Assembly (NCBI GenBank): GCA_019753175.1
Contig: JAIELK010000016.1
Location: 1 to 64,000, forward strand
From: Hyphomonadaceae bacterium
Lineage (GTDB): Bacteria > Pseudomonadota > Alphaproteobacteria > Caulobacterales > Aquidulcibacteraceae
DNA: 64,000 bases
Direction: 5' to 3'
How positions within the stretch are numbered: the stretch's first letter is position 1; every line of letters begins with the position of its first letter. Both the position numbers and the translations under genes were made by a program. A model generated the notes under the pieces. That model ran no database searches. It had not been told where the DNA came from and worked only from the letters and a program-made list of their open reading frames with translations. This document shows, piece by piece, positions 1 through 64,000 of the stretch.

Positions 1-151
1 AACCGCATCTCCTGCGCTTTCGGCTTTGGATCCCGGAGCCTCCCGTGCTGGAGATGCGAACATCATACGACGGCTTTGCAGGTGTGGGATTGATGGCGGC
101 GCGAGCGTTGAAAATCAACGGAAAGGACGCGCACAGCCGCCGGATAGCGCC

Positions 152-178
152 CCCTCTCCCTCCTGTGGAGGGAGAGGG
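152..178. repeat. Palindrome P1 (12-bp perfect stem)
   Basis: CCCTCTCCCTCC, a 3-base spacer TGT, then the exact reverse complement. First palindrome of repeat unit 1. It would form a strong hairpin in either strand. Confidence 0.85.
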
Positions 179-261
179 CAGGGTGGAAGCGAAAAGCTTA
201 GAAGGTGGGAGCGCCGCACCGCTCTCCACTTGTACAACACCAGCGCCGCCCCCTCACCCTG

Positions 262-287
262 CCCTCTCCCCCGCGAGGGGGAGAGGG
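262..287. repeat. Palindrome P2 (11-bp perfect stem)
   Basis: CCCTCTCCCCC, 4-base spacer GCGA, exact reverse complement. Second palindrome of unit 1. Its arm shares the CCCTCTCCC core with P1, so P1 and P2 may be diverged copies of one element. Confidence 0.85.
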
Positions 288-357
288 GGTGCGCATCGTC
301 CGACGGGTAGGCGCTGGAAACTAAGCGCGATTGCACGCAGCACCGCAGGATAGCGCC

Positions 358-384
358 CCCTCTCCCTCCCGTGGAGGGAGAGGG
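358..384. repeat. Palindrome P3 (12-bp perfect stem)
   Basis: Same arms as P1 with the spacer changed from TGT to CGT. First palindrome of unit 2. The arms are conserved while the loop varies. Confidence 0.85.
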
Positions 385-479
385 CGGGGTGAGGGTGGAT
401 GCGATAAGCTTAGACGGTGGGAGCGAAGCGCCGCGCCGCTCTCCACTTTGTACAACATCCGCGCCGCGCCCTCTCCCTG

Positions 480-505
480 CCCTCTCCCCCTCGCGGGGGA
501 GAGGG
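480..505. repeat. Palindrome P4 (11-bp perfect stem)
   Basis: Same arms as P2 with the spacer changed from GCGA to TCGC. Second palindrome of unit 2. Confidence 0.85.
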
Positions 506-720
506 TGTGCGCATCGTATGACGGGTAGGTGTTGGAGGCTAAACGCGCTTGCACGCACATCCGCAGGATAGCGCCCCCTCTTGTATCTGCAAGTCGCGCG
601 TGCCGGTGTAAGCTGCGACCGGCGGCGGCGGACGGGAGCACGAAGCCCTCGATGGTGCGCGCAGCGGGCGGGTGACGACGGTCGCCATTCGCCGTTCGCG
701 TTCGTCAACTCTGGGCCGCG

Positions 721-1158
721 CTATTCTCTCCTCTGGCCGCTCACTATGGCGACCGCGCGCACGAGCACCCACGCAGCAAAGCCAAATCCAATGGCTGACA
801 TGCCGCCAAAAAGCGCCCGACCGAACCATATGTCAGCATGTGCAGACTCTCCCGGCACTGGAGGGCTTTGGGCCAACAGAAGCGCAAGAAATGCGAACCC
901 AACCGCTCCGATGAAGGCCAATGCGAACGCCAACAAACGCAGAGGCAAACTGCCTTTTGTAGGCGTCACAGTCGGGGCGAGCGCGTGCAAGAACGCCAAG
1001 CCACTGCCCGCAAAAATCGTCAAACACGCCAATAGGGCTTGCGCGCGAGGCGGGCCGCCTCCAAACGGATCAAACAGGTAAAAGGAGGCGAACGCGGCCA
1101 GGGCGATCGCCGCAACGAAGGCGTGACGCCGCTTTGAAGGTTTGGAGTCGATCAGCAT
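721..1158 (-). CDS. Hypothetical integral membrane protein
   Basis: A 145-residue protein with about four hydrophobic segments (starting AFVAAIALAAFASFYLF, LLACLTIFAGSGLAFL, LLAFALAFIGAVGFAFLAL and ALFGGMSAIGFGFAAWVLV) and a basic N-terminus. No catalytic motif or family signature was recognised. The frame also allows a TTG start at 1170. I prefer the ATG at 1158, though neither has a clear Shine-Dalgarno site. It stands alone on the minus strand beside another small membrane protein gene (1287-1670), 128 bp upstream and in the same orientation. The similar size and topology suggest the two could be related or co-transcribed. Function unknown. Confidence 0.65.
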   Translation of the reverse strand: MLIDSKPSKRRHAFVAAIALAAFASFYLFDPFGGGPPRAQALLACLTIFAGSGLAFLHALAPTVTPTKGSLPLRLLAFALAFIGAVGFAFLALLLAQSPPVPGESAHADIWFGRALFGGMSAIGFGFAAWVLVRAVAIVSGQRRE

Positions 1159-1286
1159 CGGGTCAATCAAACCTAAGGCGAAAACTCGCTTAAGTCATGC
1201 CTAGATGGAGGTGTCGAAGCGCCGCCCTCTAATGTCCGGATCGGCCAGAGGCCGAAGTCAGCGAAAGGGGAATGCGTACGCCTGAT

Positions 1287-1670
1287 TCAGAGGCTGGGTC
1301 TTGAGAATGCGGTGAGCACCCCATTGTGCCAACGCCAGATCGGCCAAACCGCCAGGCTGAACGTTGCTAAGGCGAGAAGCCAGCTGACGTGCAACAAGCC
1401 ACCGCCCCAAACCAGCAATGATGCGTCTCGTGCTAAACGAAACCCAAAGTCCAGCAACAAGGCGCAGACTATTGCCGTTCCCCATCGGCCCGGCGCCGGC
1501 GTTACAAGCATCAATGCAGCGAGCATGCATGCCCACGCGAATATCCCAAAAGAGACACTTACGCCGACCGAGGAATCGACCGCAAAGAACCACGCACACG
1601 CGAATGCGTCGGCCCAAAGCACAACAAGAGCAGCGAACATCACCGCCGCTGCAAATCGCCCTAGGTTCAT
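1287..1670 (-). CDS. Hypothetical integral membrane protein
   Basis: A 127-residue protein with about four hydrophobic helices (AAAVMFAALVVLWADAFA, VSFGIFAWACMLAALMLV, WGTAIVCALLLDFGF and LLHVSWLLALATFSLAVW) and a short charged tail. No known domain was recognised. A GTG at 1679 would add three residues; the ATG at 1670 is preceded by a weak GAGTGAG sequence and is taken as the start. It lies in the same orientation as the membrane gene at 721-1158 and downstream of the 2OG oxygenase. Function unknown; inner-membrane location is inferred from hydropathy only. Confidence 0.65.
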   Translation of the reverse strand: MNLGRFAAAVMFAALVVLWADAFACAWFFAVDSSVGVSVSFGIFAWACMLAALMLVTPAPGRWGTAIVCALLLDFGFRLARDASLLVWGGGLLHVSWLLALATFSLAVWPIWRWHNGVLTAFSRPSL

Positions 1671-1739
1671 GATGCTCACTCAGACGCAAATTCTAAAGGC
1701 GTAACGGCAACAGGGAAGCCAGCCTGCGCTCACCCCCCC

Positions 1740-2678
1740 TCACGCCAACCTGATCTCCCGCAACCGCTCCAGCAGAAACTCCTGCGCCGTAATCGGCGTC
1801 GGGTAGCGGTTGGGGTTGTCGGGCGTGATGCAGCTGGGCAGCGTTTCGATCCGATAATCCGGCGCAAAGTGCAGGAAGAACGGGATCGAGTAGCGCGGCA
1901 GGTGCGCGCGTTCGGCGGCGGGATTACGCACGCGATGCGTGGTTGAAGGCAGCACGTGGTTGGTCAGCCGCTGCAGCATGTCGCCCATATTGACGACGAG
2001 CGCGCCTTCGGGCGGGGCGACGTCGATCCAGCGGCCCTCGCGGGTCAGCAATTGCAGGCCGGCTTCCTCGGCGCCGAGCAACAGCGTGATGGCGTTGATG
2101 TCCTCGTGCGCTTCGGCGCGGATGCCGTCGGGATCGGCGGGCACGGGCGGATAGTGCAACAGGCGCAGCACTGAATTGCCGTCGCGCACGGCGTCGTCGA
2201 AAAAATCTTCGCGCAGATTGAGGAACAGCGCGATCGAGCGCAGCAGCTCAGTCCCCAGCGCATCGAGCGCCTGGTAGAGCGCATAGACGTCGCGCTTGAA
2301 GTTCGGAATCTCCTCCGGCCAGAGGTTCGCCGGCATGAACGGCCGATAACGATGGCTGTCCGGCAGCTCGCGGCCGACATGCCAGAATTCCTTCAAGTCA
2401 ACTTTGCTCGCGCCCTTCGCCGCTTCGACGCCGAACGGAATGTAGCCGCGTTGGCCGGCGCCGCCGGGCACGTGGTAGCGCTTCTTCACCGCGTCAGGCA
2501 GCGCGAAGAACGCCTTGGTGGCGTCGAGCGCGCGCGAGATCGTTTCGCGGTCGAGTCCGTGATCGGCGACGATCGCGAAGCCGAATTGCACATAACTCTC
2601 GCCGATGGCGCGCGCGAACCCGGCCGGATCGCTGCGGCGCGTGCGCATCGAGAGCGAAGGGAGCGTCGTGAGCGGCAT
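1740..2678 (-). CDS. 2-oxoglutarate/Fe(II) dioxygenase, isopenicillin-N-synthase family
   Basis: 312 residues, the usual length for the isopenicillin N synthase-like non-haem iron oxygenases. The N-terminal DIOX_N-type part contains YVQFGFAIVADHGLD. The C-terminal double-stranded beta-helix has the iron-ligand HxD in AHEDINAITLL, a later His in TNHVLPSTTHRV, and the 2-oxoglutarate-binding RxS in PRYSIPFF. These enzymes oxidise small molecules using Fe(II), O2 and usually 2-oxoglutarate; the substrate cannot be read from the sequence. The ATG at 2678 is chosen because homologues start close to the first strand; the open frame runs 31 codons further upstream through the divergent promoter region. 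Divergent from the GIY-YIG gene. Confidence 0.9.
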   Translation of the reverse strand: MPLTTLPSLSMRTRRSDPAGFARAIGESYVQFGFAIVADHGLDRETISRALDATKAFFALPDAVKKRYHVPGGAGQRGYIPFGVEAAKGASKVDLKEFWHVGRELPDSHRYRPFMPANLWPEEIPNFKRDVYALYQALDALGTELLRSIALFLNLREDFFDDAVRDGNSVLRLLHYPPVPADPDGIRAEAHEDINAITLLLGAEEAGLQLLTREGRWIDVAPPEGALVVNMGDMLQRLTNHVLPSTTHRVRNPAAERAHLPRYSIPFFLHFAPDYRIETLPSCITPDNPNRYPTPITAQEFLLERLREIRLA

Positions 2679-2689
2679 GGCGGGTGAGA

Positions 2690-2705
2690 TTAACCAAACG
2701 TTTAC
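2690..2705. promoter_or_regulatory. Possible CtrA-type box
   Basis: TTAACCAAACGTTTAC, i.e. TTAA-N7-TTTAC, one base from the alphaproteobacterial CtrA consensus TTAA-N7-TTAA(C). It sits between the divergent oxygenase (start 2678) and GIY-YIG gene (start 2749), where it could act on either. Confidence 0.35.
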
Positions 2706-2748
2706 GATTCCACCAGGAGCTTGCCGCCCCGATCCAAGGAGTAGGCTT

Positions 2749-3186
2749 ATGTTCCTGTTTGGCGCGCACACATGGCGCGGCGAGAGCGGCCAACGCTACA
2801 AGTTCAAGTGCGTGCTGACCAAGAAGGGGCTGCCCCGGGAGGGCGTCGGGGGCATCTATGTGTTCGTGCGCCGGCGCTTCGGGTTTTTCCTGGAGCCGCT
2901 CTATGTCGGCAAGGCTGTCGACTTGCGTTCGCGGCTGTTGGGCCACGAAAAGTGGCCGCGCGCGTTTTGGTATTACGGCGCAACCGAGCGCCACGTCCTG
3001 GGCCCGATCCACGACGAGGTGGACCGCCGCCGGGTGGAGGAGGACCTGATCCGGGGCCTAAAGCCGCGGATGAACGACGTCGCCATCCCGCAGGCGGGCG
3101 CAGCGGCAGCCAAAGGGCGAACAGCCGCCGCTTCGCGGGCGTTCGATCTATCGCTGCTGCTGGGCAAGCGGCCCCAGCGCGCTTGA
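2749..3186 (+). CDS. GIY-YIG nuclease-fold protein
   Basis: 145 residues. The central part has the two signature strands of the GIY-YIG fold, GGIYVFVRR and EPLYVGKAVDLRSRLLGH, with the Arg of the first helix also present (DLRSRL). A Glu that could be the metal ligand follows in RRVEEDLIRGLKPRMND. An Ala-rich C-terminal tail of ~35 residues follows. Single-domain GIY-YIG proteins act in DNA cleavage or repair, but many have no known role. The ATG at 2749 follows AAGGAG at a normal distance; the frame is open further upstream, into the divergent promoter, but has no ribosome site there. Confidence 0.85.
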   Translation: MFLFGAHTWRGESGQRYKFKCVLTKKGLPREGVGGIYVFVRRRFGFFLEPLYVGKAVDLRSRLLGHEKWPRAFWYYGATERHVLGPIHDEVDRRRVEEDLIRGLKPRMNDVAIPQAGAAAAKGRTAAASRAFDLSLLLGKRPQRA

Positions 3187-3194
3187 TCGCTTGA

Positions 3195-3221
3195 CCCCTG
3201 GGGCGCGGCGCGCCACAGGGG
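3195..3221 (+). terminator. GC-rich hairpin
   Basis: CCCCTG and CAGGGG arms enclose a nested GGCGC/GCGCC loop. It lies 8 bp after the GIY-YIG stop and ends 6 bp before the next ATG (3228). No T-run follows. It could be a weak terminator or could hide the ribosome site of the VTT gene. Confidence 0.4.
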
Positions 3222-3227
3222 CGGCGC

Positions 3228-4022
3228 ATGGACGACCCGCACCCGAGCGACGCCAAGCCTGCAGCGGCCGGAGCGTCGCGGCCGCTTTTTGACCGCGTCG
3301 TCGACTTTATCAACAATATGGACGCGCGCGCCTGGCGCGCGCTCGCGGTCACGGTGGGGCTATTCCTGGTCACCGGCGTCATGCTGGTGGTCGGGCGTCT
3401 GTTCTACGGCGAGCAGATCGAGGCGTTCATCGACACTTGGCTTGGCGGCGCCGAGCGCGCCCATCTCGGCCTGCCGGCGACCATCCTGATTTTCACGATG
3501 ACGGCCTATGTCGGCACGCCGCAGTTCGTGCTGATTGCGGCTTGTGTTGTGGCGTTCGGTCCCGAGGTCGGCTTCTGGTACGCCTGGGCGGCGACGATCG
3601 TGTCCGGCGCAGTGACCTATGCCACCGGGCGTCTGTCCGGGGCGGAAACGCGCAAACGCTTCGGCGGCGCAACCGGCGGCCGATTCACGCGCTTCATGGG
3701 CAAGAACGCGTTCCTCGCCAGCTTCGCGGTGCGCTTCGTGCCGACAGCGCCGTTCATCGTTGTTAACATGGCGTTCGGCGCCGCGCGCGTGAGCTTCTGG
3801 GGGTTCATGGGCGGCCTGACTGTCGGCGTCTTGCCGAAAACCGCCATCATCGCTTTCGCCGGCGACGGCATCATGGATGCGCTCGAGGGCAATCTGGGTT
3901 CGGCCGCGCTGATGGGCGGCATCGCCATTGTGCTTTGGTTCTTTGTGGTGCTGGGGTTCCGGCGTTGGTTGCTCAAGAAAGCCGACGAGCGCGAGAACGA
4001 CGACAAGGCCGGGAGCCTATGA
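3228..4022 (+). CDS. VTT/DedA (TVP38/TMEM64-like) membrane protein
   Basis: 264 residues with several hydrophobic segments. The VTT-domain hallmark is present: an early reentrant segment with a TAYVGTPQFVLIAAC pattern and the FAVRFVPTAPFIVVNMAFG block (the [FY]xxRxxPxxP signature) followed by a Gly-rich helix. VTT proteins act in the inner membrane and are linked to lipid scrambling and undecaprenyl-phosphate recycling; the specific role here is unknown. The C-terminus is a charged cytoplasmic tail. The stop codon overlaps the start of the next gene (ATGATGA, 4019-4022), so the two are probably translationally coupled. Confidence 0.9.
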   Translation: MDDPHPSDAKPAAAGASRPLFDRVVDFINNMDARAWRALAVTVGLFLVTGVMLVVGRLFYGEQIEAFIDTWLGGAERAHLGLPATILIFTMTAYVGTPQFVLIAACVVAFGPEVGFWYAWAATIVSGAVTYATGRLSGAETRKRFGGATGGRFTRFMGKNAFLASFAVRFVPTAPFIVVNMAFGAARVSFWGFMGGLTVGVLPKTAIIAFAGDGIMDALEGNLGSAALMGGIAIVLWFFVVLGFRRWLLKKADERENDDKAGSL

Positions 4023-5317
4023 TGAGAAGATTCATATTCGTTGCAGCCGCGCTGCTTGCTGCCTGCGGCGGAGACGCCCCGCCGTTCGAGCAATCGAAGG
4101 GGCCGAACCCGACCTTGCCGGCGCCTCAAGGCGGCTTGCCGGTGGTCAATCCGGCGCCGGCCGTGGGCTGGCCCGAGGGCGCCGCGCCGGTCGCGCCAGA
4201 CGGCTTTGTCGTCACACGCTATGCCGAAAGCTTAGCGCATCCGCGATGGCTCTATCGGCTGCCGAACGGCGATGTTCTGGTGGCGGAGAGCTCGACGCGT
4301 GCGGCGACGATTGGCGGCGTGATGGGCTGGATCCGTAACCAAGTGCAGCGCTACGCGGGCGCGCTGGACGAGAGCGCCGATCGCATCACGCTGCTGCGCG
4401 ACAGCGATGGCGACGGCGACGTGGACGAACGTCACGTGTTTGCGGAAAATCTGAACCAACCGTTCGGCATGGCGCTGGTCGGCGGGCACATCTACGTCGG
4501 CAACACCGATGCGGTGGTGCGCTTTGCCTACAGCGAAGGCGCGACCAGCGTTTCCGGCGCGTCCGAAACCGTGCTCGAACTGCCCTATCGTGAAGGCGAC
4601 AACGGCCACTGGACGCGCAACCTGATCGCCAACGCCGACGGGACGAAACTCTATGTCGCGGTCGGTTCGGTGTCGAATGTCGGCGACGATGGCATGGATG
4701 TGGAGGAGGGGCGCGCGGCGATCTGGGAGTTGAACCCGGACGGTTCGGAGGCGCGCATCTTCGCCTCGGGCCTGCGCAATCCGGTCGGCATGGATTGGAA
4801 CCCGGTCACCGGCGCGCTCTGGACCGCTGTCAACGAGCGCGACATGCTCGGCGACAATCTCGTGCCTGACTACATGACCAGCGTGCGCGACGGCGGCTTC
4901 TATGGCTGGCCGTATTATTACTGGGGCGACAATCGCGACGAGCGCATCGCCATCCCGGACAATGTTCGCCTGCAAGCGCCACTGGCGCCCGACTATGCGC
5001 TGGGCGCACACACCGCTTCACTGGGCTTGATGTTCTACACCGGCGATGCGCTGCCGGAGCGCTATCGCGGCGGCGCCTTCATCGGCCAGCACGGCTCCTG
5101 GAACCGCAGCGAGCGCGTCGGTTACAAGGTTGTTTTCGTTCCGTTTGCGAACGGAATGCCCTCGGGACAGCCGGAAGACTTTCTTACCGGTTTCTTGAAC
5201 GCGCGCGGAGAAGCGCAGGGCCGCCCGGTAGGCGTTGCGACCGATCGCACCGGCGCGTTGCTCGTGGCCGACGACGTGGGTGACATTGTGTGGCGGATTG
5301 CACCTCAAAGCCCCTGA
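4019..5317 (+). CDS. Sorbosone dehydrogenase-like PQQ beta-propeller lipoprotein
   Basis: 432 residues. It begins with a signal peptide and lipobox (LLAACGG), so it should be a lipid-anchored periplasmic or outer-membrane protein. The body matches the glucose/sorbosone dehydrogenase beta-propeller: HPRWLYRLPNGDVLVAES, NQPFGMALV, GLRNPVGMDWNP and GQHGSWNRS are typical blade motifs. Family members oxidise sugars or aldoses using pyrroloquinoline quinone, but many, including the alphaproteobacterial lipoproteins, have no tested substrate. The start is fixed by the 4-nt overlap with the VTT gene; two ATGs are adjacent (4019, 4022). No PQQ biosynthesis genes are in this window. Confidence 0.9.
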   Translation: MMRRFIFVAAALLAACGGDAPPFEQSKGPNPTLPAPQGGLPVVNPAPAVGWPEGAAPVAPDGFVVTRYAESLAHPRWLYRLPNGDVLVAESSTRAATIGGVMGWIRNQVQRYAGALDESADRITLLRDSDGDGDVDERHVFAENLNQPFGMALVGGHIYVGNTDAVVRFAYSEGATSVSGASETVLELPYREGDNGHWTRNLIANADGTKLYVAVGSVSNVGDDGMDVEEGRAAIWELNPDGSEARIFASGLRNPVGMDWNPVTGALWTAVNERDMLGDNLVPDYMTSVRDGGFYGWPYYYWGDNRDERIAIPDNVRLQAPLAPDYALGAHTASLGLMFYTGDALPERYRGGAFIGQHGSWNRSERVGYKVVFVPFANGMPSGQPEDFLTGFLNARGEAQGRPVGVATDRTGALLVADDVGDIVWRIAPQSP

Positions 5318-5367
5318 TTTTGCGTGAAATAACTCGGGCTTAACTGCGACAGTGTTTTCTCGCCTGC

Positions 5368-6519
5368 ATGGGACGGCGAGCCAGGCGGCGCAGAATGCGC
5401 GCAGCCAACGAGCCTATCGTTGGCGTTCCCGCAGCGCAGAGCGCGCCTGCGGCGACCCCTGCCTATGCGCCGCCGCCGGCGGCCTATGACGCCTACGACC
5501 CGTTCCACTTAGCCAATGATGATGGCGATGACGCGCCGTTCGACGCGCCGAGCGAAGCCGAACTCAACGATTTGATCGACGAGGCGGAGTGCCTGCTGCT
5601 CGACGAACGCAGCGCCATGAGTGCGAACGTCCAAGTCGCCGCTCCTGAACAGCCGCCGAAGCCCCCGCCGCGCAAGGCGCCGATGGCGCTTGAGCCGCTG
5701 CGGCCGGTGATTTCGCTGGGGCCGCGCGATCGCACCTATCTCTACACCGCGCGGCAGGCGGCGCGAAACGTCGAGCGGCGGGTGGGCGGCGTCGGCAAGG
5801 TCCGTTTCGCCGCCAGAGTCACCGCGCTGACGGTGCTGATCGGCGCCGGCGCGATGATGATTTCCCGGATGCAATTTGAGTTCCCGGCACCGTCCTTGCC
5901 GGCGCCCGCCAGCGCCGCCGCCGCGGCGCCGGTCGATCCGTTGACCGACTACACCGTTGCGCTCGCGCGTCTCGACGCGGGCCAGACCGCCGCGGGCTTG
6001 CAGTTGCTGCGTCGCGCCGCCGAAGCGGGCCTGGCGCCGGCCCAGTATCGCTTGGCGAAAGCGTACGAGAACGGAGAAGGCGTCGAGCGCGACCTGACGC
6101 GCGCACGCGACCTCACCGAACGCGCGGCCGCGGGCGGCAATTGCCGCGCCATGCACGACGCCGGGGTTTTCCTGGCGCGCGGCGAGGGCGCTCCGATGGA
6201 CGAGGCAGAGGCTGCGCGTTGGTTCCGCGCCGCCGCCGAACGAGGTGTGGCCGATAGCCAGTACAATCTTGGCATACTGCACCAGCAGGGCCGCGGCGTG
6301 ACCCAAAGCGCCGCCGATGCGCTCTACTGGTTTTTGGTGGCGGCGCGCCGCAACGATATCAACGCTGTCGAGCGCGCGGTCGAAGTGGCGACACAATTGA
6401 CGCCTGAACAAGTGGCCGAGGCGCGTTCGCGCGCACGCGCGTTCCGCGCGCAGCCCGCCGATGCGCAGGCTAACGGCGCCGTGTCGGACGGCGCATCGTT
6501 CACGTGCGCCACTTCGTGA
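5368..6519 (+). CDS. Sel1-repeat protein with one membrane anchor
   Basis: 383 residues in three parts. Residues 1-~135 are Ala/Pro-rich and acidic (likely disordered, cytoplasmic). A single hydrophobic segment follows around 150-165 (VTALTVLIGAGAMMI). From ~190 there are three to four Sel1/TPR-like repeats, e.g. APAQYRLAKAYENGEGV and ADSQYNLGILHQQGRGV, which should lie in the periplasm. Sel1 repeats mediate protein contacts. The layout (disordered cytoplasmic part, one TM, periplasmic Sel1) recalls the C-terminal half of the polar organiser PodJ and related alphaproteobacterial proteins, but the cytoplasmic part is far too short for PodJ. An internal ATG at 5395 is an alternative start. Confidence 0.8.
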   Translation: MGRRARRRRMRAANEPIVGVPAAQSAPAATPAYAPPPAAYDAYDPFHLANDDGDDAPFDAPSEAELNDLIDEAECLLLDERSAMSANVQVAAPEQPPKPPPRKAPMALEPLRPVISLGPRDRTYLYTARQAARNVERRVGGVGKVRFAARVTALTVLIGAGAMMISRMQFEFPAPSLPAPASAAAAAPVDPLTDYTVALARLDAGQTAAGLQLLRRAAEAGLAPAQYRLAKAYENGEGVERDLTRARDLTERAAAGGNCRAMHDAGVFLARGEGAPMDEAEAARWFRAAAERGVADSQYNLGILHQQGRGVTQSAADALYWFLVAARRNDINAVERAVEVATQLTPEQVAEARSRARAFRAQPADAQANGAVSDGASFTCATS

Positions 6520-6640
6520 CAGCTCCCACGAGGCCCAATCTGCTCCGAATATGCGATAACGTGACAGTGATACACCGTTTTCACGAGTTTTATCTGACCT
6601 GACAGAACTTGCGCTTAAGCTTGGTTGGTTAGGTTTGATC

Positions 6641-7738
6641 GTGCGCCGCGTCTTACTTGTCATTGCCGCACTGCTGGCCACTGATGCGTTGGCCAGCCGT
6701 GGCGCGCCTCGCTGGTTTGCCGTCACGGCGCAAGAGCCCCCACTCCGGCCGGCGCCGCCGCCGCACGTGGTCGTCATGCGCTCCGATCAGGGCGACGTCC
6801 GCATTCTCTATCGTGAGGGATGGTCCCGTCGCGAGAGCGCAGCCCATGGCTACTCGTTTATTCACATGACCGGTCCTCGAGGTCACACTTATGGCGTCGC
6901 CATTTCGGCGCCAGGGCGCCCCTCGAGTCTGTCGCTCAGTCGTACCGATGACGCACCAAACGATGATGAAAGCGTCGACGGGGTCCCAACCGGAGCGTTC
7001 GACGTGGTTTTGGGCGAACGCTGCGAAGTGTGGGCACACGAGCCTACCGTTAGCGAACGAGTCTATGGCGGACCGGCGCTCTCGTGCATCACTGCTGACG
7101 GCATTGTGCTTTGGAGCGGGCGCGCCCCTCCGGGAGCGGACGGGCCGCGCATTCACTCGCGTGCGGTCGCGGTGGAGCGTCGAGTCCCTGCTTGGTCGGA
7201 GTTCAGTTTTCCGCGCGAAGCGCTCGATTGGAGCTACTGGTCCTCACGCTTTTTGCTTCCGCCTGAGAGCGCCCGCCCAGCCTACGAAATCCGTTTTGGC
7301 GAGCAGGTTGTCCGCGTGCGCGGTGATCTGAGGTATGAAAGCCGACCAGCTGGTTTCTCCATCTGGGGTCCCGACATACGACTCTACTATGCCGCGCCTG
7401 AGACGCGTCCTGTCTCGTTTTCGATCAGCACAGGTCGACAACGGCCGTTTCCGCACCCGTTGAGCGGCGGATCGGAGCGGATGGATCGCCCGGCGCTGCG
7501 CGTTTCCGGAGAACGCTGCTCGTGGCATCGCATCGACTTGAGTGTCCGGTGGGGGATTATTGGCGTGTGCGTGACCGACGATGGCATTCTGTTTGCGGAG
7601 TCGACAGACTTCCACGATGAAGCACATCAGGACCGGTTCCGCATCGCAACGAGCTTTCGCCGCGGCGCGCCGGAGGCGGCGTTGATGTCGCCGCCGCAGG
7701 ACTTGTTCGAGCCCTGGGTCGCAGCGCTGCCAAGGTAA
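6641..7738 (+). CDS. Hypothetical exported protein
   Basis: 365 residues with a signal peptide (RRVLLVIAALLATDALASRG). The remainder is soluble and beta-rich with no recognised domain. It seems to hold two similar halves: in each, a WSRRESAAHGYSF- or YESRPAGFSIWGP-type segment is followed by a Cys-containing stretch (GERCEVW and GERCSWHRID). That pattern suggests an internal duplication with one disulfide-forming Cys pair per half. The start is uncertain: a GTG at 6641 or a TTG at 6635. Codon use looks slightly less GC-extreme than in neighbouring genes. Function unknown. Confidence 0.7.
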   Translation: MRRVLLVIAALLATDALASRGAPRWFAVTAQEPPLRPAPPPHVVVMRSDQGDVRILYREGWSRRESAAHGYSFIHMTGPRGHTYGVAISAPGRPSSLSLSRTDDAPNDDESVDGVPTGAFDVVLGERCEVWAHEPTVSERVYGGPALSCITADGIVLWSGRAPPGADGPRIHSRAVAVERRVPAWSEFSFPREALDWSYWSSRFLLPPESARPAYEIRFGEQVVRVRGDLRYESRPAGFSIWGPDIRLYYAAPETRPVSFSISTGRQRPFPHPLSGGSERMDRPALRVSGERCSWHRIDLSVRWGIIGVCVTDDGILFAESTDFHDEAHQDRFRIATSFRRGAPEAALMSPPQDLFEPWVAALPR

Positions 7739-7794
7739 AGCGCGACCTGAACCGAAATCCCGACCTGCGCAACTCTGGGCTTGGTGCGACGCCC

Positions 7795-9351
7795 TCAGTC
7801 GCGCGCTTCACACCGCCAAATCAGACGCTGGCTCGGCTCCCCGCGCGCAAATCGCATCAACGTCTCGTTGCGCTCCTCAACCGCTTCGACCGCGGCGTCG
7901 CCCTGACAACCGCGGCCGGCCCGCGACTCCGCCACCGCCCGGTTGGCGGCTGCAAATGCGGCCTCGTCCAACGGATAACGCTCGCGCCTGAATTCTCCCG
8001 AGCGCGGGTCGATGGTGAGCACGTCCAGCGCCCGCGCTTCGCCGAGCACGATCGCCCGACGAAACCGCACGCCGTCGTCGATCGGGGCGTAAAGCGTGCG
8101 TTCGTTGACGCACAGCGATCCGCTGGCGGTGAAGCTCATGTCGGCGACGCCCTGCGCGCCAACGCTGGCCTCGCGGTCGAGCGTGCAGGTGATGGCGCCG
8201 GCAAAGTCGCCCGGCGTTTCTTCGGTTTGTTGTTTGTCCTCGTTCCCGGAACTCAGCAAGGTTGCGCCCGCGACCACGATGAGCACCGCCGCCATCGTCG
8301 CGCCGCCGACGATCGCCAGCACCCCGAGCCGCCGGCGCAGATTCTGAATCAGCGGCAGGCCGGGCGGCGTCGCTGCCGGGGCGGTGGTTGGGTGATGGTG
8401 CGCGGGGGCGGATGCGGCGCCGCGCCGCGACAAGACGATCGCGCCCAACACGCCCACGGCGACCAGCAAGGCCAGCGTTCCGGCGATGAGAATGACGACG
8501 GCGATGCGCGTCAGCCGATCCGCGGTTTCGAGCTTGTTCGCCAATTCGACATTCTGCTCTTGCAACGCTTGGATTGTGGCGGCGCGCTCGGCTTCAATGC
8601 GTTCGGCGAAAGAAAGGCAGCGTTCGTCGCTCAGTGTCGGCGTGACGCCCGCCTGATCGAGAAACTCCAGCAGCTGCGTGGTGCGCGTGGCCACGCCGCG
8701 CGTCTCCCGCGTGTCGGCGCCGCTGACGTGCCAGGAATTGACGCCGATGACGCGGCCGCACTCGTCCAGCAGGGGGCCGCCGGAGGACCCCGACGAAATC
8801 ACCGCCTGATGGTTGATGCTGGGAATGGGTTCGCCCGTCGGCGCACGGTCTCGCAAGGATGCGATTTGCCCGGACGTGCGCGAAGGCGGCGCCGGACGAA
8901 GCAGATCGGCGCCCGAGGCGCCTTGATAGTCGACGTCGGGATAGCCGAGCGCGACCACCCCGTCGCCGGCTTGCGGCTCGACCGTGGATAGGGTGAGCGG
9001 GGTCACGGCCGGCCCGCCGCGAAACTCCAGCAGCGCTAGTTCGGTCAACGGCGAATAGCGGACGATGGTCGCCTGCAACAGGCCATCGCCCGCCGGCAAC
9101 ACGATGGCGACCCCGAAGTCCCCGCTTTGTCGCGCCGGCGCGATGACATGGGCGCTGGTGACCACTAGGTTCGGCGCCACGACGAAACCAGAACCTGAGC
9201 CGTAGAGCGTGCGGCCCTGGCCAGTTTGGGCGATGACGACGACACGAACGATGCCGCGCTCAGCCTCGTCAACGCTGGTCTGCGCTGCGGCGGGGCTGAT
9301 AACAGCGACGGCGAGGACGGCGGCCGCAATTCTTAACGCTTTGACGATCAA
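7795..9351 (-). CDS. Trypsin-like serine protease with two C-terminal membrane segments
   Basis: 518 residues from a TTG at 9351 preceded by GGCGGGG. A signal peptide (ALRIAAAVLAVAVISPAAAQ) is followed by a trypsin-fold domain with the active-site His in VVTSAHVIAPA and Ser in SSGSSGGPLL. Where HtrA-like proteases have Asp in a D-L-A-L-L context, this protein has Glu (SPLTELALLEF), an unusual change in the triad. After a short coiled coil (~250-290) there are two hydrophobic helices separated by a Pro/Ala/His-rich linker, and then a Cys-containing exported or cytoplasmic tail. The frame extends ~160 codons further upstream but that part overlaps the neighbouring gene and is not protein-like. 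Substrate unknown. Confidence 0.8.
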   Translation of the reverse strand: MIVKALRIAAAVLAVAVISPAAAQTSVDEAERGIVRVVVIAQTGQGRTLYGSGSGFVVAPNLVVTSAHVIAPARQSGDFGVAIVLPAGDGLLQATIVRYSPLTELALLEFRGGPAVTPLTLSTVEPQAGDGVVALGYPDVDYQGASGADLLRPAPPSRTSGQIASLRDRAPTGEPIPSINHQAVISSGSSGGPLLDECGRVIGVNSWHVSGADTRETRGVATRTTQLLEFLDQAGVTPTLSDERCLSFAERIEAERAATIQALQEQNVELANKLETADRLTRIAVVILIAGTLALLVAVGVLGAIVLSRRGAASAPAHHHPTTAPAATPPGLPLIQNLRRRLGVLAIVGGATMAAVLIVVAGATLLSSGNEDKQQTEETPGDFAGAITCTLDREASVGAQGVADMSFTASGSLCVNERTLYAPIDDGVRFRRAIVLGEARALDVLTIDPRSGEFRRERYPLDEAAFAAANRAVAESRAGRGCQGDAAVEAVEERNETLMRFARGEPSQRLIWRCEARD

Positions 9352-9443
9352 GCGCTTCCCCGCCAGATACCAGAAACACCTGGAGACAATACTCGACTGC
9401 TGCGCCCATGCCCGCAAGGGCACGGGCGCAGCGGCACGCAGTC

Positions 9444-11093
9444 TCAGCGAACCCGGCCCCACGGTGTCGCGGCGACATTGCCGACCAGCAAGGGGCGGGT
9501 CACGCCATGGGCCCATGATCCGCGCGTCCAACTGATCTCGGTCTGGAACGGCACGCCGTCGCCGATGGCGATGATCAGTTCGCCGCCCGACCCGTCCGCG
9601 TCGAAGCAGAACAACTCGGCGCGGTTGTCGCCGGTCATGTCGAACGCCGCCAGCCGTCCGGTACGGCAGAAATTGGCGCGCGTATCCTGCCACTGCCGAC
9701 CGCCGAACACGTCGCCGTCGCGGGCCAGCTTTACGTCGATGCCGCCATTGGAGCGCGTGTGGCACAGCAGGTCGGAGCGGCCATCGCCATTGAAATCGGC
9801 CACCAGAAGCGACGTCGTGGCGTGACTGCACCAGGGGCCGGGGTTTTCGTAATTGTTGGAGTTGAACAGGCCCTCGCCTGAGCCGGGACGAGCGGAATAA
9901 TCAATCCAAAGCTGGCCGTTGCCGCTGTCGCGACAGAGCATGTCGCTTTGGCCGTCGCCATTGAAGTCGCCGATGAAGAGCTGCGCCGTCGCGTGGCTGC
10001 ACCACACGCTGGTCGACTCGTAATCGGGCAGCGCGATGTAGGGCGCACGCCAGCCGCCTTGCGAGAAATGCACCCACTTATGGCCGGTGCGGGTATCGTT
10101 GCAGAAGATGTCGGTGCGGTCGTCGCCGTTGAAATCGCCGACGTGGAATTGCGCGCCGGCATGCGAACAGAACGGGCCGGCAAACGCGCCCTCAGGGCGG
10201 ATCGCGCCCGCCATCCCGCGCGCATAACCGACCGCTCCGGTGCTCGCATTGTGGCAGATGCCATCGACGAGATTGTCGCCGTTCACGTCGCCGTAGAAGA
10301 GCTGCTCGTTGGCGGCGCTGCACCAACGCGACATGGTGATGTCCTCGTTAGGCCGGATTTCCCCCGAAAGCATGGTCGCGAAGATTTCGGTGCGGCGGTT
10401 GACCACGTCGGCGTAAACGTCGGTCTGCGCCGGCGGTGTCCCGACCAATTGCGAGTTCACGGCGAAGAGCCGGCCGCGGTCGCCGCTGCCAGCGAACACC
10501 GGCCCGCCGCTGTCGCCCGGACAGATGGTGTTCTGTGATGTGAACGTGCCGCGCCCGTCGATGGTCAACACCCCCGGCGTGACCTGCTTCCTTCCCGCGC
10601 GGGTTGGATCGACGCTGTTGCAGCCGTACCCGAACACCGTGATCGCCGCGCCATTGGCCGGAGCTCTGCTGGCGAGGAGCGCAGGCGTGGCCAGCGTGTT
10701 CGGCACAGGCGTCGCAAGTCGCATCACCATGATGTCGCGACTGCCGATCGGGAATCCCAAAGAGTACACGCGCTCGATCGGGAAGTCCTGCCGCGCCGAA
10801 CCGTCGGCGGGATCGATGGAGAAGGTGCGATCGCGCGTGACGCCGCTCGGGTAGAACATGGAGATATGGCCGGTGCAGTGGGCCGCCGTCACCACCCATT
10901 GCGGCGCGATCAAGGTTGCCGTGCAGGATCCGTTGTCCAGAGTGCCGACCTCAGGGCGCGCCCTGGTCAGCGTTCCAGTCAGCAGGGGCGCCTGGGAAAC
11001 GCCCACGTCTTGCGCGCCAGCGGGCGCGGCTGTGAACAACGCGAAAGCCGCGGCGCCGACGAGCAGGCGCCCCAAGTGAGCCTGAGCCTTCAT
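9444..11093 (-). CDS. Secreted trypsin-like protease with FG-GAP/VCBS-like repeats
   Basis: 549 residues. A signal peptide (1-~27) is followed by a chymotrypsin-fold protease with a full triad: His in TAAHC, Asp in GSRDIMVMRL and Ser in CPGDSGGPV. From ~270 there are five repeats of ~45-50 residues with the calcium-binding FG-GAP pattern (GDVNGDNLVDG, GDFNGDDRTDI, GDFNGDGQSDM, ADFNGDGRSDL, FDMTGDNRAEL). Each repeat carries a W/F-C-S-type Cys before and another Cys after the loop, suggesting one disulfide per blade. Good ribosome site (GGGAGGAG). Gene order and 92-bp spacing suggest co-transcription with the membrane protease downstream (7795-9351). Confidence 0.92.
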   Translation of the reverse strand: MKAQAHLGRLLVGAAAFALFTAAPAGAQDVGVSQAPLLTGTLTRARPEVGTLDNGSCTATLIAPQWVVTAAHCTGHISMFYPSGVTRDRTFSIDPADGSARQDFPIERVYSLGFPIGSRDIMVMRLATPVPNTLATPALLASRAPANGAAITVFGYGCNSVDPTRAGRKQVTPGVLTIDGRGTFTSQNTICPGDSGGPVFAGSGDRGRLFAVNSQLVGTPPAQTDVYADVVNRRTEIFATMLSGEIRPNEDITMSRWCSAANEQLFYGDVNGDNLVDGICHNASTGAVGYARGMAGAIRPEGAFAGPFCSHAGAQFHVGDFNGDDRTDIFCNDTRTGHKWVHFSQGGWRAPYIALPDYESTSVWCSHATAQLFIGDFNGDGQSDMLCRDSGNGQLWIDYSARPGSGEGLFNSNNYENPGPWCSHATTSLLVADFNGDGRSDLLCHTRSNGGIDVKLARDGDVFGGRQWQDTRANFCRTGRLAAFDMTGDNRAELFCFDADGSGGELIIAIGDGVPFQTEISWTRGSWAHGVTRPLLVGNVAATPWGRVR

Positions 11094-12445
<1,352 letters not shown>

Positions 12446-12475
12446 CGGCGCGCTCGCGGAAGGGGCGACGCACAG

Positions 12476-13570
12476 GTGGCCAGACGCAGACCCGCCATTT
12501 TCTCTCGCGGCGCACTCCTCGCCGTCGCGCTTGCCGTCGGCGCCGTCGCGCTCGTGGTCTATCAAGCCACCAATCAGGCCAGCTCCGGCGATGCGGCGCT
12601 GCGCGCAGGCGATGACAGCGCAGCCAAGATCGGTCAGGCGGCGACCGGTCCGGCGCGCGCTGGCGAGGGCGTCCTCCATCGCTTGAGTGAGATGTGGAAC
12701 GCCACACAGCGCATCGAAGAACTCGAAGCCGCCAACCGCGACGCGCAGGCTTGGCGCGACCTAGCCGAGCGTCTGGCTGAGCGCAACGCGCGCTACGAAG
12801 CGCTGCTGCGCATGCCTGCTGACTCGTTCGGCGAGGGCGTCAATGTCGAAGACGCGATCGCCGCGCAGCTGGTGCTCGACAGCGGCGGCCCGTTCACCCG
12901 CACCCTGGTCGCCAACGCCGGCCATGATCATGGCGTGCGCGTCGGCTACATCGCGCTCAACGAGAACGGCTTGATTGGCCGGGTGGTGTCCGTGGGGCGG
13001 CGCTCGTCGCGGGTGTTGATGCTGGACGATTACAATTCTCGCATTCCGGTCATGGGCGTGTCGTCACGCGTGCGCGCCGTGCTCGCGGGGCAGGCGACGC
13101 AGCCGCCTGAGCTCATCACCCATCCCTACCAATTGCAGGCGCCGCGCATGGATTTCATCGTCGGCGCGCAGAATCTGCGCGAAGGCGAACGCGTGATCAC
13201 GTCCGGCGACGGCGGCATCTTCCCGCGCGGGATCAGTGTTGGCGTCGCCCAGAGGCAGCCCGATGGCTCGTGGCGCGTTGCGCTCGCGGCTTCGCAGCGG
13301 CCCATCGACTTTGTCCGGCTGGCGCCCTTTGTCGGCGTCGAGAATCCAGAGAGCGCTCCGGTCGTCGATCCCGGTCCGCCATTGGCGGCGGCCTCGTCGG
13401 TGTCGACGGTGGTGCGTGACTTGACGCCTCCCACGCCGGCGGCGCCGAGCGCCTTGACGGCGCCGCGTCCACGCCCGCCGGTTGCCGCGCCGGCGCAAGC
13501 GGAAGCTGAGGCGCCCGCGCCCGACACGCAGCAACAACCGCCGCCCACAACGCCGGAGGGACCGCAATGA
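12476..13570 (+). CDS. mreC: Rod-shape-determining protein MreC
   Basis: 364 residues from a GTG with GGAAGGGG upstream. One transmembrane helix (~10-30, ALLAVALAVGAVALVVYQA) is followed by a coiled coil (~70-110, HRLSEMWNATQRIEELEA region) that drives dimerisation, then the MreC beta domain with GLIGRVVSVGRRSSRVLMLDD as a family landmark. The last ~75 residues are a Pro/Ala-rich, probably disordered periplasmic tail, longer than in enteric MreC but common in alphaproteobacteria. MreC links MreB, MreD and PBP2 and activates PBP2. It is 30 bp downstream of mreB and overlaps mreD by 4 nt. Confidence 0.97.
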   Translation: MARRRPAIFSRGALLAVALAVGAVALVVYQATNQASSGDAALRAGDDSAAKIGQAATGPARAGEGVLHRLSEMWNATQRIEELEAANRDAQAWRDLAERLAERNARYEALLRMPADSFGEGVNVEDAIAAQLVLDSGGPFTRTLVANAGHDHGVRVGYIALNENGLIGRVVSVGRRSSRVLMLDDYNSRIPVMGVSSRVRAVLAGQATQPPELITHPYQLQAPRMDFIVGAQNLREGERVITSGDGGIFPRGISVGVAQRQPDGSWRVALAASQRPIDFVRLAPFVGVENPESAPVVDPGPPLAAASSVSTVVRDLTPPTPAAPSALTAPRPRPPVAAPAQAEAEAPAPDTQQQPPPTTPEGPQ

Positions 13571-14157
13571 AGCGCCCGGTGTCGCAACGGCGTTGGTCTG
13601 TGGCGTCATGGCTGGAAGCGCCGAGCACGGCCGCCTTGCAGCTCTTCGGCTTTCTTGTCGCCGTGGCGAGCGTCGTGCTGCCGGCATTGCCGCTGGGTCC
13701 GCTGTTTCAGCAGCCGCCATTCCCGCTGGCGGTGTTGTGGGCCGCGTTTGCCTGGGCGGTCGAGGACGATGGCGAGCCGCGAGGCGACGCATTGCTGTTG
13801 CAAGTAGCGGCGCTGCGCGCGCCTTTGCTGTTGGCGTTGCTTGGCTTGCTACACGATCAATTGTCGGGCGGGCCGTTCGGCCTGATGGCGACGATCTATC
13901 TCTCAGCCTTCATCACCGGCCGCTTCGTCAACATGCGCATGGGCATGACCGAGTGGCACTTGGCGTGGGGTGCGTTCATCGTCACGGCGGTCGCCACGAT
14001 TGGGGTTGCGTTCCTGATCGCGCCGGTGGCGCTGGGGCCGAATGTTTCCGTGCGCCAGTACGCCGAAGCGGTCGGCGTCACCGCGCTGCTCTTCCCGCTC
14101 GCGCGCCCGTTCTACATGAACGCGCGGCTGTCTGTCGGCAGGGGCGCGCGGCGATGA
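13567..14157 (+). CDS. mreD: Rod-shape-determining protein MreD
   Basis: 196 residues with five to six hydrophobic helices. Sequence conservation in MreD is low, so the call leans on topology and on its place between mreC and the PBP2 gene, where mreD is found in most Gram-negative bacteria. It has the expected motif-like QLSGGPFGLMATIY stretch (family pattern D-xx-xG-x-xG). It is the inner-membrane partner of MreC. ATGA overlaps couple it to both neighbours (13567-13570 and 14154-14157). Confidence 0.93.
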   Translation: MKRPVSQRRWSVASWLEAPSTAALQLFGFLVAVASVVLPALPLGPLFQQPPFPLAVLWAAFAWAVEDDGEPRGDALLLQVAALRAPLLLALLGLLHDQLSGGPFGLMATIYLSAFITGRFVNMRMGMTEWHLAWGAFIVTAVATIGVAFLIAPVALGPNVSVRQYAEAVGVTALLFPLARPFYMNARLSVGRGARR

Positions 14158-16145
14158 GCAAACGCGGCAAAGTCGTCGGCTCGAAACTGCCGAAACGCGA
14201 TGTGGACGCGATCTTTTCGCGCCGCGCGCTGTTGCTGAGCTACGCGGGCGCGGGCGTGCTGGGGCTGATTTTGTTCCGCCTGGGCCAATTGCAGACGACC
14301 AATCTGCTCAGCGGCGAGTATAGCGACGCCGCCGACGACAACCGCTTCGACACGCGCATCATCGCGCCGCCGCGCGGCGTGATCTACGACCGTTTCGGCA
14401 CGGTGCTGGCGCAAACCAGCAAAGACTATCAGGTCGCCGTCATCCAGAATGACGTCGAAGACCTTGAAGGCGTCGTCGATCGCGTGCGCCAAATCCTGAA
14501 CTTGACCCCGGAGTGGGCGCGGCGCGCCGTTATCCGCGTGCGCGGCGGCTCACGGTTCGAGCCGCAGCCGCTCCAGGAAGGGCTGACCTGGGAGGAATTC
14601 AACGCCGTCAACGTGCGCCTGCCGGAGCTGCGCGGCGTCGTCGCGCAGTCGGTCGACGTGCGCGCCTATCCGTACGATGTCGTTTATGCGCATCCGATCG
14701 GCTATGTGCAGAAACCGACGCAACGCGACATCGATCGTGTGCTGGAAGACCCGGAACAAGGCCAGAGCAGAGCCGTTTATCTGCGCAATCCGCATGTGCG
14801 CGTCGGCAAGGCCGGGCTGGAAGCGGAAATGGAGCCGGTGCTTCATGGCGAAGCGGGCTGGCGCAAGGTGATCGTCAACGCGCGCGGGGTCGAGCAGGGC
14901 GAGGACGAGCGCGAGCGGCGCGAGCCGGTGCGCGGGTCGGGGATCGTGCTGACCATCGATCACGACTTGCAGCGCATCGCGATGCAGAATTTCGGCGAGC
15001 AATCGGGCGCCGCGGTGGTCATGGACATCTGGACCGGCGACTTGCTGGCGATGGCGTCAGCGCCCGGCTTCGACCCCAATCTATTCGTCAACGGCATCAG
15101 CCAGGCCAATTTCAGGGCGCTCAACGAAAACGAAAAGAAACCGCTGTTCCACAAATGCGTAACTGGCGTCTATGCGCCAGGCTCAACCTTCAAGATGATC
15201 GTCGGCATCGCCGCCAAGCAGGCGGGCGTGGACGACGATTGGAGCGTCAGTTGCTCGGGGTACTATCCCTACGGCGGGCGCACCTTCCATTGCTGGCGCA
15301 TCGGTGGCCACGGCCGCATGAACATGCACGACGCGATCAAGCACTCGTGCGACATTTACTTCTACCAAGCGGCGTTGCGCGCCGGACCTGAACGCATCGC
15401 CGCCGTAGCTCGCCAGTTTGGCCTCGGACAGCACTTCGACGTCAACGTGCCGAACATCCGCAACGGTCTCATCCCGGATCCGCAGTGGTGGCGAGAGAAC
15501 CGCGGTGAAGGCTGGACCGGCGGTTTGACGCTGAATTACGGCATCGGCCAAGGCGCCATGGGCGTGACGCCGCTGCAGCTTGCCGTCATGTCGGCGCGCC
15601 TCGCGAACAACGGCTATGCGGTTGAACCGCGCCTGATCCGTGATGCGCCGGGGGTTCGCGATCCGGGCCGGCCGCCGCACATGAGCGGCATCGAGCCTGA
15701 ACATCTGGCGCGGGTGCGCGACGGCATGTTCGGCGTCTGCAACGAGCCCGGCGGAACGGCCGTTCGTGCGGGCGCGCTTGAACTCGTGCGTCACCCTGAG
15801 ACGGGAGCGGCGACGCCGTTGACGCCTGACAACCGGCATTGGGAACCGGTGCAGATCGCGGGCAAGACCGGCACGGCGCAGGTTCGCGCGCTCGGCGCCA
15901 ACCGCGGCCGGCACTTCTCCACTATCGAGTGGCGTTTCCGCGACAACGCGCTGTTTTGCTGTTTCGGGCCGTGGCACGAGCCGCGCTATGCGTGCGCTGT
16001 CGTGGTCGAGCATGGCGGCGCCGGCTCGGCGGTGGCCGGCCCGATCGCCAAGGAGATCATGAAGGCGGCGCTGCTGCGCGATCCCTCGCGGCGCGAGCCG
16101 GCCCGGCTCGCCGCGCTCGAGCCGCAGACGGGGCGCAGCGCATGA
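14154..16145 (+). CDS. mrdA: Penicillin-binding protein 2 (elongation transpeptidase)
   Basis: 663 residues. It has an N-terminal anchor (~23-43, RRALLLSYAGAGVLGLILF), a PBP dimerisation domain starting at RIIAPPRGVIYDRFG, and a transpeptidase domain with the catalytic Ser in APGSTFKM, the second motif in HSCDIYFYQ (S-x-D, as usual for PBP2) and KTGTAQV. PBP2 crosslinks new glycan strands during cell elongation and works as a pair with RodA. The start is the ATG at 14154, overlapping mreD by 4 nt; a longer open frame to 13482 lies inside mreC/mreD and is not real. The C-terminus overlaps rodA by 4 nt. Confidence 0.98.
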   Translation: MSKRGKVVGSKLPKRDVDAIFSRRALLLSYAGAGVLGLILFRLGQLQTTNLLSGEYSDAADDNRFDTRIIAPPRGVIYDRFGTVLAQTSKDYQVAVIQNDVEDLEGVVDRVRQILNLTPEWARRAVIRVRGGSRFEPQPLQEGLTWEEFNAVNVRLPELRGVVAQSVDVRAYPYDVVYAHPIGYVQKPTQRDIDRVLEDPEQGQSRAVYLRNPHVRVGKAGLEAEMEPVLHGEAGWRKVIVNARGVEQGEDERERREPVRGSGIVLTIDHDLQRIAMQNFGEQSGAAVVMDIWTGDLLAMASAPGFDPNLFVNGISQANFRALNENEKKPLFHKCVTGVYAPGSTFKMIVGIAAKQAGVDDDWSVSCSGYYPYGGRTFHCWRIGGHGRMNMHDAIKHSCDIYFYQAALRAGPERIAAVARQFGLGQHFDVNVPNIRNGLIPDPQWWRENRGEGWTGGLTLNYGIGQGAMGVTPLQLAVMSARLANNGYAVEPRLIRDAPGVRDPGRPPHMSGIEPEHLARVRDGMFGVCNEPGGTAVRAGALELVRHPETGAATPLTPDNRHWEPVQIAGKTGTAQVRALGANRGRHFSTIEWRFRDNALFCCFGPWHEPRYACAVVVEHGGAGSAVAGPIAKEIMKAALLRDPSRREPARLAALEPQTGRSA

Positions 16146-17263
16146 CCATGATGGCTCAGCAGGCGCCGAGGACCATCCTTGAGCGCTTCACCAAGATGAA
16201 CTGGGGCATCATCAATGTCCTGGTGCTGATCGCGTGCGTTGGTGTCGCCATGCACTTCTCGGTGTCGTCCGGCGAGTGGACCGACATGCCGCTGACGCAC
16301 GGCTTGCGCTTCGCGGCGCTGGCCGTCGTCATGTTCCTTGCGGCGATGGCTCTCGATGCGCGCTTCTGGCTCACGATCGCCTACCCGCTTTACGCGGTGG
16401 CGTTGCTGCTCCTGATTGCGGTCGAAGTGGCGGGCGAAACGCGCATGGGCGCCACGCGCTGGCTCGATATCGGGCCGGTGTCGATGCAGCCGTCCGAGAT
16501 CATGAAGATCGCCATCGTGCTGGCGTTGGCGCGCTACTACCACTTCTTGGATCCGCGCCGAACCGGCACCGTGCTCTGGATCGTTCCGCCGTTCTTGATG
16601 ATTGTCGCGCCGGTGGCGCTGGTCATGCACCAGCCGGACCTCGGCACGGCGCTGATGATCCTCTTTGCCGGGGTCTGCGTGATGTTCCTCGGCGGCTTGT
16701 TGTGGCGCATCATTGCCGCCGGCGCCATTGTCGCCGTGGGGACGGCGATTTTCGCCTACACCAGCATATTGCACGATTATCAGCGCGATCGCGTCAATGT
16801 TTTCCTGGGCATTACCGACGATCCGCTCGGCGCCGGCTATCACGTGCTGCAATCAAAGATCGCCATCGGCTCGGCCGGTTTCTTCGGGCGCGGTTATCTG
16901 CAGGGCAGCCAGGCGCAGCTGGACTTTCTGCCGGAGAAACACACCGACTTCATCTTCACGATGATCGTTGAGGAGTTTGGCCTTGTCGGCGGCGGCTTTG
17001 TGCTGGCGCTGTTTGCGTTGCTGATGGGGTTGACGATGCGGATCGCGGCCAACGCCCGCTCGCACTTCGGGCGGCTCGCTGCAGCCGGCGTCGCCGCGAC
17101 GGTGGCCTGCTATGTGTTCGTCAACACCGCGATGGTGATCGGGCTGGTGCCGGTCGTCGGCATTCCGCTGCCGATCATTTCATTCGGCGGAACGGCGATG
17201 ATGACGGTGATGGCGGGTTACGCGATGGTCTTGGCCATCGATCTGCATAAAGAGCGGTTCTAG
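16142..17263 (+). CDS. rodA: Peptidoglycan glycosyltransferase RodA
   Basis: 373 residues, SEDS family, with about ten transmembrane helices. Diagnostic blocks are MHQPDLGTALMILFAG (containing the Asp needed for glycosyltransferase activity), ITDDPLGAGYHVLQSKIAIGS and LPEKHTDFIFTMIVEEFG. RodA polymerises lipid II into glycan strands, with PBP2 as its crosslinking partner. It is the last gene of the shape operon. Only 1 bp separates it from the convergent proline iminopeptidase gene, so no terminator fits between the two. Confidence 0.98.
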   Translation: MTMMAQQAPRTILERFTKMNWGIINVLVLIACVGVAMHFSVSSGEWTDMPLTHGLRFAALAVVMFLAAMALDARFWLTIAYPLYAVALLLLIAVEVAGETRMGATRWLDIGPVSMQPSEIMKIAIVLALARYYHFLDPRRTGTVLWIVPPFLMIVAPVALVMHQPDLGTALMILFAGVCVMFLGGLLWRIIAAGAIVAVGTAIFAYTSILHDYQRDRVNVFLGITDDPLGAGYHVLQSKIAIGSAGFFGRGYLQGSQAQLDFLPEKHTDFIFTMIVEEFGLVGGGFVLALFALLMGLTMRIAANARSHFGRLAAAGVAATVACYVFVNTAMVIGLVPVVGIPLPIISFGGTAMMTVMAGYAMVLAIDLHKERF

Positions 17264-17264
17264 G

Positions 17265-18245
17265 TCACCACGCGGCGCGGTCGGCCATCCAATCGCCGCC
17301 GCGCACGAGCGCATCCACGATGCCCGGCTCAAGGCTTGAGTGCCCGGCGTCGTGGACGATCTCCAGCTCCGCTTCCGGCCATCGCTGCTTCAGGTCCCAA
17401 GCGCTTCGCATCGGCGTGCACACGTCATAGCGGCCATGCACGATGCGGCAGGGGATTCGCCGCAACAGCGGCGTTTGATCCAGCAGCCAACCATCGTGCT
17501 CGAAGAAGCCGCCGTTCATGAAGTAGTGGTTCTCGATCCGTGCGAACGCTTCGACGAACCGGTCTTCGTTGAAGCGAGAGGGCAGCGCGCTCGGCCCCGC
17601 GATCGAAATGGTCTCGCCCTCCCAGCGCGCCCAGGCGCGCGCCGCGACCATGCGCGTCGCCCAGTCGGGCGAAGTCAGCCGCTTGTGGTAGGCCGCGACG
17701 AAGTCGCCGCGCTCGGCGTCAGGAATAGGCGCGGCAAAGCGGGCGAAGGCGTCGGGATAGAGGTGGCTGGCGCCGTCCTGATAGAACCAATCGATCTCGC
17801 TCTTGCGGAGCAAGAAGACGCCGCGCAGCACCAGCCCTGCGACGCGCTCGGGGTGCCTGGCCGCGTACGCGAGCGCCAGCGTCGATCCCCACGAGCCGCC
17901 CAACACGAGCCATTTCTCTACGCCCAGCATGGTGCGGACTTGCTCGATGTCGTCCACGAGGTCCCAGGTCGTGTTTTCGCGCAACTCCGCGTGCGGCATG
18001 GAGCGACCGCAGCCGCGCTGATCGAACATGACAATGCGGTAGCGTGCGGGATCGAAGAAGCGGCGCATTTCCGGCGAGCAGCCGCCGCCTGGGCCGCCGT
18101 GCAGCGCGATGACCGGACGTCCGCGTGGATTGCCGCTTTGCTCAACATAGATCGTGTGCAGGTCCGAAACCCGCACCATCTCAACCTCCCGCGGCTCGAT
18201 CGCTGGATAGAGGTCGCGGCGCTGAGGCGGGGTTTGTCCGTGCAT
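17265..18245 (-). CDS. pip: Proline iminopeptidase
   Basis: 326 residues, alpha/beta-hydrolase of peptidase family S33. The oxyanion-hole motif HGGPGGG (~50), FDQRGCGRS (~75), nucleophile Ser in GGSWGSTLALAYA (~113-125), acid Asp in HGRYDVCTP (~270) and catalytic His in DAGHSS (~300) are all present. It removes N-terminal proline from peptides in the cytoplasm. Length and motifs match the bacterial monomeric enzymes. Single gene, convergent with rodA. Confidence 0.95.
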   Translation of the reverse strand: MHGQTPPQRRDLYPAIEPREVEMVRVSDLHTIYVEQSGNPRGRPVIALHGGPGGGCSPEMRRFFDPARYRIVMFDQRGCGRSMPHAELRENTTWDLVDDIEQVRTMLGVEKWLVLGGSWGSTLALAYAARHPERVAGLVLRGVFLLRKSEIDWFYQDGASHLYPDAFARFAAPIPDAERGDFVAAYHKRLTSPDWATRMVAARAWARWEGETISIAGPSALPSRFNEDRFVEAFARIENHYFMNGGFFEHDGWLLDQTPLLRRIPCRIVHGRYDVCTPMRSAWDLKQRWPEAELEIVHDAGHSSLEPGIVDALVRGGDWMADRAAW

Positions 18246-18341
18246 CGTTGCCCTGGTTAGGCGGCGCCAGTGCTTCGTTCAAGGCGGTTGCGCTGAAATG
18301 CGCCGACCGCTAGCGCTTTCGGCCGGCTGGGATGTAGGCGC

Positions 18342-19526
18342 GTGACCCCCTCTCGACTCCAGAGCATTCTCGCGACGCCTGCGGCGCGCATGACGCTGGT
18401 CATGTCGGCGCTGTTCGGGATGGCCGGCGTCACCTTGGTGTTTTTGCCGCGCTGGCTCGAGGTGGAGCGCGATCTCAACGGCGCGCAGATCGGCGCGGTG
18501 CTGTCGCTTGCGCAATTCGCGCGCATCATCACCGGGCCGCTGATCGCCCGCTGGGCCGATAGCGCTGCCGAGCGCAGCGCTCCGCTGCGCTGGATGTCGG
18601 CTGCAGCGCTCGTCGCCTACGGCGCATTCTTTCTGGTGCAGGATTATTGGGCGCTGCTGGCGCTCGGATTCGTTGCGCTCTCCCTGACGCAGGGCATGAC
18701 GCCGCTGATCGAAGCGGCGACGCTGCGCGCGACCGCCGAAGGGCGCTTCAACTATGGGCTGGCGCGCGGCATCGGTTCGATTGCCTTCATTGTCGCCAAT
18801 GTCGCCGGTGGCGCGCTGGTCGCCCGGTTCGGGGTCGGCGCCGTGGTCGCGTGGGTGATGGGCAGCCTGCTGGCGTTGTTGGCGTCCACTTGGCTCGGCT
18901 TGCCGCGCGAAAAGCGGGAAGCCAGCCAGCGCGTGAGCGGGCGCAGCTCCATCGCTTCGTTGCTGAGCAACCGGCGTTACGTGATCCTGATTGTGTCGTG
19001 CGGGCTTATCCAAAGCGCGCACGGCTTTTACTACGGCTTCTCGACGCTGGTTTGGCGCGGGCAGGGCATCGCGCCGGAGACGGTCGGCGCGCTGTGGGCT
19101 TTCGGCGTTGGCGTCGAAGTTCTGTTCTTGTGGAACCTGGCGCTGTTTGAACGCCGCTTCTCGCCAGAGATGCTTATTGTCGCCGGCGCGCTCGGCGGCG
19201 TCTTGCGCTGGTTGGCAATGGGCTTTGCGCCCGAAGGATGGGTGCTGCTGCCACTGCAGGCCATGCACATGTTGAGCTTTGCCGCCGCCCACGTGGGCGC
19301 GATGCGGCTGCTCTACCGTGAGGCGCCTGAGCACTCCGCCGGTATGGCGCAGACGCTTTATGCAGGATTGTCCGGCGGCTTGCTGATCGGTGCGGCGACC
19401 TTGCTTTCGGGGTATCTTTACGACCTCGTCGGCGCCCGCGGGTACTGGGCCATGGCCGCCATAGCCGCCATAGGCGGCGCCATGGCGACGCTCTTGCTCC
19501 GCGAGAGGCGGAGGAAACGCGGTTAA
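18342..19526 (+). CDS. MFS transporter, phenylpropionate-permease-like
   Basis: 394 residues with twelve predicted transmembrane helices. The N-terminal half matches the MFS_1-like/PPP subgroup: LVFLPRWLEVERDLNGAQIG, ARIITGPLIARWAD and a TQGMTPLIEAATLR segment, as in HcaT-type transporters and relatives. Substrate specificity within this group is not predictable from sequence; many members are near nucleoside or aromatic-acid genes, but none is near here. It starts at a GTG at 18342. It is divergent from pip and ~85 bp upstream of the Mla-type operon, so it could be a separate unit. Confidence 0.88.
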   Translation: MTPSRLQSILATPAARMTLVMSALFGMAGVTLVFLPRWLEVERDLNGAQIGAVLSLAQFARIITGPLIARWADSAAERSAPLRWMSAAALVAYGAFFLVQDYWALLALGFVALSLTQGMTPLIEAATLRATAEGRFNYGLARGIGSIAFIVANVAGGALVARFGVGAVVAWVMGSLLALLASTWLGLPREKREASQRVSGRSSIASLLSNRRYVILIVSCGLIQSAHGFYYGFSTLVWRGQGIAPETVGALWAFGVGVEVLFLWNLALFERRFSPEMLIVAGALGGVLRWLAMGFAPEGWVLLPLQAMHMLSFAAAHVGAMRLLYREAPEHSAGMAQTLYAGLSGGLLIGAATLLSGYLYDLVGARGYWAMAAIAAIGGAMATLLLRERRRKRG

Positions 19527-19612
19527 TACCCCCTTGCTGGGGACTGCGCATTCTTTGTGAGATGTTTTCTGTTAGCCGGTATCGATGGGAGACGGGTCCA
19601 GAGGATTTGAGA

Positions 19613-20737
19613 ATGGCCGCCGAGGCCGCATTTGACCTTCACGAGGAGGGACCAGCGCAGGTGCTGGCGCTGCGCGGCGACTGGACAGTCGACACGATCG
19701 GCGCGCTAGAGCGCGAATTCGCCGCCATCGGCGAGCGGCTGAACGCGAACGCCGTGCTCGATGTCGCCCAGCTGGGGCGCGTCGATGTCGCCGGCGCCTA
19801 CTTCATTGACCGGTTGTTCCGGCAGGGTTCGTCTGGTGCGGTGTCGGTGCGCGGCGAGCACGCCAACGCTCGACACCTGCTGGAGGCGGCGCGCGCCGCG
19901 TATGCCGCGCCGGCGGCCGTGCCGGCCGGTCCGCCTGGGCTCGCAGGCTTGCTCGACGGGATCGGACGCATCGCCGCAGGCATTTGGGACGAAGTGGTCG
20001 AGACTGTGGGCTTCTTCGGCCATGTGCTGGTTGTGCTGGCCCGCCTCGTCGCCGACCCGCGCCGCATCCGCTGGGCGCCGATGGTGCACGCGATGGAAGT
20101 AGCCGGCTTCAACGCCATCGCGATCGTGGCGTTGCTGTCGTTTTTCATCGGCATGGTGGTCGCCTATCTCGGCGCGCGCATTCTTGGCGATTTCGGCGCC
20201 GCCGTGTTCACGGTTGAACTGGTCGCGTTCTCGGTGCTGCGCGAATTCGCGGTGGTGATCACCGCTGTCTTGCTGGCCGGGCGAACCAACAGCGCCTTTA
20301 CCGCCGAGATCGGCGCGATGAAGATGCGCCAAGAGATCGATGCGATGAACGTCATCGGCATCGACCCGATGGAAGCGCTGGTGGCGCCGCGCGTCATCGC
20401 CATGCTGGTGATGACGCCGATCCTCACCTTTGCGGCGATGATGGCCGGGATCGTCGGCGGCGTCTTGGTGTGCTGGGCCGAACTCGGCGTCAGCCCGCAG
20501 ATGTTCTTCGCCCGCATTTCCGAAACCGTGCCGACTCAGCATTTCTGGGTCGGCATGTCGAAAGCGCCGGTGTTCGCGATCGTGTTGGCCGTGATCGGTT
20601 GCAAGCAGGGGCTTTCCGTCGGCGGCGACGTCGCTTCGCTCGGCTCGCGCGTCACCACGTCGGTCGTGCAGTCGATCTTCATGATCATCCTCCTCGACGC
20701 CCTGTTTGCGCTCTGGTTCTTGGAGATGGACTGGTGA
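19613..20737 (+). CDS. mlaE: MlaE-family lipid ABC transporter permease with STAS-like N-terminus
   Basis: 374 residues. The first ~85 residues form a STAS-like domain (LRGDWTVDTIGALEREF, LDVAQLGRVDVAGAYF), which in other systems is the separate MlaB protein; here it is fused. The rest is the MlaE permease with the typical FFIGMVVAYLGARIL, EIGAMKMRQEIDAMNVIGIDP and PRVIAMLVMTPIL blocks. With the ATPase, MCE protein and lipoprotein that follow, it should move phospholipids or other lipids between inner and outer membrane. The ATG at 19613 has a good GAGG site; an ATG at 19562 would add 17 residues without one. GTGA overlap with the ATPase gene. Confidence 0.92.
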   Translation: MAAEAAFDLHEEGPAQVLALRGDWTVDTIGALEREFAAIGERLNANAVLDVAQLGRVDVAGAYFIDRLFRQGSSGAVSVRGEHANARHLLEAARAAYAAPAAVPAGPPGLAGLLDGIGRIAAGIWDEVVETVGFFGHVLVVLARLVADPRRIRWAPMVHAMEVAGFNAIAIVALLSFFIGMVVAYLGARILGDFGAAVFTVELVAFSVLREFAVVITAVLLAGRTNSAFTAEIGAMKMRQEIDAMNVIGIDPMEALVAPRVIAMLVMTPILTFAAMMAGIVGGVLVCWAELGVSPQMFFARISETVPTQHFWVGMSKAPVFAIVLAVIGCKQGLSVGGDVASLGSRVTTSVVQSIFMIILLDALFALWFLEMDW

Positions 20738-21483
20738 GCGAAGCTGTCGCCATCCGCGTGCGTGGCCTCGTGACACGCTTCGGAGCGCAAACCGTGCACG
20801 ACGGTTTGGACCTCGATGTGATGCGCGGTGAGATCCTCGGCGTCGTCGGTCCGTCCGGTTGCGGCAAGTCGGTGCTGCTGCGCGAGATCGTCGGCCTGCA
20901 AGCGCCGACCGCCGGCGAGATCAGTTTCCCATACCTTGAAGCCGAGGGCCGCGAACCGCGCGTGGGCGTCATGTTCCAAGACGGTGCGCTGTTTTCAAAC
21001 CTCACGATCTTGGAAAATGTCGAGGCGCCGCTTCGCGAGCACACCCGCGTTTCATCGGCTTTGCGCAGCGAAATCGCCGCGCTGAAGTTGTCGATGGCGG
21101 GATTGGGAGCGGATGCGCACCACAAGAAGCCCGCGCAAATCTCCGGCGGTATGCGGAAGCGCGCCGCCGTCGCGCGCGCGCTGGCGCTCGACCCTGAGCT
21201 CTTGTTCCTGGATGAACCGACAGCCGGGCTCGACCCGATTGCGGCGCAGAATTTCGACATGATGACGCGCAACTTGGCGCGTTCGCTGGGGCTCACAGTC
21301 TTCTTGGTCACCCACGATCTCGACACTTTGCACGCTATTTGCGACCGCGTGGCCGTGCTCTATGGCGGCAAAGTCGCCGCGATCGGCGCCATTGAGGACA
21401 TCGTCGCCAAAGCAGAAGGCTGGGTGCTTGAGTATTTTTCGGGACCGCGCGGACGCGCCGCAGGACGAGGCGCAGGAGGATAG
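20734..21483 (+). CDS. mlaF: MlaF-like ABC transporter ATP-binding protein
   Basis: 249 residues. Walker A GPSGCGKS (~36-43), Q-loop MFQDGALFSNLTI, signature ISGGMRKRAAVARAL (~137-150), Walker B LLFLDEPTAGLDP (~157-169) and H-loop FLVTHDLDTL. The ISGGMRKR signature with Met is typical of MlaF/Ttg2A ATPases. It powers the MlaE permease encoded by the upstream gene, which it overlaps by 4 nt (GTGA, 20734-20737). It ends 3 bp before the MCE gene. Confidence 0.95.
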   Translation: MSEAVAIRVRGLVTRFGAQTVHDGLDLDVMRGEILGVVGPSGCGKSVLLREIVGLQAPTAGEISFPYLEAEGREPRVGVMFQDGALFSNLTILENVEAPLREHTRVSSALRSEIAALKLSMAGLGADAHHKKPAQISGGMRKRAAVARALALDPELLFLDEPTAGLDPIAAQNFDMMTRNLARSLGLTVFLVTHDLDTLHAICDRVAVLYGGKVAAIGAIEDIVAKAEGWVLEYFSGPRGRAAGRGAGG

Positions 21484-21486
21484 GCC

Positions 21487-22356
21487 ATGGAAACGAAGGC
21501 CAATTACGTGCTGATTGGCGCGGCGACGGTCGCAGGCGCCGTGCTCATCATGCTGTTCGCGATGTGGATGGCCTCGGGTGAGTTTAACCGCAGGTTCATC
21601 GAGTACGACGTCGTGTTCGATGACCCCGTGCGTGGCCTCACGGTCGGCGGCGAGGTGCGCTTCAACGGCATCAAGGTCGGCGAAGTGCAAGACTTGAGCA
21701 TCGATCCGGTGAACACCAATCGTGTCATCGCGCGCGTGCGCGTCGATGCGCAGGTGCCTGTCCGCACCGACACCATGGCGCAGTTGGAGCCGATCGGCCT
21801 TACTGGCGTGACCTTGATCCAGCTCTCGGCGGGAACGCCCGAGGCGCGATTGCTGCGGCCGGTCTTCGGCGCGGGACCGCCGCGCATCACAGGCTATGGC
21901 AGTCAGATCGACATCTTGGTGGAGCAGTCCGAAGACATTGTGATGCGCGCCAGCGAAGCGATGGCCGCGGTGAAAGATCTTCTCACCGACGAGAACATTG
22001 CGCGCGTCACCCGCATCCTCAACAATCTCGAACGCGTGTCCGACGAACTCGCAGGCCAGCGCAGCGTTGTCGCGCGGTCCGGAGAAGCGGCTGGCGCCAT
22101 GACGGTTGCGGCCAATGATATCGCCGCGCTTGCGCGGCAGACCCGCGAAGACATCGGCGAACTCGACAGCGTTATGCGTGAGGTCAACAACGCGGCTCTT
22201 GTCGCCTCCGGCGAGACGCTGCCTGAACTGACCGCCGCGGCCGAGGAGATCCGCCGTGCCTCCGCGGCCATCACCCGGGTGGCGAACAATCTCGAAGAGA
22301 ATCCGTCGGTGCTGACGCCGCAATCGCCGCGGCCGACAGTGGAGCTCAATCCATGA
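21487..22356 (+). CDS. mlaD: MlaD-like MCE-domain lipid-binding protein
   Basis: 289 residues. One N-terminal membrane helix (~8-28, NYVLIGAATVAGAVLIMLFAMW) precedes an MCE domain (~38-125: VVFDDPVRGLTVGGEVRFNG, then DTMAQLEPIGLTGVTLIQL). A long helical C-terminal region (~150-270) follows, as in alphaproteobacterial MCE proteins. It should form the periplasmic hexameric ring that accepts lipid from MlaE. The stop overlaps the start of the lipoprotein gene by 4 nt. Confidence 0.95.
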   Translation: METKANYVLIGAATVAGAVLIMLFAMWMASGEFNRRFIEYDVVFDDPVRGLTVGGEVRFNGIKVGEVQDLSIDPVNTNRVIARVRVDAQVPVRTDTMAQLEPIGLTGVTLIQLSAGTPEARLLRPVFGAGPPRITGYGSQIDILVEQSEDIVMRASEAMAAVKDLLTDENIARVTRILNNLERVSDELAGQRSVVARSGEAAGAMTVAANDIAALARQTREDIGELDSVMREVNNAALVASGETLPELTAAAEEIRRASAAITRVANNLEENPSVLTPQSPRPTVELNP

Positions 22357-22976
22357 TGCGCGCTTTCATGCTCACGCCGCTGGTCGCGCTCGGCGGCTGC
22401 ATCTCGATTTTGCCGGAACCGCCGCCGCCGCCGCGCATTTTCGCCCTTGAGCCGGGGGAGGTGGCGCAAGTTTCGACGCCCCGCATCGAGGGCGTCGTCG
22501 CCGTCGCCCAGCCCACGGGCGAGCGCGCCATTCTCGGCCCCGATCTGATCTGGCGCGACGGCGACGAGCTTGCCTATGTCGCGCAGACGCAATGGTCGAC
22601 CCGCGCTGAATCGGCGCTGCAATCGATCTTGGTTGAAACGCTGGCGCGGCAGGGCGCGTTTCGTGCGGCGACCCGGATGGGCGAGGGGCGCGCGGACTAT
22701 GAAATTCGCTGGGACGTGCTGGATTTTCAGATCGCCGGCGACGTCATGCAGGCGCGCTTCGCGGCCGACGTCAGAGTTCTGCAGGCGCCCGGGCGGCGCA
22801 TTCTCGCTCAGCGCATCATCACCGCGGAAGCGCCGGTGTCGGATCGCTCGGCCGGCGTATCGGCGCGGGCGCTGGCGCAGGCGGCGCGTGACGGAAGCGC
22901 CCAGATCGCCGCGTTCGCGGCGGAGGCCGCGTCAGCTCGCGAGAGCGGCGTCGATCAGCAGATAGGCGCGAACTAG
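22353..22976 (+). CDS. ABC-transport auxiliary lipoprotein (PqiC/ABC_trans_aux-like)
   Basis: 207 residues with a lipoprotein signal (lipobox LGGC at ~15-18). The body has the pattern of the ABC_trans_aux family that ends MCE operons: IFALEPGE at the start, IEGVVAVAQPTGERAILGPDLIWRDGDELAYVAQTQW in pieces, and a YEIRWDVLDFQI strand. These lipoproteins sit at the outer membrane and complete the lipid pathway. Fourth gene of the operon. Its last 45 bp overlap tail-to-tail with the coiled-coil gene on the other strand (22932-24584). Confidence 0.9.
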   Translation: MMRAFMLTPLVALGGCISILPEPPPPPRIFALEPGEVAQVSTPRIEGVVAVAQPTGERAILGPDLIWRDGDELAYVAQTQWSTRAESALQSILVETLARQGAFRAATRMGEGRADYEIRWDVLDFQIAGDVMQARFAADVRVLQAPGRRILAQRIITAEAPVSDRSAGVSARALAQAARDGSAQIAAFAAEAASARESGVDQQIGAN

Positions 22977-24584
22977 GTCCGAGCCCTCGCCTTTGCGCGG
23001 ACTCTTGGCGAGATCGGGCCGCGCGCGAAACTCCGTTGCGATGGCATGGGCGTCCTCGCTGCCGCGCAGGCGGCGGGTGATCCGCCCCACCGCGCCCGGC
23101 GCCGCGGAAAGCACGGCGCGGCGCCGGGCCGCCGCACCGTTGCGCGAGGACGAGGCGATCTGATTGAGGTCGTGCGTGTTCAGCGTCCGGTCGAGATCGA
23201 CGCCGCAATTGGCGACCAGATCGAGCGCGCGAAGCTTCAGTTCGGCATCGGATTCCTTGGCGCGCACCGGGCTTGCTTTGCTTTCGTTCGCTGGCTCCGG
23301 CAACTGGTCGTTGGCCGCGCGCTCGCGATAGGCCGCACGGGCTGCCGCTGCTGCTGCGTAGATGTCGGTGGAGCGAGGCGGCGTCGCGATTTTAGGTGCG
23401 GCTGCTGCCTCAGCAAGCGCCGCTTGCGCCGGTGCGTGCTCGTGCACGGCGGCCAGACTTTTCTGCGCGTTCGTGCGGGCTGTGGCGGCGGCGTTTTGCA
23501 GCGTCGTTAGAGTGTCGTTGGCGACAACCTGCATCGCCGCGCTCTCTGCGCGCACGGCGTCGGTCGCGCGCTTGGCCTCGTCGATAGCGGAGAGCGCGGT
23601 CTGGCGCACGGCGCCGGCGGTCTCCCTGGCGGCCTCGACCGCGCTTTCGCTCGAAAGGCGCGCGGCTTCGGCGAGGCGCGTCGTCTCGCTCAAGCTCTGC
23701 AACATGCGGCCCATGGCGCCGTCGAGGCGGCCCGTCGTGGCGACCGCGTCGCTGGCGAAGTTCTTCATCGATGTTGCGTGTTCGCCCATCGAGCTGGCGG
23801 CGGCTGCAAAGGCGGCGAGATGCGCATCGAGCGCGTCCTCCGCCGCCGACATCTCGCTCTTCACAAGCTTCGACGCTTCGCGCATGAGACGAATCTGGCG
23901 GCCGATAGAATCGGCGATGTGTTCGGTCTGGCCCCTGAGTTCGCCGCTCAGCGTCGCAAGCGCGGCGCGCTCGCGTGCAAGCGTCGCCGACAACGTTTCC
24001 GCATCCTGCTGAGAGATGGAGAAGGCGTCGCTGATGCCCGCTGTGCTGTGTTGAACCGCCGACTCAAGCTCGCGCAGCCGGTCCAGGGCGCCGGCCATGG
24101 CGCTGTTAAGCGCAGCGATCTCGTCAGATGCGGAGCGCGAGAGGGCGCGCGCTTCGGCGCTGCTCATCTCGAACGGCGCACGCGAGCACCGCGCCAGCCG
24201 TGTCAGCTCGACCGCCAAGCGGCGCGTTTTGAGCGCCTCCGAAGCGGCCGATGCCGTCAGCCAGAACAGCAGTGCGGGAGCAAAGGTGAGCACCGTCAGG
24301 CCGAGCCAGAACAGGGGGCCGCTCGCAAGCGCGGACGCACTGACTTGCGTGGCGGCGATGCCGAGCACGCCGCCCACCCAAGCCACCGCTGCGACGCTGC
24401 CGAAGAAACCAACCCAGGAGAACGCGGTTCTGACGGGTTCAGCAGACTGCGCTGCGGCAGGCGGGGCGATGTCGTCAGCGGTCAATTCGCCGAAGCCCTC
24501 GAACGCGGAAGCGTCCAGCGCCGCGACGTCGGCCTGCACTTGCGGCGTCTCAGCGCGTTCGTGTTCGTCCTGGTTGAAGTACAT
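22932..24584 (-). CDS. Membrane-anchored coiled-coil protein (paralogue A)
   Basis: 550 residues. Two hydrophobic helices lie at ~57-80 and ~90-112, then ~250 residues of Ala/Glu/Arg-rich coiled coil, an Ala/Pro linker, and a conserved C-terminal block of ~95 residues (from VDLDRTLNTHDLNQIA to VRAYLLIDAALAS). The downstream-to-upstream neighbour at 24660-26294 has the same plan and a similar final block, so the two are tandem paralogues. Two N-terminal TM helices plus a long cytoplasmic coiled coil is the layout of the Caulobacter polarity factor TipN, but I see no firm sequence evidence for that. A GGAG site lies before the ATG. Tail-to-tail overlap of 45 bp with the lipoprotein gene. Confidence 0.85.
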   Translation of the reverse strand: MYFNQDEHERAETPQVQADVAALDASAFEGFGELTADDIAPPAAAQSAEPVRTAFSWVGFFGSVAAVAWVGGVLGIAATQVSASALASGPLFWLGLTVLTFAPALLFWLTASAASEALKTRRLAVELTRLARCSRAPFEMSSAEARALSRSASDEIAALNSAMAGALDRLRELESAVQHSTAGISDAFSISQQDAETLSATLARERAALATLSGELRGQTEHIADSIGRQIRLMREASKLVKSEMSAAEDALDAHLAAFAAAASSMGEHATSMKNFASDAVATTGRLDGAMGRMLQSLSETTRLAEAARLSSESAVEAARETAGAVRQTALSAIDEAKRATDAVRAESAAMQVVANDTLTTLQNAAATARTNAQKSLAAVHEHAPAQAALAEAAAAPKIATPPRSTDIYAAAAAARAAYRERAANDQLPEPANESKASPVRAKESDAELKLRALDLVANCGVDLDRTLNTHDLNQIASSSRNGAAARRRAVLSAAPGAVGRITRRLRGSEDAHAIATEFRARPDLAKSPRKGEGSDLVRAYLLIDAALAS

Positions 24585-24659
24585 ACGGACAGCTCCGTCC
24601 CCGCGCGAGACGGTTGCTCGGCGTTAACGGTCTGGCTGCAATGGCTGTGCCAGCGCGGC

Positions 24660-26294
24660 TCAGCTGGCGGCCGCGTCCAGCAATAGGAAGACGCGCGTCG
24701 CCTCGGCGTTCATGGAAGCACGCCCGCGGGCGATTAACTCTGCAATGCGCGCACCTTCGCTCCGCAGGAACTGCAACGCCTCGTCGTTATCGTTAGCGTC
24801 CGCCGCAAGATGCATTGACAGATCGCGGGTCGCGATCGGGGCGGCGTCCTGAACGGCGCGCCGTCTCGCCTGACTGCCCGAACGCGCCCGCTGTGCGATG
24901 CGTTCGAGCGCGGAGGGGGAGAACACCTCGTCGAGTTCCAAACCAGCCCGGGTGATCACGGCAGCGACTGGAAGCGCGGTCTCGACCCTGCTGCCGTTGG
25001 AAGCCGCGCGGCGTTTGGCTGGCGCATCAGCGGACTCGCGTCGCGCCCCGTCATCGGCTTCGTTGTCGACGGACGAGAGCAGGTCCCGCCAGGTCCATCC
25101 ATTGCCGTTGCCGGCGTCATCGCGCGGCGGCGGCGGTTCGCGGCGGATGCGCCGCGGCGCGGGCGTCGATTCCAGCGGATCGGACGCATCGCCGCGTCGC
25201 CAGGACGCGTCGTACTCATCCCGCTGCGGCTCGGGCGGGCGGGAGCGCCGGCGCACGGCGGGCGCGACCTCTTCTTCGATTGCAGTGCGCGCCTCGAAGG
25301 CGGCGGTGCGGGCCGACTCGGCGGCGTCACGCAGCCGATCCATTGCCGATGCGGCTTCGCGCTCAATACCCAGCGCCTCATTGCGAATGAGGTCCGCCGC
25401 GCGTTTGGCGTTCTCGATGGCGATGTCGGTGGATTCGCGTACTGCGCCGGCAGTGGAATTCGCCGCCAGCGACGCGGCTTCGGCCGACTGGCGCGCCGCA
25501 TCGGTCAAGCTCGTCGCTTTCGCCAACACGTCGAGCGCATTGGTCAAAGCTTGTTCAAGACGCAAGGCGGAGTCTGCGCTCGCTTGAGCCGCTGAGGTTA
25601 GGTGACTGGTGCGGTCGCTGATCAGCGCGGCTGCGGCGCCGAAGGAGGTCAGCCGGTTGTCGAGCGCTTGGTCGGCGGCGCGAACTTCCATCTCGGCCTG
25701 GCGCGCGGCCTCGCTGATGGCTTGCGTGTGCCGCGAGATCGAGTTGCCGATCGTCTGTGCGTGTTTGGTTAAGTCCTGTGAGATGCGCAGCAGCTCTTCG
25801 CGTTCGCGCTCCATGCCTGCAATCATGTGATTGGCGCCGGCCTTGGCCTGGTGCGCCATGTCGTCAACCAGCCGCGCCTGATGGTTCACCCGGCCTTCCA
25901 CCTCCTGCAACCGCGCCAGCGTCGCCTCCAAGGCCCGATCGAGCGTTCCGATTTCGCCGCGCACAGTCATGGCGAGCTGTCGGGCTGCATCCTCGGCTGC
26001 GCGCTCGGGGTTCAGCAGGCGGTCGGCGGCATCGGCCAGTCGCCGCGCCTCGGCGCGCGCCGAGGCGCTGTCACGTGCAGCAAGCCCCGAAAACACCGCC
26101 ATCATCGAGGGCAACACGATCGCCGCCAGCGTCGCGCCAAGTTCCAGTGCGGTCGCGTGTGAGAAGCCGCTGGGACCGAGCAGAACCAGCGCCGCCGCGG
26201 ATGCGCCGATCAGCCAGAGCACGCCTACCGCCACGCCGATGACCCACATCAGAGCCCCGGGCTCGCGCCAGAACGCGTTCTTTCCGCTCGACAT
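24660..26294 (-). CDS. Membrane-anchored coiled-coil protein (paralogue B)
   Basis: 544 residues: two N-terminal hydrophobic helices (~13-37 and ~48-68), a long Ala-rich coiled coil with a SLAANSTAGAVRESTDIAIE stretch that matches paralogue A (ESAVEAARETAGAVRQTALS), an Arg/Pro-rich disordered linker (~335-410), and the same C-terminal block (LELDEVFSPSALERIA ... TRVFLLLDAAAS, with RRRAV in the middle as in A). It lies 75 bp upstream of paralogue A on the same strand, so the pair is probably one operon. It may have a structural or polarity role at the inner membrane; that is inferred only from topology. Confidence 0.85.
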   Translation of the reverse strand: MSSGKNAFWREPGALMWVIGVAVGVLWLIGASAAALVLLGPSGFSHATALELGATLAAIVLPSMMAVFSGLAARDSASARAEARRLADAADRLLNPERAAEDAARQLAMTVRGEIGTLDRALEATLARLQEVEGRVNHQARLVDDMAHQAKAGANHMIAGMEREREELLRISQDLTKHAQTIGNSISRHTQAISEAARQAEMEVRAADQALDNRLTSFGAAAALISDRTSHLTSAAQASADSALRLEQALTNALDVLAKATSLTDAARQSAEAASLAANSTAGAVRESTDIAIENAKRAADLIRNEALGIEREAASAMDRLRDAAESARTAAFEARTAIEEEVAPAVRRRSRPPEPQRDEYDASWRRGDASDPLESTPAPRRIRREPPPPRDDAGNGNGWTWRDLLSSVDNEADDGARRESADAPAKRRAASNGSRVETALPVAAVITRAGLELDEVFSPSALERIAQRARSGSQARRRAVQDAAPIATRDLSMHLAADANDNDEALQFLRSEGARIAELIARGRASMNAEATRVFLLLDAAAS

Positions 26295-26394
26295 GCATCA
26301 CCCCACAGCGCGCCAGATGCGAACGCCGCCGCTACCGAAACGCACAAAGTTAGACCTTTTCAAGGGGGCGCAATCGGCGCGCGCGACCGCAGGC

Positions 26395-26535
26395 TCAGCG
26401 TTCAGCCGCGTTGGTTTGGCAGGCTTCGCCGGAACAGCCGTCGGGGCCAGCTGGGCGCTGTTCGATCGAAATCCCGACCCAGGCGAGAGCGGCGGCGATC
26501 AGGAAGTCCCGAATGGCGACAAGGATGGCGACCAT
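26395..26535 (-). CDS. Small single-TM protein
   Basis: 46 residues: one hydrophobic helix (VAILVAIRDFLIAAALAWVG) followed by a short polar tail with two Cys (DGCSGEACQ). The ATG at 26535 has a good GAGGGA ribosome site ~9 bp upstream; the frame opens 14 codons earlier, at 26577, without such a site. The two close Cys after the helix could bind metal or form a disulfide. It lies between paralogue B and the Zur-like promoter. Function unknown; the call rests on the ribosome site and the clean helix. Confidence 0.5.
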   Translation of the reverse strand: MVAILVAIRDFLIAAALAWVGISIEQRPAGPDGCSGEACQTNAAER

Positions 26536-26642
26536 GATTGGCAATTCCCTCAAGCAGTACTGCGTATTTGCGCCCACGCGGGCTGCTTAACAAGCGGAGC
26601 TTCTTAAAATTTCGATGAACTTTGAGGCAGCCGGTAGACCGT

Positions 26643-26678
26643 TTGCAATTCGCCTCGCAGCGCTGTTATAGTATAACA
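26643..26678 (+). promoter_or_regulatory. Zur-like operator overlapping a leaderless promoter
   Basis: A perfect 15-bp palindrome, TGTTATA-G-TATAACA, lies at 26664-26678 and its last base is the A of the ATG at 26678. This matches the GTTATA-n-TATAAC core known for proteobacterial Zur (zinc uptake repressor) boxes. A TATAGT -10 hexamer (26667-26672) lies inside it and TTGCAA (26643-26648) is 18 bp upstream as a -35. Transcription would then start at about the ATG, giving a leaderless mRNA that zinc-bound Zur could block. Confidence 0.65.
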
Positions 26679-27052
26679 TGCTTCGCGTCTCAACTCATGC
26701 TGGCCACCGGGCGCACCTGACACACGCTGTGGTCGTGGCCATCCACATGATCTGCTGCGGGCTGCCGATCCTGGCGCTGGCGGCGGTGGCGCTGTCCGGA
26801 GCGGCGGCCAGCGTCGTGCAGTTTGCGGACGCGGCCGGCGCTATCCACGGATTGGCGCACGCTTACGAGCTGTGGATCTTGCTTGCCTCTGCGATCCTAG
26901 TGGCCATTGGTGCCGTCTTCGAAGTCTTGGCCAGACGAGAGCGAGCCGCGTCCAAGTTTCCCTGGTTGTTTGCCATCTCGGTCGGGTGTTTTTTCGTTAA
27001 CGCCGCTATCGTCCTGAGCCACCAGTCGGTCACGCTGACATCTCTCGCTTAG
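26678..27052 (+). CDS. MerC-like membrane protein, probably zinc-regulated
   Basis: 124 residues with four hydrophobic helices. The first contains the MerC/MerT-like metal motif MICCGLPILAL (vicinal Cys then Gly-Leu-Pro). Its short N-terminus is His-rich (THAGHRAHLTHA) and further His residues occur in the loop (IHGLAHAYE). MerC-type proteins move Hg(II) or other soft metals across the inner membrane; the Zur-like operator directly at the start codon suggests that this one is made under zinc limitation and may handle zinc. The start is the ATG at 26678; the next ATG is out of frame. No mer genes are nearby. Confidence 0.75.
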   Translation: MLRVSTHAGHRAHLTHAVVVAIHMICCGLPILALAAVALSGAAASVVQFADAAGAIHGLAHAYELWILLASAILVAIGAVFEVLARRERAASKFPWLFAISVGCFFVNAAIVLSHQSVTLTSLA

Positions 27053-27099
27053 CTCAATCTTCACCACCTCCTGCGAGCGTAGGTGAGGAGGGACCACGC

Positions 27100-27459
27100 A
27101 TGCGCATCCTCATTGCAGAGGACCATCCCGACAATCGGGATATGCTGACGCGCCGGCTCGAGCGCCGCGGCTACGAGGTTGAAGTGGCTGAAAACGGCGC
27201 GGAGGCGGTGGAGAAGGCCAAGGCGCGCGTGCCAAATCTCATTTTGATGGATATCTCGATGCCGGTCATGTCGGGCATCGAAGCGACACGCGTCTTGCGC
27301 AGCACGCCAAACACGCAGAGCGTTAAGATCGTGGCGCTCACCGCGCACGCGATGGAAAGCGCGCGGCGCGAGTGCATGGAGGCGGGTTGCGACGACTTCG
27401 CGACCAAGCCCGTGGACTTCGCAGGGCTTGTGGCGCTGATCGAGCGCTACGCCGCGTAA
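27100..27459 (+). CDS. Single-domain response regulator (CheY/DivK-like)
   Basis: 119 residues, only a receiver domain. Acidic pocket AEDHPDN (~7-13), phosphoacceptor Asp in LILMDISMPVMSG (~50-55), switch Thr in VALTAHAM and Lys in DFATKPVD are intact, so it should be phosphorylated by a kinase or HPt protein. It has no output domain and must act through protein contacts. Its second helix (NRDMLTRRLERRGYEVEV) is nearly identical to that of the receiver in the next gene, pointing to duplication. The order resembles divK-pleD in Caulobacter, but it is not a clear DivK orthologue. Confidence 0.93.
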   Translation: MRILIAEDHPDNRDMLTRRLERRGYEVEVAENGAEAVEKAKARVPNLILMDISMPVMSGIEATRVLRSTPNTQSVKIVALTAHAMESARRECMEAGCDDFATKPVDFAGLVALIERYAA

Positions 27460-27571
27460 GCGTTAACGCACCAGCAACACAATTTCGCGCGCACGCCAAG
27501 CGGCGTTAGCGCGTACTCAACTTCAACGTTGTAGTCTGCCGCGTCAAACGTGGCAGGTGGCAGGGGGGCGA

Positions 27572-29395
27572 ATGTCCTCGGCGCAGAGCGAAGAGGGCGG
27601 AACAGCATCAGTGCGCCTTGGGCGCATATTGCTGGTCGACGACCAGGCGCAGAACCGGGACATGCTGGGCCGGCGCCTGGAGCGGCGCGGCTATGAAGTC
27701 GTATTGCGCGACGGCGCGGTGGGCATCGAAGAGGCGATCGTCGAACTCGGCATTGAGCTGGTGCTGCTCGACTGGATGATGCCCGATCGCTCGGGGCTCG
27801 AGGCGCTGGTTGGGATTCGCAGTCGCTTTGACGCCGAGCATGTTCCCGTCATCGTGGTCACCGCTCTCGATGACGGCGATGTGGTGTCTCGCGCCCTGGA
27901 GGCAGGCGCCAACGACTACATCACCAAACCGATTGACCTGAGGATCCTGAACGCACGGGTGAGGGCGCAACTCGATCGCCGCATGGCGGTGCTGGAGCTC
28001 GACACCATCCGCAACGACCTTGAGCGGACGGTGCAAGAGCGCACGCAAGACCTCGTCGCCGCCAATCAGACCTTGTCGGCGGAGATCACCGAGCGCGAGG
28101 CGGCTGAAGCCTTGGCGCAGACGCTGGCGCGCCACGATCCTCTCACCGGCCTTTCCAACCGCCGGCACTTTCTCGAGGAACTTGAGCGCCGGCTGGCGAC
28201 GACCAAGGGCGATGAGACCGCGTTCGCGCTGATGTTCGTCGATCTGGATCGTTTCAAGCCGATCAACGATGTGCATGGCCACGCGATCGGCGACGAGTTG
28301 TTGCGGGTGATCGCGGCGCGCCTGCAGAGCTGCCTACGCGACGACAGCCTTGCGGCGCGACTGGGCGGCGATGAGTTCGCCATCCTGCTCGAGTGCGACG
28401 AGCGCGAAGCCGCGGCCGTCGCGGCGCGCCGCATCCTGCAGGAGCTCGGTGCACCCATTCTCGTCAACGGACTGAAACTGGCGGTCGGCGCCTCCATCGG
28501 CATCGCCATGTGCCCTTCGGACGGTGTAAACGCCGCACTTCTGCTCCAGCGCGGCGACGCAGCAATGCTGCGCGCGAAGGACGAGCGCGGCGCGTTCAAA
28601 TTCTTCGACTCCGCAATCGATGAGGAGTTGAAGTCCAAGGCGGCGATCGAGACCGAGCTGCGCGTCGCCATCCCGAATGGAGAGATTCTGCCGTTCTTTC
28701 AGCCGATCGTGCGGTTGGACACGGGCGCGCTCGAAGGGTTTGAAGTGCTCGCGCGTTGGCCTCGCGCCGGCGGCGGGATGGTGTCGCCAACCGCTTTCAT
28801 CCCCGTGGCGGAGGAGGCGGGCCTGGTTGACTCGATGTTCTGGACGCTGTTTGCGCGAGCCTGTCGCACGGCGCTGTCGGTCGCCGGCGACTTTGTGCTG
28901 GCGGTCAATATCTCGCCCAGCCAGATCCGCGATCAGTGGTTTCCGGAGAAGGTGTTGAGAACGCTGCGGGAAACCGGGTTTCCGGCGCGCAGGCTTGAGA
29001 TCGAAGTCACCGAGAGCGCGATGATCGGCGACGTGGCGCGGGCCAAGGCTTCGCTGCTTTCGCTCAAGAACCAGGGCGTGCAGATCGCCATGGACGACTT
29101 CGGCACGGGGTATTCCTCGCTCGTCCTTTTGCGCGAGTTGCCAATTGACAAAATCAAAATCGACCGCTCGTTCATCGCTACGTTGGAAGGCGATCGCGAA
29201 TCCGCGACCATCGTGGGCGCGCTGGTCGGACTCGGAAAGGCGCTGGGCCTCAAGGTCACCGCCGAGGGCGTGGAGGACAAAGCCACCGCCGATTGTCTGC
29301 TCGCCATGCAGTGCGGGCTGGCGCAGGGCTATTATTTCGGCGCGGCGACGGAGCTGCCGACTTACGAGCCGCGCATGTTGCGCGCCGCAGTCTGA
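27572..29395 (+). CDS. Response regulator with GGDEF and EAL domains
   Basis: 607 residues: receiver (~14-130; Asp in VLLDWMMPDRSG, Lys in YITKPID), a coiled-coil link (~130-185), GGDEF domain (~190-350; RLGGDEFAILL intact) and EAL domain (~365-600). The EAL motif itself reads EVL (GFEVLARW), a conservative variant found in active enzymes; the loop-6 motif MDDFGTGYSS and the Glu in VTESAM are kept. It should make and/or break c-di-GMP under phosphorylation control. The ATG at 27572 follows an AGGGGGG run; an upstream GTG-type start is less likely. Probably transcribed after the single-domain receiver 112 bp upstream. Confidence 0.93.
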   Translation: MSSAQSEEGGTASVRLGRILLVDDQAQNRDMLGRRLERRGYEVVLRDGAVGIEEAIVELGIELVLLDWMMPDRSGLEALVGIRSRFDAEHVPVIVVTALDDGDVVSRALEAGANDYITKPIDLRILNARVRAQLDRRMAVLELDTIRNDLERTVQERTQDLVAANQTLSAEITEREAAEALAQTLARHDPLTGLSNRRHFLEELERRLATTKGDETAFALMFVDLDRFKPINDVHGHAIGDELLRVIAARLQSCLRDDSLAARLGGDEFAILLECDEREAAAVAARRILQELGAPILVNGLKLAVGASIGIAMCPSDGVNAALLLQRGDAAMLRAKDERGAFKFFDSAIDEELKSKAAIETELRVAIPNGEILPFFQPIVRLDTGALEGFEVLARWPRAGGGMVSPTAFIPVAEEAGLVDSMFWTLFARACRTALSVAGDFVLAVNISPSQIRDQWFPEKVLRTLRETGFPARRLEIEVTESAMIGDVARAKASLLSLKNQGVQIAMDDFGTGYSSLVLLRELPIDKIKIDRSFIATLEGDRESATIVGALVGLGKALGLKVTAEGVEDKATADCLLAMQCGLAQGYYFGAATELPTYEPRMLRAAV

Positions 29396-29396
29396 T

Positions 29397-30146
29397 TCAG
29401 GCCGCCGCCTCGTACGCAAACCATACATTTGGCTCGACGTAGCGTCCGACACCGCGATCGACGTCAACGTTAACCGGCGCCAGCCCGCCGTCGATGGCGT
29501 AGGCGCCGCTCACCTCGAACGTTTTGCCGGTCCACGCTTCCCAGAAGGCGATCGGCTCTTCCACCACCATCGAGCGCGATGCCTCGCCGACGATCCGGCC
29601 GCCGCAGGCGAGGTGACTGCGAATCCACGGGTCGTACGGGCGGCCGCCATCGTCTTTCCAGCCGACATAATCGGACATAGCGACGTGAGGATGCTTTGCT
29701 TTGGCGGTCGGCCGCACCGGGATCACGACGCCGCGGAACCCACACTCGGCCGCAAGGTCGCGCATCGCCTTGATGACCAGACGCGCCAGACCCTTGGAAC
29801 GGTGGACATGCGGAACCGAAATGCCCAACCCGCCCAGCATGTTGGGCGCAACTTCCGATCTTCCCGCTGACTCAACAATCCAGTCCCACCCTTCCGCCGG
29901 GAGCCGAGAGGGGTCGTCGCAGTAGAATGGGACCGCGCAGCCCACCGCGACAGGATAGCCCGTCGTCTCGTCGACCAAACAGATTTGGAACTCGGCGAAG
30001 CGCTCCTGGAGCTCGTCGTAGTGCAGGTAATGCGCACGGGTGAAGTTAAGGTAGCCGAGCGCGTTCCACGCCGACTGTTCGATCGCGACCGCAGCGCGCT
30101 TTAGCTCTGGACTGTCAGCGCGCGTCTTCATGACGTACCCGCCCAT
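29397..30146 (-). CDS. GNAT-fold acetyltransferase-like protein
   Basis: 249 residues. The acetyl-CoA-binding region of GNAT proteins is suggested by LGISVPHVHRSKGLARLVIK, where the helix after HRSKGLA would hold the pyrophosphate, and by the next strand GFRGVVIPVRPTAKAKHP. The remaining sequence has a MSDYVGWKDDGGRPYDPWIRSH-like stretch (given in part) seen in larger GNAT relatives of unknown function. The acceptor substrate is unknown. The start at 30146 has AGAGGGG 7 bp upstream; an internal ATG is at 30131. It is convergent with, and 1 bp from, the c-di-GMP gene. Confidence 0.75.
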   Translation of the reverse strand: MGGYVMKTRADSPELKRAAVAIEQSAWNALGYLNFTRAHYLHYDELQERFAEFQICLVDETTGYPVAVGCAVPFYCDDPSRLPAEGWDWIVESAGRSEVAPNMLGGLGISVPHVHRSKGLARLVIKAMRDLAAECGFRGVVIPVRPTAKAKHPHVAMSDYVGWKDDGGRPYDPWIRSHLACGGRIVGEASRSMVVEEPIAFWEAWTGKTFEVSGAYAIDGGLAPVNVDVDRGVGRYVEPNVWFAYEAAA

Positions 30147-30458
30147 GGGTAGCCCCTCTCACCGCAAACGTTTAAGTTGAGCCCAGCGCACCGCCGCCAT
30201 CCAACCGCGCGTGGGCCAATCAAGTAATTCCCTAATAACGTGTAAACAGTGAATGTTCAAGAGTAAAATAACGTTTACCATGATTAACAAAGATGGTTAA
30301 CGAGCAGGCGATAAACTATGGTAAACTGAAGTAAAGGTTGTTGATGAGATAAAGTCGGCGTTGATTTGATTGACTGCGCGTAACATTATCTTGGGAAAAT
30401 TCGCGTATTTAGACACGTAGTAGGGCGTAAAACCCGTTGTTTTTACTGTGTCGCAACC
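30147..30458. promoter_or_regulatory. AT-rich regulatory region with three GTTWACCAT sites
   Basis: 312 bp, much more AT-rich than the rest of the window, without a gene. Three copies of GTTWACCAT occur at 30273-30281 (+), 30293-30301 (-) and 30318-30326 (-). The middle copy contains the CtrA half-site TTAACCAT; the outer two read GTTTACCAT. The first two form an inverted repeat. The region lies upstream of the CHASE4-GGDEF-EAL gene (30459), which has no clear ribosome site, so it probably controls that gene's expression in the cell cycle or by an AT-binding regulator. Confidence 0.55.
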
Positions 30459-32753
30459 ATGTCGATCACCTTGGGTGGGCAAGGCCAATACAACCATGAT
30501 TTGCGCCGGCTGACGCTCAGCATCAGCGGGGTGCTGACGTTGTTCGGGCTTATTCTACTTTGGGTCGTCGCGTATGCCGGCCTCTCGGCAAACCGGGACG
30601 CAGTTCAGCGCGAGCGTCAGTTGATCGAGAATGCACTCGACCAGGCTGTAAGCCGCGTTCTCAACGAAGAGAAAGCGATCGCCTGGTGGGACGACGCAGT
30701 CGTCAATGCCCAGATGCGGCCGCTCGATCTGGATTGGATCGAGACCAATATCGGCGTCTATTTCTACGAAACCTACGGGCACGACGAGATATACTTGCTC
30801 GACGGGTCCAATACGCCGATCTACGCCAATATCGGCGGCGAATTGAACGATGAACCCGTTCAAGCCTATGCGCGCCGCGCGGCGGTCCTCGAACACGTCG
30901 TGATGGCCGCTCGCGGCTTTCAAGATCCTAGCCTGCGCCTGCGTGATGCCGCCTTTACCGCCGACCAGCAGCGCTATTCATTCCTTCTCGGCGCCAGCAA
31001 CGCGAGCTGGTCGGGCCACATTTTCGTTGTCGATGGCCAGCCCGCCGTGGTGAGCGCGATGGCGATCGTTCCAAGCGTGGACGCCAGTGTGCTGGAGGGC
31101 GCTCCCCATCTGATGGTGTCGATCGTGCGCATGGATGAGGACTTCATGGCCTCGGTCGGCCGCACGCTGCTGATGCCTGACCTGCGCATGTCGCCGACAT
31201 CCGACATTGCCGAAGGCAGCGTCGCGCAACCGTTCTTTGCCGACAACGGCGTCGCCAATGGCTATTTGACCTGGACGCCACGGCGGCCCGGAAAGGCCCT
31301 CTTGTTGTTCATCCTGCCGCTGGTTGCACTCGGGGTGATGGGCGCGGGCGTGCTGACCTGGATGATGATCCGCCGGCTGAAGCGAGCGTCGGAAGAACTC
31401 GCACAGCGCGAGGCGCTGTCACGGCATGAAGCGCTTCACGACGCCCTGTCGGGTCTTCCAAACCGCACGCACTTTACCCGCTCGCTGCAAGAGGCGCTCG
31501 ATGAGCTCGTGCAGACGCGGAACAACGCCCGTGTCATCGTCGCTTATGTCGATGTCGACCGGTTCAAGGACGTCAATGATACGCTTGGGCACGCCGCCGG
31601 CGACAACCTCATCGTGTTGGTCGCTGAGCGTCTGCGCGGTGTCGTCGGGCCCACCGACCTGCTCGCCCGCTTCGGCGGCGATGAGTTCGCGATCCTTCGC
31701 TGCTCGTCTGCGCCGGGCGCGAGCGATGAGCTCGCGGATCGCGTGCGCGCTGCGTTTGAAGAGAGTTTCGACCTCTACGGGCAGCACGTCCGTATGACCG
31801 CGTCCCTGGGCATCGCGGCGGCACCCGACCATGGCGCGACGCCAGAGGAGCTGATGCGTCACGCCGACATCGCGCTGTACGAAGCGAAAAACGCCGGACG
31901 CGATCGCGCCATGGTGTTTTCGGCGCGCAGGGCCGCGGCTGTGGAACGACGGCGCGAAATCGAACTCGACCTGCAAACAGCGTTGAAACAAGGCGCGCTC
32001 GCTCTGCACTACCAGCCGGTGGTGTCGTGCGGCGCGGGCAAGGTCACCGGGCTGGAAGCGCTGTTGCGCTGGAAGCACCCGACCAAAGGCGACATTTCTC
32101 CCGCCTTGTTTGTCCCGATCGCGGAGGAGGCCGGGCTGATGCCGGCGCTCGGGCAGTTTGTGCTGGAGCGCGCTTTTGCCGACAGCTGCCGCTGGCCTGA
32201 GCTGGAGGTGTCGATCAACCTCTCGCCGGTGCAGTTCCGCCATGTCGACCTCGTCGAACTTCTGGCGACGCTGCTGACGAAGCACGCGGTTGATCCAAAG
32301 AGAATAGTGCTTGAGGTCACCGAAGGTGTGCTGCTCGAATCCAGCGAGCGAAATCGCCACGTGCTCGACGCGATCCGCGCCCTCGGCTTCAAGATTGCGC
32401 TCGACGATTTCGGCACCGGCTATTCGTCGCTGCGCTATCTGAGCGACTTCCGCTTCGACAAGCTCAAGATTGACCGCGGCTTCGTCACCGGCATCCATGA
32501 GCGCAAGCGGGCGCTGACCATCATCCAGTCGGTGGTCACCCTGGGCCGGGGCCTCGGCATGGATATCGTGGCGGAGGGTGTGGAAACCCAAACTGAAGCG
32601 GCGGTGATGCGTCTGGTGGGGGTCAGCGAGCTACAGGGCTACTATTTCTCCCCCGCGATCCCCGTCGAGAGCGTCGCGGACTACATCCAGAGGCACGCTG
32701 TTCAGGTTCCAAGCCCAGAAAGCGTTCCAACCGAGATTCGCGCCCTGCGCTAG
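30459..32753 (+). CDS. CHASE4-GGDEF-EAL transmembrane c-di-GMP protein
   Basis: 764 residues. TM1 (~20-42), a periplasmic CHASE4-type sensor (~50-270; the IAWWDDAV motif is typical), TM2 (~282-306), a GGDEF domain (~325-485; RFGGDEFAIL at ~403) and an EAL domain (~500-750; GLEALLRW at ~530, LDDFGTGYSS, VTEGVLLES). Both enzymatic motifs are intact, so it may be a bifunctional or switchable diguanylate cyclase/phosphodiesterase responding to an outside signal. The gene sits alone behind an AT-rich regulatory region, ~200 bp before the autotransporter gene. A hairpin follows its stop. Confidence 0.95.
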   Translation: MSITLGGQGQYNHDLRRLTLSISGVLTLFGLILLWVVAYAGLSANRDAVQRERQLIENALDQAVSRVLNEEKAIAWWDDAVVNAQMRPLDLDWIETNIGVYFYETYGHDEIYLLDGSNTPIYANIGGELNDEPVQAYARRAAVLEHVVMAARGFQDPSLRLRDAAFTADQQRYSFLLGASNASWSGHIFVVDGQPAVVSAMAIVPSVDASVLEGAPHLMVSIVRMDEDFMASVGRTLLMPDLRMSPTSDIAEGSVAQPFFADNGVANGYLTWTPRRPGKALLLFILPLVALGVMGAGVLTWMMIRRLKRASEELAQREALSRHEALHDALSGLPNRTHFTRSLQEALDELVQTRNNARVIVAYVDVDRFKDVNDTLGHAAGDNLIVLVAERLRGVVGPTDLLARFGGDEFAILRCSSAPGASDELADRVRAAFEESFDLYGQHVRMTASLGIAAAPDHGATPEELMRHADIALYEAKNAGRDRAMVFSARRAAAVERRREIELDLQTALKQGALALHYQPVVSCGAGKVTGLEALLRWKHPTKGDISPALFVPIAEEAGLMPALGQFVLERAFADSCRWPELEVSINLSPVQFRHVDLVELLATLLTKHAVDPKRIVLEVTEGVLLESSERNRHVLDAIRALGFKIALDDFGTGYSSLRYLSDFRFDKLKIDRGFVTGIHERKRALTIIQSVVTLGRGLGMDIVAEGVETQTEAAVMRLVGVSELQGYYFSPAIPVESVADYIQRHAVQVPSPESVPTEIRALR

Positions 32754-32757
32754 GGTT

Positions 32758-32793
32758 CCCCAAGACCGCGAAGACGTCCGCTTCGGGTTGGGG
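32758..32793 (+). terminator. Possible terminator hairpin
   Basis: CCCCAA and TTGGGG arms with an inner CCG/CGG pair start 5 bp after the stop of the CHASE4 gene. No T-run follows, so Rho-independent termination is uncertain. Confidence 0.35.
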
Positions 32794-32949
32794 CTGTATC
32801 GTCCCCAGGCGCATGCCGCGCGCTATGGACAAGCCCCTGTAAAATCGGCATCCAACTCGGTGAACGGACGCAGTGCGCGTTGACCGGCCGCGCTTCCATG
32901 CGCCTTGGCGCGGGGACGCGCAGGGCGCGAGTAGAGGGGAACGAGCGGT

Positions 32950-35900
32950 ATGCGGATCAACACGATTCACCTCGTCGGTCTTGCGGCAGTGCTGGCGGGC
33001 GCGGGGGCCAAGGACGCGGACGCCGCCGACCGAACCATCAGCACCGCGACGACAACCCCTGTGACCACGTCGCAGCCCGAGCCTCCGGGCAATGTTACGC
33101 CCGGCGATATCACCGTTGCGTCCGGCGGCTCGATTACAGTGACGACCAATCAGTCCGCGATCACCGTCGATTCAAACAACGACGTGAGCAACGCCGGAAC
33201 GCTGGCCTCGAACGACGCAAACGGAACGCGCGGCATTCGTTTGCTCGGGGGCAACACCGGCAACATCACCAACAGCGGCTCGATTAGCTTGCTCGAGTCC
33301 TACGTGCGCGCTGACTCCGACAATGACGGCAATCCCGATGGCCCGTGGGCGCAGGGCTCAGACCGCCATGGCATCTTGCTGAACAGCGGGACGTTCACAG
33401 GCGACATCTTGAACACGGGAAGCATCAGCATCGAAGGCAACAGCTCGACCGGTATTCGTCTGGATGGATTGTTGGTCGGCGACCTGACGAGTCGGGGCAC
33501 GATCAACATTGTCGGCGACGGCTCAGCGGCGGTCGCGATCAATGGGGGCGCGGCCGCGGGCGTCAACGGCGACGTCCGGATCGCCGGCGCCGTTACAGTG
33601 CGCGGATTGAATAGCGCCGGCGTGCTGGTGAATGCGCCTATTTCAGGGTCTCTCAACGTCAATGGCTCGTGGAACGTCTCCGGCTACAGCTTGGCGAGCC
33701 TGAGCCCGTCCACCACCGGTTTGGATCCCGACGATCTCTTGCAGGGCGGCCCTGCGATTGGCGTACACTTCAGCGTCGCCAATGGCGTCACCGTGGAAGG
33801 CATTGGGGTCGAGGACGACACCGATGACGATGCCGATGGCGTGACCGAAGCGGCTGGGGACACAGACGATGACGCCACCGCGGCCATCACGGTCAGCGGA
33901 TCGAGTCCGGCGATGCTCATTCAAGCGGATCCGTCCGCAAACCTGGTAATCGGTCCGGGCTCGCGCGGGTTCGGCGTCCACATCCGCGGGGTGATGACAA
34001 GCTCCGGCCAATACAACGGCTTCGACGCGACGGCGATTCAGATTCAAGGCAACGCCGGCAGGACCGTAACGATCGCCAATGGCGTTGCCGTGGATAACAC
34101 GGTGCGCGCAACAGCCTTCGACGGTGACGCCTTCGGCGTCGTCATCGGCAACGCCGCAAGCGTATCCGAGGTGCGCGTCCGCCGGGAATTGAGCGCCGTG
34201 TCGGTGTCGGATCTGTCGCAAACCGCAACCGCGCTCGACATTCGCGCTGGCGCCAGCGTGCCGGCCGTCAGCAATTCCGGCGTCATTCGCGCCCAGCAAT
34301 TCGGCGAAATCGGCGATGCGGTGGTCATTCGCGACGCGTCGAATACGCTGGCGACAATAACGAACTCCGGCACCATCTTGGCGCAGCTGATCCCGACGGA
34401 CGCCGATCCGTCCGACGACGTGTTGCCGCCTGCGCCGAGCGGCGACGCCGTGGCCATCGACGTTTCCGCATCCACCATCGGCGTGACGCTGAATCAAATT
34501 GCGGATACACCGTTCAATGACGACGACACGACCGACAACGACAGCGCCTCGCGCCCGATCGTGCAGATCGAGGGCGATGTTCGTTTCGGCTCGGGCGCCG
34601 ATGCGTTCAATCTGCTTGCTGGCGTGGTCAATGGCGACGTATCGTTTGGCGCCGGCGCGGACGTGTTCACGATCAACAACGGCGCAGACTTCACCGGCCG
34701 GTTGAACGACGCCGACGGCCAACTTGTGCTCAACGTCCAGAACGGCGATTTCAACCACCTTGGCGGCGCCATCAACCTGACCTCGGCCACGTTCGGCGCG
34801 AGCGGCCTGCTAGGCATCACGCTTGCGGCCAATCCCGCTCAGTCGACATTCATCAACGCCTCGGGAGCGATCACGTTTGCGGCGGGCGCGCAGATCGACG
34901 TGGCGGTGCCGGCGGGCCTTCCCGTCTCAGGCTCGCACGTTTTCCTCACCGCCGCGGGCGGCCTCATTGGCGAAGAGCAATTCTTGAACACGGTGCTGCC
35001 GGGCACATCGTATCTGTACGAACTCCGCATCAATGCCGTGAGCGGCGATCCCAATTCGCTTGAGGCGGCGTATCTGCTGCGCTCTGCCGCTGCTCTTGGT
35101 CTGACCTCCAACCAGGCGGCGGCGTTCGATAACATTCTCGCCGCGCTGCGCCTCAACGACGACGCTGCTGCGGCGTTTGCATCCTTGGCGAACGCATCGA
35201 CGTTCATGGATGCGTATGGAGATCTGATGCCGAGTTATGCGTCGGCGGCGACGGAACTTGCGGCGACCGCGATCCAGCAATCGCAAAGTGCGGCCAGCAA
35301 CCGCCTTGCGCATACGCGCTTGCACGATCTCGACGAGGTTTCGGTCTGGGCGCAGGAGATCGGATACGGGCTTGAGCGCACGCCCGAAAGCGTCAACGGC
35401 CAGGCGTTCCGCGGTCAAGGCTTCGGACTCGCTGTGGGCATTGACGGGCCCTTGAGCAATGGCGCTCTGTTCGGCTTGGGCGCATCGTTCCTCACGTCCG
35501 AGGCAGATGAGCCGGGGCGACCGGAAGGCGAATTGTCGACCTGGCTCACCCAGGGCAACGCCTATCTCGGCGCGGCCATGGGGCCGATCGACCTCGACTT
35601 CGTCGCCGGTGTTGGCGTGGGCAAAATGCGCTCGCGCCGCTTCATTGAGATCGGCTCGGGCTTCGCCGCCGACACCGAAGCCGAATGGTGGGCGTACGAA
35701 GGCCATGGCGCAGTGCGCGCATCGGCGCCGTTGGCGATGGCGGATTGGTTCATCGTGACGCCGCAGGTGGCGCTCACCTACGTCTACCTGAATGAAGAGG
35801 GCTACGAGGAATCCGGTGGCGGCGAGGCCTTCGACCTGGAAGCCGACGCGGCCACATCGCAACGCTTGTGGGCCGACGCCGGCGTCGAGATCAGCGCGCG

Positions 35901-36177
35901 CCGCAGATTGGGCGCGAACGGCTTCTGGGCGCCGCGACTCTATGCCGGCTACCGCGCCAACGCCATCGACGAGGGCGCAGAACGCACGTTCCGCTTCGCC
36001 GCCGCTGGCAATGACTTCACGCTGACGGACGAGCCCTTGGGCGAAGGCGGCGCGCTGGTCGGCCTGGGGCTCGACGCCACCAACGGCTACTCGACCCTCT
36101 CGCTGAGCTATGAGGGCGAACTCGGCGACCAGATCGAGCGCCACAGCGTCAACGCCGCAGTGCGCTTCCGCTTCTAG
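32950..36177 (+). CDS. Autotransporter (type Va) with beta-barrel domain
   Basis: 1075 residues. A signal peptide (~1-26) is followed by a long Gly/Asn/Ser-rich passenger made of short beta strands (repeated S-G-S-I, N-S-G-T, T-N-S-G patterns), which should form a beta-helix. Three Asp-rich insertions (DSDNDGNPDG, DDTDDDADG, NDDDTTDND) could bind calcium. The last ~275 residues are the autotransporter beta-barrel, starting near VSVWAQEIGYG and ending with the C-terminal VNAAVRFRF, i.e. the terminal Phe needed for outer-membrane insertion. The passenger's function (adhesion, aggregation or other) is not visible; no protease or lipase motif was seen. A ribosome site AGAGGGGA precedes the ATG. 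Confidence 0.92.
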   Translation: MRINTIHLVGLAAVLAGAGAKDADAADRTISTATTTPVTTSQPEPPGNVTPGDITVASGGSITVTTNQSAITVDSNNDVSNAGTLASNDANGTRGIRLLGGNTGNITNSGSISLLESYVRADSDNDGNPDGPWAQGSDRHGILLNSGTFTGDILNTGSISIEGNSSTGIRLDGLLVGDLTSRGTINIVGDGSAAVAINGGAAAGVNGDVRIAGAVTVRGLNSAGVLVNAPISGSLNVNGSWNVSGYSLASLSPSTTGLDPDDLLQGGPAIGVHFSVANGVTVEGIGVEDDTDDDADGVTEAAGDTDDDATAAITVSGSSPAMLIQADPSANLVIGPGSRGFGVHIRGVMTSSGQYNGFDATAIQIQGNAGRTVTIANGVAVDNTVRATAFDGDAFGVVIGNAASVSEVRVRRELSAVSVSDLSQTATALDIRAGASVPAVSNSGVIRAQQFGEIGDAVVIRDASNTLATITNSGTILAQLIPTDADPSDDVLPPAPSGDAVAIDVSASTIGVTLNQIADTPFNDDDTTDNDSASRPIVQIEGDVRFGSGADAFNLLAGVVNGDVSFGAGADVFTINNGADFTGRLNDADGQLVLNVQNGDFNHLGGAINLTSATFGASGLLGITLAANPAQSTFINASGAITFAAGAQIDVAVPAGLPVSGSHVFLTAAGGLIGEEQFLNTVLPGTSYLYELRINAVSGDPNSLEAAYLLRSAAALGLTSNQAAAFDNILAALRLNDDAAAAFASLANASTFMDAYGDLMPSYASAATELAATAIQQSQSAASNRLAHTRLHDLDEVSVWAQEIGYGLERTPESVNGQAFRGQGFGLAVGIDGPLSNGALFGLGASFLTSEADEPGRPEGELSTWLTQGNAYLGAAMGPIDLDFVAGVGVGKMRSRRFIEIGSGFAADTEAEWWAYEGHGAVRASAPLAMADWFIVTPQVALTYVYLNEEGYEESGGGEAFDLEADAATSQRLWADAGVEISARRRLGANGFWAPRLYAGYRANAIDEGAERTFRFAAAGNDFTLTDEPLGEGGALVGLGLDATNGYSTLSLSYEGELGDQIERHSVNAAVRFRF

Positions 36178-36259
36178 GACGTCGCACGCGCGCCTTGGCG
36201 CTCGAACGCTAGACTGGACGGCGGCGGCCAAGTCCCTTATCTGCAAGCTTCGATTCTGC

Positions 36260-36335
<76 letters not shown>

Positions 36336-36387
36336 TCGTCTCTTGCAGCTGCGACATGGGCTCAACCAAAACGTTGGAGCGGCGTCG

Positions 36388-37098
36388 ATGAGCGCATTCA
36401 CCTTGGCGCTGAGCGGATTTGTGCTGATCCACGTCGGTTTGTCGGCGACCGGCTTGCGAACCCGATTGGTCGGCTTGATCGGCGAGGGCCCGTACCGGGC
36501 GCTGTTTTCGCTCGCCTCGCTGGCGCTGTTGATCTGGATGATCCACGGCTACAACCTGATGCGCGGCGATCCGTTCGATCCTTTGAACGAGATGCTTTGG
36601 GCGCCCCCGGATTGGTTGCACTGGCCCGCCGTCGTCTTGGCTTGGTTTGGCGTTGCGCTCGCGATCGCCGGCGTGCTCACGCCGGGGCCGACCTTTGCCG
36701 GCTTCGAAAGCCGTGCGCTCGCGCAGGAGACGCCGGCGCGGGGCGTGCTGCGCATTACCCGCCATCCGTTCCTTTGGGGCTTGGCGCTCTGGGCGCTGGC
36801 GCATCTCCTCGTCAACGGCGAACGGTTCGCCCTGATGCTGTTCGGCGCGCTCGGCTTCATGGTGGTCCTCGGCGCGCGCTCGATCGACCGCAAGGGCAAG
36901 GCGCGCGACCCCGAGGCATGGGCGCGGTTCGAAGACGTTACCTCCAACGCGCCATTCGCCGCCATCGCCCAGGGACGGAACACTTTGGTGCTGAGCGAAA
37001 TCGGCTGGCGGGGGCTCGTTGGCGCGGCCGGCTCGCTGGCGGTCATGTTGGCGCATGGGATGCTGTTCGGCGCGCCGGCCATCGCAACCCCGCCTTAA
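36388..37098 (+). CDS. NnrU-family membrane protein
   Basis: 236 residues, six or so hydrophobic helices. NnrU family landmarks are the N-terminal FVLIHVGLSATGLRTRLVGLIGE (given in part here) and the GVLRITRHPFLWGLALWALAHLL pattern with the RHP motif typical of the NnrU/isoprenylcysteine-methyltransferase fold. NnrU was named in denitrification clusters, but most homologues lie outside them and the role is unclear. No nitrogen-oxide genes are near. The start at 36388 has GGAG upstream. It lies 52 bp after the tRNA-Lys gene. Confidence 0.85.
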   Translation: MSAFTLALSGFVLIHVGLSATGLRTRLVGLIGEGPYRALFSLASLALLIWMIHGYNLMRGDPFDPLNEMLWAPPDWLHWPAVVLAWFGVALAIAGVLTPGPTFAGFESRALAQETPARGVLRITRHPFLWGLALWALAHLLVNGERFALMLFGALGFMVVLGARSIDRKGKARDPEAWARFEDVTSNAPFAAIAQGRNTLVLSEIGWRGLVGAAGSLAVMLAHGMLFGAPAIATPP

Positions 37099-37113
37099 GC
37101 ACCGCGCGCAACA

Positions 37114-37434
37114 ATGGCGATTATGCAGGTTTTTGACCGCGCCCATTTCGAGACGATGACCGCGGGAGACCGCGCGCTGCAGCACGAGGTCATCGCGCTT
37201 TTCCGCCAACAGACTGCGGCGTGGGCGCAGGCCTGCGAGGGGGACGACTGGCGCGCCGCCGTGCACACCATGAAGGGGTCCGCGCGCGGCATCGGCCTGC
37301 ACGCCCTGGCCTACGCGTGCGAAGCGGCGGAGTGTGCGGGGGCAGACCGCAGCGCGGTCTCCGTGGCGCTCGAGCAAGCGCTGGCGGCGCTGGATCAATT
37401 CGCCGCTGCGGAGCCGCGCGCCGTTTCGCGCTAA
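37114..37434 (+). CDS. Stand-alone HPt phosphotransfer protein
   Basis: 106 residues, almost entirely an HPt four-helix domain. The phosphorylatable His lies in VHTMKGSARGIGLHAL (~51-66), the HxxKG motif of HPt proteins. It should carry phosphate between a hybrid kinase and a receiver in a phosphorelay. No hybrid kinase is in the window; possible receivers include the one-domain regulator at 27100-27459. An ATG at 37123 is an alternative start. The next gene begins 10 bp downstream, so the two may be co-transcribed. Confidence 0.88.
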   Translation: MAIMQVFDRAHFETMTAGDRALQHEVIALFRQQTAAWAQACEGDDWRAAVHTMKGSARGIGLHALAYACEAAECAGADRSAVSVALEQALAALDQFAAAEPRAVSR

Positions 37435-37444
37435 GTTTGCCGGC

Positions 37445-37843
37445 ATGTCCGCCACGTTCACGCAGCGTTTCCCCGTCGATGCCGCCGACATCGACGAACT
37501 CGGCCACGTCAACAACATCGTCTATCTGCGTTACGCCCAGGATATCGCGACCGCTCACTGGCGCTCGCGCGCGACGCCGGAGATGACGGCCGGATTTGTC
37601 TGGGTCGTGGTGCGTCACGAAGTGGACTATCGCGCCGCGCTTGAACTCGGCGACGAGTTGGAAGTGCGCACCCGCGTCGACTCCGTGGCGCAAGGCGCGA
37701 CGTGGACGCGGTTTGTCGACGTCTACAAGCTCGGCGCCGAAAAACCGGCGGCGCAGATCAAGTCCACCTGGTGCCTGCTCGACGCCGCGACGCGGCGCAT
37801 TCGCCGCGTTCCGCCGGAGATCATCGCGCGCTTTGCTGACTAG
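37445..37843 (+). CDS. Hotdog-fold acyl-CoA thioesterase
   Basis: 132 residues, single hotdog domain of the 4HBT/YbgC type. The catalytic-region motif is DELGHVNNIVYLRY (~16-29), with Asp and Asn at the expected positions, then VVRHEVDYRAALELGDELEV. These enzymes hydrolyse acyl-CoA thioesters in the cytoplasm; substrate length is not predictable. The last 4 nt overlap tail-to-tail with the DUF4282-like gene (37840-38172). Confidence 0.9.
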   Translation: MSATFTQRFPVDAADIDELGHVNNIVYLRYAQDIATAHWRSRATPEMTAGFVWVVVRHEVDYRAALELGDELEVRTRVDSVAQGATWTRFVDVYKLGAEKPAAQIKSTWCLLDAATRRIRRVPPEIIARFAD

Positions 37844-38172
37844 AACGCCGGATGGTTCGGGTCGGGCGCGCCGGTCGCCGTGCGAAGCGTATCGCGGATC
37901 TCGCCCAGCCGCTGATAGGCGAGAAACGCCAGCATGAAGAGTTCGCAGATAAAGCGCCAGTAGACGAACACGACCGCAGCCACGACCGGCGCGGCGAGGA
38001 ACTGAACGAGGCCGAGACCGAAGTTTCCCGCGGCGAAGGACATCACGGCGGTCAGCAACGAGATGCCGATTACAATGACGATGATGCCGGCGCCCAGGTA
38101 ATAGACGATTTTCACCAGCGTAGGCCCGATCAGGCGGTCAAATCCCAACAGGCTGCGTATCAGCGAGTCCAT
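37840..38172 (-). CDS. DUF4282-like membrane protein
   Basis: 110 residues with two to three hydrophobic segments. It fits the DUF4282 pattern: an N-terminal LLGFDRLIGPTLVKIVYYLG followed by long hydrophobic helices and RFICELFMLAFLAYQRLGEI. Function of the family is unknown. It lies 33 bp downstream of the SDR gene on the same strand and could be co-transcribed with it. Confidence 0.8.
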   Translation of the reverse strand: MDSLIRSLLGFDRLIGPTLVKIVYYLGAGIIVIVIGISLLTAVMSFAAGNFGLGLVQFLAAPVVAAVVFVYWRFICELFMLAFLAYQRLGEIRDTLRTATGAPDPNHPAF

Positions 38173-38205
38173 GGCGCGCTCCTCGAATCTTGCGCGCCGA
38201 TCCGA

Positions 38206-38979
38206 TCACATGGGTTGTTCGGCGTCCATGGCGATGGTGGCGCCATTGATGGCCGGCTCATCCGTCAGCAGTATCGCGAGCACGCGCGCCAGCGGTGTGT
38301 TGCTAGCGCAGCGGGCGGTCTTGCCGTCGCTCTGCATCAGCTCGTCGAGCGCTTCCTTGAGCGCACCGCGCGCACTCTGCTGGAGGTCCGGCAAAAGCGG
38401 CGCTTCCGCCCAAGGCGCGTCCTGGGCGCCCCCAAGGACAATGAGATTCACCCGAACGTTGCTGTCGCGGCCAGTGGCGGCGACGATTTCGAGCATCTCC
38501 GCAGCATGCCCGCGTTCGTCTGCAACGGCGAGCGCTTGCGCGTCCACTCCGATCGCGATCGCCCCGCCTTGCGTGTTCTTACGCATGAGCGCCGTCAGTT
38601 TCCGGAGAGACAGCGCCAGCGCGGCGAAATCGACACGGTCTGAAGGCCGGAAATCGACCAGCTCTGGAAGCGGCGCCCGCGGCGCGTTGATGACCGCCCA
38701 GTCCAGCCGCCCATATTGCTCGGCGATGAAGGCGCTGGCCTTTGCCCAGCGCGTGGGATCGGAGGCGTCGAACGCCAGTGTCGAGACGCGTTCAGGCGCG
38801 ACCTTCTGCGCCTCGAGTTCGTCCGCAAGCGTGAGCAGGGCTTGTTCATCCGCGTCGGCAAGCAGCAGACCGCCCTGCGAGCGGCTGGCGAGCTGGCGCG
38901 CCGCCCCGGCCCCGAACCGCGAAACCGCGCCGGCGATCAACGTCACCGGATTGAGTCGATTGAGTTCCATATCGGGCAT
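38206..38979 (-). CDS. SDR-family protein without the catalytic Tyr-Lys
   Basis: 257 residues. A Rossmann start (VTLIAGAVSRFGAGAARQLA, ~13-32) and an acidic residue after the second strand (LLLADADE) indicate a short-chain dehydrogenase/reductase fold. The usual YxxxK active site is missing: the region after NAPRAPLP and GAIAIGV has no Tyr-x-x-x-Lys. The C-terminal INGATIAMDAEQPM matches the end of SDR proteins (xxNGxxxxVDGG-type, with Gly replaced). It may bind nucleotide without being an oxidoreductase. A second ATG is at 38970; neither has a clear ribosome site. Confidence 0.75.
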   Translation of the reverse strand: MPDMELNRLNPVTLIAGAVSRFGAGAARQLASRSQGGLLLADADEQALLTLADELEAQKVAPERVSTLAFDASDPTRWAKASAFIAEQYGRLDWAVINAPRAPLPELVDFRPSDRVDFAALALSLRKLTALMRKNTQGGAIAIGVDAQALAVADERGHAAEMLEIVAATGRDSNVRVNLIVLGGAQDAPWAEAPLLPDLQQSARGALKEALDELMQSDGKTARCASNTPLARVLAILLTDEPAINGATIAMDAEQPM

Positions 38980-39050
38980 TCTAGGCCAGGCGGGCAGGTT
39001 AGATTCAAGCCATCGCCAGTGGCGGTCATTCCACTTATATGATCGTGGAT

Positions 39051-39521
39051 ATGACCCGCTTTGCGCTCCAGTTCGGACAGACCCAGCCTGGCCTCACCTA
39101 TATCGAACGCACCACCGCCTATGGGCTCTGCGCCCGCGGCGAAACCCAGATCGCGATTGTGCAGATCGGCAGGAAGGCGCCCTATGAGTACGATCTTCCC
39201 GGCGGCGGCGTCGAAGCCGACGAGGACGAGGCGGGCGCTCTGATGCGCGAATTCCAAGAGGAGACTGGGCTCACCGTGTGGCCGACGCGCGTACTCGGCC
39301 GCGCGGGGCAGTTTTGGGTCAACAAGGGTGAACCGCGTAATTCGCTATCGACGTTCTATGAGGTCGAACTGTCTGCTGACGACAGCCAGCCGACCGAGCC
39401 GGATCATGCGCTGCTTTGGATGTCGCCGCTCGAAGCGCTCACGCGCGTGCGCCACGAGTCGCACGGGTGGGCCATCATGCACTGGTATCGAGGCCGACGC
39501 GTCGGCAGCACCGGCGGTTAG
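39051..39521 (+). CDS. NUDIX hydrolase
   Basis: 156 residues. The complete Nudix box is present within GGVEADEDEAGALMREFQEE followed by TGL, fitting GX5EX7REUXEEXGU at ~60-82. These enzymes cut nucleoside-diphosphate-linked compounds with divalent metal; the substrate is not predictable. An ATG at 39039 would add four residues. The gene ends with a 4-nt overlap with the convergent gene at 39518. Confidence 0.92.
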   Translation: MTRFALQFGQTQPGLTYIERTTAYGLCARGETQIAIVQIGRKAPYEYDLPGGGVEADEDEAGALMREFQEETGLTVWPTRVLGRAGQFWVNKGEPRNSLSTFYEVELSADDSQPTEPDHALLWMSPLEALTRVRHESHGWAIMHWYRGRRVGSTGG

Positions 39522-40315
39522 GCGTCTTCGTCGTTGCCCTGACCGCGAAGCGGATTCAGATCGCCGATGAAGGTAAGCAAGTTGCGTGAAGGCAGCTCTG
39601 GCTGCGCATAAGGCTCAAGCTCGACAAGGTCAGGCGATGTGACTTGAAGCAAGGGGGTTCGCGCCGCCTGGATCGGCGCAATGACCTCGAGGTCCTCGAA
39701 TGAGGCCGGTTCCATCACATCCACCGCGCCGCCCAAGGCGACTGTGCTTTGGACAGGCGTGATCACGCTGCTGTCAGTGACAACAACCGGCGCCGTGACT
39801 TCTATGGTCTCCGCCACCATCGGCGCCCCGTCGTCCGCCACGCGATGCGCGCCGGCAGCTACGACAGCGAGCGCGCTGGCCACGGACAATACAATCGACG
39901 CCCCCATCGGGGGTGGCTTAGGGGGCGCGGTGTCGTACTCGACGGCCTCCAGTCGCTGCAAAAGCGCACGCCACACGTGACGGCTATCGCTGGGGCGATC
40001 GCCACGCCAAGTGGTGAAGTCAAGCACCGGGGCCATTCGTTCAATACGCGGATGGCGCGGAGTCGTTGCTATTTCAACCAGGCGTATGGGACTGATGCTG
40101 CGCGCCCAGTCCAACATGTATTGCGAGAACACTGCGTCCTGAGACCACACGACGATCACGGCTTCACGCGCAGTCTTGGCGTCATCGAGTTCTTCGAGCG
40201 ATTGGCGCCCGTAGCAGACACGCACACGATGTTGTTCAGCCTCGAGGAAACGCCCAAGCGAGTCTGTCGCCCAATGGAGCGTGTCGAACGTGCAAATTAT
40301 GCGAACATCAATCAC
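39518..40315 (-). CDS. TIR-like domain protein with one membrane helix
   Basis: 265 residues. The first ~115 residues look like a compact alpha/beta domain: VRIICTF, HRVRVCYG, AVIVVWSQDAVFSQYMLDWAR and PIRLVEIATT alternate as strands and helices, as in TIR domains. I see no clear catalytic Glu in the expected helix, so NADase activity is doubtful. One hydrophobic segment (~138-156, ASIVLSVASALAVVAAGAH) is followed by an Ala/Val/Thr-rich acidic tail of ~105 residues, probably periplasmic. Function unknown; the TIR-like call is structural inference. Confidence 0.6.
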   Translation of the reverse strand: MIDVRIICTFDTLHWATDSLGRFLEAEQHRVRVCYGRQSLEELDDAKTAREAVIVVWSQDAVFSQYMLDWARSISPIRLVEIATTPRHPRIERMAPVLDFTTWRGDRPSDSRHVWRALLQRLEAVEYDTAPPKPPPMGASIVLSVASALAVVAAGAHRVADDGAPMVAETIEVTAPVVVTDSSVITPVQSTVALGGAVDVMEPASFEDLEVIAPIQAARTPLLQVTSPDLVELEPYAQPELPSRNLLTFIGDLNPLRGQGNDEDA

Positions 40316-40533
40316 GGCCGGGGAACCTGAAGATCAGCCACTTTACTAGCAGGCTGACGGAGCGCAAACCATAATCGAATGCGCTTGGCGCATGTGCATA
40401 ATGGAGATTTCACTTCGGCGTTGCAGGCGGGAAACGTGTTAGCAAGCTCCAGGGCTGGCGCGGCAGCCCATTCGGCAGCCTCTCCCCGGCAGCCGAAAAA
40501 GCGAAGAACCAGCGCGGCGGGAGGAGATCGAAC

Positions 40534-40845
40534 ATGGAAATAGCGGCAATCACGCCCTTCATTGCGCAAGCGTTAGGTGGCGCGCTTGGAGGAAACATTA
40601 CCGGAATGATCACGCGAGGCGGCGGCGGTGTGGTCGGGCGCACGCTGATCGGTGCGATTGCAGGCATCGGCGCGGCCTATGCGGCACAGATGTTCCCGGC
40701 CGCGGGCGGTGTTGTCGCGAACTGGGCCAACCTTGCGCCCGACGACGCGCAATTATCGGCGATCCTGGCGGACAGCATCACGGGCGCGGCTGGCGGCGGC
40801 TTGGTCGGCCTCGTGACCGGGTTGCTGATCCGTCAGTCCAAATAA
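40534..40845 (+). CDS. Small Gly/Ala-rich membrane protein
   Basis: 103 residues rich in Gly and Ala with three glycine-zipper-like hydrophobic stretches (IAQALGGALGGNITGMI, TLIGAIAGIGAAYAAQMF and ITGAAGGGLVGLVTGLLI). A strong ribosome site, GGGAGGAG, lies upstream. Such glycine-zipper proteins may oligomerise in membranes; nothing more can be said. It is convergent with the serine-hydrolase-like gene, 1 bp apart. The 218 bp before it contain a short ATGCGC-TTG-GCGCAT hairpin at 40379-40393 and no other gene. Confidence 0.7.
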   Translation: MEIAAITPFIAQALGGALGGNITGMITRGGGGVVGRTLIGAIAGIGAAYAAQMFPAAGGVVANWANLAPDDAQLSAILADSITGAAGGGLVGLVTGLLIRQSK

Positions 40846-40846
40846 C

Positions 40847-41854
40847 TCACAGGTCGCGATACAGCAGCGTCAGGAAGTCGGCGTCGGACCAATCGCCGGC
40901 GCGCGCACCGGGGCGGGTTTGCCGAACCGCGACAAAGCCTTCGGTGGGGGAGATGTAGAGCCGCTGTCCATCCGATCCTGCAGCCATCGCCAGGGTCGGC
41001 GGCGCGGGCGAGCGGGCGCGCCAAAGGTCGCTTTCAACCCCCGGGACCTCGCGCGAGCGGGCGATGGCTGCCAGCCAGAACCCCATGCCCGCCCGCGCTT
41101 CAGCGAACGAGCCGCGCAGCGCTTCGCGCAACACGTCCGGGTCTGCGAGCTGTTGCGCGCGCCAAACGCCTTCGCGCCGGATCAGCTCGCCGGCTTGCGC
41201 CCAGCCGCGCAGCGTGACCTGGACGCCGTCGTCAAACCGCGCCGCACCGTCAGGCGTACGCGCCCAGCCGATCGGCACGCAGCCGATCGTCTGTAAGGTC
41301 TGTGCTGTGAGGTATCGCGCCGGATCGTCGCCGCGTCCGCGCGACACCAAGCGCCGCCGCGCAATCTCCGCGAACAAGACGTACGATGCGGCGTCGGGGA
41401 TAAAACGCACGCCGGGCGCGTGCTCGGGCTCAAGCATGGCCGCCGCTGCGAACGTCCGTTCGCGATTGCGCCCGAACGAGAGGCCGCTGGTGCCGTTGAG
41501 CAGGGCGCGGATGGTGATGGTGCTCTTGACCGGGTGAAGCCCCCACTCGCCAAGCGTCATGGCGACGGGTTCGTCGAGGCTCACCAGTCCGTTGTCGGCC
41601 ATGGTGGCGGCAAGCAGCGAGGCAAAGATGCGCGCGCCTTCGCCGACCGGGCGGCGCGTTTCTGCCCGGCCGTCGGTGTAGAACTCCGCCAGGACGATGC
41701 CATGGCGCACCACCATAAAGCCAGCGCCGCCGTGCTCGGCGCTGTAGGCCGCAGCCGCTGCGAAGCGGCCGCTGGGTTGCGCCCAGGCGACGGGCGTAGC
41801 GGAAGCCGTCAGCACGCTGCATCCGGCCGCCGAAAGCAAGGCGCGGCGATTCAT
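40847..41854 (-). CDS. Exported serine-hydrolase-fold protein with degenerate active site
   Basis: 335 residues from the ATG at 41854 (GGGAAG upstream). A twin-arginine-like signal (NRRALLSAAG) leads an exported protein with the beta-lactamase/esterase fold: NGLVSLDEPVAMTLGEW is the usual segment after the nucleophile. The expected SxxK is not present; the aligned stretch reads GEGARIFASLLA. The YxN position reads SYVLFAEIA. The protein therefore probably lacks the normal catalytic Ser-Lys-Tyr set. It may bind a ligand or act by another mechanism. Divergent from the lipocalin gene, with 99 bp between them. Confidence 0.75.
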   Translation of the reverse strand: MNRRALLSAAGCSVLTASATPVAWAQPSGRFAAAAAYSAEHGGAGFMVVRHGIVLAEFYTDGRAETRRPVGEGARIFASLLAATMADNGLVSLDEPVAMTLGEWGLHPVKSTITIRALLNGTSGLSFGRNRERTFAAAAMLEPEHAPGVRFIPDAASYVLFAEIARRRLVSRGRGDDPARYLTAQTLQTIGCVPIGWARTPDGAARFDDGVQVTLRGWAQAGELIRREGVWRAQQLADPDVLREALRGSFAEARAGMGFWLAAIARSREVPGVESDLWRARSPAPPTLAMAAGSDGQRLYISPTEGFVAVRQTRPGARAGDWSDADFLTLLYRDL

Positions 41855-41953
41855 CGTACTTCCCACGCCCGCACTTTCTCGCAGCTTCGGGGTCGGTGCA
41901 AGCGAGTGCACGCACACAAGCATCCAACAGGCGCCGCCGCGCGTAGAGACAGG

Positions 41954-42484
41954 ATGCGCGCATTGATCCCCGCCTTAGGCCTCATGGTCGTGTCCGGCTG
42001 CGCAACCCAGCCGGTGAACCGGGAGCCGACGGCGTCTTTGGCTGCACAGCCGGTCGAGACCGCGCGCTATCTTGGCTTGTGGCACGAGGCGGCGCGCCTG
42101 CCGAACAGCTTTGAGCGCGATTGTGTGCGGGCGACGGCGGAATACGCGCTGCGGGACGATGGGCTGATTTCGGTGCGCAACACCTGCATTCGCGCCGACG
42201 GCGAGACGCGTGATGCTGTCGGCCGCGCCCGCCGGGTCGATGACGCGCTTGGTAAGCTCAAGGTCAGTTTCTTCGGCCCGTTCTGGGGCGATTACTGGGT
42301 GATCGACCGCGCCGAGGATTATTCCTGGTCGATCGTCGGCGAACCGAGCGGCCGTTATCTTTGGGTGCTCACGCGCGCAGACAGTATTAGCGCCGATGAG
42401 CGCGCAGCGTTCGAAGCGCGCCTGCGCGAACTCGGCTACGATACCGAGCCGCTGATTTGGAACGAGGGATTCGCGTCATTTTAG
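41954..42484 (+). CDS. blc: Lipocalin-family lipoprotein (Blc-like)
   Basis: 176 residues. A lipobox (VVSGCAT) marks an outer-membrane lipoprotein. The lipocalin signature G-x-W is in YLGLWHEAARLPN (~38-50, matching GxWYEIARxPN), and the later PFWGDYWVIDRAEDYSWSIVGEP is the typical Blc strand pair. Bacterial lipocalins bind lysophospholipids or fatty acids and help in envelope stress. The ATG at 41954 follows GACAGG. The open frame runs ~180 codons upstream inside the neighbouring gene, which is not used. Confidence 0.9.
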   Translation: MRALIPALGLMVVSGCATQPVNREPTASLAAQPVETARYLGLWHEAARLPNSFERDCVRATAEYALRDDGLISVRNTCIRADGETRDAVGRARRVDDALGKLKVSFFGPFWGDYWVIDRAEDYSWSIVGEPSGRYLWVLTRADSISADERAAFEARLRELGYDTEPLIWNEGFASF

Positions 42485-42491
42485 CGGAGTC

Positions 42492-43667
42492 TCACCGGCT
42501 CAGCTCCCGCATCGCACCGTCCAAGCCCTCGATCGTCAGCGGGAACATGCGCTTTTCGCCGATGATCTCGCGCACGAGCTGAATCGAGGGCGTGTGGTCC
42601 CAGTGCTGGCGCGGCGTGGGATTGAGCCAGACGCAGCGTTCGTAAATTTGCGCGACGCGCTGCAGCCAGATCGCGCCGGGCTCCTCGTTCCAATGCTCGA
42701 CCGAGCCGCCGGGATAGGTGATCTCATACGGACTCATGGTGGCGTCACCGACGAAAACGACGCGATAATCGTGCGGGAACTTGTGCAGCACGTCCCAGGT
42801 CGCGGTCTTCTCGTCGTGGCGGCGGCGATTGTCCTTCCACACGCTCTCATAGAGGCAATTGTGGAAGTAGAAGAACTCCAAGTGCTTGAATTCGGCGCGC
42901 GCGGCGGAGAACAGCTCCTGACAAAGCTGCACGTGGCTGTCCATCGAGCCGCCGATGTCGAGGAAGAGCAGCACCTTCACTGCGTTGCGCCGTTCGGGCC
43001 TGAGCACGATGTCGAGATAGCCCTCACGCGCTGACTTGGCGATGGTGCCGTCGAGATCGAGTTCGTCGGGCGCGCCGGTGCGTGCGAACTTGCGCAGGCG
43101 TCTCAGCGCCACCTTGATGTTGCGCACGCCAAGTTCCACAGAATCGTCGAGGTTCTTGTATTCGCGCTTGTCCCAAACTTTCACCGCACGCCGCTGACCG
43201 CCCTCGCCACCGATGCGCACGCCTTCGGGATTGTAGCCGGAATTGCCGTAGGGGCTCGTGCCCCCCGTGCCGATCCATTTGTTGCCGCCTTCGTGGCGGC
43301 CCTTCTGCTCTTCGAGCCGCTGCTTCAGCGTCTCCATCAGCTTGTCCCAGCCGCCGAGCGCTTCGATCTGCGCCTTCTCTTCGTCGGTCAGGAATTTCTC
43401 GGTGAGCGCTTTCAGCCATTCGGCCGGGATCTCGGCGTTGACGGCTTCGGCGGTGTTTTCGAGCCCCTTGAACACATGCCCGAACACGCGGTCGAACTTA
43501 TCGAGGTGGCGCTCGTCCTTCACCAGCGCCGCGCGCGAGAGATAGTAGAACTGCTCGACGTTGGGCGCGATCGCCTCTTTCTCCAGCGCCTCGACCAGCA
43601 CCAGATATTCCTTGAGGCTGACGGGCACGCGCGCGGCGCGCAGTTCGGTGAAGAAGCGCTGGAACAC
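42492..43667 (-). CDS. VWA domain protein of the CoxE-like family
   Basis: 391 residues. An N-terminal helical region (VPVSLKEYLVLVEALEK) and a linker rich in Gly with NPEGVRIGGEGGQRRAVKVWDKR precede a von Willebrand A-type domain whose metal site reads FLDIGGSMDSH (D-I-G-G-S, so the first Ser of the DxSxS motif is Gly). CoxE-type proteins usually work with a MoxR AAA+ ATPase; none lies next to it here. The start is a GTG at 43667 that shares one base with the stop of the upstream gene, so translation should be coupled. Confidence 0.88.
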   Translation of the reverse strand: MFQRFFTELRAARVPVSLKEYLVLVEALEKEAIAPNVEQFYYLSRAALVKDERHLDKFDRVFGHVFKGLENTAEAVNAEIPAEWLKALTEKFLTDEEKAQIEALGGWDKLMETLKQRLEEQKGRHEGGNKWIGTGGTSPYGNSGYNPEGVRIGGEGGQRRAVKVWDKREYKNLDDSVELGVRNIKVALRRLRKFARTGAPDELDLDGTIAKSAREGYLDIVLRPERRNAVKVLLFLDIGGSMDSHVQLCQELFSAARAEFKHLEFFYFHNCLYESVWKDNRRRHDEKTATWDVLHKFPHDYRVVFVGDATMSPYEITYPGGSVEHWNEEPGAIWLQRVAQIYERCVWLNPTPRQHWDHTPSIQLVREIIGEKRMFPLTIEGLDGAMRELSR

Positions 43668-44335
43668 TATCGACCCTGCGGATTGAGTTGAGGCGCGGGC
43701 AAGTCGTTCAGCATCGTAATCCAGATCAAGTCAGCCATGATGTTGGAACGTCCGTTCAGCCCGGTGAAGCGCAATTTGTACTCCCAGCCATTGGCAACAT
43801 AGATGGACACGCGCGTGTATAGTTCGCCACGGTCGGTTGCGATCATGAACGCAGCGGTGCTGGACTCGGGAGGCGTTGGGGTATTCGCAAGCTCAACAGA
43901 GTCGACCTCATGCGGCCTGACCGGGCGAATGTTGGGATGAATGTATGCCAGCGCGGCGACAGCATCGGCGAGCGCTTCATGCATGTTCCGCTCGGGGACG
44001 CGCCGGGTCGCGTAGAGGGTGATTGCCCCCATCCTCGTGTTTTCGCCGCACGCTACGTCATCTCCGCGCGGGATGCCTATGCTCTCGCTTGCAATGATGG
44101 TGATCTCGCCGCCGCCGCCGGCGGCGAACAGGCATCTCATGCCGCTGGCGCGGTGACGGACCGCGACAGCTGGAGGATGCTCGGCGGGATCAAAATAGGC
44201 TTCCGCACCAGCGCTCGCGATCATCTGAACGGCGCGTTCGCGCAACTCGGCTGCTGCAGCCTCCGACCCGTCTTGAGCGAAACCGGGCGCGATGCACAGG
44301 CACCACGCAATCGCCATGCCTATCAGTCTGCGCAT
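43667..44335 (-). CDS. Hypothetical exported protein
   Basis: 222 residues with a signal peptide (MAIAWCLCIAPGFAQ). Two Cys (SGMRCLFAAGG and DVACGEN) could pair. There is an acidic/amphipathic second half with a WEYKLRFTG motif but no recognised domain. It overlaps the start of the VWA gene by 1 nt, so the two form an operon; a link between an exported protein and a CoxE-like protein is not obvious. Function unknown. Confidence 0.75.
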   Translation of the reverse strand: MRRLIGMAIAWCLCIAPGFAQDGSEAAAAELRERAVQMIASAGAEAYFDPAEHPPAVAVRHRASGMRCLFAAGGGGEITIIASESIGIPRGDDVACGENTRMGAITLYATRRVPERNMHEALADAVAALAYIHPNIRPVRPHEVDSVELANTPTPPESSTAAFMIATDRGELYTRVSIYVANGWEYKLRFTGLNGRSNIMADLIWITMLNDLPAPQLNPQGR

Positions 44336-44521
44336 AGGGCTATCCTTCGGCGCTCATGTTAGCCAAAGCCGGCGGGGCTGGCGAGGTGTGTTCAGAACGG
44401 TCGCTGGGACGGCGTTGCTGTTTGTTGCTTTCTTCGTGCGCGCCTGATCGAGGACGCTCGTTGAGGTCATCGGCGAGCACCGCGGCCTTGACCGAAGACG
44501 GCGGCCAGGGTTCTTAGTCGT

Positions 44522-45130
44522 ATGACCTATTTGACGCCCGATCTGCGCCGCGATCTGGCGCGCGCCGCTCTTTCGGTGGCGGCCGATACGCCTTGGCGCG
44601 AGGCGACGCTGGCCAAGCTGGCGCAGGCCATCGGACGGCCGGTCAGCGATTTCTACCCGGTCTCACTCTGGGAGGCGGTTGATTGCGTGGAAGAGGCGTT
44701 CGACCGCGCCGTCGGTGACAATCTCGATGCGCTCGATCCGGGGCAATCGGTGCGCGATCGCCTGTTCGATCTGATCATGAAGCGCTTCGAAGCGATGGAG
44801 CCGCACCGCGCCGCGGTGTTGGCGATGGAGCAGGGGATCGATCGCGACCCGACGCTGATCGCGTCGGCGCACCAGCGGCATGTGCGATGCGCGCGTTGGG
44901 TGTTGGCGCTCGCGGGGCTGGAGGCGGACGGCATGACCGGCCAAGCGCGCGCGCAGGGGCTGGGCGTGATCATCGGCCAAGCGCGCGCGGCCTGGCGCGG
45001 CGACGACGCCGGCGACTTTGCCAAGACCATGGCTTCGCTCGACAAGAATCTCCGCCGCGCTGAGGAGATGTTCGGCCGCTGGGCGGGCTTCGAGGCGAAG
45101 CCAAAATCGGATGAAAGCGTCGCGCCGTGA
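44522..45130 (+). CDS. COQ9/TetR-like protein
   Basis: 202 residues. The N-terminal helices have a TetR-type layout (WREATLAKLAQAIGRPVSDFY as the helix-turn-helix-like region). The C-terminal part, WRGDDAGDFAKTMASLDKNLRRAEEMFG in its pieces, follows the COQ9 pattern, where a lipid-binding surface replaces DNA binding. COQ9 proteins support ubiquinone biosynthesis; alphaproteobacterial members are also annotated as TetR regulators, so either role is possible. GTGA overlap with the cupin gene indicates an operon. Confidence 0.8.
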   Translation: MTYLTPDLRRDLARAALSVAADTPWREATLAKLAQAIGRPVSDFYPVSLWEAVDCVEEAFDRAVGDNLDALDPGQSVRDRLFDLIMKRFEAMEPHRAAVLAMEQGIDRDPTLIASAHQRHVRCARWVLALAGLEADGMTGQARAQGLGVIIGQARAAWRGDDAGDFAKTMASLDKNLRRAEEMFGRWAGFEAKPKSDESVAP

Positions 45131-45462
45131 CGCTCCATCGCGTGTGCGGCGAGGGCGAGGGCGAGTTCAAACCGATCGCCGCCGATCGCCGCGTCGACGG
45201 CGCGCCGATGACCGAGACGCGGCTCGATTACGAGCGCGATGGAACCTATGCCGGCGAATGGGCCGCTGATGTCGGCGCCTGGCGCGTGCAGTACGACGAA
45301 TGGGAGTTCTGCCACGTGCTCGAAGGCGCGTGCGATTTCACACCCGACGGCGGCGCGCCCACGCGGTTTGCCGCCGGCGACAGCTTCGTGATCGAGCCAG
45401 GCTTTGTCGGTGTGTGGCGTGTGATCGCTCCGATGCGTAAGCGCTTCGTCGTGAAGATCTAG
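45127..45462 (+). CDS. Cupin_3 (DUF861) protein
   Basis: 111 residues, single cupin barrel. YDEWEFCHVLEGACDFT and RFAAGDSFVIEPGFVGVWRV match the Cupin_3 pattern (EWxYVLEG ... GDxxxxPxGxxGxW). The family includes ureidoglycine aminohydrolase-like proteins, but most are of unknown function. The metal-ligand His set of classical cupins is reduced to one His. GTG start overlapping the COQ9-like gene by 4 nt. Confidence 0.85.
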   Translation: MTLHRVCGEGEGEFKPIAADRRVDGAPMTETRLDYERDGTYAGEWAADVGAWRVQYDEWEFCHVLEGACDFTPDGGAPTRFAAGDSFVIEPGFVGVWRVIAPMRKRFVVKI

Positions 45463-45525
45463 CACGCGTGCATCCGTGCGGCTTTGAGGCCGCATCCTTT
45501 CCCGCAGGTAGCGGGAGCTGAGCCT

Positions 45526-46812
45526 ATGAAGGTCGATCGTCGCACGCTGTTCGGCGCGATTTGTTTTGGCGTCGCGGGCGCCGGTGTCGCGTCGGCGCAG
45601 CAGCAGAATTCCCAAACTCCGGCCACACCGCCCCAGTCATCGCCGAGCGAGCGCGTTGCCGAGCGAGCGCTGCAAAACCGGTACAGGCTTGAGTATGACG
45701 GGCGCCGCTTCACTGGCCCGGCCTGGGACCTCCTGGTGCGCGAAGGGACGGCGGCGCACGCTTTCCTGCTCGGCGAGGAGCACGGCATTGCCGAAAATCC
45801 GAAATTCGCAGCGCAGCTGGTTCGCGCGCTGCGCCCAGCCGGTTACGACAAGGTCTGCGTCGAGGTTTCGCCCCCGATGGCGGAAGAGCTGGATCGTGCG
45901 GCGCGCGACGGGATCGAGGGCGTGCGCGCGATGTTCGCCGACGTCACGCGAAACGTCGCCTTCTTCGGCATGCGCGAAGAGGCGGAGTGGATCGCTGACG
46001 CACGCGCGGCAATCCCCGGTCGCGAGCAGGCCGTGTGGGCGCTCGACTATGAGGTGTTCGCGGATCGTCGCCTGATCGCGCGTTTGAAAGCGAAGCGGAA
46101 GCCGGCGGCGGCGGCGCGCGCCCTGGATGCGCTTGAAGCCGCCTCGAACGCGGCCTGGGCGCAGCATACCGAGACGCGAAATCCTCAATTTATCTTCTCG
46201 TTCTCGGGCGATCCCGAACTCGTGCGCGCAGTGCGGTCGGCTTGGCCGCGCGCCGACGAAGAGGCGCGGCTCATTCTGGAGACGATCGAGGAGACGTTGG
46301 AGATCAACCGGCTTTTTGCGACCGGCCGCAATCACGAATCTAATCAACGCCGCAATGACTTCAACAAGCGCAACCTGCTGCGCTATTGGCAAGCGCACGA
46401 TGCGCCGAAGGTGTTTTACAAATTTGGCGCAAGCCACATGGTGCGCGGTCTCAGCCACACGATGTCATTCGACATCGGCACCCTGGTTCCGGAGTTACTG
46501 GCGCTCGTCGGCGGCAAAAGCTTCCACCTCATGGTGCTGCCGGGCGCGGGGAGTTCGATTGCACAATTCGATCCGACGGCGCTGACGTATCGCCCTCAGC
46601 CTATTGGCGGCCAATACCAGCAGGGACTGGCGCCGATCACCGCCGCCGCGTTCGACGATGCGATGACGCTTGTCGACATGCGCCCGATCCGGCCGCTGAT
46701 CACGAACAATCGTGCGCGACAGCTTGACGACGACTTGGTGCGCGTCGTGCACGGCTTCGACGCGGTGCTGGTGATGACTGGCTCGACCGCGTCGGCCAAT
46801 CTCATGACGTGA
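45526..46812 (+). CDS. Exported Tiki/ChaN- or erythromycin-esterase-like protein
   Basis: 428 residues. A twin-arginine-like signal (VDRRTLFGAICFGVAG) leads the protein to the periplasm. The core has FLLGEEHGIAENPKF (the GExHG motif shared by erythromycin-esterase-like and ChaN/TraB-Tiki proteins), VCVEVSPPMAEEL, and a late KFGASHMVRG, which together give the Glu/His residues of this metal-dependent hydrolase superfamily. Substrate unknown. The ATG at 45526 has GGGAG upstream. Confidence 0.75.
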   Translation: MKVDRRTLFGAICFGVAGAGVASAQQQNSQTPATPPQSSPSERVAERALQNRYRLEYDGRRFTGPAWDLLVREGTAAHAFLLGEEHGIAENPKFAAQLVRALRPAGYDKVCVEVSPPMAEELDRAARDGIEGVRAMFADVTRNVAFFGMREEAEWIADARAAIPGREQAVWALDYEVFADRRLIARLKAKRKPAAAARALDALEAASNAAWAQHTETRNPQFIFSFSGDPELVRAVRSAWPRADEEARLILETIEETLEINRLFATGRNHESNQRRNDFNKRNLLRYWQAHDAPKVFYKFGASHMVRGLSHTMSFDIGTLVPELLALVGGKSFHLMVLPGAGSSIAQFDPTALTYRPQPIGGQYQQGLAPITAAAFDDAMTLVDMRPIRPLITNNRARQLDDDLVRVVHGFDAVLVMTGSTASANLMT

Positions 46813-46840
46813 AGTGCGTCGCACTGCACAAACGCGCGCG

Positions 46841-46870
46841 CGTTTACCTTTCGGTGACCTCTCGTTTACC
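46841..46870 (+). promoter_or_regulatory. Direct repeat CGTTTACC x2
   Basis: CGTTTACC at 46841-46848 and 46863-46870, 22 bp apart, i.e. about two helical turns and on the same face. It lies ~45 bp upstream of the small membrane protein gene (46915) and resembles the GTTTACC sites near 30273. A separate 11-bp palindrome GTGCG-T-CGCAC lies at 46814-46824. Confidence 0.35.
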
Positions 46871-46914
46871 GTTGCTTGTCATTGTGATGAGGGGGCAGTT
46901 GAGCGAGGTCGCGT

Positions 46915-47112
46915 ATGCGTGTCAGCTTGAACTGGTTGAAGCGGAAGCTTCAACACGCTTTGAAGCAACCGGCAGCCCTCGTCGTTGGCGTCGTGTTCAC
47001 CTTCGTGGCGATCGCGGCGATCCAGTACGATGAGACCATCGCCCCGAAGCTGGCCGGAATCGCCGACGGCATCACCGGCGCGACGGGCGATCTGGCGCGC
47101 CGCTTCGGCTGA
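46915..47112 (+). CDS. Small single-TM protein
   Basis: 65 residues: basic amphipathic N-terminus (NWLKRKLQHALKQ), one hydrophobic helix (~21-37, AALVVGVVFTFVAIAAIQY) and a short tail (APKLAGIADGITGATGDLARRFG). GAGCGAGG upstream serves as ribosome site. It ends exactly where the convergent Hsp70-like gene ends (47112/47113). Function unknown. Confidence 0.65.
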   Translation: MRVSLNWLKRKLQHALKQPAALVVGVVFTFVAIAAIQYDETIAPKLAGIADGITGATGDLARRFG

Positions 47113-48474
47113 TCAACGCGCAGGCATCATCTCCACCAGTGCGCCGCCGACCGACATCGCGATCTGCGGAAAGGCATCCTTCAGGGCAGGGTCGATGCCG
47201 GTGTAGAGCGGATTGACCGGTGACAACGGGCCGATCCGCAGTCCGACGCGCGTCGGCCGCAGCGTGCCGGCGCTCTTCACCAGTTCCAGCATGAACGGCA
47301 ATTGCGATCCGCCGCCGGCGAGCACGATGTCGATGACATCGGCTTGCGCGGCCTCGGCCCGATCGATGACGCGCGAGAGGCTGGCGGCGATGGTCTGCCG
47401 GAGCGCGGTCAGATAGGTGCGAAAATTGGCGTCTTCCATCAGCTCGTTGGCGCGGATGGTGGTGGCCATCCAGCCGGTCTTGAGCGCGCACTTACCGGTT
47501 GTGAAGAGTTCGCGCTTGAGTTCTCGCGCCGAGAGCAGGGCGGTGCGGAGCAGCCGCACTTCGTCGTCGCGGCTTTTCTCGCCGCCTCGCTTACGGATGT
47601 AGAGTTCGACCAGGATACGGTCGATCTCGTCACCGGCCAGCGCGCTGCACTGACGCGCCTCCTTGATCTCGGTCAGCGCCGGGGGCTCGGTACGCTCGTC
47701 GAACTCAAACGCGGCGATGTCGACGGTCCCCGCGCCCATGTCGAACACCATGACAAAGCGCGTGGGCGCGTTGGTAAAGGCAAGCGCGGTCGCCGCCGCT
47801 GCGTGCGGTTCGAAGATGCCGGTCTCGAGCAGTCCGTTGCCTGGCGACACAGCGGCACGGTCGAGTGCGTCACGACACTGGGCGATGGAGACGCCCTCCG
47901 GCGACAGCAGCAGTTCGCCCAGGCGCTGCGAGATCGCCGCCGCCTCGTTGAACATCAGCTCAAAGGTCTTGTCGGCGCCGCTGCCGGGTTTCCAGACGGG
48001 ACTTGTGTAGCGGCGGCGCGCATTGGCGACGACATTGGGAATGTTCGGCGCGAGGTCGATGGCCTCGCGGATGAGACGATCGAGGTAGGCAAGATAAAGA
48101 ACCAGCGCGTCGCGATTCTTGAACGTTCCCGTTGGGTCCATCGAAGGACGCAACTTCATCGCCAGCGCGTCGTTGACGTTGCTCGCGCCCAGTACGGTCT
48201 TGAACGACAACAGCGGATCGCGACTGGCTTCCACGCCGCGCCGCGCGAGTTCGAGTGCGGCGGGGCCGAAATACATCCGGCCATTGTCGACATAAAGCAC
48301 TGACGGCGTCAGCAGCGGGTGCTCGGCGCGGGCGATGGCGCCGATCGGCAAGGGCTTGACGCCGACTTCGAGTGGCAAAGTCGGGTCGAGGCAGATTGAG
48401 GCCTTCGATAGCGCGGTGCCGAAGTCGATGCAGATGCGCGCGCGCTCGTATCGATGAAGATCGCCGTCGTCCAT
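47113..48474 (-). CDS. Hsp70-like ASKHA ATPase without a substrate-binding domain
   Basis: 453 residues, starting at the ATG at 48474 (CAAGG ribosome site). The actin/Hsp70 nucleotide motifs are present: ICIDFGTALSKASI, FVMVFDMGAGTVDIAAFEF and DIVLAGGGSQLPFML. There is no C-terminal beta-sandwich of DnaK, so it does not bind peptides like a chaperone. Related Hsp70-like proteins in alphaproteobacteria are uncharacterised. It is single, between a small membrane protein and a two-component system. Confidence 0.85.
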   Translation of the reverse strand: MDDGDLHRYERARICIDFGTALSKASICLDPTLPLEVGVKPLPIGAIARAEHPLLTPSVLYVDNGRMYFGPAALELARRGVEASRDPLLSFKTVLGASNVNDALAMKLRPSMDPTGTFKNRDALVLYLAYLDRLIREAIDLAPNIPNVVANARRRYTSPVWKPGSGADKTFELMFNEAAAISQRLGELLLSPEGVSIAQCRDALDRAAVSPGNGLLETGIFEPHAAAATALAFTNAPTRFVMVFDMGAGTVDIAAFEFDERTEPPALTEIKEARQCSALAGDEIDRILVELYIRKRGGEKSRDDEVRLLRTALLSARELKRELFTTGKCALKTGWMATTIRANELMEDANFRTYLTALRQTIAASLSRVIDRAEAAQADVIDIVLAGGGSQLPFMLELVKSAGTLRPTRVGLRIGPLSPVNPLYTGIDPALKDAFPQIAMSVGGALVEMMPAR

Positions 48475-48595
48475 AAAGCCTTGGCTCAAGAATTACAGGG
48501 CGCCCCGAAGGGCGAGTTGGTCAGACTTATAGGCTGCGCTGACAGTTGGAAAGCGGGCCTTCTGCGTTCGCCAAAATGCTTTGTGGAACGATGAC

Positions 48596-49927
48596 TTAGG
48601 CCGGGCGCGGCAAGCGCAGCATGGCGCGCAGCCCGCCAAGCGGGCTGGGCGCGAGTCGAATGTCGCCGCCATGGCTTCGCGCAACGTCGCGCGCAATGGC
48701 AAGGCCGAGACCGACGCCTTTTTGGTTGCGCGAGCGGGTGGCGTCGAGTCGCGAGAATGGCCGGAACGCCTCCTCGTAAAGCTCTTCAGGGATGCCGGGG
48801 CCGTTGTCGTCGACCGACACCGTCACCGCTTCAGTTTCGCCGCGCACGGCGACGCGGACCTTGTCGCCGTGTGCGGCGGCATTGTCGATCAGATTGGCGA
48901 GGCAACGGCGGAGCGCGCGGGCGCGGCCGGGCGTCTCCGTCACGCCCGCGGCCTCGACTTCAACGTCGGCGCCGAGACGGGCGCTGGCGTCGGCGACCGA
49001 ACGCGCGAGCGCCGCCATGTCCACAGTTTCGGGCGCCTCTTCGCTGAGCCCTTTGGCGAAGGCGAGATATTCGTCCAGCGTCTCTTCCATCTCCGCCAAG
49101 TCACGCTTTACGTCCTCAACCTCGGAAGAGGGAGGCATCAGGGCGAGCTGCAGTTTGAGCCGCGTCAGAGGCGTGCGCAGATCGTGGCTGACGCCGGCGA
49201 GCAGCTGCGAGCGTTGCTCAATGTGGCGCTTGATGCGCTCGCGCATGTCGAAGAAGGCGTGCGTGGCCCCGCGCACCTCGCGCGCGCCCCGCACGCGAAA
49301 CACGCCGCTGTCCTCGCCGCGGCCGAACCGCTCCATCGCATCGGCCAACAGCTCGATCGGGCGAACTTGATTGCGAATGAAGATGATCGAAACGATCACC
49401 AGAAACATGGTGGCGCCGGAAATCCAGGCGACGAAGAGTGGGCCCGAACGGGCCTGCAGCCGGTCGCGATAGGCCTTGAACTGCATTACGCCATCGGTGG
49501 TCGGTACGCGGACGATGACTTGTGAGCCAGGGCAAGTGGAATCGAAGAAGATCTCGCGCCGGATGTCATTCCCGAGGGCGCGCAGGAAGTGTCGGTCAAG
49601 CGAGGAGCCGAAGGCCCGGCACCTTGAGACTTGCAGCGGCGCGCCTTCAAACAGCTCGACCTCCAGACGCAGTGGGCTGTACGCCATTTGCTTCAGCGCG
49701 GCCAGGTTTTCCGCCGTGGGGTCTTGTTCGTACAATTGCAGAACCAGCGCGACGTCCGCTGCAACGCCCTGGCTCATCCGTTTCGATGTCGCCTGCCAGT
49801 GATCGTCAAGGAAGACCAGCGTGATGATGAGCTGCAGCAGCGCAGCCGGCGCCACGATGATCAGCAGCGTGCGCCAATACAGTCCCTTGGGCAGCAGGCT
49901 TTGAATCCGGAAGAGGCGCGTCTTCAT
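48596..49927 (-). CDS. EnvZ-type sensor histidine kinase
   Basis: 443 residues. TM1 (~20-42), periplasmic sensor (~43-160), TM2 (~162-185), HAMP, phosphoacceptor His in LAGVSHDLRTPLTRL, N box NLIDNAAAHG, G1 DDNGPGIP and G2 GVGLGLAIA. The ATG at 49927 overlaps the stop of the regulator gene by 1 nt (TGATG), so the pair is one operon. An EnvZ/OmpR-like role in envelope or osmotic response is inferred from similarity in plan; the signal is unknown. Confidence 0.95.
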   Translation of the reverse strand: MKTRLFRIQSLLPKGLYWRTLLIIVAPAALLQLIITLVFLDDHWQATSKRMSQGVAADVALVLQLYEQDPTAENLAALKQMAYSPLRLEVELFEGAPLQVSRCRAFGSSLDRHFLRALGNDIRREIFFDSTCPGSQVIVRVPTTDGVMQFKAYRDRLQARSGPLFVAWISGATMFLVIVSIIFIRNQVRPIELLADAMERFGRGEDSGVFRVRGAREVRGATHAFFDMRERIKRHIEQRSQLLAGVSHDLRTPLTRLKLQLALMPPSSEVEDVKRDLAEMEETLDEYLAFAKGLSEEAPETVDMAALARSVADASARLGADVEVEAAGVTETPGRARALRRCLANLIDNAAAHGDKVRVAVRGETEAVTVSVDDNGPGIPEELYEEAFRPFSRLDATRSRNQKGVGLGLAIARDVARSHGGDIRLAPSPLGGLRAMLRLPRPA

Positions 49928-50622
49928 CAATCGGCCGCCAGACGATAACCAACGCCGCGAACCGTCTGGAGAAAGACAGGCGCGCGCGGGTCGGTTTCCA
50001 TTTTGCGGCGCAGCCGCGTCACCTGAACGTCGACGGAACGCTCGAGCCCCGCGCCCGTACGCTTCGCCAACTCCTCGCGCGTGATCACCTCGCCGGGGCG
50101 CGCGGCAAGAATGCGCAGCATCGTCGCTTCCGCTTCCGTCAAGCGCACGGCGGCGCCGTCGCGCTGAAGTTCGCCGCGCGCAGTGTTGAAGCTGAAGGCG
50201 CCGAAGGTCACCACTTCCGGCGCCTCGCGACTGGAGGCGGTGCGCCGGAGGATCGCGTTGATGCGCAAGGCCAGCTCCGCCGGCTCGAAGGGTTTGGCGA
50301 CGTAGTCGTCAGCACCGATGGACAATCCGCGTATGCGATCTTCAGGCATGCCGCGCGCCGTCAAGAGCACGATCGGAACCTTGGAAACGCGCCGCACGCG
50401 CTCCGCCAGCGAAAAGCCGTCTTCGACGGGCATCATCACGTCCAAGATCAGGAGGTCGAAATCCATCGCATCGAGCAGACGTCGGGCACCGGCCGCATCC
50501 GCTGCGGCGGAAACCCGCGCGCCAGCCTGTGCCAAGTATCGCTTGAGCAGTTCTCGAATCCGGTCGTCATCGTCCACCAGCAGCAGGTGCGGAGGCCGAT
50601 CGAGCGCGTCAAAAACAGTCAT
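49927..50622 (-). CDS. OmpR-family response regulator
   Basis: 231 residues. Receiver (~12-125; acidic LVDDDDR, Asp in LLILDVMMPVEDG, Lys in YVAKPFEP) and winged-helix DNA-binding domain (~135-228; VDVQVTRLRRKMETDPRAP and VRGVGYRL). It is first in the operon with the kinase gene, its likely partner. Confidence 0.96.
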   Translation of the reverse strand: MTVFDALDRPPHLLLVDDDDRIRELLKRYLAQAGARVSAAADAAGARRLLDAMDFDLLILDVMMPVEDGFSLAERVRRVSKVPIVLLTARGMPEDRIRGLSIGADDYVAKPFEPAELALRINAILRRTASSREAPEVVTFGAFSFNTARGELQRDGAAVRLTEAEATMLRILAARPGEVITREELAKRTGAGLERSVDVQVTRLRRKMETDPRAPVFLQTVRGVGYRLAAD

Positions 50623-50812
50623 CTGCGCGCCTCGCCAGCGTCTTGAGCAATTGCATTGCTCCGCAAGTTACGAATGAAGGCAAAAAATGTCATTGATTGC
50701 GGTATTGGTTGACATCCATTTCCCCGCCGGGGGATTGATAGGATAACCGTTCCAGCCGCGCGGCGGAAGACGCCGCTGCGGCCAGGCGAAAGACATTATC
50801 AGGAGGAGCGCC

Positions 50813-51703
50813 ATGGCCGTGCAACCGTTCCACGATCGCGACGGGTGGATATGGATGGACGGGGAGTTCGTGCCGCATCGCGAGGCCAAGGTGCATGTGC
50901 TGACGCACGCCATGCACTATGCCTCCTGTGTGTTCGAGGGCGAGCGCGCGTATGGCGGGGTGGTCTTCAAGAGCCGGGAGCACAGCGAGCGCCTGATCCA
51001 CTCCGGCAAACTGATGGGTTTCCGCGTGCCGTTCGACGCCGTGGAGATCGATCGCGCCAAGCGCGAACTGATCGTCAAGAACGGCTGGGAGGACTGCTAC
51101 ATCCGCGCGCTCGCGTGGCGCGGCTCAGAGCAGCTCGGGGTTTCAGCGAAGCACAACACCATTCACGCCGCGATCGCTGCGTGGCAATGGGGCGACTACT
51201 TCGCCGACAAGATGAAAGGCATCCGCTTGATGATCGCGCCGTGGCGCCGGCCCGCGCCCGATACGGCGCCGTCGAACGCCAAGGCTGCCGGGCTCTACAT
51301 GATCTGCACACTGTCTAAGCATGCTGCTGAAGACGCAGGCTTCAACGATGCGCTGATGTTCGACTGGCGCGGCCAGATCGCCGAAGCCACCGGCGCCAAT
51401 ATCTTCTTCATTCGCGACGGAGTCATTCATACGCCGACGCCGGATTGCTTCTTGAACGGCCTGACTCGCCAGACCGTGATCGCGCTCGCGCGCCAGGCGG
51501 GGATCGAGGTTGTCGAGCGCGCGATTTTTCCGAACGAGCTGGCGACCTTCAGCGAAGCCTTCCTCACCGGTTCGGCCGCCGAGATCACACCGATCCGTGA
51601 GATCGCAGGCATGCCGTTCAAGCCCGGGGCGACAACCGAGCGGCTGGTGCAGGACTTCGTCGCGTTGACGCGGCGCAAGGCGCGCGCTGAAGCGGCGGCG
51701 TAG
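50813..51703 (+). CDS. ilvE: Branched-chain amino acid aminotransferase
   Basis: 296 residues, class IV PLP aminotransferase. The N-terminal IWMDGEFVPHREAKVHVLTH, the GLYMICTLSKHAAEDAGFNDALMFD block with its preceding NAKAAG (PLP lysine region), AEATGANIFF and LTGSAAEITPI are all as in IlvE. It makes Leu, Ile and Val by transamination with glutamate. CAGGAGGAG upstream is a strong ribosome site. Single gene. Confidence 0.95.
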   Translation: MAVQPFHDRDGWIWMDGEFVPHREAKVHVLTHAMHYASCVFEGERAYGGVVFKSREHSERLIHSGKLMGFRVPFDAVEIDRAKRELIVKNGWEDCYIRALAWRGSEQLGVSAKHNTIHAAIAAWQWGDYFADKMKGIRLMIAPWRRPAPDTAPSNAKAAGLYMICTLSKHAAEDAGFNDALMFDWRGQIAEATGANIFFIRDGVIHTPTPDCFLNGLTRQTVIALARQAGIEVVERAIFPNELATFSEAFLTGSAAEITPIREIAGMPFKPGATTERLVQDFVALTRRKARAEAAA

Positions 51704-51730
51704 GCCTCGTCAGGCGCTGGAGCAGGACCT

Positions 51731-53329
51731 TTAGTAGGTCGCGATCAGCGAGAAGAATTGCCGCAGATCCTTGTCGCCTTCGGCAGCAGGCGTACGCGTC
51801 AACGGCCGAGCCACTTCCATGCGTGCAGTAAGCCAATCGTCGAAGCTTACGCGCATGCCAAGGCCTGCAGAGGCCACGCTGTCGGCCCCGCCGCTGAAGT
51901 TCCAGACTTCGGCGACGTCGGCGAAGACGTAGCCCTGAAGAAGGGATATGGCGTCGAGCTCTGGGTCAAAGCCTGCGCGTACTTCAATCAGGCCCGCAAC
52001 GCCACGATCGCCTGCGATCTCGCCAGGATCGTACGCACGTCCGAAAACGGGGCCGCCGACGAAGAATTCTTCGGCCACGAGCAAAGGGCGGTCCGCCCAT
52101 TGCGCGGCGATGGCGCCGTAGACGCCGGCGAAGCGCCCGACATCGCGATAATGCGACGCAAACACGTTAAGCGACACGAACGTCGCGTCAGCGTCGGCGC
52201 GTGAGCGCGAGAACGCCGAGTGTTCTGAGGCGCCGAGGAAGTCCAGCCCCACCGAAGAGCGTAGCAGGACGGTGGTCGCATGTCCGTCTTCGTTCAGGAA
52301 CCCGCGCAGCGCAAAGCGGGCCACGCGCAGTTCATCGGTGTAGTTGCCGCCGCCGAACCAATCGCTTTCCGCGTGTTTCAACTCGAAGCTGGCGCCGAGC
52401 CACAGACCGCGGTCTCGACGACGCAGCAACGGATGGTCGTAGCGGATCGCGAACGATTGGGCGTCGCCCCCGGGCTGCTCCGCGTTCTCGTCCTGTGTGC
52501 GTGATACCGACGCCTGCGCCGACCAGCGGCCGCCGTCTTCGCGAACGTAGGTGTAGGTCGCATCGCCATAACTCAGTTCGCCGGGGGCCGACGGCGTTGC
52601 GAAGAACCCGACAGAGAACTGATCGCGCGCGGTGAAGGCGGAGTTGGCGTAGGCGCGACCGTACGCTTGTACGGGACCGGCATCCTCCGCGCCGCGATTG
52701 TCGAGGCCAAGGTAGCCGGTTTGTCGGGTTAGTGTGGCCGTGACGACCAAACGATGCGCCGTGGGATCTTCAGCGTTCGGCTCGATTTGGGAACGCACGC
52801 TTACGCCCGGCACATCGCTCGCCAACGCTAACCGGCGATCAAGCTCGTCAAGACGAGCGATCGGCTCCAGCTCCAGCCCACCCAGGAAAGGGCGCACCAG
52901 CTCAGCGGCGTTGCCCTCGATGCTCACGTCGTCGATGCGGCCTTCGAGCACGACGATGCGCGCCACGCCGCCATCATTGAAGGCCTCTGGTACGATGGCG
53001 CGCGACAAGAAGTAGCCGTCCTGCCGGTATCGCGCGGTTATCGCCTCGGCAATGAGCGCGAGGTCGGAGACGTTCACGCTTTGGCCGAGATGCGGCTCAT
53101 AGGCGTCAGCCAACGCAGCATGCGTGAAGGCGTTCGCGCCGTCGATGGTGAGTCCCATCAAGAGGAAACAGCCGGCGTCGTGCGTTTGAACGCAGGCATC
53201 AGAGTTGGCCTGTCGCCCTCGCAGCGCATCGCTCTCTTGGGTCTCAGCGTGTGCGGGCGCGCTCAGCAACAGCGCGCTGGCGGGCGCCAGCACAACCCAG
53301 TGCATAGAAGCTGCAGCCGCCCTGCGCAT
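51731..53329 (-). CDS. TpsB-type outer-membrane transporter (ShlB/FhaC/HecB)
   Basis: 532 residues. Signal peptide (~1-28), a POTRA_2-type domain with ITARYRQDGYFLSRAIVPEAF and GGVARIVVLEGRIDDVSIEG (the ShlB POTRA pattern), and a 16-strand barrel (~200-532) ending with an aromatic Tyr (FSLIATY). Only one clear POTRA is seen; two are usual. TpsB proteins export a partner TpsA exoprotein through the outer membrane, but no TpsA gene is adjacent. It is divergent from the FecR-domain gene, sharing a 153-bp promoter region. Confidence 0.9.
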   Translation of the reverse strand: MRRAAAASMHWVVLAPASALLLSAPAHAETQESDALRGRQANSDACVQTHDAGCFLLMGLTIDGANAFTHAALADAYEPHLGQSVNVSDLALIAEAITARYRQDGYFLSRAIVPEAFNDGGVARIVVLEGRIDDVSIEGNAAELVRPFLGGLELEPIARLDELDRRLALASDVPGVSVRSQIEPNAEDPTAHRLVVTATLTRQTGYLGLDNRGAEDAGPVQAYGRAYANSAFTARDQFSVGFFATPSAPGELSYGDATYTYVREDGGRWSAQASVSRTQDENAEQPGGDAQSFAIRYDHPLLRRRDRGLWLGASFELKHAESDWFGGGNYTDELRVARFALRGFLNEDGHATTVLLRSSVGLDFLGASEHSAFSRSRADADATFVSLNVFASHYRDVGRFAGVYGAIAAQWADRPLLVAEEFFVGGPVFGRAYDPGEIAGDRGVAGLIEVRAGFDPELDAISLLQGYVFADVAEVWNFSGGADSVASAGLGMRVSFDDWLTARMEVARPLTRTPAAEGDKDLRQFFSLIATY

Positions 53330-53482
53330 GTATCAGCGTGTACTCACAGTCCGCGAACCGGTTCATGTGAGGGGCGCACTGCAAACATCCGATTAACGAC
53401 GAATTTGGCCAGGTGTTATCGGAGCGTTAGCGCAGCTGCTCTAACTTCAGCTTCTTTCAGAGGTACGCAGAGGGCAGAACGA

Positions 53483-54424
53483 ATGCGATTTCTGTTTGTG
53501 CTCGCTGGCGCCTTCGCGCTCAGCGCCGGGCTGATGCAGCAGGCTTCGGCGCAAGAGGCGCCGTGGCGGGTGACCGCGCTAGACGGCGCGGTGCGCGTCA
53601 GCCAGCCCGGTCAGGCCGCTGCGCAAGCAAGACTTAACGAAGTGTTGACGCCGGGGGCGGTCGTCACGACGGGCGCGAGTAGCCGGGCGACGCTTGAGAA
53701 CGGGTTGCAGCGCGTTGTCATGGCCGCGAACAGCCGCATGACGATCGCTGCGGACTCTACCGACGCGATGAACCGCATTCTGCAAGACTTGGGTTCACTT
53801 TTCTTCGAGGTCGATCGGCGCCAGGCACAGCACTTCCGCGTTGAGACGCCGTTGCTCGCTGCCGTAGTCAAGGGCACGAGTTTCACAGTCTCTGTCACGC
53901 CGCAGAACGACGTCGTTCACGTGACGCATGGGCTAGTCGAGGTGCGCGCCCTTCACGGCGATCATAGCAGCGATGTCGCCGCCGGCGCGACGGCGCGCGT
54001 CCTGCGCGACGCCCCCGGAGCAGTTTCTGTTGTCGCGCCCTCGGATTCGGGCGTTTCCTCGATCGGCGCGTCCTTACCGGCTGTCGACTATGCCGCAGCG
54101 TCGGCGGGCGTGGTCGAAGGCCCCGGCGCCAGTGGGCAATTGGGGGAGCGCCTTGGCGCCAACGCCAATGGTCTTGGCTCGGCTGCAGCCGGCGGCGCAA
54201 ACGCGCAAGCGGCTCTTCTTGGCGGCCCGCCGGGTCGTGACGGAGCCGGAGGGTTGGCCCTTGGACATTTGCCGACCCACCACGACCATTCGCGCCGACC
54301 GCAGAATGTCGGCAATGGCGGCGGTCCCCCGGCCGGCCACCCCAGAGGCGGCCCGCCAGGTGGAGGGCCGCCTGGTGGCGGTCCTCAGGGTAATCCGCCA
54401 AACCGTCCCCCGCGCGGTCCGTAG
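53483..54424 (+). CDS. FecR-domain exported protein with Gly/Pro tail
   Basis: 313 residues. A signal peptide (~1-23) precedes a FecR domain (~25-175; VTTGASSRATLENG, RVETPLLAAVVKGTSFTVSVT and VRALHG), and then Ala/Gly-rich sequence and a Pro/Gly tail (residues ~265-313, GGPPGGG repeats). It lacks the cytoplasmic tail and transmembrane helix of signalling FecR, so it may be a soluble periplasmic or secreted sensor. It is 17 bp upstream of the CHASE2 gene and probably cotranscribed with it. GAGGG serves as ribosome site. Confidence 0.9.
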   Translation: MRFLFVLAGAFALSAGLMQQASAQEAPWRVTALDGAVRVSQPGQAAAQARLNEVLTPGAVVTTGASSRATLENGLQRVVMAANSRMTIAADSTDAMNRILQDLGSLFFEVDRRQAQHFRVETPLLAAVVKGTSFTVSVTPQNDVVHVTHGLVEVRALHGDHSSDVAAGATARVLRDAPGAVSVVAPSDSGVSSIGASLPAVDYAAASAGVVEGPGASGQLGERLGANANGLGSAAAGGANAQAALLGGPPGRDGAGGLALGHLPTHHDHSRRPQNVGNGGGPPAGHPRGGPPGGGPPGGGPQGNPPNRPPRGP

Positions 54425-54441
54425 ACCGTCGGGCTGGGGGC

Positions 54442-56832
54442 ATGTGGAACTTCGCCCAGATCTTGATCGCCCGCGGCGTCGCACGTGTGCGGCCGCGGGC
54501 GATGCTCGTTGTCGCATCGCTTCTGCTCATTGCGACGCATGTCAGCGGCGCTGTGCGCCCATTGGATGATGCGCTCTCCACCAACCGCGCTCATCTGCAA
54601 ACGCGCGCGCCAACGGGTGGTATTGTCGTCGTCGAGATCGATTCAGCAAGCCTTCGCGAAGCGCAAACATGGCCCTGGCCGCGAGAGCGCTTTGCAACGG
54701 CGATCCGCAATCTGCGCGCCGCAGGCGCGCACTTGGTGGCGTTCGACGTCGACTTCAGTGCGCGCTCCACAACGACCGACGATGCCTTGCTGGGCGCCGC
54801 GATAGACGCCGAACCGGGCGCGGTTGTGCTGCCAGCCTTCCTTCAGCCCCATAGCCTCATCGAAAACGCGCCGCTTGCCTCGCTGTCGCGAGATGCTGTC
54901 GTTGCAAGCGTCAATGTGCCGATTGATCCTGACGGGCGCGTGCGTCACTACTTCCGCGGCTATGCCAACCGCGAGCACTATCGCGCATCGATGGGCGCGG
55001 TGCTCGCAGGCGTCGCATATGGCGAGACCGCGCCGTTCCTGATCGATTACGGCATTCGCGTCTCCGAGATCGATCGCATCAGTTTCCGGGATGCTTATCG
55101 CGGCGCCTTCGACCCGCAGCGCGTGCGTGGCCGGGTCGTGCTCGTTGGCGCGACCGCTGTCGAACTTGGTGACGAATTTGCAACGCCGCTCCATGCGGCG
55201 ATGCCCGGCGTGCTGGTGCACGCCTTGGCCTACGAAAGCCTGGTGCAGGATCGGGCGCTGGTGCAGCCGAGTGGGGTTATCACGCTGCTGCTCGCCCTCG
55301 TCGTCCTATTCGCGCTGTGGCCGCCGCGGCGGTCGCTCGATCTCACACGCTTGTTCATCCGGCAAGGCGCCGTGCTGTCGCTCGCCGTGTTGGCGCCAAT
55401 GCTGCTGTACGCGGTCGCGCCGCTCAGTGTTGAAACCGGTTTGCTGATCGTGGCGCAAGCGTTGTGCGCCTTCGTCAGCGTGTGGCGTGAGCTTGATCGT
55501 CGCGCGCGAGAAATCGTGAGTCAGCGCGAAGCCCACCTCGCCTTCGTCGCGCTCCATGATCCAGAAACGAATCTGCCGAATCGGCGCGCCATGCTCGCGC
55601 AACTTGGCGAGACGATAGAGGGCGAGGGCGCCGGCGGCTCAGCGATCGCCGTCCTTGCCATCGGCATCGACCGCTTCGCCCTGCTTCGTGGCGCGATCGG
55701 TTATGGCGCGGCCAATCAAGCCGTGCAGGCGCTGGCGTCACAGCTCGTGGCGTGCACCGGCGCGGCCAAGGCACACCACATCTCCACTTCGGTGCTCGGC
55801 GTGACGCTTCGAGCGCCCTCCGAAGCCGCTGCCAAGCACCGGTGTGCTGAAGCCTTGAGCGCACTGAACTCTGGCGTCGAGATCGACGGCCAGCGCGTCG
55901 AGCTCAGTGTCCGTGCTGGCGTCGCCGCCGCTGTTGTCGGCGCCTGTTCCGCCGAGCGCTTATTGGAGTGCGCAACGCTCGCGCTTGACCAAGCAAGGCT
56001 GAAGCGCACTCGGTGCGTGAACTTCGGAGAGGCCGAGATCGTCGATCCCAAAGTGCAGCTCGCACTACGATCCGATGTCGGCAGAGGATTGGCGTGCAAC
56101 GAATTCAGCCTGTTGTACCAGCCCAAGGTTTCCGCGCGCAGCGGTGTTATTGTCGGCGCCGAGGCGTTGATGCGGTGGCGCCATCCGGTGCACGGACAAG
56201 TGGCGCCAGATCGCTTTATCGCGGCCGCGGAAGAGACCGGCGCGATCGATGTGTTGACCCGCTGGGCCTTCATGCAAGCAGTTTCGGATCAGGCGGAAAT
56301 GGCGGCGCACGGGGTAACGCCGCCGCTGTCGATTAACATCTCCGGACGTTCGTTGATCGATGAATCGTTTCGTGCGTTCGTGGTCGACGTAGCACGCCGC
56401 CATAAGGCCAACCTTTGCCTCGAGATCACAGAAACCGCGATCATCGACGATCCGAACACCGCCATGGCATCGCTGGCCGCGTTCCGCGAAGCGGGTCTCG
56501 CCATCTCGATCGACGATTACGGCGCGGGTCTATCATCGCTGTCGTATCTGAAACAGATTGCCGCTGACGAGCTGAAGCTCGACAAGTCGTTGATCGATGA
56601 CTTGAAGACGAGAGCGAGGGATCGACTGATCGTCAAATCGACGATCGACTTGGCGCACGGCCTTGGCTTGACCGTCGTGGCCGAGGGCGTCGAAGACGAG
56701 ACGGATTTTGCCTTGCTCGCGGCGATGGGCTGCGACTGCATTCAGGGGTACTTCGTCTCGCCGCCGGTGTCGCGTGACGAGTTCGTGGCGCTGAACGCCG
56801 CGGCGCCGGCGCGCTGGGCGACTGCCCTGTAA
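54442..56832 (+). CDS. CHASE2 / degenerate GGDEF / EAL protein
   Basis: 796 residues. TM1 (~20-38), a CHASE2 sensor (~45-275; VVEIDSASLREAQTWPWPR, RVVLVGATAVELGD), three hydrophobic helices (~278-360), a GGDEF-like domain (~370-535) and an EAL domain (~548-785). The GGDEF signature is lost (the aligned position reads TSVLGVTL), so this half is not an active cyclase. EAL is intact (GAEALMRW, ITETAII, IDDYGAGLSS). It should act as a c-di-GMP phosphodiesterase controlled by an external signal, perhaps through the FecR-domain neighbour. Confidence 0.93.
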   Translation: MWNFAQILIARGVARVRPRAMLVVASLLLIATHVSGAVRPLDDALSTNRAHLQTRAPTGGIVVVEIDSASLREAQTWPWPRERFATAIRNLRAAGAHLVAFDVDFSARSTTTDDALLGAAIDAEPGAVVLPAFLQPHSLIENAPLASLSRDAVVASVNVPIDPDGRVRHYFRGYANREHYRASMGAVLAGVAYGETAPFLIDYGIRVSEIDRISFRDAYRGAFDPQRVRGRVVLVGATAVELGDEFATPLHAAMPGVLVHALAYESLVQDRALVQPSGVITLLLALVVLFALWPPRRSLDLTRLFIRQGAVLSLAVLAPMLLYAVAPLSVETGLLIVAQALCAFVSVWRELDRRAREIVSQREAHLAFVALHDPETNLPNRRAMLAQLGETIEGEGAGGSAIAVLAIGIDRFALLRGAIGYGAANQAVQALASQLVACTGAAKAHHISTSVLGVTLRAPSEAAAKHRCAEALSALNSGVEIDGQRVELSVRAGVAAAVVGACSAERLLECATLALDQARLKRTRCVNFGEAEIVDPKVQLALRSDVGRGLACNEFSLLYQPKVSARSGVIVGAEALMRWRHPVHGQVAPDRFIAAAEETGAIDVLTRWAFMQAVSDQAEMAAHGVTPPLSINISGRSLIDESFRAFVVDVARRHKANLCLEITETAIIDDPNTAMASLAAFREAGLAISIDDYGAGLSSLSYLKQIAADELKLDKSLIDDLKTRARDRLIVKSTIDLAHGLGLTVVAEGVEDETDFALLAAMGCDCIQGYFVSPPVSRDEFVALNAAAPARWATAL

Positions 56833-56866
56833 CAGCGTTGCGCGTGGGCCTTAGGGCGTAGCGGTC

Positions 56867-58798
56867 TTAGTTCGGCACGCTCATGTTCTTGCCCGCAAAC
56901 ACGGCTTGCCAGCTCTCGAGTTCCTCGACGAAAATGGTTTCGACCGCACGAGCAAGGCGGACAGCGGCGCTGTAGTCGAGCGCGTGGTGCCTTAAGCGCT
57001 CACTGTCCAGATGCTGCAGCAGCAGCGCGAGTTTGCCGGCGGCGACATCCGATATTGTGGCGAAGCGCTCGAAGTCGCCAAAGAACCGTATGCCCGATAT
57101 GGTGGCGCCGGACATCGGCAGCGCCACGGCAAGGAAGGCGGCCCACGGCTCAAACCAGGCCGGCGCGGTCAACTGCATGAAGTTGAGTGTGACTGCGATC
57201 ACCGAAATCAAGAGGGCGGCGCTGAACAGCCGGATCGACCATGTGTCGAGGCGTTTGTGAACGGCATGAAGACGCGCGGCTTTCATGCGGTGATAATTCA
57301 GCTGATCGTCGATGTGCTGCCGCAGTACCTCGAATAAGTAAGTTTGGAGGTACTGTGCGCTGATCTTAAGCGGCGGCAGCCCTATTTCGCGGATGCTAGC
57401 GCGGGCGTATTCTTCCGGCCAAGACGATTGTACGCTGCGGGGCCAGCGCGCTGCTGGGCGTATGACGCCCAGCGGCAGCAGAAAAAAGTTGTGGCGCAAG
57501 TATTCGGCGACACGCCGGCTTTCTAACCAACGCCGATGCCAGTGCAGATTCACGCCAAGCAACGTGACGATGATGATCAACGCGATGAGAGCGAGCTCTG
57601 CAATGCCGAACCCGAGATCTCCTTCAAGGCCCAATGGGGCGTCGCCGGTATTGGCAAGCACCGCCAAAGCCGCCAGCACAAAGTTGAGCACCATTCCACC
57701 GCGATAGGCGTCGGAGAGTTCAGTGGCGATCGAGTCGGCCCAGCCGAAGCGATCGCTGAACCTAGTCGCCAGGGTTTCAAGCCACGGATTGTTCGCGCCC
57801 ACGAGGCTTGTTAGTTGAAGCAGGGCGCTCCGCCACTGTAATGCACCGTGTTCGCTCGGAGCCGGAAATCTCACGCGCAGCGCCGTCGATGATGACTGGG
57901 GCGTGGACCCGAAGAGGCGCTCAATCAACCGATAGGCCCGCCAGAGCCAGAAGTTGCCGTGGCGCTGGCGTTCGCGGAGGTAGCGCGCAGCAGCGCCGGT
58001 TGGCAGGCAACACCGGCCGCGTTGCTCCAACTCGGCGAGTAGGATGGCGATGGCGCTGGCGCTGGGCTCAGGCGGGTTTGCGATATCTTCCGGCGATCGC
58101 AGCAGCCGGACGCGATCCGGCGCGGCGGCGTCAATCCAGATGACGGGCAGCTCCGCTTCCAGCGCTTGGCGGATTGTGTGGCCGGTGCCGCCAATAAAGG
58201 CGTGCGATCCGCCATCCCAGATGGCCAAGAGCAGGTCGCTCTGATCAAGCGCCGTACGCGCCGCCAAGGCGTAACGTTCCGAGGCTTCCGCCTCGAAGCT
58301 GTCCTTCAGGTCGCTGTCGCGCGCAGCGCCGATCCAGCCAGCAGCAAAGTGCTCGTCACGCTCGGCCAATGCGAATACGCGCGCCCTGCGCGCGAGCGAG
58401 AAAAAAACCGAAATGGCGGCATTTTCTGAGGGGGTGACGTTTTTCTCGGCATCCGCCGCCTGTTCAAGCAATGCACGGCGCGTCTCTTCGTCGTCGCCCG
58501 GACCAGATGCGCCGATCGCGCTTGTCAACGCGGGGCCGAAAGGCAGGGGCGCGACAATCTCCCAGTTGAGGGCTTGCCCAAGGCGCGCCGCAGCCTGGTC
58601 GACCCCATCGGCGAGCATTGTATGAAGTTTGATTTGGGCAAAACCGGCGCTCGCTTCATGGATGACCGCGAAGGCGGTGTTGAGCGCATCTTCCACGGCG
58701 GCGCTTCGGCCAGTCAGCCCGGGATGTGCGCTGCGGTGGCCGGTGACGGTGATCGACAGGCCCACCGCGGCTGCTGGTGGTCGTGCGCGCCGCCGCAT
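56867..58798 (-). CDS. SLOG-like domain protein with four TM helices (conflict-system effector candidate)
   Basis: 643 residues from the ATG at 58798 (AAGGGGG upstream; a GTG at 58804 adds two). The N-terminal ~250 residues look like a SLOG/LOG-type nucleotide-binding fold: ITVTGHRSAHPGL at the first strand, MLADGVDQAAARLG, IVAPLPF, then DLLLAIWDGGSHAFIGGTGHT and LPVIWID. A middle region has a few helices, then four TM helices: ~368-386, ~400-420, ~522-542 and ~550-572, with a VAEYLRH segment between pairs. In conflict systems a SLOG domain joined to SLATT-like membrane helices senses or binds a nucleotide signal and forms pores. It is divergent from the NACHT-FGE operon with 45 bp between starts. 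Confidence 0.75.
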   Translation of the reverse strand: MRRRARPPAAAVGLSITVTGHRSAHPGLTGRSAAVEDALNTAFAVIHEASAGFAQIKLHTMLADGVDQAAARLGQALNWEIVAPLPFGPALTSAIGASGPGDDEETRRALLEQAADAEKNVTPSENAAISVFFSLARRARVFALAERDEHFAAGWIGAARDSDLKDSFEAEASERYALAARTALDQSDLLLAIWDGGSHAFIGGTGHTIRQALEAELPVIWIDAAAPDRVRLLRSPEDIANPPEPSASAIAILLAELEQRGRCCLPTGAAARYLRERQRHGNFWLWRAYRLIERLFGSTPQSSSTALRVRFPAPSEHGALQWRSALLQLTSLVGANNPWLETLATRFSDRFGWADSIATELSDAYRGGMVLNFVLAALAVLANTGDAPLGLEGDLGFGIAELALIALIIIVTLLGVNLHWHRRWLESRRVAEYLRHNFFLLPLGVIRPAARWPRSVQSSWPEEYARASIREIGLPPLKISAQYLQTYLFEVLRQHIDDQLNYHRMKAARLHAVHKRLDTWSIRLFSAALLISVIAVTLNFMQLTAPAWFEPWAAFLAVALPMSGATISGIRFFGDFERFATISDVAAGKLALLLQHLDSERLRHHALDYSAAVRLARAVETIFVEELESWQAVFAGKNMSVPN

Positions 58799-58843
58799 TG
58801 ACACCCCCTTTGATCTCTCGGGAGGTTACAATAGTGTCACGCC
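58799..58843. promoter_or_regulatory. Very short divergent intergenic region
   Basis: 45 bp between the starts of the SLOG-TM gene and the NACHT-FGE operon. It must hold, or overlap, both promoters, which would tie their expression together. GGGAGG at 58820-58825 is ~18 bp from the ATG at 58844, too far for normal ribosome binding, so the + strand mRNA may be leaderless or start further in. Confidence 0.35.
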
Positions 58844-61800
58844 ATGATTGGCGCAAACACAGTTGATGGCTTCGTTAGCACCCGCAGCGAGGGCAAACGG
58901 ATCGGCCAGCGGCTTATGTCCCGTTTGCTTAAGTGTGAGCCGGTGATCCGAGCAGCCGGCCATGCCGACTGCAAAGGCGACCATGCCATTGCGGCGCGGC
59001 GCTTCATTATGGGCGCGCACTTCGGTGTGGTTTTTCTCGAGCCGGCCGGATTTCGTTCCGAACCTGGCGACCCATGGCCGTGCTTTCAGTTCATCGAAAT
59101 GAAAGCGATGTGGGAGCGGGCAAGCAAGGCCGAGCGAACGCGTAAGCCATTCTTGGGCATCCCCGTGATCTTGGACCACGCAGCGGCTGGCTCGGTCACA
59201 CGCTACTTCGATCGCCTGATAGCGGAAGCCGCCGCCCACAACGACGCCGATCCGATCAAGTGGTGGTCCGACCAGAGCTGCCTAATTCTACGTGATTATA
59301 GAAACCTTGGATCGGAACAGTTTGTCGAAGGTCTTAAGCTCATTGTTGGCCGCATCGAAGAGCACATGGACACGATCAGGGGCGTGGTGGAGGACGCGCC
59401 GCCCTTGAACATCTCCCAAGCGTGCGTCGCGCCTAATCAACCTCAGGACGCTACGACCAAGGACGGCATCGAAGATCTTGCTGCGGCGATGCAGGCTTTT
59501 GCCGAACTGGAGCGAGACTATTTGCAGAGCGCGATTGAGAACTGGTGTCGCGCCAGAATCGCCGACGGCGTAACACTGTCCGACAGCGCCTTTAGGTTCC
59601 AACCGTCGCGCTTCGTCGAGTTTACCGCTAGTCAGCACGCTCGCGATGGCAGTCGCGATGTTTCGATCGAACGTCATCCGCTGTCGCATTGGTTGTTCAA
59701 GACACAATCTTTGCCGTTGCTCCTCGTGGGTGAAGGGGGCGCTGGAAAAACAACGGCGCTGACGGCCGCGGCGTGCGCCTTCGCAGCGGGGATTGATCCG
59801 GGCCTCAAGCAATTTGGTAAGCAGATCGCGCATGGACAATGGCTTGAGACAGCCGCGGCGAGTCTGTCCGGAAACGATGCGCCCGCTTATATGCCTGTCG
59901 TCATGCGCTGTGTGGATGCGGTGGCATCCATCGGCGATCAGACCATCGACAGCGATGCGCTGATAGCGGCGGTGCTTGCGCATATGCGCAAGGTTGCGGA
60001 GCAAGAGGCGGACGCGCAACCGGGCAAGCGCGAGCGCGACCAGTTTGTCGCCAGACTGAAGCGTCAACCGTATGTGCTTATGCTTGACGGTCTCGATGAG
60101 TTGGCCGACCCCGATAAGCGTCACCAACTGTTCCTGGGGGCGAACAATCTGGTTCGGCGTCTGCACCAAAGCCACTTCCGTGTGATGGTGACAACGCGGG
60201 GTGGTTATGAGCCTAAGAGCGATGACGTGACGCGGGTCGTCCTCGACGAGCCGCTCGCATCTTGGGAGCACATCGAAACATTCATCCGGCGGTTTACGTC
60301 AAAGCGTCAGGAGCAGGAAAAGCTCTTGGCGGCTGCACGAGCGGTGCGGGCGCTTGGCGACGGGCGTAACGCGCCTTTACGCACGCCGTTGTTACTGAGT
60401 GCGTTTTGCTGCATTGCACTGGAGCATGCCGATCCGGCGACAAGGCTCTCCCAATTCTGCGAGCGCACTGTCGACTATCTGCTCCATGGCAGGAATTTTT
60501 CGGCCCTCGGCGCGGCGCAGCTAAGGTCGGCGGAAAAGACGGAAGAGATCGCGCGACGAATTCTTCGAAAGTTCGCACACGCCTTCGTAACGAACAGACG
60601 CGGCGAGATTCGACTGGGCGAAGACGCAGTCGGAGCGTGGCTGCGCCGCGAAGCGGCGGGTCTGGGCTTGAGCCCGCTCGACCTGCCGGCGGCGAAAGCG
60701 ATTGTGCGTGAGCTTGCAGCGCAATCCAATCTGTTCCGCCTCGAAGGCGACAACACATATGCCTTCGACAACAACGCCATGTTCTGGGAGTACCTTGCCG
60801 GAGAAGAGATTGCGGCCACCGGCCGTTCCGGCGAGTTCGCTGCGGCGCAGCGGATCGAGGCGCCGGCGTGGTGCTCGGCGCTCAAGTTCGCGCACGCCAT
60901 TAACATCGACTCAGCGCCGGAGGGGCAGGCGCTTGATGCGCCAGTGACGTTGCTTCAGCTAGCCGCCTCCAATAGCGACGCGGCGCGTGCGTTCACGGTA
61001 GCGCACTTTGCGCTCGGGATGCTGGGCGAGGCCGTGCCGGCTGACGACATCGACGGCGAGATAGCATCAGAGCTGCGCGCCGTGCTTCGATCGGCTGTCG
61101 ATGTCTATCGCAAGTGGCATAAGGATTGGCGCGCGTCGACGCGCGCTACCTACTGCGACACATTCTACCGAATCGGGCGGCGCAATAACGCGGAGCGAAC
61201 AGCGCTAGCGGTTGATCAGATGCTCGAGATGATGCTGGCGCCGCGGCGGCGCTGGATCGAAGTCAACTCATCGGACCTGCCGGCCGGCTTCATGGTCGCT
61301 GACGCGCCTGTTCTGGTGTCGGAGTATCGGCGCTTTGTCGACGACCCGGCGGCCCATGAAGACAGATGGTGGCCCAATGCGAGACCCACCCGGGCGGAAC
61401 AGAATCCGCGTCTTCTTATCGATGATCCGAGTGATCTTCATGCGGCCGCAGTGAAACGCCGTGATGGCTGGGTCGAGCAGATGGAGCGCCCCGGTTCGCC
61501 GGTGGTTTCCGTCAGTTTCTATGAAGCGGTGGCCTACGCTTTGTGGTTCGACCAGCGGTCTCGCGCTGCGCCCGAAGGCCTGCAACAGCATGAGGTGATA
61601 CGTCTGCCGACTGAGCTAGAGTGGGCGGCGCTGCTCCGCTGGGCGGCGAAGGGTGCACATTACCCGTGGGGTGAAGTCAGTTTGGAGGATAATCCTGAGC
61701 GGATAAACTGGCTCCGCGCTGACATAGATCACCCATCTTCTCCGGGCGTGTTTGATCCGATCGGTGCAGAAGGGCTCTACGATTTGGGGTCGAACGTGAG

Positions 61801-61996
61801 TTGCTGGACTATTCCTGTCGACGCCACCTCAATCTGGCCACCGGATTTGACTGGCCGCGCGGCCATGAGTGGTGGCTCGTGGCTGGAGTTCAAGCAAGAT
61901 GTGTTCGCGGTCGGGTCAGAGCCGAATCTCGAAATGCCAACTTACCGCCAATCAGGGCTTGGCTTCAGGTTAGTGCGGGCGCCGCGTCTGAAATGA
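58844..61996 (+). CDS. TIR-like/NACHT-type NTPase/FGE-sulfatase-fold protein
   Basis: 1050 residues in three parts. Residues 1-~180: an alpha/beta domain with VDGFVSTRSEGKRIGQRL at the start and CFQFIEMKAMWERA, which is like the TIR helix with the catalytic Glu; TIR identity is tentative. ~230-640: a NACHT-type STAND NTPase with Walker A VGEGGAGKTTAL (~294-305), Walker B YVLMLDGLDELADP (~409-422), sensor Arg in RVMVTTRGG and TPLLLSAFCC. ~810-1048: FGE-sulfatase (C-type-lectin) fold with VVSVSFYEAVAYALW, IRLPTELEWAALLRW, YPWGEV and MSGGSW ... GLGFRLVR. In such proteins NACHT is a switch, TIR an NAD-cutting effector and FGE a ligand sensor. First gene of a three-gene operon. Confidence 0.8.
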   Translation: MIGANTVDGFVSTRSEGKRIGQRLMSRLLKCEPVIRAAGHADCKGDHAIAARRFIMGAHFGVVFLEPAGFRSEPGDPWPCFQFIEMKAMWERASKAERTRKPFLGIPVILDHAAAGSVTRYFDRLIAEAAAHNDADPIKWWSDQSCLILRDYRNLGSEQFVEGLKLIVGRIEEHMDTIRGVVEDAPPLNISQACVAPNQPQDATTKDGIEDLAAAMQAFAELERDYLQSAIENWCRARIADGVTLSDSAFRFQPSRFVEFTASQHARDGSRDVSIERHPLSHWLFKTQSLPLLLVGEGGAGKTTALTAAACAFAAGIDPGLKQFGKQIAHGQWLETAAASLSGNDAPAYMPVVMRCVDAVASIGDQTIDSDALIAAVLAHMRKVAEQEADAQPGKRERDQFVARLKRQPYVLMLDGLDELADPDKRHQLFLGANNLVRRLHQSHFRVMVTTRGGYEPKSDDVTRVVLDEPLASWEHIETFIRRFTSKRQEQEKLLAAARAVRALGDGRNAPLRTPLLLSAFCCIALEHADPATRLSQFCERTVDYLLHGRNFSALGAAQLRSAEKTEEIARRILRKFAHAFVTNRRGEIRLGEDAVGAWLRREAAGLGLSPLDLPAAKAIVRELAAQSNLFRLEGDNTYAFDNNAMFWEYLAGEEIAATGRSGEFAAAQRIEAPAWCSALKFAHAINIDSAPEGQALDAPVTLLQLAASNSDAARAFTVAHFALGMLGEAVPADDIDGEIASELRAVLRSAVDVYRKWHKDWRASTRATYCDTFYRIGRRNNAERTALAVDQMLEMMLAPRRRWIEVNSSDLPAGFMVADAPVLVSEYRRFVDDPAAHEDRWWPNARPTRAEQNPRLLIDDPSDLHAAAVKRRDGWVEQMERPGSPVVSVSFYEAVAYALWFDQRSRAAPEGLQQHEVIRLPTELEWAALLRWAAKGAHYPWGEVSLEDNPERINWLRADIDHPSSPGVFDPIGAEGLYDLGSNVSCWTIPVDATSIWPPDLTGRAAMSGGSWLEFKQDVFAVGSEPNLEMPTYRQSGLGFRLVRAPRLK

Positions 61997-62012
61997 CATC
62001 TTTGGAGGGGGC

Positions 62013-63476
62013 ATGGCGAAGGGTAAGGCAAAGCGGGTTACAACGAAGCAGAAAGCCAAGGCGCCATCGCGTTCGAACCTGAAAAAGAACGTCACGAAGG
62101 GCGTCAAGGCGCGTGCGGCGCAAGCCAGCAAGAACGCGGCCAAGAACAAGGCGGCGAAGACCGAGAAAGCAACGTCACGCGGGCAGCCGCGGGGTTCGCC
62201 CGCTCGCGCAGAAAAACCCGCGGTGCGCGGCAAGCCAGAGCGTACGCTCCGGGTGGACCTCCGCCACGATAATGATTCCACGGAGGTGTTCTGGAGTTTG
62301 CCGGGACGGGCGCCACGCGATCGTGAAGCCAAGGTCGGAGAAGAAGGCTGGGCGTGGGATGGCTATTACGTGTCCGCCAGCCTCATTGACCGCCTTGGCG
62401 AGACAATCCGCGATCACCTGCATGAGCTTCAGGCGCTGGACTGGGTGGTGACGGACGAAGGCGTCAAGGGTGAGGTTACGCGCTGCAAAGCGATACTCGG
62501 CCAGCTCATTGACACGGGGCGTGAACTGCACGCCGCCATCCTGAGGGGTCTGGATGGCGATGATTTGTCGATGAAGCGGGCGGAGCGTTTCAGAGAATGG
62601 TTCAACAAGAACGTTCTTTCTGCGCCTGCCGGAACTTGGCGCATCGAAGTCATCCACGCCAAGTATTCGCGCACGATTGCACCATGGGCGCTGGCGTGCG
62701 TGCCGATGCGACGCGAGGACATGGCGCAGCTCGATCCGCGCAAGCCGGATCAGTATTCGGATTTCTGGGGAGCGCGATTTAAGCTTGCCGTGAGAGGCAA
62801 CACGCGCGACGCCCGCGACGGCTCGGACACACGCGACGGCGGCAACATGCGGCTGGCGTGTGTGCTCGAACTCGACGAGTATGCGGTGACTCAGATGGAG
62901 AGCCGCCGCCCCGGAGAGGCCGAACGGATGCGCGATCATCTGGGCTGGGATAAGGACGGTTACGTCGAACTCGCGCAGAAACACATGCGCAAGGATTTAT
63001 TTTGGTACGTATCGCTGCAGGCGGACAAGGGCTCTTTCGTAATCGGAAAGGACGCGATCAGCTCGTCGGACTTGGCCGAAAACTCGACACTCAACGCCAA
63101 CACCGATCGCATTGTCTTGATGCTCCTCGATGGCGATGCAGTGATAAGAGGCGACCGCGGTCCAGATTGGCTGCGGCACGCGCTTGCGCTTGGCCGTTCC
63201 GGGCTGATTGCGGTCGAAACCGACATTAGAAACAATCGGATCAAGCATTTCGGTTGGTACATCTTGCGCGACATCCTGACTTCGGAGAAGCCGCTGCTTG
63301 ACGCCATGTCGGCGGCCCGGCGCAAGTTCTGGCCGCTGGGTTTGCTGTACGGCATCTATTGCAGTCCAGTGCACACCGCAGTGATGCCGCCGCCTGCGCA
63401 AACCATCCGTCAGGTCGACGACTGGATCAGCATCATCCGCTCCATCCCGCAAGAAGAAGCGCAGAGTTCATCATGA
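62013..63476 (+). CDS. Lys/Ala-rich tail plus CHAT-like (caspase-fold) protein
   Basis: 487 residues. Residues 1-~75 are very rich in Lys and Ala (e.g. AKGKAKRVTTKQKAKA), a flexible basic tail like those binding nucleic acid. The rest resembles a CHAT domain: TIAPWALACVPMR (~220-232, the iPWELL-like strand) and, near the end, DWLRHALALGRSGLIAVETDI and LLDAMSAARRKFWPLGLLYG, matching the C-terminal CHAT blocks. The strand expected to carry the catalytic Cys reads RIVLMLLDGDAV, with no Cys, so protease activity is doubtful. Ribosome site GGAGGGGG. It lies 16 bp after the NACHT-FGE gene and overlaps the nSTAND gene by 4 nt (ATGA). Confidence 0.65.
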   Translation: MAKGKAKRVTTKQKAKAPSRSNLKKNVTKGVKARAAQASKNAAKNKAAKTEKATSRGQPRGSPARAEKPAVRGKPERTLRVDLRHDNDSTEVFWSLPGRAPRDREAKVGEEGWAWDGYYVSASLIDRLGETIRDHLHELQALDWVVTDEGVKGEVTRCKAILGQLIDTGRELHAAILRGLDGDDLSMKRAERFREWFNKNVLSAPAGTWRIEVIHAKYSRTIAPWALACVPMRREDMAQLDPRKPDQYSDFWGARFKLAVRGNTRDARDGSDTRDGGNMRLACVLELDEYAVTQMESRRPGEAERMRDHLGWDKDGYVELAQKHMRKDLFWYVSLQADKGSFVIGKDAISSSDLAENSTLNANTDRIVLMLLDGDAVIRGDRGPDWLRHALALGRSGLIAVETDIRNNRIKHFGWYILRDILTSEKPLLDAMSAARRKFWPLGLLYGIYCSPVHTAVMPPPAQTIRQVDDWISIIRSIPQEEAQSSS

Positions 63477-64000
63477 CTACGCCGAAGGCTAAAAACGCTA
63501 AGCAGCGACCAGCTGCAGAGCGGGCGCCCATAAGACCGGCTGCCCCCGTGACACGGCCTTATCCGGGTCTGCGTCACTATGACGAAGGCCGAGAATTGTA
63601 TTTCGCCGGTCGGGATCATGAGATCGAGGAGTGTGCGAGTTTGTTGCGAGATTCTCGCGTGCTGCTCCTTCATGGTCGAACCGGATGCGGCAAGTCGAGC
63701 TTCTTGCACGCCGGCGTCAAGCCGTTCTTGGCGCGAACCGGCTCGCCGATCAGCTTCGCGCAAGCGCGAGACGGTTTTTCGGTGGTGCGATCGACGGCTG
63801 ATCCCCTGCGAGCGGTGGGGTCCGCTTTGCTTGAGATTGCGGATTCCTTTATCGATCCAGAGAGCAACCCCAGTGGACGCGTGTTTGGACGGCTGGCGAG
63901 CGATGTCGATCCCGCGTCTATTGAAGCCGCCTTTCCCAAAGATGCGAAATTCAGAGAGAGTGTCCAAACGTCGGCGACAGCGGCGTTCTCTGCGCTGAAC
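63473..64000 (+). CDS. nSTAND1-type P-loop NTPase (partial, cut by window end)
   Basis: The first 176 codons of a longer gene; no stop before the window ends. After a basic tail (~1-28) comes the typical entry of nSTAND1 NTPases: PYPGLRHYDEGRELYFAGRD (~30-49), then Walker A LLLHGRTGCGKSSFLHAG (~63-80). The nSTAND1 domain is a signalling switch found in multi-gene conflict systems, usually followed by WD40 or other sensor repeats or joined to an effector. Those parts lie outside the window. The 4-nt overlap with the CHAT-like gene shows it is the third gene of the operon. Confidence 0.88.
   Translation, partial: MTTPKAKNAKQRPAAERAPIRPAAPVTRPYPGLRHYDEGRELYFAGRDHEIEECASLLRDSRVLLLHGRTGCGKSSFLHAGVKPFLARTGSPISFAQARDGFSVVRSTADPLRAVGSALLEIADSFIDPESNPSGRVFGRLASDVDPASIEAAFPKDAKFRESVQTSATAAFSALN

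Follow-up and report, generated by a model that had tools for sequence, protein, structure and literature searches.

Gene content of the locus

The analysed window, a stretch of 64,000 nucleotides, forms the start of a 187-kb contig. Its last part is occupied by four neighbouring genes, here called A to D. The initial annotation had placed four open reading frames at these coordinates and all four were confirmed in the ORF list. It had also advised looking past position 64000, where gene D was found to be completed at 66640 (L002:7473-10640 on the extended contig piece). The features discussed below are the following.

Gene A, 56867-58804, minus strand: 645 aa; SLOG-like N-terminal domain and DUF4231/SLATT region, four predicted membrane helices (2+2)
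A, residues ~14-235, 58100-58765, minus strand: SLOG-like Rossmannoid domain (alignments A5 and A6; AlphaFold2 model)
A, residues 353-438, 57491-57748, minus strand: DUF4231 region, membrane helix pair 1 (Pfam; hydropathy; model helices)
A, residues 494-634, 56903-57325, minus strand: SLATT-like region, membrane helix pair 2 (NCBIfam; model helices; hydropathy)
A-B divergent gap, 58805-58843, no strand: 39 bp, from the sequence
Gene B, 58844-61996, plus strand: 1050 aa; TIR-like domain, NACHT NTPase, FGE domain
B, 58844-59368, plus strand: TIR-like domain (hhalign to TIR alignment), putative catalytic Glu85
B, 59711-60211, plus strand: NACHT/AAA NTPase, Walker A GEGGAGKT and VLMLDGLDE
B, 61271-61978, plus strand: FGE-sulfatase (C-type-lectin-like) domain, PF03781
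Gene C, 62013-63476, plus strand: 487 aa; CHAT-like, with apparent loss of the dyad; ~70 aa at the N-terminus form an extension rich in Lys and Ala
C, residues 330-335 (FWYVSL), 63000-63017, plus strand: CHAT His position is Leu335 by hhalign to the G760 protein
C, residues 373-379 (DGDAVIR), 63129-63149, plus strand: CHAT Cys position is Asp375 (hhalign and MAFFT)
Gene D, 63473-64000 in the window and to 66640 on the contig, plus strand: 1055 aa; nSTAND1 NTPase and long conserved C-terminal region
tRNA-Gly(ccc), 66675-66749, minus strand: 34 bp from the end of D

The claimed spacing of 16 bp between B and C and the 4-nt overlap of C and D (ATGA at 63473-63476) were both borne out by the sequence. 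The 45 bp given for the divergence of A and B holds when counted from the ATG of A, which lies two codons after its GTG start; counted from the GTG the gap is 39 bp, which leaves little room for two separate promoters. No match to a promoter consensus was found in this gap, and matches to promoters and terminators did not exceed shuffle level.

Domain composition of the gene products

The domains guessed for the four proteins fared unequally. The nSTAND1, FGE and NACHT assignments were recovered with Pfam or by motifs, TIR and SLOG by profile-profile or structure comparison, and CHAT only indirectly; with Pfam no TIR (B), CHAT (C) or SLOG (A) was detected in the window proteins.

The N-terminal domain of A has the TGHR, GxD, PF and GGT positions conserved in alignments A5 and A6. 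Foldseek searches with the AlphaFold2 model (pLDDT 87.6) returned DprA (probability 0.96), YpsA (1.00, TMt 0.64) and TM1055 (0.72) at E values of 0.014-0.066; no match was obtained at E <= 0.001, ThsA was not among the 50 hits listed, and a search of the PDB by sequence gave no match. A Rossmannoid SLOG/DprA-LOG fold is supported by this model as the probable fold of the domain. TRPM5 and TRPM8 were also among the Foldseek matches, at low probability; the cytosolic part of TRPM channels is likewise SLOG-like. The remainder of A matched PF14015 (DUF4231; E 2.7e-6, 28.2 bits) above the curated cut-off of 24.7, and NCBIfam SLATT_1 (E 4.3e-10, 39.6 bits) just below the cut-off of 41, while Pfam SLATT_1 scored 10.9 bits, below its cut-off of 26.3. 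By hydropathy, 11 of 17 aligned A-type proteins contained 4-5 segments and the other six, which include A of the window, contained 3. Neither a SIR2 nor a macro match to A was found by profile searches or with the model.

In hhalign the N-terminus of B scored P 8e-6 and probability 83.7 against a TIR alignment (controls P 0.077 or worse), and the putative catalytic Glu85 is the same in all four aligned B proteins. When the profile of this domain was compared to the PDB, the SARM1 TIR accounted for seven of ten matches, the best of which, at E 0.37, was not significant. As to TIR matches, the B protein of genome G370 gave only PF10137, at E 0.15. A TIR-like assignment is supported by the hhalign comparison. 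As the domain was missed both by Pfam TIR_2 and by a TIR profile built on the usual partners of A (see below), it may yield a different product or none. For the central NTPase Pfam NACHT (19.0 bits) and AAA_16 (24.0 bits) were both under cut-off, and it is by the Walker A and B motifs of the window protein that B is classed as a STAND-type NTPase; the B protein of genome G083 is one residue off the Walker A pattern used. The FGE domain was matched to PF03781 with E 1.5e-22 (80.9 bits, cut-off 23.3). Because B contains a single Cys after residue 800, this domain is probably a binding domain and formylglycine chemistry is unlikely.

Gene C is apparently related to CHAT proteins only transitively, through a protein of genome G760. 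By hhalign, C gave P 0.4-0.8 against CHAT and P 3.8e-13 against the G760 protein, and the G760 protein gave P of only 0.02-0.03 against CHAT, compared with 0.094 for the reversed sequence and 0.079 for the best among 60 shuffles. Extraction of the CHAT domains missed several of 14; 6 CHAT sequences served in one of the CHAT comparisons and 9 in the other, which includes the G760 test. The G760 protein keeps His and Cys at the catalytic positions and forms a CHAT-like/nSTAND1 pair with an identical 4-nt overlap. The His-Cys dyad was sought in the C family and was not found: hhalign and MAFFT concur on the Cys position, which is Asp375 within DGDAVIR, a stretch invariant in three of three family sequences, and the His position is an invariant Leu335 by hhalign and falls elsewhere by MAFFT, on Trp, Ser or His (His in G370 only). 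His215 and Cys450 are invariant and lie outside the dyad positions. Since the Cys is replaced by Asp, the His position holds no conserved His and Pfam CHAT does not detect the protein, we consider C unlikely to be an active protease effector. An AlphaFold2 model of C from three sequences reached pLDDT 48 and a fold search with it returned nothing useful, as did searches for C in viral contigs, plasmids and phages and for B and the G760 protein on plasmids. Among 170 genomes of the order to which G760 belongs, the only G760-type protein was that of G760 itself.

Gene D matched PF20703 (nSTAND1) with E 7.9e-32 and 111.7 bits against a cut-off of 27.1. Walker A is present in three of three family members; the strict Walker B pattern is found in one of the three, yet VIDQAEE is invariant in the alignment. 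A search for D in viral contigs gave nothing useful, and on plasmids 20 records were obtained, each covering <=26% of the query.

Recurrence and genomic context of B-C-D

A recurring association in other genomes, which the initial annotation had proposed to look for, was found for three of the four genes. Two other complete copies of B-C-D, in the same order and strand and tightly packed, are present in G083 (L006) and G370 (L009), and a third genome, G473 (L010), contains B and part of C, with D on another contig, so that this copy is apparently split. The window proteins share 24-44% identity with these relatives and the spacing varies between genomes. The repetition of the order in two genomes of other families is more than would be expected by chance, and because B precedes C in four of four close-family members, and C-D follows in the three where it is visible, the three genes seem to move together. 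By gene order and similarity it is a conserved yet very rare predicted operon: gene C was absent from all 20 same-genus genomes listed and was found in 2 of 249 genomes of the order, its own included (a scan of species genomes by two short patterns did not list G083). We also considered that the island holds two independent systems, A with B (TIR sensor and SLOG membrane effector) and C with D (CHAT-like and nSTAND1). The G760 CHAT-like/nSTAND1 pair, with its shared 4-nt overlap and no B detected adjoining, is in keeping with such a division, against which stands the constant placing of B before C-D described above, and we regard it as improbable.

The genomic surroundings suggest a mobile context. 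The end of D adjoins a tRNA gene both at the window locus (tRNA-Gly) and in G370 (tRNA-His), and both tRNA genes have their 3' end turned towards D; in G083 a phage integrase is located 2.1 kb from D, with a RepB-type primase farther out. No integration-type repeat of the tRNA-Gly end was found in 90 kb around. Of 13 genomes of the genus, counting the window's own, 11 have the flanking paaZ-like gene. An empty site was sought in 8 upstream regions but could not be demonstrated: a test for 16 other genes of the window found none of them near the paaZ-like gene, and tRNA-Gly was likewise absent there.

Gene A was not beside B-C-D at either of the two other loci with visible surroundings (G083 and G370; G473, with 1.3 kb visible upstream of B, was left out of this count). 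The B-C-D neighbours in G370 include no SLOG or RyR gene, and a profile search of that one genome found no A homologue (the search held no positive control; A homologues at other loci were picked up with an almost identical profile). A single fixed four-gene system was dismissed on the absence of an adjoining A at both judgeable loci. The four-gene set as first described thus stands for the B-C-D part, which recurs, and falls for A as a fixed member; as judged from gene order, the locus is two linked modules, A and B-C-D. The earlier remark that the four-part combination was unfamiliar agrees with its being seen once, at this locus, in the genomes searched.

These absences favour a reading in which B-C-D acts alone, its TIR depleting NAD+ in abortive infection, and A is a separate TIR-partner gene that lies there by coincidence, or one half of an older, decayed system. 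The divergent transcription of A and the other TIR partners of its homologues point the same way. Against it, a divergent or head-to-head arrangement of an A homologue and a TIR gene recurs at L037, L046 and L053, the start of A lies 39-45 bp from B, and B of G083 has a divergent RyR-domain protein at 1.1 kb whose homologues adjoin, or are one gene off, A homologues in G441 and G317. We find this reading somewhat unlikely.

Neighbourhoods of A homologues

Homologues of A are far commoner than those of C. A TIR gene was detected <=3.1 kb from A or a homologue at 18 of 24 loci, with a TIR profile seeded by eight of those TIR genes; the 24 loci include relatives (L031-L034 are one lineage, and L040-L043 with L045 another). 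In a separate tally by lineage, 7 of 8 lineages had a TIR gene where 0.26 would be expected, for a P of 1.5e-11 that is rough and post hoc. The profile was negative at the window, L036 and L054-L057. At five of the 18 TIR loci, which belong to a single lineage, visual inspection suggests a TIR degenerate at its Glu, and three of these five have a Pfam score under cut-off. The association is mainly one of Alphaproteobacteria and was seen once in a betaproteobacterium, on a Caballeronia plasmid where a TIR gene comes after a DUF4231 gene (one record; a second, H22, was left out). On a Novosphingobium plasmid an A homologue is flanked on one side by a TIR gene and on the other, with a 4-nt overlap, by a true CHAT gene (PF12770, E 1.3e-42). 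One viral contig, outside the 24 loci, carries an A homologue and no TIR among its ORFs.

In five genomes (L040-L043, L045) the A/TIR-FGE gene pair of one family has neighbours in common, which is atypical of a defence gene and would suit a cassette for development, stress or signalling built from these domains. The patchy distribution of B-C-D and its tRNA and integrase neighbours argue otherwise, as does the combination of STAND, TIR and FGE domains, typical of predicted conflict systems (PMC7159879, PMC10907252), and we judge a non-defence role very improbable.

Comparison with known systems

In PADLOC 2.0 scans for known anti-phage systems, covering genes A-D and relatives of some neighbours, A to C gave no convincing match (only mad8 at 0.046, for B) and D gave none at 0.001. 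In Thoeris the TIR protein ThsB signals to the SLOG domain of ThsA, and a TM-macro variant exists (PMC11204291). The locus is similar in that a TIR-like protein adjoins one with a putative nucleotide-binding domain, in A a SLOG-like domain combined with membrane helices; at L037 the TIR protein beside the A homologue matches ThsB_TIR PF08937 (2.4e-7) and, weakly, PADLOC ThsB (4.1e-5), and that at L031 matches PF08937 at its cut-off. It differs in that A has no SIR2 or macro match, the TIR of B is borne on a NACHT-FGE STAND protein, and two further conserved genes, C and D, are present. By predicted membership, with neither a SIR2 nor a macro effector, the locus is not Thoeris.

SLATT proteins next to TIR genes have been predicted to be ADPr-regulated membrane effectors (PMC9503650). 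A TIR gene adjoining a SLATT membrane protein is common to both, whereas the SLATT proteins of that paper are 2TM and A carries a SLOG-like domain in fusion with four predicted helices, with STAND/FGE sensors and C-D in addition. The STAND/NACHT proteins of PMC10907252, which carry FGE (C-type lectin) sensors and are diversified by retroelements, resemble the locus in a central NACHT or nSTAND1, an FGE/CLec end and sometimes a TIR or CHAT domain; here, C and D form a separate conserved pair alongside B.

CHAT peptidases, TPR-CHAT among them, use a His-Cys dyad. C is apparently linked to them through the G760 CHAT-like protein, which has both residues, and departs from them in its Asp, its lack of a conserved His at the dyad position and its negative Pfam result.

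Proposed function

We infer a defence role in which B-C-D would be a rare, horizontally moving immune operon and A a recruited nucleotide-sensing membrane effector, the whole forming a STAND-controlled, Thoeris-like signalling system; we hold the chances of this reading to be about even. Placing A as effector beside B-C-D is suggested by the A-TIR neighbourhood in relatives and by the Thoeris and TIR-SLATT precedents. Recognition of an invader would fall to the FGE domain of B, the C-terminal region of D or both, upon which the NACHT (B) and nSTAND1 (D) NTPases would switch and form oligomers. C, apparently of CHAT fold and with its catalytic residues lost, may bridge or scaffold B and D. The clustered TIR domains of B would convert NAD+ to an ADP-ribose-type signal, this signal would bind the SLOG domain of A, the membrane helices of A would open or cluster, and the resulting membrane damage would end the infection.

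A broader mix-and-match scheme, which we offer as unlikely, would couple TIR-NACHT-FGE and nSTAND1 proteins via a dead CHAT scaffold, with the TIR-made nucleotide acting on interchangeable gated membrane proteins (the SLOG-4TM protein here, the RyR-domain protein in G083) and the SLOG-4TM protein being a bacterial counterpart of TRPM.

Judged by its predicted domains and genomic context, the locus is probably a rare, mobile, anti-phage alarm system. If the proposed signalling system is correct, it would unite NLR-like STAND sensors, TIR nucleotide signalling and nucleotide-gated membrane effectors, which are usually studied apart, in a compact set of which each step is testable: a NACHT-FGE module gating a TIR, its product opening a SLOG membrane protein, and a dead CHAT between two STANDs. 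The association of A homologues with TIR genes suggests a wider class of SLOG membrane proteins with TIR partners, one that has been described little.

Organization of the locus

The genome measures 3.13 Mb and the window forms the opening 64 kb of a 187-kb contig, on which the genes under study were arranged as follows:

56867-58804, minus strand, gene A, 645 aa, SLOG-like with four predicted membrane helices (SLOG-4TM)
58844-61996, plus strand, gene B, 1050 aa, TIR-like-NACHT-FGE
62013-63476, plus strand, gene C, 487 aa, CHAT-like
63473-66640, plus strand, gene D, 1055 aa, nSTAND1, extending past the window end
Starting 34 bp past the D stop, minus strand, tRNA-Gly(ccc), 3' end facing D

Genes A and B are divergent, with a gap of 39 bp counted from the GTG start of A or 45 bp from its ATG start; B and C are separated by 16 bp, and the last 4 nt of C are shared with D. 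Outside of these genes, the window also encodes a 458-aa Hsp70/actin-like ATPase (47113-48489; PF00012, 7.7e-11) and a 265-aa protein (39518-40315) without a Pfam match, which on visual comparison looks similar to the apparently degenerate TIR domains at loci L040-L045.

Domain composition of the encoded proteins

Protein A gave a DUF4231 match above cut-off and a SLATT match slightly under it. The AlphaFold2 model of A, built with 17 homologues, was of good quality (pLDDT 87.6) and showed long helices after a Rossmannoid domain, and hydropathy analysis gave four to five segments in 11 of 17 A-type proteins and three in the other six, A itself among them. When the model was searched with Foldseek, the SLOG proteins DprA, YpsA and TM1055 ranked 1, 5 and 9 by E-value (probabilities 0.96, 1.00 and 0.72, respectively; all E > 0.001), in a list that also held TRPM channels and many unrelated proteins at low probability. 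The original SLOG/SLATT survey may well already catalogue the A-type architecture. Elsewhere in this genome, another SLOG-like stretch (L058, G000:C2:151321-152001) aligned only to positions 1-256 of the A profile and carried a stop codon within the matched part.

Protein B has an FGE-sulfatase domain at its C-terminus (1.5e-22); its NACHT/AAA matches were under cut-off, but its Walker A and DGLDE motifs are clear. Pfam detected no TIR domain in B. A profile of four B N-termini matched an alignment of ten TIR domains (P 8e-6, probability 83.7), against P values of 0.077, 0.12 and 0.57 for the SLOG, CHAT and FGE controls, and 7 of its 10 PDB hits were SARM1 TIR domains, although the best E-value was 0.37. 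Glu E85, a putative catalytic residue, was invariant in all four B proteins. Protein D matched nSTAND1 (7.9e-32), and its long C-terminal region was approximately 40% identical across genomes.

Protein C gave nothing in Pfam except a DUF2914 match under cut-off, and its AlphaFold2 model was poor. The three-member C family did match a distant relative in genome G760 (L015:8089-9222) by hhalign (P 3.8e-13); at the places where CHAT proteins, judged by eye, retain His and Cys, this protein has the sequences HYIGHHHD and INGCEGA. Its gene shares 4 nt with an nSTAND1 gene, as C does with D. Because direct hhalign comparison of the C family with CHAT gave no significant match (P 0.4-0.8) and the G760 protein aligned to CHAT only weakly (P 0.021 and 0.03, against 0.094 when reversed and 0.079 at best among 60 shuffles), the assignment of C as CHAT is transitive. 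The CHAT Cys position corresponded by both hhalign and MAFFT to Asp375 of C, within a DGDAVIR motif invariant in all three members, and the His position to an invariant Leu335 by hhalign or, by MAFFT, to a residue that varies among the members (Trp in the window protein, Ser in the G083 protein, His in the G370 protein). Judged from these residues, C, if it has a CHAT fold, is most likely catalytically dead; a relocated catalytic pair is possible, given that His215 and Cys450, away from the CHAT dyad positions, are invariant. The G760 CHAT-like/nSTAND1 pair (L015:5063-9222) adjoins genes reading like a Tn7-type transposon, of which one of four scanned had a Pfam match (AAA_22).

Occurrence of the B-C-D core in other genomes

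The B-C-D arrangement is recurrent and rare. Protein searches found C relatives in 1 of 248 other genomes of the order and 2 of 384 others of the class, a C profile recovered only the distant G760 relative from 397 other genomes of the phylum, and scanning 84,980 species genomes by pattern returned two loci, those in G370 and G473 already found; C was not found in the 20 same-genus genomes listed. The full B-C-D order was present in G083, with a 4-nt C-D overlap, and in G370, with 49 bp between C and D, and G473 carried B and a partial C at a contig end, with a D relative on a separate contig. In G370, D stops 141 bp ahead of a tRNA-His whose 3' end is towards D; in G083, a phage integrase lies 2.1 kb from D and a RepB-type primase farther out. 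These neighbours fit insertion of B-C-D as part of mobile islands, although at the window locus no repeated copy of the tRNA-Gly end was found. The core is probably mobile.

The initial annotation had proposed genes A to D as one four-part candidate conflict (defence) system. Of these genes, B-C-D recurs as a set in G083 and G370, but A is not a fixed member. In G083 a divergent RyR-domain gene (PF02026, 1.4e-10), encoding membrane segments by hydropathy, was instead found 1.1 kb from B, and in G370 neither an SLOG-4TM nor a RyR gene was near B-C-D, with no A homologue recovered from that genome in a search run without a positive control.

Neighbours of A homologues

Homologues of A occurred in 22 of 150 order genomes (own genome and weak matches counted) and, at 1e-20, in 7 of 230 class genomes (own counted). 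Among 24 A loci (15 order, 6 class, 2 plasmid and the window), a local TIR profile detected a TIR gene within 3.1 kb in 18. Because this profile misses B, the window is not counted in the 18, and the A relatives at L036 and L054-L057 were also without TIR. Pfam TIR_2 independently recovered the TIR in the 14 TIR-bearing order loci, three under its cut-off. Collapsed by lineage, a TIR neighbour was present in 7 of 8 versus 0.26 expected (P 1.5e-11, a rough and post hoc value). The partners were TIR-WD40, TIR-FGE, TIR-TPR or TIR with little else, and in five loci of one lineage the TIR was, by eye, apparently degenerate at the Glu position. These loci (L040-L043, L045) have common neighbours across five genomes and pair SLOG-4TM with a TIR-FGE type protein, the FGE being checked in two. 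At L031-L034, which share neighbours in four genomes, trypsin-like genes lie in the 2-3 kb between SLOG-4TM and the TIR gene (TIR-TPR at L031). On an IMG/VR contig, an SLOG-4TM homologue (L094:7662-9788) was found directly past apparent phage tail genes, and none of the ORFs read there encodes a TIR.

Two TIR-less A relatives neighbour a RyR-domain gene instead, adjacent in G441 and one gene away, across a patatin gene, in G317, and these RyR proteins are homologues of that in G083. Beside B-C-D, then, stands SLOG-4TM in the window but a RyR protein in G083, two types that neighbour each other in other genomes; G370, with neither type near its B-C-D, runs counter to this pattern. The G317 genes for SLOG-4TM, patatin phospholipase and RyR-domain proteins (L057:3327-8742) form a tight row on the same strand.

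On the Novosphingobium sp. RL4 plasmid the A homologue is flanked on one side by a TIR gene and on the other by a true CHAT gene, in which His and Cys appear intact by eye; this is likely a TIR/SLOG/CHAT system with an apparently intact protease. TIR, SLOG-4TM, CHAT and another large gene are consecutive there (L046:5846-14266), and the C-terminal repeats of the TIR protein look TPR-like by eye.

Proposed mechanism and relation to known systems

We favour a reading in which a STAND-controlled TIR would signal to an SLOG membrane effector with C as a scaffold, and give it an even chance. TIR-to-SLOG signalling is established for Thoeris, with a TM effector in the macro variant (PMC11204291), SLATT proteins were earlier predicted to be nucleotide-regulated membrane effectors next to TIR genes (PMC9503650; PMC7159879), and STAND-FGE sensors are already described (PMC10907252). 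Searches of open-licence PMC papers yielded no B-C-D operon of this kind and no SLOG-DUF4231/SLATT protein with TIR-STAND partners. The membrane partner of the B-C-D core is apparently exchangeable, and the locus is read as a variant within the known STAND/TIR conflict systems rather than as a new category.
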